Assembly (NCBI GenBank): GCA_001599975.1
Contig: BCIO01000004.1
Location: 3,055,898 to 3,119,897 of the forward strand
DNA from: Cystobasidiopsis lactophilus
Lineage: Eukaryota; Basidiomycota; Agaricostilbomycetes; Agaricostilbales; Chionosphaeraceae
Length of the DNA stretch: 64,000 bases
Reading direction: 5' to 3'
Shown: piece by piece, positions 1-64,000 of the stretch
Layout of the letters: each line of letters starts with the position of its first letter
Numbering within the stretch: the stretch's first letter is position 1
Notes under the pieces: model-generated
Database searches by the model: none
What the model was told of the DNA's origin: nothing
The model's input: only the letters and a program-made list of their open reading frames with translations
Position numbers and translations under genes: made by a program

Positions 1-563
1 CCTTGTGAAGGGCGTGGGGCCTTTGAAAGAGGCAAAGCTTGAATACGCGGCTGCCTTGAGCGACGAGATCGATTTTGAAGAGTGGGCTCTAGCCTCTCAC
101 GCGTCCATGGTATAAAGACTTACTGCTTTGATCAGCACTTATGCGCTCTCGAAGGCGGATCCGATCCCGGACGACCTTATCTCCTGTGTCCTGCTTTTCG
201 CCGCTTCAGAACAAACCTTTGCCAACATCAAAGAGAGCGAAAGTCTCCCGGAGCCGCAACGGGATGCCAACACGCTCAAATTGGTTCGCAAGGTCCTCCA
301 AGCGGCGCTGCAGGCTTACCCCACCTCTCTAGAGGTAAGAGCTGGCTTTCCTTTCGAACTGGCATCTTTCTGATAGCTCTTTTGTGATCGTGATAGGAGG
401 ACAAAGCCCTATTGGCGGCCCCTCGCAGCCTTCGGCATCGCTTCGCCTTGGTCGTACGCATCGGCGAGAAGGAGATCTTGCATGCTGCTATCCAAGCGTG
501 CGGATCGTCGAAAAGGAAAGCCGGTGGAGTGTCAGAACGCAAGGAGAAGCGGGCTAAAGTATA
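1..563 (+). CDS. C-terminal part of a SET-domain protein lysine methyltransferase (5' end outside window)
   Basis: Only the 3' end is in the window. Frame 2 reads from base 2 to about 108. An intron (GTATAAAG...GATCAG, about 110-138) follows, but its exact junction is unresolved because the two sides do not join in the best-looking frame. The next exon reads to 334, a clear 62-nt intron spans 335-396, and the last exon ends at a TAG at 561-563. The last exon has an RHRFALVVRIGEKEILHAA stretch, which resembles the substrate-binding helical region after the SET domain in the RuBisCO-methyltransferase/SETD6/Rkm family. The preceding exon (SKADPIPDDLISCVLLFA) fits the same helical region. The tail is basic (KRKAGG...KRAKV). 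The SET domain itself would lie upstream, so substrate cannot be inferred. An unrelated helical protein is possible. Confidence 0.55.
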
Positions 564-777
564 GTGTCGTGGGTGGAGATCGAGGTGGCAAATCTAGGCG
601 TGAGGCCGTGATGGTCTATCAGCCAGGCATTGATGGCGGACTGCTGTGGCAGTATCTTTCGACCATGTAGCGGTCTTTTTGAGCCCTGTTTCTCCCACTA
701 GCCAACATGTGCTGCTAACGACAGTACTTACATTTTTCGCTTTCAACTGCCAAGCTTTCCCGACCTTTGAAGTCTAG

Positions 778-2869
778 ATGCCGTCAAGTTGTGTTCAGGC
801 TTTCGTCTTTTCATCTCTCGCGACGAGGTCATGCCCTCAGCAGCCAACAAGGGCCACTGTCACCGTCTCCGCGGCAGGCCGCATCAGCTCATCGTCTTCC
901 GCGCCGTCTCAGCTGAGTCTTGCTGCCAATTTGCCTCGCCGGTTCTCCCTAAGACACCGTAAACGAAGCGACGCGGTATTGGTTTTGCTATGTATCCGTC
1001 CTTGCCTTAATTCAAAAGCACTGTTCTCGAGCGAGAAGAGTCTTCTGTGGCCATCTGAAATTCGGAGTCTTGGGATGGACTGCATCGGCCTCCGTCGTGG
1101 ACTGCAGGCCTTCAGGTCCTCCCTCTTCCTCTTCCTCTTCCTCTTCAACGACCAACTCCGGATCCATGCCTGCCGCGAAGGCTTTGGCTCGGCTCGAAGC
1201 TAGCGAAGCGCTAACAACAGCGGCTCTGTCAAAACTACACCTAAATGCCAACCGCTTGACGTCCTGGGGAAGGTTTCTCGACCTCCAGGTTCGCATCATG
1301 CTTGAGACGTTCTGACTAGAAGTGAAAATTTCTCAAGACGAGCCTTCCTTCAGCTTGCCCAACGTTTGAAATTGCATCGTCAACTTCAAGATGCCCAGAT
1401 CAATCCCTTGGAACATTCAGCTCTCGAGCTGCAGTCACGCGAACTCATCCTGACGGTGTGTTGGCCTTCAAATGCACGGCAATGGGAGGCTCCTGCTCAT
1501 TCGCTTCGTAGCTCTTCCAAGTCGCAGACGGCCTGACCATTTGGAAGGCGAGCACACTGATAGGACATAAGCGTCAACTTTTGGAATCGGTAAGGTGTCC
1601 AATTCATTGCCTGCGTGACGTGTGATGGACTTCTCCCTTTAGCTCGAGTTGGACTTGTTCAACGAGTACCAGGCAGCACTCTCGGTTTTCCGCTCCCTTG
1701 CTGGTGTCCATTGGTTTCCAAAACACTCCGAGAAGTTGAGCCAAATACATGAAAGCCTAAAGTCTGCGCTCGTCCATTCAGAAGATACTTCCCGATACAA
1801 GTTCCAACTACTCAAGAGTGCAAAGTCCTTGCTTCATGTCGACCCTGACGAAGACTTTTTTGCGACTTTGGCTACCATCGGCGATCATGTAGGTCAAAGC
1901 CCGCCGACCTTTGCATATAAAGTAAAAGTTGTGTCAGGTGCAGGATGTAAATCCCCCTCCAAAAGCATCAGAAAAGAACTCAATCACACTTTAGGTGATT
2001 GATTATGCCAAAGACCACACTCTAAAATGCCTTTTGGGTCCATTGCGACAAGAGTTAGAATTGATTACAATCGATTTTGAAGCCCTCACTTGCAGTCTGG
2101 TGTTCCAACCAGTTTTGCAACACGCCCACCATGCTCTAGAAAGGGCGTACAAGGTGTTTCCATTTCTTCATCGCCCGAATCTTCATCTAAGGTTTGGCAG
2201 TTCTTAAACGAAAAATGGCCGGACCACGAATGGCTCTCGAGACTGGCAAATCTCCTCGAAACGGCGCGAGAGCTAGAACGAAGGATATGTCTCCCACGTC
2301 TTTTGCAGACAGTGGACGAGATGTGGCCCGTCGAACTCACTGCAACGCGACACCGCAAATTTTATTGGGCCCTCACTCGGGCGTTGGACGTGGACCTTGT
2401 GCGTGCGCGGGAACTAGTATGCTCATTTGGCCCAAAGGCTCTTAAAACATCTAAAGCTAAGCGTACAGCTCAAACCTATGATCGCATCAATTTCAAAGCT
2501 TCGTCGCGCGCACACTTTGCCCGACAGGGTGAGTGCTCCAGTGTACCTAAAACTGTTTGCGAAGTGATGCCTCATTGCCTTTTAAGCTGTGGTCTGTGCT
2601 AGCGAGCCCGGCTGGTGTCCTTTTTGGGGAGCCGGAAGACCACCCGCACAAAAGCAAGGTTCGGCGTCCGAAAGAGCAGGCGCCTTTCAGTGGCTCATAC
2701 TTGCTCTCAGCCCAGCTCGTTAAACTTGACCATAGCGTACCTCGCACTCTCACATTTGCACAACGAAATCGCGAAATACACGACAGGGGCAGATAGCAAG
2801 GGGCCCGATCGCCTACTCGAGCCCCTCTTCGACTGCCTGCCCGAGCACTGGACTCGTGTTCTTCTGTAG
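778..2869 (+). CDS. hypothetical multi-exon protein
   Basis: I do not recognise this gene. Protein-like helical stretches on the plus strand are separated by short GT...AG introns: about 1330-1455 (LKLHRQLQDAQINPLEHSAL), about 1525-1588 (VADGLTIWKASTLIGHKRQLL), 1644-1890 (LFNEYQAALSVFRSLAGVHW onward), about 1995-2130, 2180-2526 (WPDHEWLSRLANLLETAREL, then TRHRKFYWALTRALDVDLV) and 2720-2869 (AYLALSHLHNEIAKYTTGAD). The stop is the TAG at 2867-2869. The content is helix-rich and leucine-rich, with no signal peptide, membrane segment or catalytic motif I can name. The start is unclear: ATGs at 778 and about 831 are candidates, and the first 500 bases code poorly. It lies tail-to-tail with the glycosyltransferase gene, whose end is about 100 bp away. 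Confidence 0.45.
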
Positions 2870-2967
2870 CGTGTTGGATTACATGCGGGTGTGACAGGAT
2901 TAGACTAGATTTTGTTCTACTTTGTGCAAACCGACCCTTTACAGCCACGAGCCCTGTTCCGGACGAA

Positions 2968-4304
2968 TCAGCTCCAGTCGCCAAACAAGGAGTGAAAGCG
3001 ACGCACCTGCCCGTGATGTATGAAATACCGCTCCGGCACGCCCTTGCCACCCGCGAACCAATCTTTGACCGGCACAACCGCCACGCCACCAACCTTCACC
3101 GCTCGCAATCTTCCGTACGTCCGTCGCGCTACATCTAGACTTTCAGAAAAGCATTCAACGGTCGGAGAGAGATCGCACCGAAGCCAGCTTCGCTCAAGCC
3201 GATTTCGTCCTCGATGATCTGGTAGGTGGCGTCGGTGAAGGATATCGGGCCCGTGGTCTTGATAATGGAATCAAAGTTCCAGTCGACCGTTTCGACGCCT
3301 TCCTTGTGCTGGAACTCGACCAGGCGCTGGACGCGGGTGACGAGCAGCTCGATGGTGCGCCGCATGACTGGCGACAGCGGCTTGGACATCATGACGTCTA
3401 GGTTGCTCATGAGCACTTTAACGAATCCAAGAGAAGCCAAAGACATACATTGGACGACGTCAAACCACCGGAACCAGTTTTGGTACTTGTCGTCTCGGGC
3501 GTCGTTGTACTCGATGCCAACAATGGTGTGGATCTCTGGGTCTTTCCACTGCTCTGGCGATATCCACTCGTTCAGAGGTCTAGTACACGAGGTATCCACG
3601 TCCGCATATAGCCCTGAGAGTCGAAATCTTTGAGAAGGTCGCCAAGACTGAAGGCAGCGAGACACCCACCGCCAAAAGCGTAAGTGATGAGATAACGGAA
3701 GAAGTCAGCTTTTAAGACCGGTTTGGGGAAGTGCTCCCAGAGGTAGACGATGTCGGGCACCTCGGCGAACGTCTCCTTGATGAGGGTGTCGGCGACGTCG
3801 TCCAACAGAAGCTGTCTAAAGCGTCAGTCTCGACTCTTGGAGGCAAAGTTCAAAGTTAAAGAAGCCCACAGTGTAGTTGTAGGTCGGGTTCAGGTCCCGC
3901 CAGGTATGCCGCCAGTGCTCCAAGCCGGTGTCGCGCCAAGTCTGCCAAATAGCATCGTTCCACCTAGTTCCGTCTCTCTTCCTCTCGAACTCGTCCAAGT
4001 CTCTAGATAACGTGCCTGCCAGACCCTTGACTCTATCCGATACCGGCGGACTGCAGGAACGCCAGATGCTTTCAGATGAGCCTGGATGTCGCCCTGGCGA
4101 CGGGAACGACGAAAAGCCTCACTCATGCGCTCGCCACCAGCGCGTGCTATCGTACCGCCGAGCCAGCAGGTCATATCGGTTCGCATAGGCGTTATGGTGG
4201 AGGACGACGATGGAGGAAACGATGAGCGCGGCTATAACGAGCCAGTCGAGGAACTGGCTCCAGGTCCGTGGCCGCTCGACGTTTCTGAGGGCTGCGAGCA
4301 TCAT
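2968..4304 (-). CDS. GT32 (OCH1-type) alpha-mannosyltransferase, possible 3' frameshift
   Basis: Predicted type II Golgi membrane glycosyltransferase adding sugar from a nucleotide donor. The first exon (start ATG at 4304) encodes a short cytosolic tail and one membrane anchor (FLDWLVIAALIVSSIVVLHH). Later exons give IWQTWRDTGLEHWRHTW, then LKADFFRYLITYAFGG, which an intron joins to LYADVDTSCTRPLNEW, carrying the DXD motif of the family. A further intron (about 3392-3441) joins FDVVQ to YVMMSKPLSPVM. Then comes TGPISFTDATYQ, matching the TGP element of GT32 enzymes. The open frame stops at 3135, but the neighbouring frame continues with VGGVAVVPVKDWFAGGKG and an HH...W ending to a TGA at 2968, as family members normally end. 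A one-base change in the A4 run at 3147-3150 would account for this. The GT32 assignment is firm; the exact end is not. Confidence 0.8.
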
Positions 4305-4885
4305 GGTCTACAGATTTGAGTCAAAAGATGCATTCATAAACGACGGCGAGAATGGCGAGCGAGGAGCAAGTTGTGAACGCTCCCTTCGGAAGTTTCTTCC
4401 GAGCGAGCGAGCGACTGCGCTGTGGTGGTGGGTGAGGGATTGTTTTACATCTAAAGAGATCCCGTATCTTGCTCCTCTCGATTCCATAGACAGTGCCAAG
4501 AGCAGGACAAGCGACTAGGACAAGAAAAACATGCCACTGAGCTCCTCCGAAGAACTTCAAATCCCGAGCACCTCTTGAACCTTGAAACCGAAAAAAGAAC
4601 GCAGAGGAAGTTTTACAGAGCTAGAGAGAAATAGGCAGAAAGAGAGAGGAGAGAAAAGTAGCCCGGAGAAGAAAGCCAAAGCTGCGAAGAGAGAACCCGG
4701 GCGGATTATTGGGCTTTGTGATGAGGTCGAGATGGTGGCGGATGGCGGAGGAAGGCATCGTGAACCAAAGGTTGGTCGTAAAAGGTCGAGGGGAGCGCGA
4801 ATGGGAAAGGCCCAGCCCTTGGGGGGTTTAAAGACGGATGCGATTGTGCACAGAGTGGGACGGCGTGGGACGATGGCGGCGAAAT
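4305..4885. other. intergenic, 581 bp
   Basis: This is the 5' flank of the glycosyltransferase gene and the 3' flank of Cdc42, both on the minus strand. The plus strand is strongly purine-rich at about 4575-4700 (repeated GAGA/GAAAG), so the minus strand is a pyrimidine tract typical of fungal promoters or leaders. The open frame at 4582-5085 follows this composition and overlaps Cdc42 exons, so I do not call it a gene. Confidence 0.5.
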
Positions 4886-5900
<1,015 letters not shown>

Positions 5901-6183
5901 ACTGGCGCTGGCTTATTTACTGGCGAGGCTACAGAATCGCTGGACGAGCAGGAGAGCGTGGTCGCGCCTCCTTTTGCGGGGAGGCTCAATAACCTCCAAA
6001 CCCCATCTCCTGCGCAGAAACCTGACCCTCTGCAGCGACGTTCTCGTTCGATAGTGTTGATTTAGAGCACTAGAGACTATACAGACCTGATCGCAAGGCG
6101 TCGGGAGCGCTGCACCTCGTTGCCAGGCCCTTGCTCCCTGCGCACGAGCACTTGACCGCACAGGAGGTTCGCAAGCGCAGAAG

Positions 6184-7554
6184 ATGCGCTCCCGTGCTAG
6201 AACGCTGTTGTCCAGCAGCTTGAGCTTGATACAGAAGCGAGGGTCATGGCCAAACCCACTGGGCTCGGCGAAGCTGTCCGCTTTCCAACGGGCCCCTTTC
6301 GACGTCCTCCTGCTCATCTTCTCCTTCCTCTTCGCCGACCTGAATGACGCTCTAGACCCAGTCCAACGAGCCGCAGACGAGTGGAGCGTCGCTCCGCAGG
6401 CCATCGTCCTCGCTGCCCGCCTAGCCAGCGTGTGCCGCTCCTTCAGACCGGCCGCGCTTCAAGCCGGCCTCGCCGACGTCTGGGTGCCCATAACCGTCTA
6501 TGGCGCTACGTGCGGCAAGAACAGAGGGCTGTCCCAGAACCTGAAGCGCAGGCGGGCCAAAGTGCCACCCGTGTTGGCTTTCATCGGCGGCAAATCCTCC
6601 TTCGTCGCCAGGCTGCACGTCTACTGGAACACAGAGTGGACGGAAACCGCGGCTTCAGATCCGGCTTTGATCCGGCTCTTCTCCCACTCTTTTGCTTCGG
6701 TCCATGTTTGGGTCGACGGCGCATTCACCCACTTCCCCGTTTTGCCCGGCTTCCTCCTGGCTGCCAACCTCACCAACCTCTTCGTCACCCCTCGCTCCGA
6801 ATCTCCCATCAGCCAAACGACGATGTACGTTTTTCTGACCGCCGTTAGTCGGCAAGGGAAGAGGGGACTGCAAGAGCTCGAGGTGTCCACCCCGCTGGAC
6901 TTGACGGATGGGCTAAATCGGTCTAAGATCTACTACAAGCTGGCACCCGTGGCACCATTAGACACACTCTCCATCGAATCTGCCACTTCGCTGCTGGCCA
7001 TTCTCTCCGCTTTCCAGGGCCTCAAGATTTGCCACATCGGCTCCCTCCAGGCACTTTCAGCTCTCGCCGACGCGCCGGACCACTTTGCGCAATCCCTCAC
7101 ACGATTAACCATAGTCAAGTTCGCGCGCGGCATCTTGCTTTCTGACGTCCTCCCCGTCTTGGGCAGATACAAGAGGCTCGAAGACCTCCGCCTGCCTTTT
7201 TGCCCTCCGAGATCGGAGCAAGACTGGCGCGGCTGTTTGCTCCTCCTTCCTCCCTCGGTCAAGAGATTATGCTACACTTGCATCCCAGCGGGACCGCCCG
7301 GCGAGAGAAGGCACAACACTCCGCATTTCATCGACTTCCTCTCCCGGATCCCACCTGCCTCTCAGCTCGAGCTCTTCATCGAATGCTACGTCGGACAGGT
7401 CAAGGGTGAGGGCCTCCCGTCTGTCACCGCGTTCGACTACAACGAGTGCTTTGGCCGCCCGCACCAGAGCACCGTGCGCGTTCAACTGATGGCCGACCAA
7501 CCGGTCAAAGTGTTTGGCAGTACTCGCGCCAGGTTTGAAGGATTGCCTTTCTGA
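6184..7554 (+). CDS. F-box protein with leucine-rich C-terminal part
   Basis: A single 456-codon exon starting at ATG 6184; lack of introns is unusual for its size here. Residues about 38-95 look like an F-box: FQRAPFDVLLLIFSFLFADL, a spacer, then AARLASVCRSFRPAAL. Such a domain binds Skp1 and delivers substrates to an SCF ubiquitin ligase. The rest contains spaced leucine/isoleucine segments (LDTLSIESATSLLAILSAFQ, LKICHIGSLQALSALA, LTRLTIVKF, LPVLGRYKRLEDLRLPF), resembling the irregular leucine-rich repeats of fungal F-box proteins. The substrate is unknown. There is no signal peptide or membrane segment. It is transcribed divergently from Cdc42. Confidence 0.7.
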   Translation: MRSRARTLLSSSLSLIQKRGSWPNPLGSAKLSAFQRAPFDVLLLIFSFLFADLNDALDPVQRAADEWSVAPQAIVLAARLASVCRSFRPAALQAGLADVWVPITVYGATCGKNRGLSQNLKRRRAKVPPVLAFIGGKSSFVARLHVYWNTEWTETAASDPALIRLFSHSFASVHVWVDGAFTHFPVLPGFLLAANLTNLFVTPRSESPISQTTMYVFLTAVSRQGKRGLQELEVSTPLDLTDGLNRSKIYYKLAPVAPLDTLSIESATSLLAILSAFQGLKICHIGSLQALSALADAPDHFAQSLTRLTIVKFARGILLSDVLPVLGRYKRLEDLRLPFCPPRSEQDWRGCLLLLPPSVKRLCYTCIPAGPPGERRHNTPHFIDFLSRIPPASQLELFIECYVGQVKGEGLPSVTAFDYNECFGRPHQSTVRVQLMADQPVKVFGSTRARFEGLPF

Positions 7555-7803
7555 CGCCTTGGATGGCTGGCCTGTCCAGTGCAGGTTAGTGGGCCCTTGT
7601 TGCTATCTGACGAAATGCTCAACGCGTGTCGCCCTTCAGGCCTATGCTGCGGAGGAATTGACAAGATGTATAGGGAGGAAGCTGTAGCAATGTGGTTGTG
7701 GCGAGGAAATGAAATCTCGATATACCACGCCTGACAGACTGCGTAATCAAAGTCGCCACAAGTCGAGCCGACATGGTCTTGGACGTCCTCGAGCAGCCGT
7801 AAC

Positions 7804-8050
7804 ATGATTCTCGGAGGCAGTTGCGTCTGTGGCCATGCCAGATTCAAGCTCGATGCGGCAAAGGAGATGCTGCCGGCCTTTTGCCCACCTCTTGCCCGGG
7901 CTGAGCAGTTCAATGGCGGCGCGCCCTTCATTTGACAAGTGGGTTGCTCCTCTCATCCCAGGCTCTTCCTCAAGCTTGAATCTCGAAGCTAGTATCCCAG
8001 CGCACTGGAAAGAGCAGGCGGTCTAGTTTCTTGACGACCTCGAGACCTCG
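7804..8050 (+). pseudogene. decayed copy of the GFA/CENP-V-type gene found at 9505
   Basis: The bases align closely with the intact gene at 9505-10012: the start (MILGGSCVCGHA against MLLKGSCVCGHA), the FNGGAPFI segment, the intron donor context and the ACTGGAAAGAGCAGGCGG block after the intron are all shared. It is broken. The zinc-binding CHCTSC segment has become CPPLAR, a 6-base deletion lies before it, TGA follows FNGGAPFI, and the CAG after the intron is a TAG. Similarity fades after about 8050. Read as a remnant of a local tandem duplication of about 1.7 kb spacing. Confidence 0.85.
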
Positions 8051-8367
8051 AGTCGAGGGACTCCCCGTCCGCGGCCGGAAATGCCCAGCCTACTGCGACT
8101 TCGGCCCTGATCTGGTCGAGCTATCCTATCTTTTGTCAATTAGTCGTAGGGACTACTTGCGGCCTCATCGCTCAAGGCAGGCCAAAGCCGCAGCAGTGAT
8201 CGACGTCGACGCGACGGCTTCATTTCGGTCGCGCGGCTCGGAGAGTGTTGTTGTGACGCCCACTTTTCGTTCCCACCTTTCCGGCCTTGTTGTTGCTCCT
8301 TCTCTCTTGAGCGTACGACCAAAGCGCAGACATTGGAGTCAGCCAGGCCTTTTGCCAGTCGTAAAAC

Positions 8368-8956
8368 ATGGTCGCTCGATTCGGTGTTTTGATTTGGCTG
8401 CTCGCCTTCAGCTTTGCTGTCTTTGCTTCTCCGTGCGTCCTTTTACCACAGGATATACATTCCATGTCTCTAATTTGCCAGCCAGAATGCCTGGACAACC
8501 GGGGTTTGTTGTCTGCACTCTCCCAGACCAAAATAAGCTGGTCTCTAAAAAACAATTCCCCTTCGCACAGTGTGCTTCTAGAATCTCGAGCCATCAACAA
8601 GAACGAGACCATTGCCGAATTGCAGACCCAAGGGTGCGTTCGGTCTGTTTCTCCGTCCCACCACCCACTGAGCAACTCATTGGGTTGCCACAATCAGCCA
8701 TCAGCAATTGACCAAGCTCTTTGGACGACTTCAAACAAAGCTGGCTACCAACACGCAGCGCCTGACCCAGCTCAGCACCAAGCTCGCCGCAGGGGAAGCC
8801 GACCTAGCCAAATTCAAGGCCAGCACCAACAGAGTCGACCGAGCCGAAGCGCTCGCGAAAGCCCTAGATCAACTGGTGGCCTTTGCCGATAAAGTTGAAC
8901 CACTTTTGAAAGAGGCAGAGGCTTCCATTCTTGGGTCAGCAAGACTAGGCGTGTAG
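8368..8956 (+). CDS. small secreted protein with coiled-coil C-terminal half
   Basis: Starts at ATG 8368 with a clear signal peptide (MVARFGVLIWLLAFSFAVFA, cleavage probably after ASP). The mature N-terminal part has three or four cysteines and NKNETIAELQTQ. An intron of about 70 nt (donor GTGCGTTCGG near 8634, acceptor CAATCAG near 8697) joins it in frame to HQQLTKLFGRLQTKLATNTQ and a long alanine/leucine/lysine-rich amphipathic helix (AALAK, LDQLVAFADKVEPLLKEAE), ending at 8954-8956. Total is about 175 residues. No family is recognised. Size, export signal and lack of a domain make it a candidate secreted effector-like or cell-wall protein, but that is inference. The stop lies 2 bases before the repeated sequence flanking the assembly gap. 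Confidence 0.6.
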
Positions 8957-8958
8957 GT

Positions 8959-9053
8959 GCCGCCTTGATTGGTCCAATCAGAGTCGGTTACTCAGTGATG
9001 CCCTGATGCAGCTCCTATGCCGCCACATTCCCGCCTTGTACTGTGGCCCAGTG
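8959..9053 (+). repeat. 95-bp direct repeat, copy 1 (left of gap)
   Basis: Identical over all 95 bases to 9154-9248, on the other side of the N gap. Begins GCCGCCTTGATTGG and ends GGCCCAGTG, exactly at the first N. Most simply the same genomic sequence present at both contig ends. Confidence 0.95.
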
Positions 9054-9153
9054 NNNNNNNNNNNNNNNNNNNNNNNNNNNNNNNNNNNNNNNNNNNNNNN
9101 NNNNNNNNNNNNNNNNNNNNNNNNNNNNNNNNNNNNNNNNNNNNNNNNNNNNN
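9054..9153. other. assembly gap, 100 N
   Basis: A run of exactly 100 Ns, the usual placeholder for a gap of unknown size. Both edges carry the same 95-bp sequence, so the true gap may be zero or negative in length. Confidence 0.97.
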
Positions 9154-9248
9154 GCCGCCTTGATTGGTCCAATCAGAGTCGGTTACTCAGTGATGCCCTG
9201 ATGCAGCTCCTATGCCGCCACATTCCCGCCTTGTACTGTGGCCCAGTG
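9154..9248 (+). repeat. 95-bp direct repeat, copy 2 (right of gap)
   Basis: Exact second copy of 8959-9053, starting immediately after the last N. See copy 1. Confidence 0.95.
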
Positions 9249-9504
9249 TTCCTGCACTACCGCCCGCGGCCACCCTTGTTTATACCCCCCGCAATTTGAG
9301 GACCGCCGCCTGTCAGGTGCTAGACGGTGTCATGGCTCGCGGACGTGCCTAAGAAAGGTTGCTTGCAGGGAAGTGAAGATGTACTGTGCCAATAGAACGG
9401 GACTGTTCCCTTTGCTAGGCCCACCACTCACGAGATGCTAAATCGACTTCGCCACGGACTCTTGAACTTCCCTTCACTCCTGGAAACCCCCATCCACCCA
9501 CAAA

Positions 9505-10012
9505 ATGCTCCTCAAAGGCAGTTGTGTCTGCGGCCATGCTAAATATACGCTCAACGCTACAAAAGAGATGCTGCTCATGTCGGCCTTTTGCCACTGCACC
9601 TCCTGCCAAAAGTTCAATGGCGCGCCCTTCATTTGGACGAGTGAGTGCTCCTCTCGTCCCAGCCTCATCGTCTTCAGATCTTGTCGCCATAGCTACAGCC
9701 CATTGGAAAGAGCAGGCGGTCCAGTTTGAAGACTTTGAGGGAGCCGTTCGGAAATACACGCTGCCCGAGAAGCCATGGAAGACCAAGCTGCGATGTGCAG
9801 GCGGATGCGGCTCGCCATTGGGGACATACAACTCGAAAGAATCGAAGTGGTCGATATGGCCATCCACTTTGGCAAGGGACGAAGGGGGCAACATCATCGG
9901 CAAGGAGCTCATGCCACCAACCTCGCATCAATTTTACGATACCAGACTACTCGATGTTAACGATAGTTTGAACAAGTACAAGACTTATGAGAAAGCAGGC
10001 GAGAGGCTATGA
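9505..10012 (+). CDS. GFA/CENP-V domain zinc protein (Mss4-like fold)
   Basis: Two exons, 9505-9640 and 9693-10012, with a 52-nt intron (GTGAGT...CATAG), giving about 150 residues. The zinc-binding cysteines of the glutathione-dependent formaldehyde-activating (GFA)/CENP-V family are all present: GSCVCGHAKY near residue 5, FCHCTSCQKFNGAPF near residue 28, and CAGGCGSPLGTY in the C-terminal half. The length is typical of fungal members. Despite the family name, most fungal paralogues have no proven activity on S-hydroxymethylglutathione, so the reaction is not assigned. A decayed copy lies at 7804. The 3' end is 17 bp from the end of the convergent Zn2Cys6 gene. Confidence 0.88.
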
Positions 10013-10029
10013 ATTGTACGAGATTTGCA

Positions 10030-12642
10030 TCATGGCAAGGGCAAAGTAAAGGCGGCCCAAATGTCCTCCGAAAAGCTGCAAGCCCGGCAATGAGTCAAGG
10101 ACCAGAAATGAGCAGCACCGATAACGCACTCAACGTTGGTTGAGGTGGCTGATATCACCACGTCCGTGAACCTCGCCGACTTGTTGGGAGTGGGAGCCTT
10201 GAGCTTGGCTGACCCATAGTGCGGCAAGGAGCCAGCGTTTTCGATAGCTGACACTAGCTCTCCAGAGCTGTGGAGATCTAGAAGGCTTCGAAGCAGTAAG
10301 ATGAATTGGTGGGAGTGGTGCCAAACCGGAAGGGATAGACTGTCCAGGAAATCGCAGGTCAAAGAAACCAAATCGATGATCGCTGAGAGCAATGCGAGTG
10401 AGTTCTCTATCGTCCTTTTTTTCTTATCGCAACGACTCACAATCTTCATAGGAGTGCATCTTGGCAAATGCCGGTCGGCAGAAGCGAAGCAGAATCAAAG
10501 CAGCGTAAGTGATCGCAACAAAGGTAGCCAGCTGGGCATTCTTAAGCCAGTCTGATCTTCCGAGTGACTGCTTGGCCGTCCGCAGAACACCGCACGCAGC
10601 TGGATAGGCTTTCGCGAAGAAGTGGCTGACGTCGGTCATTCGATGCTCCTGGGCATACGACAAGCAAAAGCTAGAGATGTGCAGCATAGAGTACTGGTAG
10701 AGACTTTTAGGGGGCACGGAGCGCGAAAGTCAGAGATTGTCTCCAAGTCAGAAGGGCTAGTGACTAACAAGTTGATGCGAGCCGTGTGGTACTGCTGCAT
10801 GTCTGCGCCGCCAGACCCCGCTTCCGCCCGAGACACCTCACGACTCGCCGCAAGAGAGCGAGTTTTCCACACTCCGAGGTCAACCTCAAATCCGTTGAAG
10901 ACAAGCATAGGGTCGATGTTTAGCGTGGCGCCATCATCAGACAACCCACTTTGGAACAGCACCAAAGTTCGAGTGAGGAGACCGTACAGCTTCACGGTTG
11001 CAGTGGTTAGGCAGTCGTCCGCAGAGAGGGGTGATGGCAAATACAGATCTGGGCAGCGGGTCATGGTGTTTTGCTGGCAGAGCGGCGGCCTCCCAACGAA
11101 TGCGGCGCTCTCTTGATCTCGATACCAGCAGAATAAAAAGGTGCGAATCCGATTCGCTGTTTCTGCGATGTCCACCGAAGAGTCGTCCTTTTGCTCGGCG
11201 TAAGTATCGACCCGGTGGAGCTTGAGGTCGAGGGCAATGCTAACTGCCAAGGCAACCACTATCGTTGCGAAATGAAGAAAGTCCGATGTTTGTAATGGAA
11301 CTACTCACACTGCTGATTGAACTCTCGGGCAAAGTGGAGGCTGGGGTGTCCGGCTAGGGGCCAGATGGTGAGCAAAATCAGTCCTTGTGCGGTCGAAACG
11401 GATTTGGCCCCTAGCGCTGGAAGGTCGAAGGCAGTTGACTTTGCAAGCTTAACAAGCTCCAAAGTCAACTGCGACTCGGGCTGTCTGAAGGTCGCTGCTG
11501 CCGCGCACACTGCCCACCACCGCTTCGTTAGAGCCAGAATCAGCACCGAGATACAAGTTGCCGACGAACCAGCAGTCAACAGACAGGCAGAAGAGTCCAT
11601 CAAGTAGTCCACAGAGTGCAAAGCCGGGTCCAAAATCGGAAAGTGGAAATGCAGCTTGGCAAAGTAGAAGTCGCGAAGAGTGGTGATGGTCTCCCTGCGT
11701 GCGTGCATTGGTTCGAGTTCAACGCTTTTGAACCAGGATGATGCAAGCAACAGAGACCTACAAATCGCAGAGCTGAAGAATCTTCTCATTCATGTGTTCA
11801 CGCACTGCTTCCTCTTCGAAGAACCGAGGGTTAGCTACCCCTTCCCCAAATGCCACCTCGTCGTCTTCATGCAGAGGAGGTCTCGATTTGGTGCAAGCGG
11901 AGCCTTCCTTGATGACTTCAAAGGCATTGTGCTTGTCGACGGAAATCGCCTTCGGCGCGTCGACCCTCGCCTTCAACCCGGGGATCACTTTCTCGGTTCG
12001 CAAAGATAGAAGATCGGAAGCTGCAGAAGTGGCCGGGTCGCCATTACTTGCCGAGGCGCGAGGAGAAAGCAAGGAAGCAAAGTTGGTAGGTGGCGAGACG
12101 ACGGGGAAGGTCGGCAGCCATTGGAGGCCCATGTTAGCTGGGTCGAGTGATGGATCGGAGAATTGAGGCTGGTGAAGAATGGATGCTAGAGGTGCGCCGC
12201 CCTTGGGGTGATTCGGGCTGCCCGTGGCGTTCGTGGCAGAGGCCGAGCTTGCCTTCTTCGTAGAACCCAAAGGACGTCCTGTTTTGTTTAATCTTTGGCT
12301 TCGCGTCATTTTTGGAGCTAAATGGGGACGCTCACCGGTCCGTTTAGGCTCCTCAAAGGCGCAGGACAGCCCAAGCCGGGAACAACGAGAGCATCTGCTC
12401 AGGTTGCCCCAGAACCACCGTTGACCGAGTCAGCCGCATTTCATCGAGCTCACAACGTTGAAGATGACTCTTACGGAGGAGCGAGGGCGCCATCACATCT
12501 TATTTTACCTCTGGAGTTGCTGGTCAGCCAACCTTCGAAATCGGGTCCTTCAAGCTCGAGATGGCTCGCACCTCCTACAAGTGGAGCAAGCCCTTGGGGC
12601 CCTCTTCGCCAGCGATGCATCTGAACTTTCTGGAGATGCCAT
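10030..12642 (-). CDS. Zn2Cys6 fungal-specific transcription factor
   Basis: Start at ATG 12642 (MASPESSDASLAKRAPRA). The binuclear zinc cluster is assembled over three exons: CSTCRR + GKIRCDGALAPP + CSRCSRLGLSCAFEEPKRT, giving C-x2-C-x6-C-x7-C-x2-C-x6-C with all six cysteines. A basic linker, TGRPLGSTKK, follows. The middle region (11301-12200) and the exons at 10636-11259 resemble the fungal transcription-factor homology domain: FHFPILDP, RTFLFCWYRDQESAAFVGRP and TRCPDLYLPSPLSADD. The C-terminal exon ends at 10030 (DIWAAFTLPLP). It is a nuclear regulator whose targets cannot be told from sequence, and no obvious metabolic cluster surrounds it. At least six introns are present; the exons between 10420 and 10720 are the least certain. 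Confidence 0.85.
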
Positions 12643-13324
12643 GCCCTTGCTGCTCCCTGCGCTCTCTGCTCTTCGACTGCTTCTGGGCACAAGTTTTGAC
12701 CAGTGCGGGATGCGTCGGTCGTCTTCCCGGATCCCTGTCGAAGTGTTCCTTGTGTGTTCTCCTTGCGGTGGGTCGCTTAGAATGGTGGACGGCTGCTGGT
12801 GTCCTGCTGTTGCTCTTTGTGGGGTCTCGTTGCACGCAGGGCCAGCGGTAAAACGGCCCGAGAATAGTAACCGTAGGGCGCCCTTGCTCTCAAGTTCTCA
12901 AGCTTTTTCCAACCGCAGCATGGCATTCTTTGGCTCTTGTGTTACATTATTCTTCTGCCCCAATCATGGCACATCACTGGCGAGCGAATGAAACGGAACT
13001 TCGCCCTAACGTGCGCCCAGAGTGTGGATTTTGATGTTGAAGGCCAACTGACGCGTCCACATCTAACTTGCTGTAGTCTTGATTGCTATTCTGCTGCGTC
13101 GAAGTTTCCGAAGATGTAAACAGTCGCGTCCGCCGCAAAGAAGTGCGCATCCCCGGATGGAAGAAGGCATGTGCCCTTTTCCAAATTTCACCGTGGCAAC
13201 GCCCTCCATTCCAAAATCACATCTGGCTTGGCGAAAAAGAAGAGAGTTCTCACACGCACACCCAGATGCAAAGCCTCGGACCATAAAGCTTGGCCTTCAC
13301 AAAACCACCAACGAAGTTGCACAA
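12643..13324. other. intergenic, 682 bp, divergent promoter region
   Basis: Lies between the start of the Zn2Cys6 gene (-) and of the RNase T2 gene (+), so it holds both promoters. Open frames here overlap one another in several phases and show no recognisable motif. I see no gene, repeat or RNA. Confidence 0.5.
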
Positions 13325-14577
13325 ATGCGCTGCTTCGCTGCCATTGCTGTCCTCTTCTGCTACTACACTCTCGCCGCGGCTTCACACTGCAAATTTGGCG
13401 TCTTGTCGTGCTCCCCAGAAGCCGAAAATACGTCTGCTTGCTGCGTTGCCAAGCCAGGGTAGGTCCGCCGACTTCGCGATGTGGATTTTGCCAACTGATC
13501 ACGCTCCACAGCGGCGCGTTCCTGCACGTACAGGTAAGCTCACTTTGCGGCGATGTGGGAATCCAGGGTACTCAGGCTCGCCGATAGCTGTGGAATGTCG
13601 CCAAAGGCGCTGCTGACCCCGAGTCTTTTGGCATTCACGGATTGTGGCCCGGTACATTCTATACTTCCAGGTTCGATGACTGATTTGACTCAGTGTTCTG
13701 TGATGCCCAGACTACTGCGACGATGGATACCCACAGGTAAATTGGCCAGAGATTGGTACCTCTACTTAGCTAAGCATATGCCGCAGGAATGCGACGCGGC
13801 TCGACACTACACTGCACTGGATATTCGTGATTTCATCAAAGAATTCAGTCCCAACAATGCCAGTCAGATCATCGACTTCATCGAAAAGTCAGTCTGTTTG
13901 CTCTGTCGTGTTCTGATCTGTCCGCTTTCTAAGTTTTCTCTCCTATCTACCATCAGGTACTGGATTTCCTCTGTCAAGACCCCATTTGGTTTTGTTGCCT
14001 ACGAATGGTTCAAGCAGTACGCCCGAGTGATTGCCTGACGAATGCTTGCGATTTATTCCCATGCTTTGACCAGTGGCACATGTGTCAGCACTATGAAACC
14101 ATCTTGCATCGAGGGATACAAGACGGGACAAGAGGTGCGTTGTTCTCTGCTTGCACTGAGGTTCGGAGTGCTAAATTTTTGATCAGGTCGTTGCTTGGGT
14201 CCAAATCGTCCTCGGTCTTTTCAAAACTCTCAACACCTATCAGTTCCTGGCTGCCGCTGGTATAAAACCTTCCACTGAAGTCACCTATGAGTCGGCGCAA
14301 TTGGACGGTGCTCTGACCCAGGCAGGCGGGTTTAATGCCGATGTTTGCTACCTTTGCCTTCACATGATCATGCATACTAATTCGTAGACTACAGTTCATC
14401 TGCAACCATGATGATGAGGTGATAGAAGTCCGGTACTCTTTCCTCGCTTCGGGACCAGTCCAAGATGGCGCCTTCGTTAATGCCAAAGCGAAAGGCGACA
14501 AGCACAAATGTCCGCAATCTGGCATCAAGTGGTTGCCCAAAAAAGCCTCGCATGGCAACCCCAAAGAGGAACTCTGA
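13325..14577 (+). CDS. secreted ribonuclease T2
   Basis: Acid endoribonuclease of the T2 family, secreted or vacuolar. ATG 13325 opens a signal peptide (MRCFAAIAVLFCYYTLAAAS) followed by a cysteine-rich start (CKFGVLSCSPE...ACCVAKPGG). Short introns separate the exons. After the signal exon comes LHVQ, then LWNVAKGAADPESFGIHGLWPGTF, which contains the first catalytic motif (HGLWP). Further on, YEWFK is spliced to HGTCVSTMKPSC, the second catalytic motif; its histidine codon is split by the intron (CA|T). The last exons include QIVLGLFKTLNTYQFLAAAG and VQDGAFVNAKAKGDKHKCP, ending at 14575-14577. Both active-site histidines are present, so the enzyme should be active. Splicing around 13670-13790 (between FYTS and ECDAARHYTALDIRDFIKEF) is uncertain. 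Confidence 0.9.
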
Positions 14578-15286
14578 TGACTTGCTTGTACTTCAACCTT
14601 CAACCTGACTTTGCTTTTGTCACCGTTTCGACGACCCGGCTGAAATGTCATAGGCCCAATTGCTTGATTTTCTTGCTTTCCGCGTCCACCATGTTTTGAT
14701 AGGACCTATTATTGACGTCCGTGAGAAGACCATCGCCCAGTAATGCTACTGTGCCCGGTACCGGCCCATGAGCGGTCTCTTCGGCCCCTTTTTAAAGGTG
14801 CCGCCCGGCGTGCTCCGTGGCCTTTGGCCCTTTCTTACACATCTGCGGGTCACTTTTCTGCATTTTTGTTCGTTCTGTGCGTACTCGCGTCCGGGCTCAG
14901 GTTGAGATGGGCTCTGCTCGTCTGCTCTCCCGTGCATTTTTGGATTTCACATCATCCGCCGACTCGTTTGCCAGTGGCAAAGGCCTAGGCCTCGCTCTCC
15001 ACTTCTTGGCGACTACTCCGCACATTGACTCTATCGCGGGGTCAGACGCCGATGTACTTCGATGTGTCCGCTCTGCTCCAACTGTCCCGACGGCTTGCTG
15101 GATATAGCGTTGGGGGCGGGCTGGCCCTGCCAATCCCCGCAGTAAACCTTGTTGGGGAGACAGAAAGATGCTGGACGCGGGCCGTTACCAACATTGCCTT
15201 CATTGCCGCAGGCCGGCAACAGTTGCAGGAGCCGCCCGCCACTGCGAAGCTCTTCTTCTCCTCACGAACTTCCGAAGCCGCCCACC
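14578..15286. other. intergenic, 709 bp
   Basis: Upstream region of the MFS exporter gene and 3' flank of the RNase T2 gene. Several overlapping open frames are present, none with coding character. No repeat, RNA gene or recognised binding site seen. Confidence 0.45.
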
Positions 15287-17597
15287 ATGTCGCTCAAAAC
15301 CGAGATGGGGATTCCCAACTCTGCTGCTGCCTCTGTCCCGGAGCCCGAAAAGTACTCTGAGGCCGCTGACCTCTCGCACGTCGAACACCTCGACAGCTCG
15401 GGCGGGCACCAGGGCATCCTGCACGTCAATGATAGCACCATGCAGTAGGCCACCTATCCTCAATTCCAGTAGTTACACTTCTGACCAAGCGAGCAGCCGC
15501 AAAGATCTCATGCTGGTCAACGCGCCCGAGCAGGGCATGAGCAACAACGCTATTGTGGTCGCGTGCTGGCTCCAGGCCTTCGCATTCACTAACCAATGGG
15601 CTTTGGCTTTGACCGGTAGTCAGGCCGTCTTCATTGCTCGCGATCTTGGCGGAGCCAGCATCAGCGGTACGCCACCCCTCTTTCACTCCCCGACCTGTTG
15701 CTAAAATTACACCACGGACAGGCTGGTATGGTGTGTCATCATTTACCCACCCTCTCGGAAGCAAGAGTGCTCAATCCATCTCCACAGGCTCGTCTCAGCT
15801 CGTTGCGGCTTCAGCTCTTTTCCCAGTACGCAGTTGCTAACGACCTTGAGAGAGTGACTAACGCATCTTCTGCTCAGATTGCCTCCTATCTCTCCGACTT
15901 CATCGGCAGGAAGGTCACGATGCAAATCGCATGTGTTATTGGCTTCGTCGGCGCTGTCGTTGGCGCCACTGCACACACTGTCGGGCAGGCTTTAGTCGGT
16001 CTCTCGCTTCTGGGAGTCGCCGTCGGATTTGGTGCTACTATGTGGCCGGCCATCGTGAGTGCTGAGACTTAAAAGCGTGGGCCAATGCTGACCAAAAGCT
16101 TTCCAGGGCGACGTTGTCCCAGTCAAGCACCGTTCTTTGATCTGCGGCTTCCTCGACTTGGGAGGATCAATCTCCAACGCTACTGCGGCTCTCATCGGAG
16201 GCGCATTCACCAGCCAAACCAAGCTTGGATGGAGAGCAAACTTTTGGTTCATCGCCGGACTCTGGGCTCTTTGCGGCGCTTGCACCTTCTTATACCATCC
16301 GCGCTACGTACACCTACAGAAGAGCAAGCTCCGTGCTTTGGCGGACATGGACTGGATTGGCGCCTTTCTGAGTATGTCAAGCTCCCTCAACAGCGGAAAG
16401 ACCCATGCTCATTCAGAGACTGCAGTCACCGCCATGATGACTTTGACTCTCGTCGGTCTCTCTCAAGCCACCATCTACCCATGGAAGAGCGCGTTGGTGC
16501 TCGGCCCCTTCATTGTTGGGCTGGCATTGACCGTCCCTCTTGTTCTGTGGTGCCGCTTCCACGAAAACGCCATCCTAAAGCCATCGCTCTTCCTCTTCTG
16601 GAACTACCCTTTCTGCCTCATCACCGCCTGGCTCAGTGGCTGGCTACTCTACGGCCTGTCGGCTTTCCTGCCTACTCTGCTCACCGCTTACTACAATGCT
16701 GGCGCGCTGCGTGTCGGTGTCTTGCAAATGGCCTCCAACGCCATGTACATCGGTGCGTCTCTTGCGACTCTATGCGTTGCTCTGACTGACCGAAGCCTTC
16801 TTAGTCTTCACCCCTACCTACTCGGCATCCATCTCCCTGCTCCACGGCCGATTCAAGACCCAATACGCTTCAGCCTTCTTGATCGGCATGGTTGGCGCAG
16901 CTGCACTGACCAGCTTGAAGCCCACCGACCACGTCTCGAAGTGGCTCGGTCTCTCGTGCTTGACCGGTATTGGCTCCGCAGGCACCTCGGGCATGTCTTT
17001 GGTGCGTGTCTGGCCTTGATGTTTCTCATGAATTGACTGAGAGTGGCATTGCAGGTTATCACTCAGTACAGCGCTGTCCAGTCGGATCTCGGCATCGCCA
17101 TTGGTGTCTCCAACGCCGCTCGCGCTTTCGGCGGCGCTCTTTCAATCAGCATCTACTTCACCCTCTTCTCGAACCGTCTCGCCAAGAAGCTTCCTGAGCT
17201 GGTTGCCTCGGCTGCTGCTCAAGCTGGCCTCCCTGCTGCCTCGATCCCAGCCTTTGTGGGCGCCATCGCCACTTCGAACGCAGCCGGTCTCGAGGCCGTC
17301 CCCGGCATCACTCCCGAGATTATTGCGGCTGGCAGTGCTGCAGCTCTCAACAGTTATAAGTATGCCTTCGATGGCATTTTCCAGGTAAGCCTTAGGTGTC
17401 CTCATTCGACTTTGCTCGATGCTCACGTCGTTTCTGCTCAGGTCACCGCCGCTTTCCTCGCGTTTGGATTCCTTTGCGTGTTGTGCATGCACCGCATCAA
17501 GCGCGAGCGAATGAATGGCGCCGTCGCTGTCCAACTCGGCAACGCTTTGGGCTCTGACAGTCCGGACGAGAAGTCGGTCGCTAACATGGAAGCTTGA
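15287..17597 (+). CDS. MFS transporter, TRI12/siderophore-exporter-like family
   Basis: Multi-pass plasma-membrane transporter. ATG 15287 starts a hydrophilic N-terminus (MSLKTEMGIPNSAAASVPE); an intron follows after about residue 53. Membrane exons include NNAIVVACWLQAFAFTNQWA, IASYLSDFIGRKVTMQIACV (the D-x-x-G-R-K loop of the major facilitator superfamily), HTVGQALVGLSLLGVAVGFG and GDVVPVKHRSLICGFLDLGG. Later exons contain LITAWLSGWLLYGLSAFLPT, ITQYSAVQSDLGIAIGVSNA and a last membrane segment before the basic tail HRIKRERMN. The long 14-TM-like layout, GISNAAR-type helix and extracellular PGITPEIIAAGSAAA segment resemble the fungal trichothecene-efflux (TRI12) and siderophore transporter branch. 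The substrate is unknown, and no toxin pathway genes lie nearby. Confidence 0.85.
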
Positions 17598-17756
17598 AAG
17601 TGGCTGTATGTTATAAGTTTGTCTAAACTGGGTTTAATGTTGAGGGTTCAATGTGCAATGGAGGATTCATGTACTACTGTTCATGGTGGCAACTTCCCTA
17701 TCCGAGCTGAAGAAGTGATCCCTTTCATACACCCTGATTTTCCTTAGTGGATAGCT

Positions 17757-20119
17757 ATGGCAGTGAAACCCGAACGAGCTCGCCTCTGCCGGTGGCAAAC
17801 AACGGGATCTTGGTGCTTGCACATGAACGACGGGGAACGCGTCCATTTTGGGCGCATGAACGGCAGTTCCAGCTCGGACAGCCTGAAAAGGCTCAGGATA
17901 TCAGAGACGCCAGACTCTGACTTCGGAGATGAGGACTTCAGGCGGTCCCCTGAGCCCATGTCACCGCCCTCTGCCGTCGAATTCACAACACCGTTCCAGA
18001 AGCGGACCGACTTCCTGGAGCGGCCTGGGAGCGCCGTCAGCGACCCTGGGATGCGCTCTTTCATCAGTACAGCGGACTCAGACGCCACCCAGAAGGAGGC
18101 CAGCGACCCAGTCTCGCCAGCTTCGCCGTCATCCGAAGCCAGCTTCACGGAATCGCTCCCGGACAGCGGCACGCCCAAGCGGAAGCTACCCAACCTGCTG
18201 CCTATCAGTTTATGGAGCTACTTGATGGAGGAGATCCGCGCCGAGGACCTGGAGGATTCGCAAGGCCTGAAAGCGGAGCGCATCTCAAACTTCCTCTCGG
18301 TGCCCATGGCGGTCGAAAAGATGATCATGTTCGGCTACGCTGTTTGCCTCGACTCGTTCCTTTACACTTTCACCATCCTCCCGCTTCGGTCGGCAGCGGC
18401 CGCCGTCCAGCTCTTCTCTAATTACACGACCGGCTTTCGGCAGCGCCCCCGCTTGCCCGTGTCACAAAAATGCGACCTCGTCAAAGGGCTTCTAATCGTC
18501 CTTTCAGCTATTATACTGCATCACATCACTGACACAAGTCAAATGTATCATTCCGTGCGCGGGCAAGAGGCCGTCAAGCTTTATGTCATTTTCAACGTTT
18601 TAGAAGTGAGCGCTATTACCTTGTTCTGAGCTTCATGATGAGCTCACAGAGCGTGATATAGATTGCGGATCGACTGTGCTGCTCCTTTGGGCAAGATCTG
18701 TTCGACTCTCTTTTCTCACGCTCCACCCTTGGGCGGCGGCAAGACGGTAGCCAGCCGCGCATTCGCCCAGCACTCCTCTTTGGCATGTCTCTTTTATACA
18801 TTCGTAAGTAACGATCAATTGCGTGCGGCCAGACCTGCTGACAAGAAGCATCAGTCGCCCACACTCTCGTCCTCTTCTACCAACTCGTAACTTTGAACGT
18901 GGCCATCAACTCCTACTCCAACGCCCTCCTAACCCTTCTCATGTCCAACCAGTTCGTCGAAATTAAAGGGGCAGTGTTCAAGAAGTTCGAAAAGGAGAAC
19001 CTCTTCCAAATGAGTTGCGCTGGTGAGCGCTTCCCCTGGGGCATGCAAAAGACCGAAATTTTGAGGTTGTGCCCAGACATCGTCGAACGGTTCCAGCTCT
19101 CGTTGTTATTGACCATCATTGCTCTAAGAAACCTAATTGAGGTCTCTGGCTCCACCTTCTCAACGCTGCCAGCTTCGTACATCTCGATCTCCATCATTCC
19201 GTCCATGTCCATTATCCACCGCATCTTCACGCCCGCCGTCATCGTCTTGTGCTCTGAAATGCTGGTTGACTGGCTGAAGCACGCTTTCATCACCAAGTTC
19301 AACCACATCCGCCCAGCAGTCTATGGCCGGTTCATCGATGTGCTGTGCAAGGACCTTTTGCCCGACCAAGACTCTCGCTATGTGAGCTGGTGTTCTATTT
19401 TGTGCGCCGAACCGGGCTCACTGAAAGATCTGCCAGCCTTTTGTGGACAACTCGCCCGCTGTCTCTCGCCGACTGGGCTTCGCCGCAGTGCCATTGGGGT
19501 GCTTGGTGGTCCGCGTGCTCTTCCAGATCTTCGACATGATGATTGATCACACCCATATCGACGAGTGTGCGCCGAAGCGAACGCCGGGCGGACGAGGTTG
19601 GCTGGCCACTGGCGGGCTCCTTGGGCCGGAATGGCAAGCCCGCGTGGCTCGGTGGTCCTTGGTCATCTTGGTCGGTTCCGTTGCGTGGGCATCACTTGTT
19701 GTCTTCAAGTTGCTCATTGGGTCAGTCCCTCCCCTTGCCAAGCCTTGTCGTCTGTCTTCTGAGCGTGTGGGTTCGGCAGGATTCGGCTGCGGGAGTTTGC
19801 GACCTCAAGGGTGCCGGGCATGAGGTTGAGGGAGATGGAAGACAAGCTCAACGCTCGCAATCGCAATCCGATAGGCCTCGACGAAGCGGAGAAGGTAAGC
19901 CTCGCACCCCTTACTCGCTCGCTTGCGATGGCTTCCAAAACTGATTCGTTCTCATCTCAGAGTGCGGACCGGTTCCTGGCCCGCTTGGTCAATGACACAT
20001 CGTTCGACTCGCCAGACCGGGGCGAGGTGCGGCTGGAGAGCACTTCCACCGGCAACTCGCGCATCATCAGCATGGACAATCTCTCCCGGTTTGACATAGT
20101 CAAGAGCCGCTTGTATTGA
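17757..20119 (+). CDS. TAPT1/EMP65-family multi-pass ER membrane protein
   Basis: The first exon (17757-about 18606) encodes an acidic, serine/proline-rich cytosolic N-terminus and then SLWSYLMEEIRAEDLEDSQG, SVPMAVEKMIMFGYAVCLDS, FLYTFTILPLRS and CDLVKGLLIVLSAIILHHIT. These match the conserved start of the TAPT1 (DUF747) domain. Later exons give HHTLVLFYQLVTLNVAINSY, SNALLTLLMSNQFVEIKGAV, FKKFEKENLFQMSCADIVER, FQLSLLLTIIALRNLIEVSG and MLVDWLKHAFITKFNHIRPA, all hallmark segments. The stop is at 20117-20119. In yeast the family member Emp65 forms an ER complex with the SUN-like protein Slp1 that protects soluble proteins from degradation; a similar role is inferred. The start is uncertain: ATGs at 17757, about 17823 and about 17856 are all in frame. 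Confidence 0.88.
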
Positions 20120-20219
20120 AGATGCATCGTTTGCCTTTTTCTGTTCTGATCGTTCGCTATTTGTTACAAGTGTAGGAAGGAGACCAATTCCTTTTTGGCT
20201 CCCTCGTGGAAGGCAGAGC

Positions 20220-21820
20220 TTATTGCTGCAAGACCAGAGCGGCCGAAGGAGCCAAGCCCAGTTCCGAGAGCGTCTTGGCCATATCAGCCGGTGCAAAAGT
20301 CTTGCGGGGGAAGGTCAAGGAGAAGCGCGCGCCGGCGTATTCGGGGCGCTGAGTGGCCACCCAGTCGGCCAACGCTTGTAGAGTATCGGTCGAAGGCAAG
20401 GTGGTCGTCAAAGGCTGCGAGTTGTCCGGCAAGCGGATTTGCAAGCGGGCGGTGGCAGAGTTGGATTTGGGAGCGGCCGGCACGGCGGCGGCGGCGGAAG
20501 TCGAAGCGCTGGCTGTTTCCGGGATTGGTTGGCCAGCTCGCAAGCTGTTCCATGTACCTCGTGTATCAGAAACTAAGCGAAGCTGATAAAGGGGAGGTGA
20601 ACGAACGCCTTCTCTTTGGCGGCCTTTTCGGCGCGCAAGCGCTTGTCCTCTTCGATCTGAGCCTTGACGCGCGCTTTGGCTTCGGCTTCGAGCACCTTGT
20701 CCCTGTAAGGAAGTGGAACCTCGCTATGAGCCAGAATTCGCTGCTCATGGAAAGGGAACCAATCCTCACCGCTTCCGCTGCAAAGCCTCCTTCTCGATCT
20801 CCTTCATCTGGAGCTGTACATCGAAGTCTTGCAGGAAATTCACGCTGAATAACAGTGGCAACACAAGCATACCTCCTGCTTGGACATGCCCTGGTCCTTG
20901 CCGGCCTTTCGGCGGATGGCTTCGTTTTGCTTGGCCTCTGTTGGCAGCTGAAGTCTGAGAATCTTGGGCAAGATGAAGGAAAGCCACAACCAACCTTCAG
21001 CGTCTTGCTTGGCTTTAGCAGCTCGCTTGACGGCCATAGCACTGTGAACGCCGTGACATCATGAGCCACCCGGACTGAGGGGCAAAGGGAAGGCGATGGC
21101 GCTCACGCTCGGAGCTCCTGGAGCTTGGCCTTCTTCTCCTCCTCGGTCAAAGGCTTGATCTCTTCCGTGCTCTCCTCGAAGTTCTCGTGGCCTGTAGGCA
21201 TTCATGCGATGTCAGCTTTCGGGCATGGTGGGTCGGAGCTGAGGTTTGGACGGCCACCTACCTGATTTGGTGGCGTGAAACTCTGTGCATCAGATTGAGA
21301 TAGTAGTTCTCAATGGACTAGGAGGGGATCAAACGCACCTGCCGTAGCCTGAAAACATGCATGACAGCTGGCGTCAGCGCATGAATGTGGACGCCACTGC
21401 GTGGGAACCGCTCACGGTCGACTTGAACTTCTTGCCGCAGTCTGAGCACACCAGACTCTGTTCGTTGGCGATGACTTGGTCAGCCTCCAAAGTTTCAATC
21501 GAGCTGTCAAGTGTCAAGCGGGCGAACCTTTGCGACGCCCTCGCCCTCGAGCCGCTTGATGGTCGCCGCCTCGTCCTCGTCCTCCTTAGACATGGCCTCG
21601 TCTGGCTCCTCCCCGGTCGGGTCAGGGTCGTCGGCGTGGGCAAAGAGCCAGTCCAAGGCGGGTTGGAGGCCGGCGCCTTTGGTGACTTTGATCGCTCGGG
21701 CGACTTTGGCCTCGCTGAAGCCCCTGCGCGTCCGACTCGTTTACTTTAGTATGCAGACAGGCAGTGTACTGAAGGGGCAGGCTGGACGCACATCGACAGG
21801 AGCTGCTGCTTGTCACTCAT
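20220..21820 (-). CDS. UBA-UBX domain protein, UBXN1/SAKS1-like Cdc48 adaptor
   Basis: Links ubiquitinated substrates to the Cdc48/p97 ATPase. Start ATG at 21818-21820; intron 1 splits the methionine codon in MSDKQQLLSM|GFSEAK. The UBA domain covers roughly residues 3-42 (MGFSEAKVARAIKVTKGAGL, then QPALDWLFAHADDPDP). A putative zinc finger follows (CSDCGKKFKST, with EFHATKSGHENF contributed by later exons). Then come EEIKPLTEEEKKAKLQELRA and a charged coiled-coil rich in K, E and R. The UBX domain at the C-terminus (ARLQIRLPDNSQPLTTTLP, ADWVATQRP, FSLTFPRKTF) retains the FPR loop that binds Cdc48. It ends at a TAA at 20220-20222. This domain order matches UBXN1. It starts head-to-head with the HNH gene, 69 bp apart. 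Confidence 0.9.
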
Positions 21821-21889
21821 TCTTGCGTCGTCGTCTTCGGCCAACTTGCTCTTGTCCCTCGCCGGCGACTGGATCTGCCCCCGTGCGCC

Positions 21890-23009
21890 ATGTCGAGCGC
21901 GTCCAGTGAAGTCTCAGATCACACGCAGGCCGACATCAGGCGCCGCGACGTCGCCTGCGTTCTGTGTGGAGAGCTCGACGTCGACGTCGTCCGCATTGTG
22001 GCCCGGAGCTCCAAGCTTGACTGGCAGGCGAGCTGCCGGCCTCTTCTTGCAGCCTGCTAAGCCTCATAAAGCCTCCAGCTCGAACTGCTTCGTGGCATTG
22101 CTCCTTCCTTGTTTTCCTTCAACAAGGGCTCGGTTGACAACTTGATTTGCTGTTGGAGCATCCTTTGACCAAACTGTAAGCCTGCTGATCGCGTTTGTAG
22201 TGTGCCCGACCTGCCACAGACGCTATGCCAATGGGCAATACGTCTTTGTCCCGAGTCCCGAAGCCCGGCGAATCATGATGGCTTTCGAAGCGAGCGACTT
22301 TGCAGCCCGCCAAGCGCTGATTGACGAAGGCCAGCCAGACCGCGGGCGCCAACTGCCACCTTTGACTCAGGTTAGTGGTCATCTTTCGTTACCGCTAAAC
22401 GTCCTGAAAATGATCCAGATCTGCCAGCAAATCGAGATAGTTCCAATTCGAGAGTCCTCAATCTCAAACCACATGATCCGCTTGCACAACCCGACGCACT
22501 ACGACAACGCCTTCTTCATGTACGACTCCTCAGACGCCCAGCCTCCCCCGATCCTCTACTTCCAGGCTTCCCCGTATGCCCTCCTCGTCCAGGCGGACAA
22601 CTTCTTGCACGCCTCCTCCCGCCTCCGCAACGACCGCACCGACCTGGCCCAGACCGAGGTCAAGTGGCTCTTGGAGGCTTATCAACGTCATCCAACTCGT
22701 ACCGGTCCGACCGCGCCTGCTCTCGGCGCTGCAGTTGGAGAGGACGAGGTGCCGGGCCTGGCGGAGGTCCAGGCGCAGCTCCAGAATCTCAGCTCAGCTG
22801 CACCTTCTCAGAAACCCGATCCGATTGGCTCATCCACTTTGGAGCAAGCGGGATCTCTGGCTCGAGATGCGACCTTGACCGAATATCGCCTAGAGCAAGC
22901 CGCTCCCCCTGCTGTCATCCTTGATCGCCAAATGCAACAGGGGGACCATAAGAAGGGCGAGAGCTGGCGATGGGCCGCGTCCAAAGACTACATCTCGTTG
23001 CTGCATTGA
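21890..23009 (+). CDS. HNH-endonuclease-domain protein (fungal family)
   Basis: ATG 21890 starts MSSASSEVSDHTQADIRRRD, then VACVLCGELDVDVVRIVARS, equivalent to the first half of a fungal HNH domain (R-D-x-x-C-x-x-x-G). A second exon reads QLELLRGIAPSLFSFNKGSV and is spliced (GTTGGAG...TTGTAG) into the second half, DNLICLCPTCHRRYANGQYV, carrying N-L-I-x-L-C...H. The rest continues without clear breaks to the TGA at 23007-23009 (WLLEAYQRHPTRTG, LAEVQAQLQNLSSA). Many basidiomycete genomes carry families of such proteins with no known role. The usual A-H-I/L-I-P element of the first half is replaced here by VRIVARS, so catalysis is doubtful. A second member lies at 59757. Confidence 0.65.
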
Positions 23010-23757
23010 CCAACTTCTGCATCAGCGGCGACTTGACCTGGCCTTTGCTTGGCTGGTCTTGCGGTCTGGAGACTATCCCATCTCTCCCGTCTGCTTCCGC
23101 AAGCTGCTCGCCGGGCCTCCGTGCTTGGGTTCTTGGACCGTGTTGTGCTTCGCACTTGTTCTCTCGCCGCTCTGATTCTCCAAACGCGCTCGGTCGCATC
23201 ATTAGCAGGACGCAGAAGCGGTACGTCGCTCTCTCCCCTTGCTTTTGCGCTGTGGAAATAGGGCTTGATGTGGCAGCCAACAGACATCACTACACCAAGT
23301 ACCCAGCCTCCGCTGAAAGGCAAAGGTCCAGATCAAGTCGTTGGCCCGGCTACTGCATTGATGTGAGTTGGGCATGGAGGCTTTCAGTCAATTGGAGCTG
23401 ATGGAGCTGATAGAATTCTTCGTCCGCCTCGCAGGTGATCGGCAAGAACATTTGGAGACAGTGGGTGGAGATCTCTCTCGTCGTCTATCAGTTTCTGTGT
23501 CGAACGCTGATGACTTTGACGGTGTCCTCACAGTCGCTTCGTCTGGTGGTCTTGGTGGTCCCGCTTTGCAAGACTGGCAGTGCGAGGTCCTTTGCAAGAA
23601 CGGCGGCTGGACACACGGCGTCACGCCACCTTGCAGCTTTTCCTCGTCCTCGACGTCGAGCCTTGCCCTGTACAATCATGGGACTGTGTTTGCCTTGCAT
23701 CTTGCTGGTTTGCCTGTATTGGTCCTTCCAATGAGTCACTCAGTGTTTCACGATTAA
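23010..23757 (+). CDS. possible small multi-exon gene, unidentified
   Basis: I cannot define this gene fully. Two stretches separated by good splice sites look coding: about 23277-23360 (PLKGKGPDQVVGPATALM, preceded by a GTACGT...GGCAG intron) and about 23431-23490 (VIGKNIWRQWVEISLVVYQ, after a GTGAGT...CGCAG intron). A third intron (GTTTCTG...CTCACAG) leads to SLRLVVLVVPLCKTGSARSF. The reading then ends with a hydrophobic stretch at about 23680-23734. No ATG is available between 23010 and 23200, so the beginning is missing. It could be a short membrane protein or an unrecognised 3' extension of the HNH gene. Coordinates are limits only. Confidence 0.25.
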
Positions 23758-24388
23758 CGCGGCACACAGCCGGGCCGGCTTTTCTTTCGGTAACAAGCAT
23801 CACCCGTACGCCATTTTCACTTTGTCAACATCATGATGCTTTGGGTGTGATTCCCCTTTGCATCTGAGTGTTCTCCCTGCATCTCGTTTGTCGCGGCTTG
23901 TGCAACGTCCCTCAAGCCGGGCTTTGTGCAGCGCCGCAGAATCTAAATGACTTTCACGTGTAACAATGCTCCTCATTGCGACGGTGTTTGCAGTGGCAGA
24001 TTCTTCAAAGAGAGGCTGGAGTGCCGATGTGTCTACCTTTGTGGCACAATTGTGTCCACTGCCGCCACTTTCATGTGTCTTTGTCTTTGTGGCATTAGAT
24101 GTTTAGCCGAAGTGGAATGCTCATCTCGAGGCTTCTTGAGTCGTCTCCACGGGCCGTCCTCTTGCCCCAGGCCTTCCAAAAGGGTTGCCTCTCCACTGCG
24201 TTCTGTCTTCGCCGTCTCTCTAACCCTCGTTCTTGAATTCCTATCCACTTTTCGACATCATCCATCCAAGTCGACCTGCCTCCTCGCTTCATCTGTTGCC
24301 CTTCTGCGTGTAAGGCGGCGGTTTTTTTGGGGCAGCATGGAATTAGCTAATTGATCAAGTCGCCTAAGTGGCGCGAGCGGCCACAGAC

Positions 24389-24886
24389 ATGGAATATCCT
24401 CTGGCCCCCATCCAAATGCACTACTTCACAATTGGCATGTCACTTCTCGGCACTCTATTCGGCCGAAGCAAGAACTGGGACGAGCGTGACAATAATGAAC
24501 TCCTAGCCGTGATCAAGCAACATTTTCCAGGGTCGGGCGATTCGACCTTGGCCGCGATTTCTGAGAGCGAAGAACCCTTCATTGGCATCGGTTTCGATAA
24601 GGGAGAGCACAAGGGATTCCTCCTGGGAGGTTTCAAGATGATGGCCAATGGCACGAAGGTGTCCAGAACTCTTCGGATTTACAGCTTCGCCAGAGGAGTC
24701 GGTTACGGGACTGCTATCTTTCATGCTGTCCTCCATGCAGATGCTGCTGTGGGTGCCGTTCATACAGAGCTCGACATCACGGGCGGCGAGCGGGTGGTGG
24801 CAAGGGCAGTGGCACACGCAAACAAAGCTCTGGACATGCCGACCTCTCCTTCAAGCCCAAAGGAGCGCTTTATCAAACACGTCTAG
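24389..24886 (+). CDS. hypothetical protein, single exon, 165 aa
   Basis: The first ATG in the frame is at 24389 (MEYPLAPIQMHYFTIGMSLL) and the stop TAG ends at 24886. Residues about 8-25 are hydrophobic. The middle contains FPGSGDSTLAAISESEEPFI, then GFLLGGFKMMANGTKVS, and the C-terminal part is helical (GAVHTELDITGGERVVARAV, HANKALDMP). I recognise no family. The composition is protein-like, but a 37-nt GT...AG stretch inside (from 24659) leaves open an alternative spliced form. Confidence 0.45.
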   Translation: MEYPLAPIQMHYFTIGMSLLGTLFGRSKNWDERDNNELLAVIKQHFPGSGDSTLAAISESEEPFIGIGFDKGEHKGFLLGGFKMMANGTKVSRTLRIYSFARGVGYGTAIFHAVLHADAAVGAVHTELDITGGERVVARAVAHANKALDMPTSPSSPKERFIKHV

Positions 24887-25178
24887 ATCACGGCAGCCAT
24901 GCTGCGCCGAGCGGGCCTGATACACCGATACACCCATCTGCTTCCCGAATCTCGACTTTGCTTCGTCTTCGTACTATCTAGCTCACTCTACAATCTTGCT
25001 CGTATCTTTGCATTGTTATACCGTTTGCGTTCGCAGCGAGTTTGGCATGTGAAATGGACCCAGCGGCGGAAGAGCTCTGACGTCAGGTCAAGAGCCGCCA
25101 AGGCAGCCCGTCTACTTTTTGTCGGCAGCAGCGAAGCCTCGCTGTCAAAAAAGCTTCTGTTATTTCAAAGAGAAAACG

Positions 25179-27973
25179 ATGTCCAGTGATCCTCCAGCCA
25201 CAGACGGCGAGCCCTCGAAGCCCAACAACCCTTACATCAACCCGATTGAAGGCTTGAAGCGCCCTGATTCTCCTGTCGATGGCAAGCCTGCGGCGCCCAA
25301 GCCAGCTAAGACGCAGTCGCCCTCTCAAAATCGCCCTCCTGGACCGCCTCCAGATTGTGAGTTGAGCCCGGTTCATCGAGGAATTCGCAAAATTCTGACA
25401 TGCTCCTCTCGATAGTGGCCGGCCCATACTTTGGCTTCAAGACGACAACAGCCGACCACAAATGGTTTGGCACGGCTTTGGTGCTGCATCGAGGCGGAAA
25501 GCGGCCGGTGCTCAAGTTCAACGAGGCCTCCCAAGTGTCCCAAAACTGCGTGGTGCTCTACGAGGAGATCTTTGGCATGACGGCCCTGCGATTCGAGCTG
25601 GAGATCCCCATTCCTGATGGCATTGGCGACGAGACGATCGAGTGGGAGTTGACTTGGGACAGCCCGAGCGGCAAGTCTGGCAAGGGCGCTTTCAACATTG
25701 CGCGGTGGGACCAGAAATGGCGCGGCGGCTTCTTCTCCTGCAATGGCTTCGATGAGAGTGGGTCATCTTTCTTACCAGAGCTCTTCTATGAGCTATGTTC
25801 ATCTTCCAAACACACAGCCGTGCCGGAGGACATCGTCAAGAACCTGGGGTTCGCCAACGTCTGGAACCACCTGAACTCGGTGCACGACGTCTCGCCTTTG
25901 CACTACCTCGTTTGGGGCGGAGACCAGGTGTACATCGACTTCATCTTCAAGGACATCCCCTTTTTGGCGCGCTGGCTCAAGATGGAGTGGGACGTGCGCT
26001 GGAAGCACGAGTTCTCCGAGGCCACTTCCCGCTTGTGCGCCGAGTACTACTTCAACGTCTACGCCGAGAACTGGGAGCGCACCGAGGTCCGCCATGCGCT
26101 GGAGAGCATCCCGGCCATGATGCAGGTTAGTGGAGCCTGCCCTTTTGGATCAGCTTTCGAAAACTGATACTGACTTCGTTCCTTCTAACAGTGGGACGAG
26201 TGAGTTGCTTCTGCTTCATCATGTAATGATGGAAACTTGAAGTCAATGCCCACAGCCACGACATCTTCGACGGCGCCCAATCCTACCCTCCCGAGCTGCA
26301 CAACTCGCCCGTGATGACCGGCTTGGTGAAGACGGCCAACACCTACCGGATGCTCTTCCAGCTCCACACCACGCCCACCATGTACAAGGAGCACGGCTAC
26401 TTTGGCACCATTGGCCAAAACTTCATTTCCCAACTGGGCCCCCGCCTGGCCGCTTTCGGCATGGACTCGCGCACTGAGCGGGACTGGAAGACGGTCATCC
26501 ACAACGACACGTGGGACGAGATCTTTGACCGCTTGTCCAAGCTGCCCAGCACGACGCAGCACCTGCTCGTCATTTGCCCCATCCCGTTCTCGTTCATCCG
26601 CGTCCGGGCGGCCGAGAAGATCTTTGAGTTCTTCAAGAATAGAGCACCTTGGGTCCGAAAGGTGCGCGCGTTCCTTTACCTTAGCTCTGGCGCGAGCTTA
26701 GGCGACAGGTCGTGCCACAGCTTCCCGGGGTCAGCAGCATGAACTCAATCTTCGGCCTGCCCGAGTTCTACGACGACCTCTTGGATGAATGGGTTCATGG
26801 TGGGTCTTGCTCTCCCCTCCCCTAAATCTCTTTTGGTCGAGATTTTAAGCGAAGGACTGTGTGCCTGCAGACGCTCACATCGAAGAGCGCGACCGGGCTT
26901 TGATCCGCTTCCAAGACCTGGCCAAGTCGAACAACCTGCGCCTGACCTTCCTGTCCGGCGACGTGCACTGCGCCGGCATGGCCCGCTTCCGCACTTCCAA
27001 AGCCCACCGCGGCGACCTTCAACCTCAGAACGACCCGAGGTTGATGCATGTGGTCATCTCCTCTGCGATCGTCAACGTGGCGCCTTCGCCTATGGCTTGC
27101 ATTGGCTATCACTATGTGGGCAACGAGGTTCGTTCTTGCCACTTCCCTCCATGCCTTGCGGGCATATCTTGAGCATTAGTTGCGAACAGTGGGAGCCGGT
27201 GCCCAAAACGGAGGAGGCCCTGCTGGAGATCTTCGAGCGGCGCCCCGAAAAGGGAGGGCACACCCGACACCGCAAGGTCATGCCCAACCGCAACTGGACC
27301 TACATCGAGGAGATGGGCGGCAAGGGCTCGATGGGCTCGTCCACCCAGCCGGACCAGACCTACCGCGACCCGTCCTTGGACCAGGGATCGCGCCACCCGC
27401 CTGAAGAGCTCCTCGACGACGCCGCTAAAGCGAACGGGCACGGGGAGAAGGGCGAGGTAGGGGAGAAGAAGGAGGCGCACCGGCATTGGTGGCACCACCA
27501 CGTGCAGCAAGAGGCCAACGAGCTGGCGTGGGCGTCGAAGAACTACCCGTTCGACAAGAAGGCCGGCCCTTCGCCCACCACCTTGGGGCCCACCTCGTCC
27601 GCTGATGGCAAAGGGTTTGAGGGCAAGCCTTTGCACCACCATCGCCACGGGCCGTTTTGCCACCACAAGAAGAACAAGCGGTACGCGGAGGAGTTCAAGC
27701 AGCAAAAGGCCGAGGTGAACGGGGAGGAGACGGGCTTGAGGCTGCGGATGTGGTTGGAGAGCAGCAAGAAGGAGGAGAAAGGCCGGTGAGTTTTGCCGCC
27801 CTCTTGCCCATCAGATCGGAGTTTGCTGATCTGTTGGCGTTCACTCGGATTCTCACAGACAATTCGCGTCGTACAACTTGGTCGTGCCCAACTTGCGGAC
27901 GGACAAGGCGGCGCCACCGATGGCGAGCACCATGTCGGAGAAAGTGGCGGCGGCGGGCCCTGCTGCTGCTTGA
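25179..27973 (+). CDS. PhoD-like phosphatase with histidine-rich C-terminus
   Basis: Metallophosphatase of the PhoD-like family, which hydrolyses phosphomono- or diesters. ATG 25179 starts a proline-rich N-terminus without a signal peptide. Domain landmarks across about ten exons: AGPYFGFKTTTADHKWFGTA; LHYLVWGGDQVYIDF (metal-binding GGDQVY); AESIPAMMQ-WDDHDIFDGAQ, whose WDDHD motif is completed by an 8-nt exon; HLLVICPIPFSF; and LRLTFLSGDVHCAGMARF (SGDVH). The C-terminal third is linker-like and histidine-rich (HRHWWHHHVQQEANELAW, PLHHHRHGPFCHHKK). The last exon, after a GTGAGT...CACAG intron, ends at a TGA at 27971-27973. All expected metal ligands are present. Many fungi have cytosolic proteins of this type; the substrate is unknown. 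Confidence 0.88.
26192..26199 (+). other. 8-nt microexon of the PhoD-like gene
   Basis: TGGGACGA sits between an acceptor (TTCTAACAG, ending 26191) and a donor (GTGAGTTGC, from 26200). The previous exon ends in phase 0 with CAG at 26123-26125; the next begins at 26256 with C CAC GAC. Only inclusion keeps the frame and produces the metal-binding sequence WDDHDIFDG. Flanking introns are 66 and 56 nt. Confidence 0.9.
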
Positions 27974-28121
27974 TTTCTCCCAAATCATTACACAAATTTG
28001 CCTCTGTTGTTGTATTCACACAGCAAACCCACTACTAATTAAACAAGCATCCATAAATTCATGCGCCTGCAATATTTTTGTATGGTGTTGTCCACCAATC
28101 CCCCCAACAATGCGGTGAACC

Positions 28122-31100
28122 ATGCAGCCGGCGTCGACGTCTTTGAGCTCGACGTACTTTGGGTTGACGGCGGCGCAGGAGGAGGAGCGGGATGCGGCGC
28201 TGTCGAGCCTGGATGGGCTGTTAGACGAGCCGCCGTCCTCGTTGCTGAGTGCGCTGCGGTCAGCTCGGCCCAGTAGCAGCAGTGGGCCTGGCCGTGTTGT
28301 GTACTGCGGCGACGAGGAGGACGAGGAGGCGGAGGACGAGGAGGCGAGCTGGGCCGGGTGCACCGTCGTCTACTCTTCGGCGCGCTCCAAAGTCAAGGCC
28401 GTCTTGGACTTGGCCGAGCCCGTCTTGTTCGCCCTGTTCACCTCCTTCTCCTCAACGACGACGACGACATCGACCTCATCCAAACCCTCCACGACGACGT
28501 CAGCCACGAGGGATGGCCGGCTGTTCTCGCCGTTCAACTCGACGACGCCGCTGCCTTGGACGGACGAGAGGGCAGCGTCCAACTACTCCCAGCCGCCTCC
28601 CTCCTCGTCTGCCAACATCAGAGCCTTGGTCTGCGTGCTCTCCACTTCTGTGCACGTCCACTTGGTCCACACCGCCGAGAGCTTCGACGTCCACTGCCCT
28701 TGGCCCATCCAACACGCTTGGCCTTCCCCTTGGTCCGGCCTCATCGTCCAATCAGACACTGATGACAGCGTGTGGAGCTTGGAGGATTGGTACGATGACT
28801 GGCGGCCCCTTTCCCACACCTTCGAACCAGGCTCGAAAGTCCTCACCGTCTCCCCTCGATCCCTCATGCTCACCCGCCAATCCAACTCCGTCTCACTGTT
28901 CAAGCTCACCCATAAACCCACGGACCAATTATGGGCGGAACACTTTGCCGCCCTTTCGACTCCCTTGGCCGAATTCCCAACCGACCACCACCACCAGGGT
29001 TTAGGGGAGAGCTTGAAGCTCGGGAACTTGTCCATGCTCTCCCCTGATCTCTCCACCCTCCCACATGGTCAAGGGACGCACCCGGCGGAAGGAGGGAGGA
29101 AAGCTTCGACGTCGAGGAAAGCAGCAGCGGAGATGGAGAGGGAGGCCAGCGTCATCTTCCACGGCGCTGACGAAGGCTTGGAAGGCCCGCCTTTGACCCA
29201 TGAAGAAGGCGCAACCGCCAGGCCGCAGGTGCAAGCGAGGAAAGTGTGGACTTCGGGGCCTTCCCTCAAAATGTGCGTTTCTGTCTTCCTTACATCAACC
29301 TTGCCGGGCGAAAGTTGATGCGGCTATTTCGGTGACGCACAGAACTGAAGGGGAGGAAGTGGAAGCTTTCATCTTTGGCGAGCTCTCCCTTCCTTCAGGC
29401 GAAGAGCAAGCGACTTTGGCCGTCCACCTCCCTCGCCAAGCCGTCGTTTACTTCTACCTCCTCTCTTCCCCCTCCCCCTCTTCCACCGAGGTGTCAGTGC
29501 GGGAACTATCGACCTGCCCGACCCGCCAGCTTTCCCTCGTCCCACGGGGAGTCGCGCTCCCCACCTCAACCCTCTTCTTGATCCAGCAAGGCCAGCCCTA
29601 CCTAGCCACCTCCTCCGCCCTCCTCCTCCCTTTGCCCAACTGGCCCTCGGACACCCACATCTCCTCCTTCGCCTCCCCCATCGGCAAGTCGGTCAACGCC
29701 ACATTGCTCAATGGCTCCACCGTCTCCCTCCCCCTCCACTCCGCTTTCAAACCCCGAGAGGAACTGAGCAGGAAGTGCCTGGAAGCCCTGGCTGAGGTCT
29801 TGCCCATCGAGGTGTTCTTGCTCCTCCTCCAACCTTACCTCTCCACCCGCCAGCAAGGCGAATGGGAAGCATTGGGAGGGGTGGTGGATTCCATCTTCTC
29901 CCAGCTCTGCTCTCCCTCTGCCCTTGGGCCGAGGAAGACAGCTTGGGAGGTGTTAGCGGCCAAAAGGAAGTTTGACGTCGTCTTCCAACCTCACCTCTTC
30001 CCTCCTTCCACTCCACCTTTAGCCAGCGTCAACTTGCAAGGGTGGGAGGCGCTCCAACCGGCGCATCTGGAAGCCATGTTGCTGGCCCTCTGGTTGGTGC
30101 ATGAAGACTGCGCGCTCAACATGGCCACTTGGCCGGACGCTCAGCGGGTGGGGACGCTCTTGCTCCGCCTAGCCACTCGGGCAGGGTGGAGCGGGTGGGT
30201 GGACCATTTCAAACGGCGGACCTACTCCCTCGGTACCGCTGACATCCCCTTTCGCGCCGAGCCGATCCCTACCTCCTTCAATCCGAGACCGATCCCGGAT
30301 CTGTTCAAGACCTTATTGGCCCACTTGGACCCTTTTGCTTCTCCTCGCTACCTTCAACCTTTTCCCACCTTGGCCACATTAGCGAAGACGCTGGGTTTCA
30401 AACCGGGTTTCTTCTTTGGCTACCACCGCCGACCTCTGACGCTGACCGAGCAACTGCTGGGTATCTACGACCACTTTCAATCTCGCAACACGGCCATCAC
30501 TGGGAATCAACGAGCCCAAGCCGTCGTCCTCGCCATCCATCAATTGGGGTGGACGGAGAAGGAAGTGGACCAACTCAGCTTCGGCCTCGCTTTGCCGCTG
30601 AAAGAGGCGATGAGGGCGTGCTTGGATAGGACGCCGAGCAATTGGAGCGCGGGGGTGTACGAGCTGGTGGGCAGGCCGGATTTGGCGGTCCAGGTCGGAG
30701 GTGAACCACCACAGAGACAGGTTCGTTTCCGCTCCCTTCACTTCATTCATGCCTTTGCTGTTGAATGAACTTGGTGGAGTGACAACAGACGTACGCTTAC
30801 GAGCCAGACCAAACGATCGAGGACATGTGCAAGCAGCTCTTGCTCGACAAGCGCTCCAAGCGCTATCGCCAACAACACCTCCAAGACCCAACCCAACCCC
30901 CCTCTTCTAAACTCCCAGCTCGCCTGCCCATCTTTGAGGACAGGAGAATCGAAGAGGTCGAGCGCATGCTCCAATTCACTAGGCCCACCACCCTCCGCTT
31001 GCCCGGCGTGACCGAAACCAGCGAGGTGCCTTCTGCGGAAGACCAGGCTGGCTTCGCGCTGATGGTCAGCAACCGCACGCTGGCCTTGCCGCTGGGCGAC

Positions 31101-33785
31101 GCGCTGTTCAACTTCCACACCAAGCGCGCGGCGGCCAACGAGCAGGCCAGGGCGGACGAGGTGTGCTTGAAGGTCAACCTGGTGCCCATTTCAGTCCAGA
31201 TCGACCCGGACATGAACGTCTTGCCTGCCGAAAGAAGGCAGTGGGCCAGCTTCCATGCGGGAGTGTCGGCGGCGATCGAGAAGGCTTCGACTCAGCGGTT
31301 CGACTACACCGAGATCTCGTTCAACCGCCCCGCAGAGCTCAACGCCCACCATGCGGGCTACCTCCTAGGTTTGGGCTTGTCCGGCCAAATCAAGTCCATC
31401 GCCGTCTACCAGGTCTTCTCCTACCTCGACCCAAAGCATGAGATGACCTCCATCGGCACCTTGTTGGGTCTGTCAGCGGCTTATATTGGCACGGCCGACC
31501 CAAAAATCACCTCGGTGCTCGCTGTCCATTTGGCCGCTCTCCACCCTTTGCACTCCGCCGACCTCCAGATCTCCCTCCTCATCCAATCCGCCGGCCTTTT
31601 GGGACTCGGCTTGCTCTACCTGGGCACCAAAAGACAAGCGGTGGCCGATGCTCTCCTTCGCGACCTGTCTAGGATCACCGTCCAAAATCAAGAGCAGGCC
31701 GAAACGCATCGCGAGTCGTATGCCCTCTCGGCTGGCTTCGCCTATGGCATGGTCATGCTCTGCGAGGGCAACGCGCAGCAAGGCCAAGGCGACGCCCAGC
31801 TCTTGCGCCAGTTCCGAAACCTGCTCGACGGCGACGGCCAGTACCCTTTGCCGGGCAACAAGAAGCTCACCAACCCGCCCATCGACACCAACGTCACCTC
31901 CCCCGCCGCCGCCGTCGCCTTGGCACTCATGTTCCTCGGCACCAACCGAAAAGATGTCATCGCTCTGATGGAGATCCCCCAGTCGGCCAGCCGGCTCGAC
32001 TACGTCCGCCCAGACCTCATCCTCACCCGCGCCACTGCCCGAGCTTTGGTCGCTTTCCCAGAGATCAACTGCACCGAGAAATGGCTCGAGAGCGTCCTGC
32101 CGCCGTATTTGAAGGCGGCTCATCGGGACCGCAAGGCCGGCCTGCTCCTCAGCCCGGACATCGAGATCGCCTATTGGTGCTTGATCACCGGCAGCTGCTT
32201 CGCCATGGCCCTCAAATTCGCTGGCTCAGCTGCACTACCGGCGCACCAGCTCTTGCTTAGCCTCATTGAAGCTTTGAAAGGTCGGACAGGCCCGGCGAAA
32301 AGTGCGTGCTCGCTCAACCTTTAAGCCCTGCCTTTGGCTCACATACTCTTGTTTGTTCGCACAGCCTCTTCGCTCCAACTCAAGCTCAAGCGCTATACGT
32401 TGCAGCACTGCAGCAGCGTCCTCGCCGTCTGCCTCGGCATGGTGTTCGCGGGCACGGGCGACTTGGCCGTCGTGCGCGTCCTCCGCCAAGCGCACGGCAA
32501 GATCGATTCTGCCCACCACTATGGCACCCACGCTGCTACCCACATAGCTCTGGGCCTCGTCTTCCTCAGCAAAGGCCGGTTCACCCTCAGCACCAAGCCG
32601 GTCGCCATCGCCGCCATGTACTGCGCTTTCTACCCTCAATTTCCAGTCCACCCCAACGACAACCGAAGCCATCTGCAAGCCGCACGCCATCTATGGACGC
32701 TGGCGGTCGAGCCGCGGTGCCTGACAGTTAAGGACGTCGAGCTCAACCAAGATGTGCCGATGCCTATCAAGCTCCGCATGTTCCAAAACCCAAAACAACA
32801 GAAGAGTGGCGTTCCATTCGGGTCATTGGGTTTAGGCGCACCCACTTTGCTGCCCGAGCTGGACCGGATCCACAGCATCCGAATCGACAGCCGGCGCTAC
32901 TTCCCCGTCACGCTCGAGCTGGCCGACAACCCGGATCACCGCTCCAGCTTCATCGACTCTCGCACCATCTATGTTAAGAGGCACGCTGCACAGTTGGACT
33001 ATAGCACAGATCCGACAGGAAGGAGAAGCTTGGCCGGTGTGACCGGCATCGAGGCTGGCTCCGAGGTCAACGACTTTGGAAAGGCCACCTTTTCCATGCT
33101 CCTCGGTCGCACCGACCTCTTCAGCGCGCTGCCCTTCTTCTCATCCGACCCGCAAGTTGCTGCTGTCGCCCGCCATCTCCCGTTGTCGGCTCTGCAAGCG
33201 CCCGAAGAGATCTCTTTGGAAGCCTACACGGCAACGACACTCTTGGAGTGTCTTCGAGACGACAAGAGCAACGCGATCGGCGTCTACTGGCAGCTGTTTC
33301 TGGCCAACCTCGATACTAAGTCGCCGGTCGCCTACTTCCACTGCATCAATCGACTCGCCGTCGTCCAGGTTTACACCGGCCTGTACTGGAAGGCGCTGTT
33401 CGCTGTCCCAGAGGAAGAGGCGCACATGCCACTGATCAACCGAGCGCTCGTCGAGGTGATGGCCTCCCGCCACCGCGCCGTCTTGAGCAGTGACGACGCC
33501 CTCGCAGCTATCAAGGCTTACATGACCAGCGGCTCCATCCCGTCGTCCGACACGGCTCTACTCTTGGCGTGGTTCGACTGTCCGGACCTTGCGGATCTAC
33601 GCCAGGTCATCGAACGCCTGAATGCCACCACTGAGCAACTCGGCAGTCAAGCACCGGCATCCCAACTCGGCCTGGTGTTGCTGCTCAAGAAGGTGCTTGA
33701 CGACTTGCAGAGCCCGATTTGGGCTGCTGGGCACAAGCAGTTGGCGCAGTGTATGGTAGAGGCAATGGCAAGGGCGCCTCGATGA
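28122..33785 (+). CDS. APC1: anaphase-promoting complex subunit 1
   Basis: Largest scaffold subunit of the APC/C ubiquitin ligase, which drives the metaphase-anaphase transition. Four exons (28122-29272, 29343-30720, 30789-32301, 32365-33785) encode about 1820 residues, within the normal size range. The N-terminal part has acidic and Ser/Thr-rich low-complexity segments (EDEEAEDEEASW; a TTTTTSTSS run) and beta-propeller-like sequence (IRALVCVLSTSVHVHLVHTA). The proteasome/cyclosome repeats lie in exon 3: AELNAHHAGYLLGLGLSGQI, GTLLGLSAAYIGTADPKITS, and HSADLQISLLIQSAGLLGLG. Exon 4 continues them with CLGMVFAGTGDLAVVRVLRQ and THIALGLVFLSKGRFTLSTK. The HSADLQIS...GLLGLGLLYLGT block is diagnostic of APC1. 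Three small introns of 63-70 nt interrupt it. Confidence 0.95.
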
Positions 33786-34161
33786 ATGGTAAAGCGCTTT
33801 CTTTAATGCTTGCGCACGGATTTTGCACTCATCATCTTTGTCGTTTGCAGCCGTGTTCTCGTGATGGTGGCTTGGCTCGATGGCTTTCGGGCAAAAGCGG
33901 GAAGGTGGACGGGCGCCAAAGTGGGTTCGAGCAGGAATGGCCACCATGTCTGAGAGGTGCGTTTTCTTTCTTCATCTTTGAGCGCATTGCTTCTTGGAGG
34001 TTCACTGTTGGGATCTTGTCTCTCTTCTAGGCAGCCAACAGGCTGGCTTCTCGGGAAATTTCAACACATCGCCGCCATTGGTTCTATTCACATTTTGTGA
34101 TGCCGCGGAAGCCTTTGGACAGCTTCAATTCGGCACACATGCGTCGTCTCTGCAGCACCCT
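33786..34161. other. intergenic, 376 bp, tail-to-tail
   Basis: Lies between the ends of APC1 (+) and the lipase gene (-), so it holds two 3' flanks and terminators. Short open frames occur on both strands without coding character. No repeat or RNA gene seen. Confidence 0.5.
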
Positions 34162-35848
34162 TCACCTGTTGCGCGCGTGATTATAGTTTGCAATCAACGC
34201 CGTAGCTTGAGCGAAAACGGGCAAATCCGAGACGGCTGGCAAGTGAGCTAACAGAAACCAATCAAGGCAAATCAAAAGATGGATGTGCAGGTGAACTCAC
34301 AGAACTTGGTTTCTCGTTCCCCGACGACTAGAGCATTCCAGCCACCAGGCAGCTTGCGGACTGAGTCGGCTGCAATCGTTCCGTCGCCCGCTGCAAAGAC
34401 TCTATCCTTGTCTTCGTCCTTGCTCAGGTCATCCAAAGATGCTACTCTGGCTGCAACTGGCGTTGGGAAGGACTTCCCATAGACGACGACTAGCGGCGGG
34501 TAGAGGTGGCGCTTGCTCTCGTCGAACGATGTCTCGAGCTGCTGCCAAAACTTCTTCACCCGTTTGAGGTTCTTATACAGATATTCTGGCACGTCATCAA
34601 CATTCACTTTGGAGCTCTGACTTGAGGTGGAAGAGCCGGTTGAGTTCCGGTGCAGTGGCGACTTCGAGCTGGAAGTTGCCTCGTCCAAGGTCGCTTGCAG
34701 GGCACTGGAATCGGATTTGGTGGCGCAAAGAGGCGATAGGCGGTAGCGAAACCAAGTTTCCGGATCTTGGTAGTCGATGTCGTGTGCGTTGCCTTCAAAG
34801 TCTTGGAGGCCAGACTTGGTTCTCGGCAATAGATAAAAGGAACTCCGCGCTGATAGGACTGCGAATTAGACTGAGAGTGAGCCAGTTGACTTCTCTCTTT
34901 GCGATCAGCCAACGACTCACCAGCGGCGGGATGGTTCACTTTGGCAGGGGCAACGCCGTGCTTCAACCAATCCAAAATTCCCACTGTGCCCTGAAAGGGT
35001 GTTCCAATGAAGACGACTCCTTTAAAGATGAGGGGATTGTCAGCCCTTGCGAGGGCGGACAGGGCCACCAGACCGCCCATCTGTAACATAGTCATCAGCC
35101 TGTACCACGTCCGACGCCCAATTCCAACCCACTGAGTGCGCGTAGACCGTAGATCCTTCTCCTGTCTGTTCGAAAATGTGTTGAAGCTTTTGAAGCAGCT
35201 CTTCGGCTGACTTGTCCAAACTTTGTCGCCAGTCATATCCCCAAGGTGTATATTGAATTTGCCCTCGCTTGTGTAGCGCTTTCAGCTTCTTGTGGAGAAG
35301 AGGTCCAGCATCGAGCAACATCACTTCAGTCAACTGTGAGCAGAAGACCTTTGCGTAAACATGCTTCACAAACCTCGACTTATGGGCTTGCCCGGCCTGG
35401 TTCTGGCACGAATGGAGGACTCGTCGTCGTCGTCGAGGCCCAGTGTCAAATCGCAGACCTTCAGTCCCAGGGCCATCATCCAGTCAACCCATTCTAGGAC
35501 GTTGGTTGCCACTGCAAGTAGGTGGCTGCCTTGGTAGCCACCAAGGCGGACAACATTGCCCGACAGTGCATCCAATCCTTCTATTTCAGCCCGCTTTTTG
35601 GATGAAAGAAACCGTTGGGCTATACATGAACAGGTATCAGCGCCGGGCGTGGTGCCGTTCAATGTCAGCACAACACCTTTAGCTCCTCGAAGGCGCAGAG
35701 TCTCCTTCAAGAGGGTCCATTTGCCGTTGAGCTCAAATGAACTTGGGTGATTTGCGAACGGGTCGAGTATTGCTTCGACATGATCTTCGATTTGAGAGGC
35801 AACAGCCGACAGCGCCTGCAGAGGCTTGTCCATAGGGAGGCAGGCCAT
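34162..35848 (-). CDS. LCAT-family alpha/beta hydrolase (lipase or acyltransferase)
   Basis: Member of the lecithin:cholesterol acyltransferase fold family. The first in-frame ATG is at 35848 (MACLPMDKPLQALSAVASQI). The lid/oxyanion region appears as VVRLGGYQGSHLLAVATNVL. Next come QIQYTPWGYDWRQSLDKSAE and the nucleophile elbow, where TVYAHS is spliced directly to MGGLVALSALARADNPLIFK (A-H-S-M-G-G). KGVVFIGTPFQGTVGILDWL follows. The catalytic aspartate is probably in FAAGDGTIAADSVRKLPGG. After a GTGAGT...GTTAG intron the last exon reads FSHLPAVSDLPVFAQATALI, supplying a histidine, and stops at 34162-34164. A plain reading without that intron would stop at 34272 and lose the histidine. There is no signal peptide or anchor, so it is probably cytosolic, unlike yeast Lro1. 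Confidence 0.82.
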
Positions 35849-36204
35849 TCTGATGACCAAAGTGGAGAGCAAGATGAAAGTAGCAGAACAAGCTGTAGAG
35901 CAATCGCATGGAGCAAGCAGACCAACGGCATCCGAGAGTCCTGCATTTCACGAGCATTTCCGTTGGACACAGGTCAACTTTGGCGGCAAAACGTCCATAA
36001 CGGCGCGCAATCAGGGCTTAGTAGCTCTTCTTGGACGTTTTTGAATCACTTTAGGCAACGGTAAGCAGCAACAAGGCCTCCAGCTCCAAGATTCGACGCG
36101 ACGAAATAATTTGGACGTTGGCACGTGAAATGGGCAATCACAGTTTCCATTTGGTAGTCACGCATAGAGGTCTAAATGAACCCAAAGAGGCATGCAAAGG
36201 ACTA

Positions 36205-37824
<1,620 letters not shown>

Positions 37825-37930
37825 ACTTCAGCAGAGAACGAGTTGGAAAGTGACATGCTCATGATGGACACAGTCCAAAGCAGACCAGGCGGAATTTTTT
37901 TGCGGAGGGAGTTCCATTTCAGAGCAGTGG

Positions 37931-40228
37931 TTACAAGTAGTGCGCCAACACGCCAGCTAGTGCTTGCATCTGTAACGGTAACACACAGAGCAGAAGCAGC
38001 GGTAAGAGAAAGACGCGTAAGAGCTGCCAATCGAGCAGGAGCGCTTCCAAAGGCAGCACACGTGAAAGCAGCCACCCGACAGCGAGAGGATTTAAAAGGA
38101 CCAGGAAGATGCTTTGCAGCATCGAGCTTGCCCTTGTCGGAGAAGGGTTAGAAAGGAGGCATGGCGCAAGGAGGAGAGACAAGAGGGCGGCCAAGCTGAC
38201 GTTGATAGTCGCCATGACGCTGACGAGCATGCCGGCCAGCAGGAGGTTGAAGGCTTTTAAAGGAGGAGCGGTAGATTTAGCCATAAACTGTGCTAATGCT
38301 GCTGAAGTCAACAAGGCCGACGCCAGCAGGAAGGGTAGCGATGAGACCTGAGCCCCTTGCTGAGAAACGGCTTCAGACCAAAAAGAGCCCCCCCAGGACT
38401 CACCTTTCGCGTAATCAGCCGATGAAAGACCCATCCTCCATAAATGTGTGTGGTGGCGATAACGATCGCGGAAGAAGCGAGTTGGGAGGCGAAAGCTGAC
38501 CGCTTCGGAAGGGCCATCCAAAGAGAGAGGCCTTTCAAGGTGAGCGAAATGCCCAAGACCAAAGGGGCTCCGATGTAATGCGCCAGTGGCACAAATGACA
38601 TGGGTCCCGTCATGATGAATAAGAACGCCGAGGCGTGAAAACGCTCCAGGAGGTTGTTGACAGACCGCAGCATCGATTCGACGACCCTGCGACCTTGACG
38701 GTGAGAGGCAAGCATTAACGCTTGCAAGACATGACCGACCTTCCCAAGGCGAAGAAGCCGTGCGGTCCCTCTGCTGGAACGCCAAACAGGGCAATGGCGT
38801 CAATCCGGTATCTGGGGCGGGCGGTCAGCGGAGCTTGGGAGCTGGCTTCAACAGAGCCTCACTTCAAATAGATCCCTTCGGGTCCCGAAGGTCGGCCCAC
38901 AGCGCCATGAAACGCTTGCTCCAGAGCTTGAGGGGCGGCGGTGAGATACTTCTCCAGGGTTAGAGGAGCCGGTCCGCGTGTGGTCGTGACAGAGTCGGTC
39001 GATCTGTGTAGCGCAGCAGGAAGTCCACCGGTCCACTTGATGATGTGTATGACAGATGTAATGAAGTCAAGGTTCGGCAAGAGCCCGTTGACGCCCTCTG
39101 CGTGTGCCCGGTCATCGCAAGATCCCCAAGGAGTGAAGTTCGAGCTCACCGTAAAAGACCCCAATTCGGTCAAAAGAGTGGTGGGGGTAATCGACATGCA
39201 GAACAGCCCATAAAGGTCCGGATTGAATGTCCAGGGGCTCCCAACGCCCTTGTCCGGCTGTCTGCTTATTAGCACCCACAAAGCCTGAGATTCAAACAAA
39301 CTCTGTGCGTACGGCATGGCTGTTCCCCGTGGAAAGCAGACACCCAGGCGTGGGTTCCTTCTAAGTACTCGTCTGCCACGAGCAGGATGATGTCTTTCGA
39401 CCAGAGCGAAAATTCTGGACCTTTTGCTTTAGATGACGCCCATGATTGTGACAGGCACTCACTAGACAGATGCCGCGCCATAGCCAGTACAGTTGCCACC
39501 CCGCGCACGTTTGTTCGTCCGGCATCTCGACTTCTCCAAGAAGCGCCCAGAAGCATGCTTTCGGCGCCATCGGTTTTTACTGCTCGTATCGTCGCGTACA
39601 CATTGTAGGACATCTGGAATATCATCTAAGCATACGCTCTCACTGAGCAAGCGCACTCACATTGCCGTTCAGGCTCTGGTAAGGTTGAATGCTCGAGATC
39701 AGGCCAGCTGATCGCAGCTCTTCTTGAAGTTGACGTGCTCGCCTGGGTCTCCATGAGATCAGACGCAGTTAATGGTGGAAAGAGCTCACTCTAAGGACGA
39801 AAGCGAGTCCCAAGAAGCCACCTTGTCCTCCAACTTGTCGGCTTGCGCGACTTCAGGCCAATTCCAATAGGTGTTGACCTATGCCTGACGTGAGATGCGT
39901 GGCCAGCATATGGGTGGCAAGGACCTGCCTGAGCTGGCTGAATGGCATTCTCGCTAACGTAGGTTCCTTTGCCTAGGAGAGGCAATGGAATCGCAAAGAG
40001 GTAGAGGACGCCCGCAAAGAACAGAATGTAGCTGCAGCGTCCCAGGAGCAATGAGAACACTTCATAAGCACTACGTCAAGAGGCAGAAAGACACCTCAGA
40101 AGGGCAAGGCGATTGGTAAAGCTCGAGACCAGCTTCGCCCGCCGCACGAGCTTGCGAGTGAAGGCGGCATCAGGATCCTCTGCCGGCTTTGCGCCGCGTT
40201 TGAACTTTGCTTTGAAGCGTGAAAGCAT
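37931..40228 (-). CDS. GAA1: GPI transamidase subunit GAA1
   Basis: ER membrane component of the complex that attaches GPI anchors to proteins. Start ATG at 40226-40228 (MLSRFKAKFKRGAKPAEDPD, then KLVRRAKLVSSFTNRLALL). The first membrane segment (YILFFAGVLYLFAIPLPLLG) precedes YVSENAIQPAQ. The luminal M28-peptidase-like domain shows VYATIRAVKTDGAESMLLGA, VRGVATVLAMARHL, WSKDIILLVADEYLEGTHAW and EGVNGLLPNLDFITSVIHII. Then come SMLRSVNNLLERFHASAFLF and a series of membrane helices (PLVLGISLTLKGLSLWMALP, LPFLLASALLTSAALAQFM, LLLDWQLLRVFLLPLLLLC), ending at 37931. These match GAA1/GPAA1 along the length. Divergent from MET22 with 139 bp between the starts. Confidence 0.9.
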
Positions 40229-40367
40229 GGTCTCGAAGGAGCATGGAGGCAGGCGCCCTTCTTTTCTGGTCGAGATGCTGGTTGCTCTTGCTCAACCACT
40301 GCAGCGCCGCTGCCTTTGCCGTCGCCACACTTAGCACCACTTTCACAGAAGCACTATTGAGTAGTGC

Positions 40368-41616
40368 ATGCTAAGGAGAGCCTTTCGAAGCACCCTCGGC
40401 AGTGTCAGAATGTATTCGGCGGAACGCGAGGTGGCCATTGCGGCCGTCCTCAAGGCTTGCAAAGTCGCCCAAAAAGTCCAAGCAGATCTCATCGACAACG
40501 AGACGGCAACCAAGAGCGATAATTCGCCCGTGACAGGTACGTTTTTGGTCCTTCCTTCTTGTCGCAGCGCGGTTTGACCTTTTCACGCAGTTGCGGATTA
40601 CGCCGCCCAAGCGCTCATCTCAAAGCTCATATTCGCCCACTTTCCGAACTACCAGCTGGTTGGCGAAGAGGACTCACAGGATTTGCGCTCCACGGAGCAG
40701 GAGTCTTTGCGCACCAAGATCACAGAACTTGCCAACTGGGCTCTCGCGTCGCCCAGCCCGGCTGCGGAGGACAATGCGGCGTGGAGCAAAGTTGGAAGCA
40801 GTGCTTTGGACGAAGAAGTGTGGCTCGAGAGCATCGACAAGGGCAATGCATCGGTCACGAAGGAGGGTCGCGTGTGGGCGCTGGACCCCATCGACGGAAC
40901 GAAGGGTTTCCTGCGCAAGGGCCAGTACGCAGTCTGCTTGGCCCTCATGGAGAACGGCAAGCCAGTGGTCGGTGTCATGGGCTGCCCGAACCTCCCGACG
41001 GACCACACTTCGCCCACTGGCGAAAAAGGTGTCGTGTTTGTGGCCACAAAGGGCGAAGGCGCCTTCCAAGTGGGTTCCCTTCCTTCAGTTCTACTACCAG
41101 ATTGCTTACAATCGAGCTTTGATAGCGCTCGCTGTCCGACCCCACCCTCAAAAGCATCAGCATGAACCAAGTCGCCGATCTGACGTCTGCCTCTTTTTGC
41201 GAGTCGGTCGAAGCCGGCCACTCGGACCAGAGCACCAACGCCAAGATTGCTTCGCTTCTTGGCATCACCAAGGCTCCAGTGCGCATGGATTCGCAGGCCA
41301 AATACTGCAGCATCTCCCGCGGCGACGGCGACATCTACTTGCGCCTGCCGGTTCGGGCTGACTACCAGGAGAAGATCTGGGTGAGCCTTCTGATCTCTTT
41401 TTGTTTGGTGTCTGCTTGACAACGGGCGGTTATTTGTAGGATCACGCGTCGGGCGCTCTCCTCGTGGTTGAGGCCGGTGGCAAGGTTAGCGACGTCGAAG
41501 GCAACGACCTCGACTTTTCGCTCGGTCGCACTTTGAAGGCCAACAAAGGAATTGTGGCCGCACATGCCGGTGTGCACGCCCAAGTGCTGGAGGCTGTCAA
41601 GTCGGCGAGGGGATAG
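40368..41616 (+). CDS. MET22: 3'(2'),5'-bisphosphate nucleotidase
   Basis: Hydrolyses PAP and PAPS, the by-products of sulfate assimilation; the yeast enzyme is the lithium- and sodium-sensitive Hal2/Met22. Four exons. The N-terminus (MLRRAFRSTLGSVRMYSAER) may be a mitochondrial presequence, with a second methionine at 40410 as an alternative start. Motifs: KACKVAQKVQADL, DNSPVT joined to VADYAAQALISKL, QLVGEEDSQDL, RVWALDPIDGTKGFLRKGQY (the D-x-x-D-G-T-K-G-F metal-binding signature), SISRGDGDIYLRLPVRADY and IWDHASGALLVVEAGGKVSD. All inositol-monophosphatase-fold metal ligands (E, D-P-I-D, and the D of WDHASG) are present. The length of about 350 residues is typical. The stop ends at 41616. 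Confidence 0.93.
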
Positions 41617-41845
41617 TTCGTTTAGAGGGTGCGTGCTTGCAAAAATGTTGATCCACCGCTGCCTTGAACTTTCCTCTGAGTGGCTTCTCTCCTCCTAAGA
41701 CCTTGTCTAAGTGTTTGAGTCGACCATTGCCTCTGGACAAAGCGCACAAAAATCTGCCACAAGCTGGTGGATTGGTCAAAAGTGGCCTGAGCCGGGCGGC
41801 GCGCCAGCGGACTTGCAGGTATTACTCTAAAGTCACGATGGCCGA

Positions 41846-41903
41846 GTACGTTTTTGCCACTTTTTTTGCTAGCCTTGCGCGGTTCCCTTACCCGATTCTG
41901 TAG
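41846..41903 (+). other. 58-nt intron-like insertion in the tRNA D loop
   Basis: Begins GTACGT and ends ATTCTGTAG, with a CTTAC branch-point-like element at 41887-41891, 13 nt before the end. This is the same architecture and size as the spliceosomal introns of protein genes in this window. Removing it leaves the D loop A-GGGG-TTAA. Removing the equivalent 58 nt two bases later (41848-41905) leaves the canonical AGTGGTTAA. It contains TTTTT (41851-41855) and TTTTTTT (41861-41867). Confidence 0.75.
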
Positions 41904-41926
41904 GGGGTTAAGGCGTCAGACTTGAA

Positions 41927-41942
41927 TCTCGCTTCAAATGAT
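41927..41942 (+). other. canonical 16-nt tRNA intron
   Basis: Lies one base 3' of the anticodon, the standard position for nuclear tRNA introns. It contains TTCAA, which can pair with the TTGAA around the anticodon, as usual for substrates of the tRNA splicing endonuclease. Removal restores the 7-base anticodon loop CTTGAAA. Confidence 0.85.
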
Positions 41943-42476
41943 ATCTGATGGCATTTTGCCGCGTAGGTTCAAATCCTGCTCGTGACGGAACTTTTTTTTT
42001 TTTGCTGCGGGCTCCGACCGATTTTTTTTGGAGGCGGACTATGACTTTCCGCGGATGGCTTACTTGCTTTGGATCAATGTTGCCTGCACCCTTTACGGGC
42101 GGAGAAGCTTGCTGACTCCAGTACACATTGCACATGCCCTGCCCGTTTCGAAATTCGCTGCTTTCTTTTGAACCTTCAACTGGCCTCAGGGTTGTTTTCT
42201 CAACACATGCATGGGATGGGGACTCCTCAACCAGAAGTCGTTTCTTTGGCGAAGAGGCGGTGTCGCATGGCGTCAACGAATACCTGTGCTCTCTGTTTGG
42301 TGTTCTCTACACGTCCATTGCAGTGCTCCTACCACCCTGTAAGCATCAATTAGACTATCTGTTTCTGGCTCAAGTCTCAACCTTTTGATTCCTGTGTTGT
42401 CGGTACGCAGGCGCGCTGTTGACGATTGGCATTCTTAACGTTCGAATCTTTTGCTAGGCCATACCGACTACGCACC

Positions 42477-43106
42477 ATGGCTTCAAAGGTTCTGCAGAGA
42501 TTCGTCGGTACTTTGAACAAGCCAGTCCTCGTCGAAGCCAAGTCACTGGCCGGACTCGGCGAACGCCTTCAAAAGGCGGGAGAGAAGTTTGACTGGAAGT
42601 TCAAGACCAACTTTCGACCCCTTTTCATGATTACTCTTGGAGCTACCTACATCATCAACGAGGTCCGCGTCAATACTGGTGGCGAACCCTTGTTTTTGGC
42701 TTGCCAGCATTGCGGCGGAGTTCGTTTCAAGTGGCGACCCACCACTACGACGCCTTTGGCTGCCCAGCAGGCGCATACTCATCGTGAACCTGCTCTGGAA
42801 GAGGTCGAAGCCGATTTCGAGGAGTCCGAGCATTTCGCGAAAGGCACTCAAGAGGTCGACGTTATCGACGCGCGGTCCTACAAGCTGATGAAGGGCCTTA
42901 ATGGGACGCTTCATCTGGTGCCTGTCGATGTTCCTACTCCAACCAGTCCCATTGTCCGGGAAGCATTCGAGAGACAGAGTGAGTTGATGTGAATCTCTTC
43001 GCCTGCTTAGGTTGATTTGCATACAGAATCTCCATGGACCACGCCAGCAGCCCCTAATCACTTTCGCCCGTACGTCCAGCCCTCCCGTCAGGGTCTGGAC
43101 CTTTGA
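42477..43106 (+). CDS. hypothetical small membrane protein, possibly mitochondrial
   Basis: ATG 42477 (MASKVLQRFVGTLNKPVLVE) in a favourable CACC context; a CTAG just upstream suggests a 5' UTR intron. The N-terminus is basic and amphipathic. One hydrophobic stretch lies near residues 44-60 (RPLFMITLGATYIINEVRVN), followed by an acidic segment (ALEEVEADFEESEHFAKGTQ). A GTGAGT...ATACAG intron at about 42977-43025 joins FERQ to KSPWTTPAAPNHFRPYVQPS and a TGA at 43104-43106. The product is about 190 residues. I know no family for it. The presequence-like start and proline-rich tail would suit an inner-membrane protein, but this is inference. Confidence 0.55.
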
Positions 43107-43502
43107 GCGACGGTGGAGTGCCTGAATGCACTGCCTCCTTTCTCTGTCTCTTGCTTTCTTACTTTTGCGCTGGCGCACGATTTTTGCAAAGTTGCTACGG
43201 ATGGCAAACGCCATTCTTGTCTTTGCCTTTCTTGGTGTCTCTGTCTACAATTGAGGATTGCTCGGCCGACAGCTAGTTGTGTGCTTTGACCGGCTCCAAC
43301 TGGCTTTATCCCTGCTTTGTTGCATTTCTGCCCGTTTGACGCGCATACCCGAGCGAACATCGTTTCAAAAGCACTGAAAGATATCCAACTGTTCCAGCTC
43401 TGCTGCTCATCATCATTGAGCTCTCATCTTTGGAAGTGCCACTGCTTCATTCTACCGATGGTCCTCAGCGTTTTTTCAGTGTAGCTAACCTGAAACTCAA
43501 CA

Positions 43503-44051
43503 ATGACTCGGGTGTTTTCTCATGGACTTGGACTGTACCACAGTTTTCGTGCTGCTCGTACTCCTCGGACGCACCGCCTCCGCCTGCTAAGCGGTCCTTG
43601 CTCTCGAGCCGGGTTTGCCACTACGTCCAAGCCCTCTTGTTCACCCAGGAACACAAACCTTGCGATGATGTGGGCTGCCAAGATAGCTTCGCGGGCGGCG
43701 GCTGGGTTGTCCGCAGCCACCGACATCGTGCAGGCCGGAACCAACCTTGTCAAAGGGGTTACTTCATTTGCAGCCAGTGGGGCTGTAGCTGCGGCGGTTG
43801 TTGCTGGAAACCAGCCCAACCACAACGGAGAAGAGCGCCAAAAGCGCTGCGCGGACTGTGGCCGTCTACCAGTTGGCGCTGGCAACGCGAATCGCGGTCT
43901 TGGACATGGCCAAGAGCCGCCAATCAGCGGGGCCCTCCGGCCAGCCTATGCCGCCTTTATGGCCGGAACGAATTTTAGTAAGGATTTCTCTCGTTTGCCA
44001 CCGAGGGACCGGTTCATTGATATCTTCCGTCGTTTCTGTTCAGAGAAATAG
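43503..44051 (+). CDS. hypothetical protein, probable mitochondrial presequence
   Basis: Open frame of 182 codons from ATG 43503. The first 50 residues are rich in arginine and serine with an RAGFATTS motif typical of mitochondrial presequences. Then comes an alanine-rich helix (AAKIASRAAAGLSAATDIVQ, then VKGVTSFAASGAVAAAVVAG). Beyond residue 100 the frame becomes Gly/Pro/Arg-rich, while a neighbouring frame reads more like protein (EKSAKSAARTVAVYQLALAT, RIAVLDMAKSRQSAGPSG). A short intron or frameshift near 43790-43830 is therefore likely, and the C-terminus given here may be wrong. Function unknown. Confidence 0.35.
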   Translation: MTRVFSHGLGLYHSFRAARTPRTHRLRLLSGPCSRAGFATTSKPSCSPRNTNLAMMWAAKIASRAAAGLSAATDIVQAGTNLVKGVTSFAASGAVAAAVVAGNQPNHNGEERQKRCADCGRLPVGAGNANRGLGHGQEPPISGALRPAYAAFMAGTNFSKDFSRLPPRDRFIDIFRRFCSEK

Positions 44052-44368
44052 CCTGTTTCTCGCTGAGACTGCTCCTTCCTTCCTTTTCTATGGCGTTAGT
44101 CTCTTCTCCCTCTTTTGCCAGCCGGCTGGCGCGAGACTGGAGGGAGCTTGACCTGGCTACTTGCATTGACACTCCTTTGTTCTTCCTTCTTACCGCAGTT
44201 AGCGTCGAGCTTCGTCCTCATAGTTGTCTAGCTGAGAGCAGAGAGGGACGTTTGGACTGGGTGGCGACGTGCATCCCAAAAGCGCCACCTGCGTCCAGGA
44301 TGCGAGCTTGCCAGAAATTTCTTGAGCCCGCATCAGTTCCCTAAAAGCCTAGAAGCAAGAGGCCCAGG

Positions 44369-47159
44369 ATGAGGCTGCCGTTCGCGTTGATCGCGCTCTC
44401 CGTGCTGAGCGGGGCGGCCAAAGCGCAGGAGGAGACGCTCCAGTTCCAGTCGGACATCAAGCGGCTCATGAACGTTGTCGTCTCCAGCCTGTATCACCAC
44501 CGCGACGCGTTCCTGCGGGTGCGTCCTGGCTTGCTTTACAGCTATTATGGACTGTATCGATAACTGGGACATGACAGGAGCTCACGTCGAACGCGGGGGA
44601 TGCGATTGAGAAGACGCGGCTGCTGGCGCTCACTGACAGCTCCGTGCTCGGCTCCAACCCGGACCTCAACATCTCCATCCGCGCCTACCCCGACTCCAAG
44701 ACGATTGTCATCAGGGACAGCGGCGTCGGCATGACCAAGGACGAGCTGGCCAAGAACCTGGGCACAATCGCCCGCTCTGGCACCTCCGAGTTCTTGGCCA
44801 AGATGGAGGCCGGCGACGGCACCAAAGGCAGCAACCTCATTGGCCAGTTTGGTCTGGGTGAGCTTGCTGTTGCCTACTTTGCATGCGCATGGGGTGGGTT
44901 TGCTGACGTGGCAAGGCGCACAATAGGCTTCTACTCGTCCTTCTTGGTCGCCGACAGGGTCGAGGTCGCTTCCAAATCCAACAGCGACCCAGACCAATGG
45001 GTCTTCGAGTCCGACGCCAACGCGGACCAGTTCAAAATTCGCAAGGACCCCAGAGGCTCGACTCTAGGGCGCGGAACCGAAATCACTCTGTTCGTCCTGC
45101 TTCTCCTCTATTCATCATTTGAATAGTAAGATGATCGACATGCGAACAGGCATCTAAAACAAGACGCGGAAGACTACCTCCAAGCCAACACGCTCAAAGA
45201 GCTCATCACCAAGCACTCGACCTTTTCCACCACCGCCCCCATCTTCCTCTGGTCAGAAGTCACACCCCCGCCGAAAGCCGACGCAGACACCCCTGCGGAC
45301 CCTCCGGCGTCCGAGGACGAGGAGGAGTCGAGCGAGCCCAAGCTGGACGAGGAGCCGCCTGCTGCCGAAGTGGCAAAGACCGAAGACTGGGTGCAGGTCA
45401 ATGATAGGCCTCCCATCTGGATGAGGTTCGTTACCAGCTTCTACTCAATCCATGATGGATGGGCTCAAAAAGTTGACGAACAGAGAACCCAAGACGGTGT
45501 CGGACGAAGAGTACATCGAGTTCTACCAGGCCCAGTACAAGGAGATGGAGGAGCCCATGTTCTGGTCCCACTTCAAGGGCGACGTCGGATCGACCTCCTT
45601 CCGGGCCCTGATCTACGTCCCCAGCAATCTGCCGAACGACATCTTCAGCAAGTCCTACGTCGACCTCCAGACCCTCCGCCTCTTCGTCCGCCGCGTGTTC
45701 ATCACCCAAGACCTCGGCCCGACCTGGTTCCCGCGCTGGCTGCAGTTCGTCAAGATCATCGTCGACGCCGACGACTTGCCTCTGAACGTCGGCCGCGACT
45801 CGCTCCAAGCCAACAAGGCGCTCAAGCAGATCCAGCGCAACCTGGTCAAGAAGACGGTCGACCTGTTCGACTCGTACGCCTCGTCCACCGACGCAGACAA
45901 GCTCGCCAAGTACGACGCGTTCTGGAAGGCGGCCGGCTCGGCGGTCAAGATTGGCGCGCACGAGGACCAAAAGCTGCGCAACCGCCTGCTCAAGCTCTCC
46001 CGCTTCCCCAGCTCGTTCGGCAACTCGACCTCGCTGGACGACTATGTCGCGCGGCGCCGGTTGGGCCAGACCCAGATCTTTTTTGCGGCCTCGGCGGGCG
46101 GGACGGCGGACGAGCTCGCCAAGTCGCCCTTTGTCGAGAAGATTGTCGCCCGCGGCTACGAGGTGCTTTGGCTCATCGAACCGGCGGACGAGATGCTGGT
46201 GTCCTCCGTGGGCACTTGGGAGAGCTTGAAGTTCCAGGACGTGGCCAAGAAGGGCTTGAAGTTTGGGGATGAAGGTTGGTGCCCCGGAACCTCCCTTATC
46301 AGCCAGTCTATGCGGACGCTGATGCTGTTTTCTGTCGCCATACAGACGACAAGGAGAAGGAAGAGGACGAAAAATTCAAGGAGACGTTCGAGCCTTTGAT
46401 CGCCTACCTCAAGAAGGAGCTAGCGAGCGGCATCAACGAGGGTTTGTCGATCTCCTACTGCCATCGTTCTCTTCTCATTTCATGCCCGTCCAGTCTCTAT
46501 CTCCACTCGTTTGACTACCTCGCCTTGCGCCGTCATTGCCGATTCTTAGTGAGCCCCCGAGTCGAACGGTTCAAAGAGCAAAGCTGATGCAATGGCTGGC
46601 CAGCTCTTGGACCGGCAACATGGAACGCTTGATGGCCGCTCAATCCACCTCTAAGGAGCAAGACTCCATGATGTCGTCCTTCTTCAAGAATGCCAAAAAG
46701 GTGCTCGAGATCAACCCCCGCCACCCACTCATCGAGGGCCTCTTGGAACGCGTCGAGTCCGGCGATCCGGAGTCAGACGAAGAGCTCAGGGACACCGTGT
46801 GGACCTTGTGGGACACGGCTCTTGTCCGCTCTGGCTTCTCGCTGCGCGACTCGGATGGGTTCGTTGTTCTGCTTTGATCTGATCCTTGAATGGCTTCTCA
46901 CAGCACCATCCGCAGCTACTTTGTTCGAGTTGAGCGCCTACTAAGGAGGTCAATCGGTGTCAGCGAAGCCGCCAAACCGGTGTTGGGCGACATCAAGGCG
47001 GCACCCGCAGTGGAAGAAGGCCCGGTGAAGCCTAAAGCAGACCCCGAAGAACCAGCGGCGCCTGGTGGCGACGCCCAATGGCAAGACTGGAGTCAGCTCA
47101 AGGACAAGCTAAAGACTGAGGAAGTCAAAGAGGAAGATAGCTACCACGACGAACTTTGA
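44369..47159 (+). CDS. ER-resident HSP90 (GRP94/endoplasmin-like)
   Basis: ATP-dependent chaperone of the ER lumen. ATG 44369 begins a signal peptide ([19 protein letters not shown]). The N-terminal ATPase domain has [72 protein letters not shown] and GQFGLG joined to [15 protein letters not shown], with the Glu, Asp and Gly nucleotide ligands present. An acidic linker ([20 protein letters not shown]) follows. The middle domain has [20 protein letters not shown] and [20 protein letters not shown], with the catalytic-loop arginine. The C-terminal domain includes [20 protein letters not shown] and [20 protein letters not shown]. The protein ends in YHDEL, an ER-retrieval signal, instead of the MEEVD tail of cytosolic HSP90. 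About eight short introns. An ACGTG core at about 44275 upstream could be a stress-response site. Confidence 0.93.
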
Positions 47160-47326
47160 AATTTGGCATGACCAAGCTCTGTGAGCTTGCACCTCTTGGT
47201 CCGACTTCGCCTGCTGTTTTGAGCGTGCTCTTAGAAAGTCGAACTCGGAATGTGCGCTCAATGCTGAAAGAGCCGAAGGCGTTCTCTCTGGCCCGTCGAA
47301 CACCCTCATCCACTTCGCCAACGACC

Positions 47327-48216
47327 ATGGGCCAGGCGTTCTCGGATGCTTCGTTATTGTTCAAGAACCCTGCCTGCCTTCCTTTCGAGACGCTGATTAG
47401 GCAGAATCAGCGAGGCCTCTACCTTCTGGTGGGCCTGACCCTCGCCGTGATAATTATCGTCGAGAGCATTCTCATTCTCGCCGTCCTGTCTTGTCGTAAG
47501 CGTCCATTTTCAAGAGTTGCACTGATCTCATGATGTCTCTACAGGCGTGCCAGAGCTGCGACGGCAAGGCATCAGCTTCTCTTCCGGCTTCTTCTGGCGT
47601 CTCGGAGGCTGCCTCTTCATGAAGCGGAAGGAGTCTGCTGCCGAACTGTTGGAAAAAGAGCACGCACGGTTGATTGCCGAAGAAGAGGGCATCCTTGGGA
47701 CGTACTTGAAGGGGCAAGAGAACGAGGCAGCGGGAATGGGTGCTACGCCGACATCCGCCCAACTCAAGGACATTCGACAGCGCATCCGCCAGGCAGCACC
47801 GCCTCTACCGCCACCCGCTGCAACAGAAGAAGAGGACTACGAGGACGAGGACGATGTTACGCTTGGCGAGACCATCTTACCTCCGCCACCCCCAAGAGTT
47901 GTGCGAAGGCCCAACCAGCCTACACCCACTCGAAAAGAGCTTGAGCCCTCTACCTTCTCAACTGGCGTGCGATCCGAAAGCCAAACAGCCGACTTTCGAC
48001 AGCCAGCCTTGATCTTGGACAGCCCCAGGAAGACCAAGGCGCCGAGCCCGAAACGGGACGATGACTCTTACCAAGAAGAGATCTTAGAAGAGTGTACGTT
48101 CAATGCAATCGTCAACCTCTGTCTTCGCCATGCTGAGTCGCCGTGCAGATTCAGCCGTCACTCCGCATGGCGCAAGAACTCTCCACGATGCTGGAAAGAA
48201 AGGCCTTGATTGGTGA
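47327..48216 (+). CDS. hypothetical single-pass membrane protein
   Basis: ATG 47327 (MGQAFSDASLLFKNPACLPF) in an ACC context. Residues about 30-55 form one strong membrane segment (GLYLLVGLTLAVIIIVESIL). After an intron (about 47495-47544) the cytosolic part continues VPELRRQGISFSSGFFWRLG, then a charged helix (ESAAELLEKEHARLIAEEEG). It becomes acidic and proline-rich (EEEDYEDEDDVTLGETILPP, PPPPRVVRRPNQPTPTRKEL). A last intron (GTACGT...GTGCAG) joins EE to YSAVTPHGARTLHDAGKKGL and a TGA at 48214-48216. No family recognised. The low-complexity tail may be a protein-interaction platform. It ends 73 bp from the convergent MDR gene. Confidence 0.55.
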
Positions 48217-48289
48217 CGGCTTTGTACTGATGTTGCTTGTGGTGCCAATAGGACAGGCAATACCATGCAATGATAGTGAGAGCTAGGGT

Positions 48290-49747
48290 CTACATTTCGA
48301 TAACAACTTTGCCACGAGCTCTAGCGCTGTCTAGTCTAGCAAATGCCGCTTGTACACCGGAGTCTGTGAAAGGGTAGGTCGAGTCAATCTCGGCGACGAG
48401 GTCGCCCTTTTCGGCCATAGCTACCGCAGCTTGCAGGTAGGGAACGGTGTCTTTCAAGATGATGCAATCGTACCTATAAAGTTGGCGTATCAGTCACTCG
48501 TCTTAAGCATGGACTGAGAACCTACTTGAAGTCTTGACCTTTCTCTCCCCGCTCCTTTCGCTCGCGCTGGGCCTTGAACTTCTCGAAAGTTTTGGGGCCG
48601 CCCATGGTGTCTCTAGACGTCTTGTCTCCGACGATGGTGATGAAGCCGCCTTGGTGGTCCTTCTTGAGGATTTTGTTTGCGTGTGGGAATAGGTCGGTGC
48701 CTCCGACGCAATCGTAGATCAAATCGAACGGACCCAGCGCTTCCAAGGCTGACGCCACATCTTCTTTTTGATAGTCAATAACGTCAGTGGCCCCTAGAGA
48801 CTTGACGAAATCTGCATTTCGACCAGAGCATACGCCAACGACCTGAAGCGCCAATGAGCGCGAAGCTTCGGTTGTTCAAGCGAAAGGGGAGATCACTTTT
48901 GAAATTTTGAGCTGCTTCGCAGCAATCAGAACGCCCAAATAACCAGTTCCTCCAGATGCACCTCTGAGGAGAGTTGAGTTGAGAGAAAGAGCGGGGCAGG
49001 CAACAGCTCACAGAATTGCGACAGCTTTGTCCGGGTTGGTGCCGCGCTCGTCAAATTTGCCATAGTCAATCATTGCGGTGTAGGAGGTGAGCCAGACCAA
49101 GGGAAGACTGGCAGCCTCTGCGTGAGACAAACCCGCCGGCTTTGGAAGGACGGAGGTGACGGTAGGATCAACGACCAAATGGCTGGCCAGGCAGCCGCTG
49201 TTCTCGGGTCCAAAGGCCATTAAGAAACCAAACACTTCCAGCCCAGCTTTCACCGGAGTGCCATCTTGGAGCGCTTTCACGCCCGAGCCAACTTCGAGGA
49301 TCTCGCCGGAGAAGTCATCTGGAGGACAGACAGAAGTCAGCTTTGGCTTGCTGGCCACATTGGCTCGCTGAGCCGCGTACTGGAGACGCCTTTTTCGGTG
49401 GCGAGGGAGTCCTTGAAGTTCTCTTCCCAGTTCATGATTTGGATCTGGTGCGATCTGTCAGTTTTGATCGCGCTGGCAAACTAAGCTGAGCAGCCTCACA
49501 TCCACAGGGCTGAGGCTTCCTTCACTCAGTTCATTCTATAGGGAGCTCAAGGCCACCCACTTTATAGCAGCAGCCTTGATCTATCGAGGAATCAGCTCTA
49601 TTCAGAGGAGAGGACGGCAAGTGGGGGAAGCACCTTTATGACGATCTCGTTCGGTTTGGCCTCTGGCAAAGGGCTCTCAGATGGGTGAAGGACATCTTTC
49701 GGTGGATATCCGGTCTTGGTAAACGTATACGCTTTGCGAGTAGGCAT
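48290..49747 (-). CDS. MDR-superfamily zinc-independent reductase (quinone/enoyl reductase-like)
   Basis: NAD(P)H-dependent medium-chain reductase. Start ATG at 49745-49747 (MPTRKAYTFTKTGYPPKDVL, then SESPLPEAKPNEIVIK). Several short introns lie in the N-terminal part; one splits KIKAAA from NPVD-like sequence, after which MNWEENFKDSLATEKGVSST follows. The GroES-like domain continues with DDFSGEILEVGSGVKALQDG and LEVFGFLMAFGPENSGCLAS. The nucleotide-binding half has LPLVWLTSYTAMIDYGKFDE, ASGGTGYLGVLIAAKQLKIS (the G-x-x-G-x-x-G turn), VVGVCSGRNADFVKSLGATD and YDCVGGTDLF. It ends ARGKVVIEM at 48290-48292. The zinc-coordinating cysteines of alcohol dehydrogenases are absent, as in yeast zeta-crystallin/enoyl-reductase relatives. 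Substrate not predictable. Confidence 0.83.
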
Positions 49748-49959
49748 TGTGCTAGAGAAGGTGGCGGGGTGGGAGCAATCGAGTGCAGCCGCGGTTCAGC
49801 TTTGGCGGGCAATCACATGAGGCGGATTGGTCATGCTTTCAATCTCCTCAAATATGAAGCTCTGAACAGCAGAGGCAGAGGCTAAGGTATAAGCAAAAAG
49901 TGCAAGCTACACCCCGCAGATGTCCGGCCAAGTTGAAGCAATTTGCCGCCTGAGTCCAA

Positions 49960-51315
49960 CTAAGCAATGACGGTTCCACCGTTTGGATGTACTGCGGAAA
50001 CATAAGTCAAGTGTCTGTAAAATGGTGCCGAGACGCTCACTGGTATTGCCGGAGATTTGGGTCGAGTCCTCGCTGGCCCTGTTGGTCGCATAATCAGCAC
50101 AGTGACTCAAACTATTCACATTGGAGCTCACAGAAAGACACAGACTGTGGCTACCTCGACTGGCTGACCTGGTCGGCCCATCGGAGTCCCGTTGAAGGCC
50201 TTCAAGTTCTTTTTGGTAAAAGTTGAAGGGACCTGTGCCGTCATCATCAGTGAGAGGTCCAGCACTATCGGTACATCACTCTTACCAAAGGGGTCCAGAT
50301 AGGGCCGGGAGCGATGGCATTAACTCTGCGGAGTGATGAATGAGCTTAGGGTTCCAACACAGTACTTTGATAGAGAACGGACCTAATGAGCTTGTCGGAC
50401 AGAATTTGGTTTGACAGCCCTCTTGTAAAGCTGATGATGGCACCTTTTGTGGAGGTGTAATCCAGAAGGTCCGGCCGACCAATGAAGGCATTTATGCTGG
50501 CCACGTTGATGATGCTGGAGCCTTTGGGCATGGATGAAATTGCTTCTTTGCTGATCCAGAACATGGCGTGAATGTTGATCTGTATGCGATGAGCAACGTT
50601 GGAGAGTGAGTAGCTGGCGACTCACATCAAAAGTTTCGAGCCATTGCTGCGACGGCAGGGTTGTGATGTCGCGGTTTTCCAGCTGTTGCGCGGCATTGTT
50701 CACTAGCACATCGATCTTGCCGTATTCCTTGACACAGGCTTTAACTGCATCAATGCAGTTCTGCTCGGTCTTCAGATCGGTGGCCAGAAGATGAACTTTG
50801 CGGCCAGTCTTCTCTCGCACATAGTCTCGAACACTCTCGGCGTCCTTCTGCTCTCGAGGGAGATAGGCGATGGTGCTGTCTGCCCCTTCGACGGCGAACA
50901 GAATGGCCGTGGCTCGACCAATTCCGCTGTCGCCCCCTGCAATTCGTTGGCCTGAGCTGCTGAGGGCACAAAGCAGCCAAACAAGCCCGCACCGGTGATG
51001 AAAGCAACCTTGCCTGTGCGTCCCTTTTAGATCAAGCCCCACTGCACATTGAAAACAAAGTTACCCTCGAGCTTGCCAGATCCTCGATCTGGCATTGGAG
51101 GAAGAACTCGGTCAGTCATGGCGCAACTCCTCGACGGCACGTCCAAGCATACAAGGCTTTCCATTGGGGTATATATCGTCAATAGGCGTCAGATTGATGT
51201 CAGTCTGGCGGGCTGGGCGCTCGCCAGCCTTGTTGGTTTGGTCCACTGCGCGCAGAGCCGCTTCGGACACATCCGGCGCAAAGTTCTCGGTGAAGCGCTC
51301 GTCAGGATATACCAT
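49960..51315 (-). CDS. short-chain dehydrogenase/reductase (YhdF/GRG-type, with N-terminal extension)
   Basis: NAD(P)-dependent oxidoreductase. Motifs: KVAFITG spliced to GGDSGIGRATAILFAVEGAD (nucleotide-binding T-G-x3-G-x-G), STIAYLPREQKDAESVRDYV, DVLVNNAAQQ (N-N-A-A), SIINVASINAFIGRPDLLDY, YTSTKGAIISFTRGL (catalytic Y-x3-K), RVNAIAPGPIWTPL and MGRPGQPVEVA. The last exon ends NGGTVIA at 49960-49962. The family normally has a leader ending in GSGKL-x-G-K before the first strand, seen here as MPDRGSGKLEG. ATG 51119 could start it. A better model uses ATG 51315 (MVYPDERFTENFAPDVSEAA), whose exon splices (GTATGC...CCGAG, phase 1) into LPPMPDRGSGKLEG, giving the expected leader length. The substrate is unknown. 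Confidence 0.85.
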
Positions 51316-51509
51316 TCTGGTTGCAGAGAAGGAACAGTGCAGAACAGAGGCAGCTCAGGTGGAGCGATTTCATCATATCAAATTGATGTCAGAGAGAAAG
51401 AGCAAGAAGATTCCGACGCCACAGCAAACATTACAGAGAATATCCCCGTTGGGCGAATAGCCAAAACATAGAGACGGAGCTACAACATCGATGGGGCCTG
51501 AAGACGAAA

Positions 51510-52619
51510 TCACAGCGTCGTCTGAAGCCTTGCCACATGAATCGCCTTGCTCTGCATGATCTTCTCTTTCCCTTGTCCCCAGATGTCATAGCCGCTGTGG
51601 TAGAGCGTCATGAGTAATTGATTCAAGGGTTCAAAAGGCGAGACCCACTCAAGAGCGCCAAAGACCTTCGTGAACTCGACCTTTTCCAGCGGGCGGCAGA
51701 CACCTTCGATTTCGCTAGCGCTCAGAGGAATCATATTGGGATAGCTGTGATGTCGAAGATCAGAGGACGCTTTGGGACTGCAAAGAGAGTCGACAGACCT
51801 CCACATGAAAGACACCGAGACCACGCCCTCGCGTTGAGGCTGATCGCTCTTGTATCGACCACTCAGCATGACTTGAATTGTATCGGCGGTGAACAGGTTG
51901 TCCTTCCAGTGCAAGACCAACGAGCCCGGAAAGTGGCCGCCGCAAAGCAAGATGGTGAAAGCCGAGCCCGGCGCCAGGACTGTTTGCTCATTGTCCACTA
52001 GGCGGACTTGCTTCGCGATGCGTGAGACTGCAGAGTCGCGCAAGAATGCCTGGCTTCCGGACTGATTGGCCAAGAATGCGTCCACCAGATCTCGCCTCTG
52101 ATGCCATTCCAAGAAATCAACTTTTGCAAACCACAACTTCATGCTAGGAAAAGCCGCCGCCCAGATTGCGGTGGAAGAGTAGTAGTGTGGGTGTGAGACC
52201 ACCATATGGCTGAGGCCTTTGCCGCCCGAGAGCGTCTGGATGAAGTCGATGGTGGCGTCATCCAGGTAGGCCACGCAGTCCCAGGCAACCACGCTCCCCT
52301 CAGCATCCTTGATCAAGAACACTCTTTGTCCAATGCCGAAGGCGGGCTCCGTTCGCACTGTCCATACCTCGTCTGGGATGAACTCTTTGATCTCGTTGAC
52401 GCTGCCCTTGGATGCCAGCCGTTCTAGCGTGGTCCACTTTTGCCCTTGAAGGCCAATATACTGCCTCGGATCCAAGCAAATCGGACACTTGAGTGTAGCA
52501 TCTTGGGCATCCAGGTTGAGCCCGTCCGAGAGCGGGTGCGAAGTTTGAGAGGAGCAGACGCCACAGAGCGGGTATTCAGCGTGTGCTGCGGCATCACCAA
52601 GGTGTTTCTTCAGATCCAT
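51510..52619 (-). CDS. metallo-beta-lactamase-fold protein with altered HxHxDH motif
   Basis: Starts at ATG 52617-52619 (MDLKKHLGDAAAHAEYPLCG). The N-terminus carries CGVCSS and, 30 residues later, CPICLDPRQYIGLQGQKWTT. These two Cys pairs could form a zinc ribbon, and the CPICLDPRQY element is characteristic of a fungal family. The metallo-beta-lactamase core follows: RVFLIKDAEGSVVAWDCVAY (the D-C strand), SHMVVSHPHYYSSTAIWAAA, then LLCGGHFPGSLVLHWKDNLF (G-G-H-F-P-G-S), TADTIQVMLSGRYKSDQ and, after an intron, YPNMIPLSASEIEGVCRPLE. The first metal motif reads H-P-H-Y-Y-S where active enzymes have H-x-H-x-D-H, while the later histidine and aspartate are kept. One intron near 51742-51797. It ends at 51510. 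Confidence 0.8.
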   Translation of the reverse strand: MDLKKHLGDAAAHAEYPLCGVCSSQTSHPLSDGLNLDAQDATLKCPICLDPRQYIGLQGQKWTTLERLASKGSVNEIKEFIPDEVWTVRTEPAFGIGQRVFLIKDAEGSVVAWDCVAYLDDATIDFIQTLSGGKGLSHMVVSHPHYYSSTAIWAAAFPSMKLWFAKVDFLEWHQRRDLVDAFLANQSGSQAFLRDSAVSRIAKQVRLVDNEQTVLAPGSAFTILLCGGHFPGSLVLHWKDNLFTADTIQVMLSGRYKSDQPQREGVVSVSFMWRSVDSLCSPKASSDLRHHSYPNMIPLSASEIEGVCRPLEKVEFTKVFGALEWVSPFEPLNQLLMTLYHSGYDIWGQGKEKIMQSKAIHVARLQTTL

Positions 52620-52914
52620 ATAACAGTTAGAAAATGCGAGTAGGGAGCGGTCAGGTCGACGATGCAGCTCAAACTGCTGTCCCGCATCCGGCTCGCTTGC
52701 GGCAAAGTCGTCCGGCAGGTGGTCTTGCAGGCGATATCGATGCGATATCGATGGCCAGGTCTTCCTACTCATTCGTATCTGTGGGGCAAAACTTGGAGCC
52801 GAAGGAGGGGATTCCAATCGATGCAGCGACCACACAGTCAATTCCCGCCACACCCAATGCCCTTTGCCGCGATCTATGCATTTCTTGATGGAGTCTTGCG
52901 ATTCCGAGCGTAGT

Positions 52915-54172
52915 TTATCCGCTCGTGAAGCAGAGATCAATAAGAGGGTGCCTACCCAAGACGACCCGGTCGCGGTCCTTCCAGACGTCGGGCTCGTTCG
53001 CGTCTGCCCGTGCAATGAAATAATACTTAGTCCCAGATGATACAGAGAGGGTCCTACCTGCCAATGGAGCGGTTCTGATCATGCTCATGGATGATTTGTA
53101 ACGGGTGACCAAATCGGAGCTGGTGGCGGATTTGACAAAGCAAGGGTAGAAGCCTCGCGCTTCGTAGCGACCAACTTGCTGATTCCTTGCCTATACCATA
53201 GGTCAGGCTCCACGCTAGGTCGAGCACTAAGACAAACAAAACGCACAATGAAGATCTCCTCGAGGTCCCCTCTGCTTTGATCTTTGGGAATTACCACCAA
53301 GCTCTTGCCGTCGGGGGTGGACCTGGGTTCGATGTGAGAGATCAAGTGATGGGCGTGGAAGATGTAGGAGCAGAAAAAGTAAGCAAGCGGCGCGGTGTAG
53401 GAGAGGGCGTCTTGTCCACAGGCTTTCCCATTCAGAGGCGGACAAGTCGCGACGTCCCGAAAGAAGACGTGTCCTTTGAGGGTTTGGGTGGAATTCCTTG
53501 CGGTAGAAGTGGGCGAGAGGAGCTGAAAGACTGGCAGATGCCCAAGGCCACCGGCGTCGAGATTGAATGAGGATAGCCAGCCAGGATCGGCCAAGGTATC
53601 CCAATGCTCTGCATTACCCGTAAGTGCGATGTCAGATGGATAATAGTATAGCGACCAGCAGGCAACAATTGCGGCTTCCTCCCACTCGCCTCGGATCACC
53701 AAGATCATGCAGGCGTTGTCTGCCGTCCCTCCGATCTTCATGGCCTCTTCAAACGGGAGAAAGGTAGCTTCTTTAAGCTGTCGCCTTTGTATACCGACTG
53801 CAAGAAGTCCGTCAAGAGATACGGTTCTTGGGTGATGCGGGTGTCTCGAACTCCGTAGCAGCAAAGTTTTCCTAGCGCAGCGTGCAGCAGACCCGTACCA
53901 TTCTGGCAATCTTGAGGTTGAGGAGGAACTATCAGAGCAAATCTGACGTCGGCTGGGATGGGCTTGTTGGATGCAATCGCAGCCTCGGGCGACGGTGGGA
54001 GGCTCCAGTACTCGCGAACGGACCCGTCTGGCAGCATGACTTGCCCTTCTCGATGAGGAACATAGCGCTTGGCAGTCGGCATTTTCAGCTGGCGGTCATT
54101 GCAAACAGCGAAAATGCAAAGCGTGATCAGCAATATGCGCAGCGGCAGCAAGAGGCAGTGAGAGTGACGCAT
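52915..54172 (-). CDS. hypothetical signal-anchored protein
   Basis: ATG 54172 opens MRHSHCLLLPLRILLITLCI, a signal peptide or signal anchor. Next comes KMPTAKRYVPHREGQVMLPD, then PIPADVRFALIVPPQPQDCQ and HAALGKLCCYGVRDTRITQE. An intron at about 53757 leads to FEEAMKIGGTADNACMILVI, EWEEAAIVACWSLYYYPSDI, WLSSFNLDAGGLGHLPVFQL and KSLVVIPKDQSRGDLEEIFI. Further exons give SDLVTRYKSSMSMIRTAPLA and WKDRDRVVLGRHPLIDLCFT, ending at 52915. No family or catalytic motif is recognised. It lies just upstream of the metallo-beta-lactamase gene on the same strand, about 300 bp away. The splice sites between 53090 and 53250 are uncertain. Confidence 0.5.
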
Positions 54173-54886
54173 GGGGCTCTTCGACCTTGAAAACTCAAGG
54201 AATCCCAGCAAGATTTCGTAAGTAAAAAATGCGCTTGTTGCTAAAGAACAATGGCAGGCATAGAAAGCATCAGCAAGTTGGAATCTTAGTAGCGGGACGC
54301 CACCATCATTCCGGCACGTATACGGCTTCAATCTCGAGTGTTGTATGACACTCTCAAATACATCACTCGAATGGAATCAATTCAAATCAGAGCATAGCGG
54401 GCCCTGGCGAATGCAGATCAGGAAACGCCGCCGGCTGCTGGTCAACGCCACCAATTCGCCGGCATGTGGTCGTTGAGCTCGACTACATTGCTAGGTGAAA
54501 GGACTTTTCGGACTAGATGCACAGTACGAGCTACAATGAACGCCGAGTATCGAATCATCGATTCGTCAGAGTCAGCATCATGTAGTGAAATGCCTCGTCC
54601 GTTTGGCGAATCGAACGAGGTCGCCGAGGTAGACCAGATCCATTCTTAATTTAGGCAAGTCTGCTGCTCTTAACATAGGCGCTTGGAAGCCGGAGTATAT
54701 TAGCGATCGGTATGAAATATCGAAATCCGAAGAAACCCCGGCCAGGATGGCTCAGCGCAGTCGTAAAGTTGCCCAAAAAGTAGTATTGAAAGGGTGCTTT
54801 GGCTCGCAATTCGATTCGGATCAGTCGGAGATGGTCAAAATGCAGGGTTGAATCTTAGAGAGGCGTCTATATCTACAGTATGCATT
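54173..54886. other. intergenic, 714 bp
   Basis: Upstream region of the signal-anchored protein gene and 3' flank of the sugar transporter gene. AT content is higher than in the neighbours. Open frames here are short and lack motifs. No RNA gene or repeat seen. Confidence 0.45.
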
Positions 54887-56817
54887 CTACAGCTCGTCTG
54901 CGTTGACCGGCTTCTTCTCGAGGTGACGCGACTCTGGTTTGCCCATGCCACTGACATCCTTGACGAGGTCGCCGCTGATTTGTTTGCCCGACATCATGTA
55001 GTCGATTTCTTCTAGAGTCTTGCCCTTGGTCTCTGGCACAAAGAACCAGGTGAAGATGAACTGGACGGCGTTAAAAACGGTCCAGATGATGTACATTCCT
55101 GGTGCTTTTCAGTCAGAAAGCGCTTCATGCAACCTTGCCAGACTCACTATATCCAATGTTGGCGATGCCGACCGGCAGGATCTTAACGGTGACGAAAGTG
55201 AATAGCCATTCACTTCCTACTGCTGCAGACGCGTTGACATGTCGGAATTTGATGGGCGAGATCTCTGGCGCATAGGCCCAGGGAACTGCCAGCCACGCGC
55301 AGCCGAAGGCGATCTGGTACAACATGATGAAAGAGTACGCGGCCCAACCGGCCGCCTTATTGGTGAGAGCATATTTGAGGCACACGGTGAGAGCCCTGCA
55401 ACTGTTGTCAGAATATTGCCCCACATGGGCATAAGAAGTCGCGTACAGCATGAAGGCAGTTGTCATCGCGGACCCAGCCAACAAAGAAGCTCGTCGGCCC
55501 CACGCTTCGATGATGTAAATTCCAACGAGAGAGCCGACCAAAAGCGAGATGGTGGCCACACCCTGTCAGGGAAAAAAGATTCAGCACGCGACTTCTTCCA
55601 GGTCGCCGTCACCCACAGCCAGGAGTGATGCTGTGTTGGCTGACAAGCCGACAGAGTCGTGCAGAATGGTGTACTCGTAATCTAGGTCGCAATAATGTTG
55701 GCAACTGCTATTCGGCGCTCTAGAGGCAGAGCCACTCACAGGCAACAGCGTTGATGCCGCCCAATTCCTGCAGTGCTTGCATCGTGACCACAATCCAAAA
55801 GCGCTTCGAGTTCTTGAGCGGTGTCTTGTCCCACAGGATGGACCTCCAAATCGGCTGGGAGTGCTCGGCGCTTTCTTCAATATCGAGATTGTCCATAATG
55901 TCTTGACGCTGCTTCAAATACACCTCGTCTCTGGGACCGCAGTCGAGGAAGCGAAGCAAGATGCTATCGGCGCGCTCGTGTTGACCTTTGCTATACAGCA
56001 GGCGGGGCGATTCCGGCAGAAAGCTGACTAGGATGAAGCCGAGAATGGAATAAAAGCACTGAAAGGCAATCGGGAAGCGCCAGGTCACGGGGCCGGTGTA
56101 GTTCTTGAGCATGCCGTAGTCAAGCCAGTAAGCTGTGACGGTGCCAGAGACAACCACCGCAAGCTGGATGGCAATGTACCGACCCCGAGAGCCGGCCTGG
56201 GTGCATTCGCTGACCCACATGGGGATGGCCGAAGACGTACAGCCTGTCCCCGTGCCTGCAATGACGCGTCCGGCGTAAAGCTGGCCAATGTTGAAGCTGC
56301 TGGCTTGGAGGGCGCCCCCAATCGTGATCAATGTGCAGCTGCATCGCGACTTTTAGCCTAACATTCACCGTGCCTGGAACTGAAAGACTCTACCCAAGCA
56401 TGATTGAGCGCTTGCGGCCCACTGGGACACCGAAGATCATGCTTAGAATGCAGCCAAGCTGTGCGTCTGGGTTGACGCGCCTGGTCTTCAACACTGAAAC
56501 AAGACCGACTCACCAAGCAGCCCAGAGGATACACCGATGTCAAAGTCGACACGGTATCGGCGTCGGGATTCTGTTATCTTCGTGGTCAAAAAACAGCTAA
56601 CCACGGCCAACCCGACAACAAATGCGCACGCCAAACTGTTGAAGGAAGTCTTCTGCGCCAACTAGGCCTCCGAAAACGCCTTGACTAGACGCCACGCTCA
56701 AGAACGTCCAGCATGCGTGAAGCAGGTCGCTCACTCGTAGCCAAAGCAAGAAAAGCAGATGGCAGATGCAAAGGCCACACTAAGAACCAAAGGTCGTCCT
56801 CGAAGTCGTTCCAGCAT
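54887..56817 (-). CDS. MFS sugar transporter
   Basis: Twelve-helix sugar/H+ symporter-like protein of the plasma membrane. ATG 56815-56817 (MLERLRGRPLVLSVAFASAI); an intron splits the aspartate codon of GYDQGVFGGLVGAEDFLQQF. The next exons give MITIGGALQASSFNIGQLYA, AGRVIAGTGTGCTSSAIPMW and SECTQAGSRGRYIAIQLAVV. Then come FLPESPRLLYSKGQHERADS (P-E-S-P-R-x-L), ELGGINAVA joined to YYEYTILHDSVGLSANTASL, and GIYIIEAWGRRASLLAGSAM. Later parts are AYSFIMLYQIAFGCAWLAVP and FVPETKGKTLEEIDYMMSGK (P-E-T-K-G). It ends NADEL at 54887. All sugar-porter signatures are present. The substrate sugar is unknown. Upstream in-frame ATGs around 56910-56937 are less likely starts. Confidence 0.9.
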
Positions 56818-57395
56818 CTTGAAGACGTCTGGGTGTGGGCGAGAAGGCGCTTTCGACAGAGGAGGCGTTTGTAGAGACAAGACCGAGGAGAGGAGATCAA
56901 CGGAAAAGCACATCCGGTCGCCCGCCCCCCTCGTCATCCGAGGGGCCCCTTGGCGTGAGGTCGACCGAGGCGCTGCCGAGTGAACATTAAATGCAGCGCC
57001 AGGGGCGATCCGGCTGCCGACTGTGTAGCGCCGCCGAACTAGTGCAGGAGGCGCAGCCGGATACCGGCAGCAAGCACTGCCAGCGCTGCCAGCTCTAGAC
57101 GGGTCCTAACACTGCTTTTCAAGTGGCAAAAATGGACGCGTGTGTGGCAGGCAGCAAGAGTGTCTGGCCCAATTGCTTGAGAATTGGATCTGAAAAGCCC
57201 TCGCACACGCGCCGCCCGCCAGGGCTGGCAGCCTTTGCATTCAGTCGCTGATCGAGCTGAACACTCTGCATGCCGCAATAATGCTGGCTTTGTCGCTCGT
57301 CATGAAGCGCTGAACAACGGAAGTGCTTCGCGCAGCGGCTTGTGAGATTCGCCGGTATGCAGTCGAATGCTTGCCCGCAGCTGGAGCGTTCGCAA
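56818..57395. other. intergenic, 578 bp
   Basis: Promoter side of the sugar transporter (-) and 3' flank of the thiolase (-). GC-rich around 57000-57070. I see no coding sequence, repeat or RNA gene. Confidence 0.45.
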
Positions 57396-58911
57396 TCAGA
57401 GGCGCGGCGCGGCGGCAAGTTCGTTCACCCAAAGAGACGCCGCCCCCATTCCACTGCCAATGCACATGCTGGTGCAAAGAAGGCTCTTTTGCTGTCGCTG
57501 CAACTCGGCCAGGCCGGTGACGACTACACAGCAAGATCACTATGTGTTTGAAAGAGGCGCAATTGACCAACCTTGCCGCACGCCACTTTAGCAGCCCTGT
57601 TAGCCAGGTAACGTTACACCATAAGAAGACCCACGTAGCCCCGAGCGGGTGCCCCAGAGCAATGGCTCCGCCACGGATATTGACCTTTTCGATGTCGAGG
57701 CCGAGCTTTTCGACACAGTACACATACATGGTCGCAAAGGCCTCGTTGATCTGTGCACGCCTCAATGTCCTCAGACGTTGTTTTGTGTTTGAGATAGCAG
57801 AGACTGGCTCACCTCCCAGACGTCGACCGAGTCCTTGTCCACGTTGTACTTGGCGAGCAACTTTTGAATGGCGGGGACGGGACCGACACCCATGTGTCGT
57901 GGAGTGACACCCACGACACTCGTGCCGATGTGGCGAGCAAGGATTGGCAGTCCCAGCTCTTCAGCTTTCGAGCGCCGCATGAGCATGCAGGCGGCGGCGC
58001 CGTCCGTCATCTGCGACGAATTGCCTCCGGTCGACAAATCACCCCATTGCGGAAAGGCCGCCCGAGCTTTGGAGAGCGCTTCCAGGGTGGTTCCGTGTCG
58101 GATGCCATCGTCTTTGTCCACCGTCACCTTGACTTTGTCGCCGTTTTCCGCCACTTGCCAAGCCTCAATGGGCAAGATTTGCTTCGAAAAAAGGCCTGAA
58201 GTGGTCGCCTCGGAAGCGCGGAAGTGAGAGCGAAGTGCGTATTCGTCCATCTTTTGTCGGCTGATGCCAAAGTCTTTGCCGACCATTTCAGACGTCCTGA
58301 TACCCGATAGGGTAAGAAAGCGCGGTGTGCGCCCAGCGACGGCCTACCAGCCCATAGGTTCAGCGCAGTCGCGCGACGCGGCGTTCTCCAGAACTTCGTT
58401 AGACTTGAAAACTGGGGTCGGACGAGGACTGGAGAGCGGGGACCATCAGGACAGCGAGCGGTCGGAGTAGATAGCCCATACTTGGAGCTCATGCTTTCCA
58501 CGCCTACCGCCAGGCCGCAGTCGATATCGCCGCGCGTGATGGAATCGCTGATACTCCGTATCGCCATCAGCCCCGAGCCGCACAGCCGATTGATTGCCTG
58601 CACGGGAGTATGCTCGTTGAATCCGGCAGCCAGAGCTGCTGCTCGGGCTTCGTAGCATGGCGACGGCGGGTGACACGCCCCGACCGCAATGTCTTCTACC
58701 TGGCTGACATCGAAGCCAGCTCCGCTTTTGGCGCCCTTGAGGATCTGCAGCAGCAGCTCGTCGGACGACGTGTCCTAGCGAAAGCACGCTGAGTGCCAAG
58801 CTGCAGGTGGCGGAGAACGCCCACTTTGAAGCCGCCTTTCTTCGCCTTTGTCAATGCGGTTCGCTTGAGCCAGGTCACCACAACGTCTGATTTGGAAGCC
58901 TTGGACCACAT
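57396..58911 (-). CDS. 3-ketoacyl-CoA thiolase (acetyl-CoA acyltransferase)
   Basis: Last step of fatty-acid beta-oxidation: thiolytic cleavage of 3-ketoacyl-CoA. ATG 58911 ([20 protein letters not shown]) is the first methionine after an in-frame TGA 15 bases upstream. Then come TKAKKGGFK, an intron, [40 protein letters not shown] and [20 protein letters not shown] with the acyl-accepting cysteine. The loop domain has [20 protein letters not shown] and [20 protein letters not shown]. The C-terminal catalytic motifs are [34 protein letters not shown] (G-H-P-x-G) and [19 protein letters not shown]. It ends -APRL at 57396-57398. Sequence is closest to peroxisomal thiolases, yet neither a clear PTS2 nonapeptide at the N-terminus nor a consensus PTS1 is visible. 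Confidence 0.9.
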
Positions 58912-59756
58912 TGGAGTTGGCGGTCAAGATATTGTTCAGTGCTCGGCGCAATCCGCGCGGGGTGTCCTTTTCCGCCTTTTCCGGCGGCGGAGACCCCGGC
59001 GCAAAGCGGTACACTACAGTACTGTAGTCTTCTGACCAACAACTTCTCCGTCCAGGCGCTATATTATTCAGCGGGTGTGGTGTCGGATTTCGGGAAGTGT
59101 TGGCTTCGGGTCAATGCTCACACAGTGTACTCGGCGACCTTTTGTTCGGGGCCTTCCCTGACGACTCTAAACACTCGAACCTATAAAGAACACTGCTATC
59201 AGCCGGAATCGACGGCAGGACTTTGGCATGACGTTTTACCTTATCCTTCCCGTCTAGAGGTGATAGTCAGTTAGCGGGCCAGCGTTTGCATTTGCAGACT
59301 CGATCCTTACATCTAGCAGCAGTTAGCTTAACTCCAGTCATATTGGTCAATTCAGAATAGAGCTTTAAACACTTCTAAAAGTTGAAGCACTTTTTGGTGG
59401 CTCGAGCTGAGCTGAAAGTCGCTTTATAGGTGCCCCGGCGCTATTTCTGGTGACGAACGATCTATGCCAGTCTCTTAGAGCCTCGCAAAGTGATTCGCTG
59501 TTCGTGAAGTCGATGTGCGAGCGCAGACAGTGGTCTGGCGACTTGGGCCGGGCCGAGGTTCGGAAGACTCCCGACTCCAAAATGACNTGTGGTGGTCNCA
59601 AGTTGCGCTCGCNAGTGGGCGACCACCCTATTGGAGCTTGACAACCTTCGCGCTTGAGAATGGCGGGCTAAACATCGCAAGGCCTCAGTCGGAATCTGTA
59701 TGTGATGACTCACACAGCGAAACNATCGCGGGTACGCCTGGCGGCATCAGAATCTG
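58912..59756. other. intergenic, 845 bp, with four ambiguous bases
   Basis: Divergent region between the thiolase (-) and the second HNH gene (+). Single Ns at 59587, 59598, 59613 and 59724 mark low-quality or polymorphic sequence. Part of the HNH gene's 5' end may lie here. No defined gene, RNA or repeat otherwise. Confidence 0.5.
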
Positions 59757-60789
59757 ATGCTCGTTATGATATTGCTCACGACAGGTGTCTTTCACTCCTT
59801 GCGCTCCCCGTGGCCCGCCAACCGCTTCAAGAGATACTTGGAGATCGTCTTTCCGAGCTTACCAGCCGGGTGGAGGCTGGTGAAAGACAATGTCGAGTTG
59901 GCTGGAGAGAGACATTTGGAGCTCGGCGAATATGTTCTCGTTGACCCTCAAGGTAAGGTCTATCCTCTTTCAGGCAAGCTGTTGGCTGATCTGACAGTCC
60001 TGCTAGACAACATCCTCGACCCTGAGCCTACGGCGGAAGCCTTCATCGCGCGAAACCTCAACATCAACAACAGTCCAACCACCCCAAGGCAGTTCGGCTC
60101 ATCCCCAAAAGGCTTTCCGACTCGCGTCCGAGAACGTGACCTGCGCTGCTTAATTTATGGCGAAGTTTGGCGAAGTAAGCTGGATTCCCTGGCCCACCAA
60201 GCCGCTCACATCATCCCGCTAACGAATCCTGATGCTGTGAGTCACTCAGAAGCTATCCTGATCTCTTTGTTTTACAAATGGTGATCGGACAGATGACCCA
60301 ATTCGAGATTTTGCTTCAAGACACCCAATAGCCATTTGGCCACCCGTGCAACTCGGTGCAGAACGACCTCTTCATGAAAATCGACCACCACCGCCACTTC
60401 GACACTTATGCGTTAGCCATTGACTCCGACGTGAGTTGTTTATGTGCGACACAGGCAAGTTCGAAGATTCAAACTGTAAGGAGGACGGACGACTATCGTA
60501 TCGTCTATTTCGGAGCGGCGGCAGAGGACAAGGCCGGAGACCTCCCTCGGCATGCGTTTCTCCCTCACCCAGAAGATGTGCCCGCCCACGAGCGCCTTCT
60601 CGATGCGCACCTCCGGTGGCATCTTCGCCAAGCGATCTTGGGCACATTCGTGGAGGTCAACGGGAGCTCAAAGAGGAGGATGATCCACAGGTCGATGGTG
60701 TGCCTTCGGGACTGCCCACTTTGCCTTCGGAAGGAGAGGCCAAGGCCTTCGTTGAAGGCTATTTGGCTATGCAACTGATTGAGGCGTAA
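59757..60789 (+). CDS. HNH-endonuclease-domain protein (fungal family), second copy type
   Basis: ATG 59757 (MLVMILLTTGVFHSLRSPWP), then KRYLEIVFPSLPAGWRLVKD, GEYVLVDPQGKVYPLSGKLL and RVRERDLRCLIYGEVWRSKL. SLAHQAAHIIPLTNPDA follows, containing the A-H-I-I-P element of fungal HNH domains. An intron (GTGAGTCACTC... to about 60335) leads to NDLFMKIDHHRHFDTYALAI, the H-x-x-F-D half of the motif. The family's second conserved residue, normally cysteine or glycine in R-C-x-x-T/S-G, is altered (CLIYGE). Near 60640 the better-looking frame changes (QAIL to GHIRGGQRELKEEDDP), so an intron or frameshift is likely before the end, EGYLAMQLIEA, with a TAA at 60787-60789. Role unknown; distant relative of the protein at 21890. 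Confidence 0.65.
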
Positions 60790-60843
60790 CTCTCTCAGCG
60801 CTCAATCTGGATTGAGGCGTAACTCTCTCAGCGCTCAATCTGG
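60778..60843 (+). repeat. 33-bp perfect tandem duplication
   Basis: Bases 60778-60810 are repeated exactly at 60811-60843 (unit begins ATTGAGGCGTAAC, ends CTCAATCTGG). The first copy contains the stop codon of the HNH gene, so the duplication does not alter the protein. The unit has weak dyad symmetry (ATTGAG...CTCAAT). Confidence 0.95.
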
Positions 60844-61021
60844 TGCTCTTCATCGCTTTGGCTGCTTCTTTCCCTTTACATCCCTTTACCTTGTACAATG
60901 AACTTTATCCGCTTGACTCTCGCCGATACGATGCCGAGACCGAAAGGCCAGCATGCGATCGAGGTCACGTTAGTCCTCGTCCATTTCTCGGCATCGGCAT
61001 TTCTCGCCTCCAGACGACGAG

Positions 61022-61831
61022 ATGGAGATCCTACTTTTGCTCTCATGCCTTGGATTGGTGGCAGCATTTGACGACATTGCGCTGCTGCAGCGATCGGTGG
61101 GCACGGATGGCCAGGCAAGCGCATGGCAGCCGGCAGGCGCGGTCTCCTTCAATGCGACTGGCTTTCCCACGTGGCAGCACGAGCCGCTGCTGCTGCAAGA
61201 GGAGCTCTTCCAGATCGCAATTGCACCAGAAGGGACGCCTTACGCATCGTTGCCCACGGTAAGGCTTCTACCTAGCTCGAAGCGCTTGTCAGACCATTGG
61301 CTCAAGAAGATGTCCGAGCAGGCTCAGTTAGTCGACAAATCTAGCCAGCTCCAACTTGTCCTCGACTCGACTACAAGACGGCCTCGTGAGTGCCATTCCG
61401 TTTTTTTAGAGGTGTCGCTGCTCAATTGAGATGCTACCTAGTCTCGCTCTCCTATTCTTCCTACAAGCCAAGGACAAAGGGCAAGCCGATACACTCTGTG
61501 CAGATCCTGAATTCAACAGATGTCGAGCTGTGCGGGCTTTCCTCTGCGTCCGGCGAGGGTTGGTCTGATTGTGCGCCTTTAGCAGCCCGCGCCTGCACCA
61601 GCCCGTTGTCATCAGCGTTGGCGCTGACGGCCAGATTGTCAAGCCGAAAGAAGAGAAGACTTTCTTTCAGAAGTGTGAGTTGTGATATCGTAGTCGAGCA
61701 GCTCAAATGACTCACACTGGCGCGGCCTCACAGACTGGATGCACATCGCGGCCGTCCTCTTGCTGTTCATAGTGACCGGCGGGGGCGGGGACGACGGGCA
61801 GCAAGGAGGAGGTGGAAGACCTGCCAAGTAG
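61022..61831 (+). CDS. EMC10: ER membrane protein complex subunit 10
   Basis: Luminal-facing subunit of the EMC insertase, which inserts tail-anchored and multi-pass proteins. ATG 61022 opens a signal peptide (MEILLLLSCLGLVAAFDD). The luminal domain includes WQHEPLLLQEELFQIAIAPE, SDHWLKKMSEQAQLVDKSSQ, PIHSVQILNSTDVELCGLSS and PVVISVGADGQIVKPKEEKT. An intron (GTGAGT...CTCACAG) joins TFFQKY to WMHIAAVLLLFIVTGGGGDD and GQQGGGGRPAK, ending at 61829-61831. The F-F-x-K-Y-W-M membrane anchor followed by a glycine-rich G-G-Q-G-G-G-G tail is the EMC10 signature also seen in animals. Intron positions around 61260 and 61385-61460 are approximate. It ends 2 bp from the convergent gene's stop codon. Confidence 0.88.
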
Positions 61832-61833
61832 AA

Positions 61834-62880
61834 CTACATCGCTTGCAAGCTGGACATTGTGAGACCGGAGAACAAGTTTTCCCTCTCCTTGAAGACACCA
61901 AATCGGAAGACGGCCGAGTCGCTTGGGTCGATCTGAGAGACGGCAGTGAGCTCGAAGATGCTTGTACTGTCGTCTATTACACTTTCGTCGTCGGTTTCTG
62001 CCTCTGAGTTTTGAGCTTTCATGCACCTCTTTGGCAAGGACTACTCACGCTGAAGCTGGCCCATCCAATCGAACATCCCCTGGTACACTTCTTCTACGTC
62101 CATCGACATATCCTTCTTCTCCTCTTGATCTTCTTTGGTGGGAGACCGCTTCTTGGGCGAGTCTGGCCGCTTCTCGACAATCGGGACGCTGCCGATGCGG
62201 TCTCGACAGAAGACCAAAAGCTGCGTTCGAGCGTCGCCCTCGCTTAAAGTAGAACAAGATTATTCCCAGTCTTTGAGACTATGAGGAACAACCCACTCCA
62301 GGTGTGAGTTGACCCAGTTCTGAGCGTCAAACAGCTCCGCCACAATGGAGGTGTAATCAGACAAGCTGTTCGCGCTCACGGTCAGCATTGGTTGCTAAGA
62401 CAGTGTATCACTCACACCGCGTCTGGCTTCAGACACTTATACAAGTCATGGGCGATGAGCAGTGTTGGCCATTGAGCAAGGTCGAAGGAGTCTGGCCCAG
62501 CGTTCAAGGTGGAAAGCACGAAGAACAGCTGTTGATATGTAGAGCAGAATCTGTGTCCAAATATGAGTTGATAACCCACCCGATGGTGGAAGGCCGGCGC
62601 ACTTCATGCGAATTCGGTCAGTTAACGTCCTGAAAGCTGGCGTTCCCCCAAGCCTGGCAAGGTACAGATCGGCGTTGTAGATCATAGTAGTCTGAAGCTC
62701 TTCGTAAGAGGTGCTGAGAATGAGAACAGAGCCCGTTTCGTTGGCCTTGAGGTGGTTTAGAGCGGCATGCATGACACTTGACGTTGGGACATCTCCAAGT
62801 AGTAGGAAGCGCTCTCCCTTGAGTGCAGTCGACTTGAAAGATTGTTTTGAGGGTGGGAGGAGGCATTTAGGAGAGAACAT
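61834..62880 (-). CDS. hypothetical protein, unrecognised family
   Basis: ATG 62878-62880 (MFSPKCLLPPSKQSFKSTAL), then GERFLLLGDVPTSSVMHAAL, NHLKANETGSVLILSTSYEE and TMIYNADLYLARLGGTPAFR. Later exons on the minus strand give LTVSANSLSDYTSIVAELFD, AQNWVNSHLEWVV, TQLLVFCRDRIGSVPIVEKR, SMDVEEVYQGMFDWMGQLQ and AVSQIDPSDSAVFRFGVFKE, ending MSSLQAM with a TAG at 61834-61836. The first exon alternates beta-strand and helix like a Rossmann or RecA-type fold (GERFLLLGDVP, GSVLILSTS). No Walker lysine motif is visible, so this is only a hint. Acidic segment EAETDDESVIDDSTSIFELT near the end. Function unknown. Confidence 0.5.
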
Positions 62881-64000
62881 GGCCCTACAGCGACCGCGAA
62901 GCGGTCGCTTGGTGGTGGGACCAGGATCCTAGTTTGGCTGTTTTCGGCCTGGATGGACTCTTTGAGACTATGGAAGTAGAGTGGTGTAGGTGGCTAAGCC
63001 GCCGAAGGCCATTGTCGTCGTTGGGTAGGAAGGAAAGAGAGCAAAAAGTCAAGAGAAATTTCAACGCAAGGACTTTCGATCCCGGTCAAAATTCAACCCA
63101 GCTGTCAAATAGGCTTATCTTTTGCTAGTTTTTTGCTTCCTGGCGATGACTTCCCACACGCCGCTGGACGAGGGCAAAGTTGCTGTGCCGTTGTGTGGCT
63201 CACCTGCTGCAATGCTCATACTTACCTTGTGGTTATGCGCGGGCTCAAGCATCTCGTTGCATGTCTTCCAGCCGCACCCATTGCACGGCGGCTCACCAGA
63301 GCGTTCGGTCGTGGCTGAAGGATGTGGCTCGGCTCTGTCGGGCCACGCTACGGAATATTTTCATAACTGGTTATCCCTTCGGGGAGAGCACCGGTATCCA
63401 AAATTTATTCTTTTTGCTGCCCGACCCAAGTCGACCTTGATGGGTTTGCTCCCGCCGACCATCATGCTCTCGCGTTCAAATTCTTGCTGTTGCCCCTTCT
63501 GATGGCTCTGTTGATGCTTGTGCATGCGTAAGGCACTGTTGGCAACAGCAGAAATGCCAAGCTATTCGGACCGGCGCCACCCAGGATTGCACAGAGGAAG
63601 GCAGGAGAAGTCGCCCAAGTCGGTGACTGAAGGGTTCCTGCCGGTTTGCTCTGGCGTGGAGTGCACCCGATGGCTCTCAGGATGCTGTGTTGCGAGGCCT
63701 GAAGGCGGCCCTGAGTCGTGGTCTCAAGCAAGCTGCCTCCAGAAGGGCCAGGAGCCGAGGGAGCGCCAGCCAGTCCTCGAGCTGCATTCTTGTTCTGGCT
63801 TTGGCAGGCAAGGCGACTCGTGCGGCCTCTTCAGTGACGCTCCTAATGCCTGGGTTTGATGGCTTTGGACGTTGGCTTCGATGGGATTGCAGCCAGGCTG
63901 AGCGCGCGTGTGTGGTGTGGCAGTGTGGTAGGCTTTCGTCCGCCTTTTTGAGCACAAACTCTGATCAATGCATCCACTTTGGGGCTCTGCAGAATGTTAC
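62881..64000. other. unannotated terminal stretch, 1.1 kb
   Basis: Begins with the promoter of the minus-strand gene at 62880. An ATG at 63147 (MTSHTPLDEGKVAVPLCGSP) heads an open frame to 63502 with a hydrophobic start (MLILTLWLCAGSSIS) after residue 22. An alternative frame near 63300-63440 (SVRSWLKDVARLCRATLRNI) also looks protein-like. I could not build a consistent exon chain. A plus-strand gene may begin here and run past the window. Confidence 0.3.

Follow-up and report, generated by a model that had tools for sequence, protein, structure and literature searches.

Ectopic introns in eukaryotic tRNA genes have been described from red algae and nucleomorphs, and nuclear tRNA introns are attributed to a dedicated endonuclease in the accessible parts of the reviews PMC4090602 and PMC3978253. 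In these same parts, the string 'spliceosom' is absent from the former paper and occurs once in the latter, where it concerns protein genes. As far as the available descriptions reach, the tRNA introns of the Cyanidioschyzon merolae nucleus, the Guillardia theta nucleomorph and the Thermoproteales occupy non-canonical sites (D arm, anticodon stem, T arm), sometimes with several introns per gene. In C. merolae and the archaea, BHB motifs are present and excision is ascribed to the endonuclease; the many ectopic introns of G. theta that have no defined BHB are 3–24 nt long. The introns described here share the non-canonical sites, but differ from those of C. merolae and the archaea in having GT-AG ends, a G at position +5, branch signals and the length of mRNA introns. 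In Schizosaccharomyces pombe and some basidiomycete yeasts, mRNA-type introns occur in U6 snRNA genes, which are transcribed by Pol III. The likeness to these yeasts would be a spliceosomal intron in a Pol III-class gene. There, however, one essential RNA is concerned, whereas here most of the tRNA genes found are interrupted and the U6 genes carry no intron. Compared with the spliceosomal introns of fungal protein-coding genes, one difference lies in the host transcript, which here is a tRNA, and another in the frequency of TTTTGC. Among the matches listed for the open-access literature, outside which most subscription journals fall, no paper describes spliceosomal introns in nuclear tRNA genes, nor does any deal with the U6 introns of these yeasts. 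To our knowledge, a need for the mRNA splicing machinery in nuclear tRNA production is undescribed.

Anatomy of the tRNA-Ser(UGA) gene

The window, i.e., the whole stretch of 64,000 nucleotides that was analysed, lies on contig C4 of an assembly of 22.1 Mb in eight contigs. A GRP94-like fragment, obtained by joining exons of the window, has its nearest named relatives in Phenoliferia, Rhodotorula, Rhodosporidiobolus, Meredithblackwellia and Mixia (55–59% identity). Judged by these relatives, the host lineage is Pucciniomycotina.

Direct reading of the forward (+) strand at 41832–41987 gives a tRNA-Ser(UGA) gene whose D loop holds a GT...AG insertion of 58 nt and which also has a canonical intron of 16 nt. 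Exon 1 (41832–41845) comprises the 5' strand of the acceptor stem, whose seven nucleotides pair with 41980–41986, positions 8–9, the 5' strand of the D stem and the start of the D loop. The GT-AG intron (41846–41903; GTACGT...CTGTAG) follows nucleotide 14 and thereby splits the A box at 14/15. It contains a T5 run (41851–41855) and a T7 run (41861–41867), each followed by GC, a motif that is common 3' of most tRNA genes, as well as a branch-site-like CTTAC (41887–41891) with its A (41890) at 13 nt from the intron end. Exon 2 (41904–41926) holds the remainder of the D arm, the 5' strand of the anticodon stem, the anticodon TGA and nucleotide 37. The canonical intron (41927–41942), of the tRNA endonuclease type, is located at 37/38. 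Exon 3 (41943–41987) supplies the 3' strand of the anticodon stem, a long variable arm, the T arm, the 3' strand of the acceptor stem and a discriminator G. By direct reading, the B box (GGTTCAAATCC, 41966–41976) is intact, and a T12 run followed by GC (41992–42003) is the likely terminator.

Whole-window scans by ARAGORN and by Rfam at the gathering score return no tRNA and no family. This includes the group I and group II self-splicing introns, for which no Rfam family reaches the gathering score in the window; the 26 GT-AG introns found in tRNA genes of this genome measure merely 51–76 nt. Once spliced, the gene is identified by ARAGORN as Ser(tga) with a length of 82 nt, while the unspliced form is misread as Arg(tct). 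The cloverleaf score amounts to 15.0 after GT-AG excision against 6.4 without excision. For the spliced 82-mer, the predicted structure is a cloverleaf that includes a long variable arm (−30.4 kcal/mol, z −2.69); the fold of the unspliced transcript is quite different.

The initial annotation had described a Ser(UGA) gene with these two insertions, a CTTAC 13 nt before the end of the longer one, internal T5 and T7 runs and a split A box, all of which agree with our reading and with the ARAGORN call on the spliced form. It had also stated that removal of the insertion restores a normal D loop. This is true for the GT-AG excision, but not for this excision alone: shifting it by +2 at the same length (41848–41905, without GT-AG ends) gives a D loop of normal length as well, and a higher score (16.0), because GAGTGG is left where the GT-AG excision leaves GAGGGG. 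At the window locus, the GT-AG junction is therefore supported in part by what is seen at the other loci.

Interrupted tRNA genes across the genome

A scan of the genome for other interrupted tRNAs, as proposed in the initial annotation on the basis of a single gene, yields 37 tRNA genes, 25 of which (one weakly supported) hold a total of 26 GT-AG introns outside the anticodon position. The interrupted genes are Ser(TGA, AGA, CGA), Leu(TAG, CAG, CAA, TAA), Arg(TCG, TCT, ACG, CCT), Pro(AGG, TGG, CGG), Lys(CTT, TTT), Ala(AGC, CGC), Val(CAC, AAC), Gln(TTG), Thr(CGT), His(GTG), Phe(GAA) and Asp(GTC). The weakly supported member is Arg(CCT), where a single canonical intron of 86 nt fits nearly as well (15.0 versus 15.5). 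Interrupted genes are the only ones found for ten amino acids (Ser, Leu, Arg, Pro, Lys, Ala, Val, His, Phe and Asp). No intron outside 37/38 is present in 12 genes, namely Glu(CTC) (twice), Gln(CTG), Gly(GCC) (twice), Gly(CCC), Gly(TCC), Met(CAT) (twice), Ile(AAT), Tyr(GTA) and Thr(AGT). Genes for Asn, Cys and Trp tRNAs were not found in the genome by Rfam, ARAGORN and T-loop pattern searches, and the tRNA set is therefore incomplete. A canonical intron is also present in 29 of the 32 genes parsed. Such introns require a tRNA endonuclease, with which the two tRNA endonuclease domains above cut-off in the genome fit.

An Rfam tRNA search of the genome gave 18 matches, 12 of them above cut-off. 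A pattern of a T loop plus T5 run occurs at 87 places (79 in the reversed control) and a second pattern at 47 (68 in the control). Since these numbers are close to those of the controls, the matches are mostly due to chance, and genes were chosen by T-arm pairing, acceptor match and a restorable cloverleaf. The 87 places of the first pattern were screened for T-arm pairing by script; 46 of the 47 places of the second were fetched, and C3:1520453 was judged from the letters given by the pattern searches. A T4-terminator pattern shows no excess (159 matches versus 179 in the control). Note that the searches are biased to genes with a standard T arm. Three genes (L005, L006 and L008) are included on the basis of ARAGORN only. 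In L019 and L064, the canonical intron as cut by the parser gives a short variable arm, which is probably wrong for Leu; ARAGORN still assigns both to Leu.

Four loci are kept outside the counts. L095 (C8:185889) is tRNA-like, with an apparent D-loop GT-AG intron that contains T7GC, an acceptor that cannot be paired and a partial copy of its own 3' part directly downstream. The other three are truncated copies of interrupted genes: Leu(CAG) (L136, C3:2200960–2201260), Ser(AGA) (L020, C3:14481) and Asp (L016, C5:2901311). The Leu(CAG) and Ser(AGA) copies keep the intron, suggesting that these genes were duplicated as DNA once they had acquired it.

The U6 genes (four matches spanning 100–109 bases of the 105-position model, three of which were read) have no intron, so the invasion did not take in all small RNA genes. 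Pairs of small RNA genes of the same type, i.e., Gly(GCC), Glu(CTC) and U6, lie close together on opposite strands without GT-AG introns (C2:1518120/1518508, C4:142480/147819 and C5:1917364/1924492; one U6 of its pair was not read). Possibly, copy correction keeps such opposite-strand pairs intron-free.

In 16 genes, the intron is situated in the A-box region, from the 5' strand of the D stem into the D loop. The 3' strand of the D stem is interrupted in three genes (Ser-AGA, Phe, His), the anticodon stem or its border with the loop in four (Gln-TTG, Val-CAC, Arg-ACG, Arg-CCT), and the variable loop (Val-AAC) and the T stem (Asp) in one each. Asp(GTC) (L012, C5:2907427) has its intron (GTGAGT...AAACAG) at 64/65 and is otherwise uninterrupted, without a canonical intron. 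Pro(TGG) (L018, C5:3035144–3035240 plus upstream) apparently has, besides a canonical intron, two GT-AG introns that flank a 6-nt exon (GTCTAG) in the A-box region. Both L018 introns and the L012 intron were placed by eye. The tRNA endonuclease reads the folded tRNA body. As introns in stems should block this folding, they must leave before the endonuclease acts.

Intron ends were further analyzed in an end-blind manner: per locus, all excisions of 30–110 nt were scored for cloverleaf restoration and the end sequence was ignored. The 23 loci were picked by score alone, with thresholds fixed after the enumeration scores were known. Arg(CCT) (L068), for which 15.0 is reached with no GT-AG intron removed, and L012 fall outside this test. 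In 18 of the 23 loci (0.70 expected), the best-scoring excisions include one with GT..AG ends, the next pair being GG..CA with seven; in 22 loci (2.19 expected), GT..AG comes within 1 point of the best score. The one exception is Pro(TGG), a gene that requires two excisions. The window locus has its GT-AG excision in second place, after the one shifted by 2 nt. GT...AG ends thus occur beyond chance, as for U2-type spliceosomal introns.

As a reference, 60 mRNA introns of the window were predicted by a codon-usage model without splice consensus (median length 61 nt; G at +5 in 36), some with wrong boundaries. The five well-placed introns of the GRP94-like gene (58–71 nt) start with GTGCGT, GTGAGC, GTTCGT, GTTCGT and GTTGGT; one boundary in this gene was corrected by hand, and two of its seven introns are provisional, as the joined frame breaks near the end. 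Among the tRNA introns, +5 is a G in 24 of 26 (p about 9e-12 against 0.28), a count favoured by the choice of the better 5' consensus in L013 and L019, where two GT-AG excisions tie, and in 18 of the 20 that enumeration places uniquely (p about 1e-8). Position +6 is a pyrimidine in 22 of 26. On a 5' splice-site matrix built from the 60 predicted introns, the median tRNA intron reaches the 97th percentile of all GT sites of the window, and 22 of 26 exceed the 75th. Of the 26 tRNA introns, 19 have CTNAY close to their 3' end, compared to 28% in shuffles and 16 of 30 mRNA introns; YTNAY is missing from the stretch examined in four of the 26. The 5' consensus is thus host-like and a branch site lies upstream of the 3' AG, in line with a U2-type spliceosomal intron. 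The tRNA introns and the spliceosomal introns of the protein-coding genes in the window have in common a GTNNGY 5' site, a CTNAY branch site, AG and a length of about 60 nt. The resemblance to the surrounding mRNA introns, which had been noted earlier for the window gene, extends to the tRNA introns as a group, in 5' site, branch site and length. This anatomy strongly supports that the insertions are spliceosomal introns, present in most of the tRNA genes found.

A common origin of the introns, as introners, was considered as well and rejected. The 26 introns form no clear family, as the best pairwise alignment score (38, L001/L065) equals the best of 3000 shuffled pairs.

Transcription, splicing and competing explanations

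Very probably, the window locus functions as a tRNA-Ser(UGA) gene, with a U2-type spliceosomal intron in its D loop alongside an ordinary anticodon intron, and belongs to a group of about 25 tRNA genes of such build found in the genome. Pol III would transcribe the gene and terminate at the 3' T12 run, after which the spliceosome would recognise GTACGT, CTTAC and CTGTAG and take out 58 nt. The precursor would fold as a tRNA only upon loss of this intron, and the tRNA endonuclease and ligase would come last, removing the 16-nt anticodon intron. An unusual route with spliceosomal removal followed by tRNA splicing was one of two options in the initial annotation, and it is supported by the anatomy. 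Counterpoints are the alternative fit of Arg(CCT), the intron-free U6 genes, the incompleteness of the tRNA set and of the BLAST search, the better score of the +2 excision at the window locus, the 16 genes with introns in the A-box region and the T5+ runs within introns, at which Pol III should stop.

The latter two points may instead reflect spliceosomal introns in precursors that are made by Pol II, for which split A boxes and internal T runs would be no obstacle. Such precursors would also fit with the normal coupling of spliceosome assembly to this polymerase. The A-box region is interrupted in 16 of the 25 genes, and T5+ runs occur in nine of 26 tRNA introns versus three of 30 mRNA introns (Fisher p 0.047), with T6+ runs in six of 26. 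The gene ends, on the contrary, look as expected for Pol III. A T5+ run lies 1–41 nt 3' of the gene in all 33 genes checked and is followed by GC in 28 of them, while GC follows 16 of the 74 T5+ runs in the whole window. Within 50 nt downstream of 32 genes, TTTTTGC is found 29 times on the sense strand and zero times on the other strand. The B boxes of the found loci are intact, in part because the searches demanded a standard B box. Together, the T5+ tails and intact B boxes favour Pol III, and we consider Pol II precursors rather unlikely.

The T(n)GC motif is not restricted to the gene ends. TTTTGC occurs ten times in the 1576 nt of the tRNA introns (in nine introns: L001, L014, L019, L022, L042, L065, L066, L068 and L077), as against a single occurrence in the 1699 nt of 30 selected mRNA introns and 57 in 128 kb (both strands of the window). 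This corresponds to an about tenfold enrichment relative to the mRNA introns, which are those 30 of the 60 predicted with +5 G and a length of at most 80 nt. If T(n)GC terminates Pol III, genes with the motif inside their introns should stop early. If it is no terminator, it may, for example, cause pausing that gives the spliceosome time, or bind a protein that recognises U-rich tracts beside the 5' splice site.

Alternatively, the ectopic introns could be cut by the tRNA splicing endonuclease, in the style of C. merolae, crenarchaea and nucleomorphs, with incidental GT...AG ends. This has a precedent in D-loop introns and multiple ectopic introns, with 34 of 43 nuclear tRNA genes disrupted in C. 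merolae (PMC3978253 and PMC4090602, in their accessible parts), and the genome encodes two endonuclease domains. The complete central 4-bp helix of the BHB, which is found in C. merolae and archaeal introns, is present at none of 23 GT-AG junctions, against 9% at random, although this is a weak test, as the canonical introns used as positive control (17%) are barely above random. A looser measure (at least three pairs in both helices) is weakly discriminating as well (GT-AG introns 17%, random 12%, canonical introns 24%). Moreover, many ectopic introns of the G. theta nucleomorph also have no defined BHB according to the available part of PMC3978253, so that a missing BHB is no exclusion. What endonuclease cutting leaves unexplained are the GT..AG ends, the +5 G and the branch signals. 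We regard it as improbable compared with excision by the spliceosome.

It is still less probable that the interrupted genes are pseudogenes and that intact genes supply the cell. The initial annotation had offered this for the window gene, as an intron that jumped in and killed it. No intact Ser(UGA) copy was found by BLAST or by a D-arm pattern with at most two mismatches, which matched the two Ser(AGA) loci only, and the feature proved common to most tRNA genes found. According to the accessible part of PMC4090602, insertions in the D or T arm of eukaryotic tRNA genes mostly affect a single gene among numerous synonymous ones, and the affected genes are supposed to be pseudogenes. Three truncated copies (L016, L020 and L136) and two mismatched acceptor pairs in Thr(CGT) (L042) also point in this direction. 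After intron removal, however, the exons give complete cloverleaf arms, as functional tRNAs would, and ARAGORN recognises all 34 spliced sequences (25 with GT-AG introns and nine without) as tRNAs of the expected anticodon. A T5+ run follows all 24 of the 25 interrupted genes that were checked. A whole-genome BLAST search with the 25 spliced sequences, which was not exhaustive and missed the truncated Ser(AGA) copy L020, gave 41 matches, comprising the exons of the 25 genes themselves, a Gln(CTG) cross-match, the truncated Asp copy and the truncated Leu(CAG) copy with the same intron. No redundant intact gene, i.e., no intronless copy of any of the 25, is among them. A TGGC-type A box with a B box at most 58 nt behind it gave 17 matches (16 in the control), none tRNA-like by eye, and the TAGC-type equivalent gave four (22 in the control), one of which is Ile(AAT); both patterns are blind to genes whose canonical intron is long, such as Tyr(GTA). 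If the interrupted genes were pseudogenes, ten amino acids would be left without a tRNA gene in the set found. With no intronless copy found and ten amino acids represented by interrupted genes only, the interrupted tRNA genes should be working genes. An assembly or sequence artefact can practically be dismissed, as the same anatomy appears at 25 separate loci on contigs C1–C6 with different intron sequences.

Probable dependence of tRNA supply on splicing

Making tRNAs in this fungus probably requires the mRNA splicing machinery. We infer from the gene anatomy that the spliceosome is likely an obligatory tRNA maturation machine here, acting before the endonuclease on most tRNAs. The tRNA supply for at least ten amino acids would then depend on splicing, and the intronic T(n)GC may gate transcription or splicing. 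GT-AG introns and tRNA genes are both known parts; their combination and the proposed two-step maturation are new. The same phenomenon may hide elsewhere: on 33 unspliced loci, ARAGORN returns nothing for 12 and misreads the remaining interrupted ones. The finding makes it testable whether Pol III transcripts are routine substrates of the spliceosome. If true, the boundary between the two splicing systems would fall, with the spliceosome maturing a whole complement of tRNAs, spliceosomal introns would be able to invade structured Pol III-class genes genome-wide, and the translation capacity of the cell would be tied to its splicing capacity.
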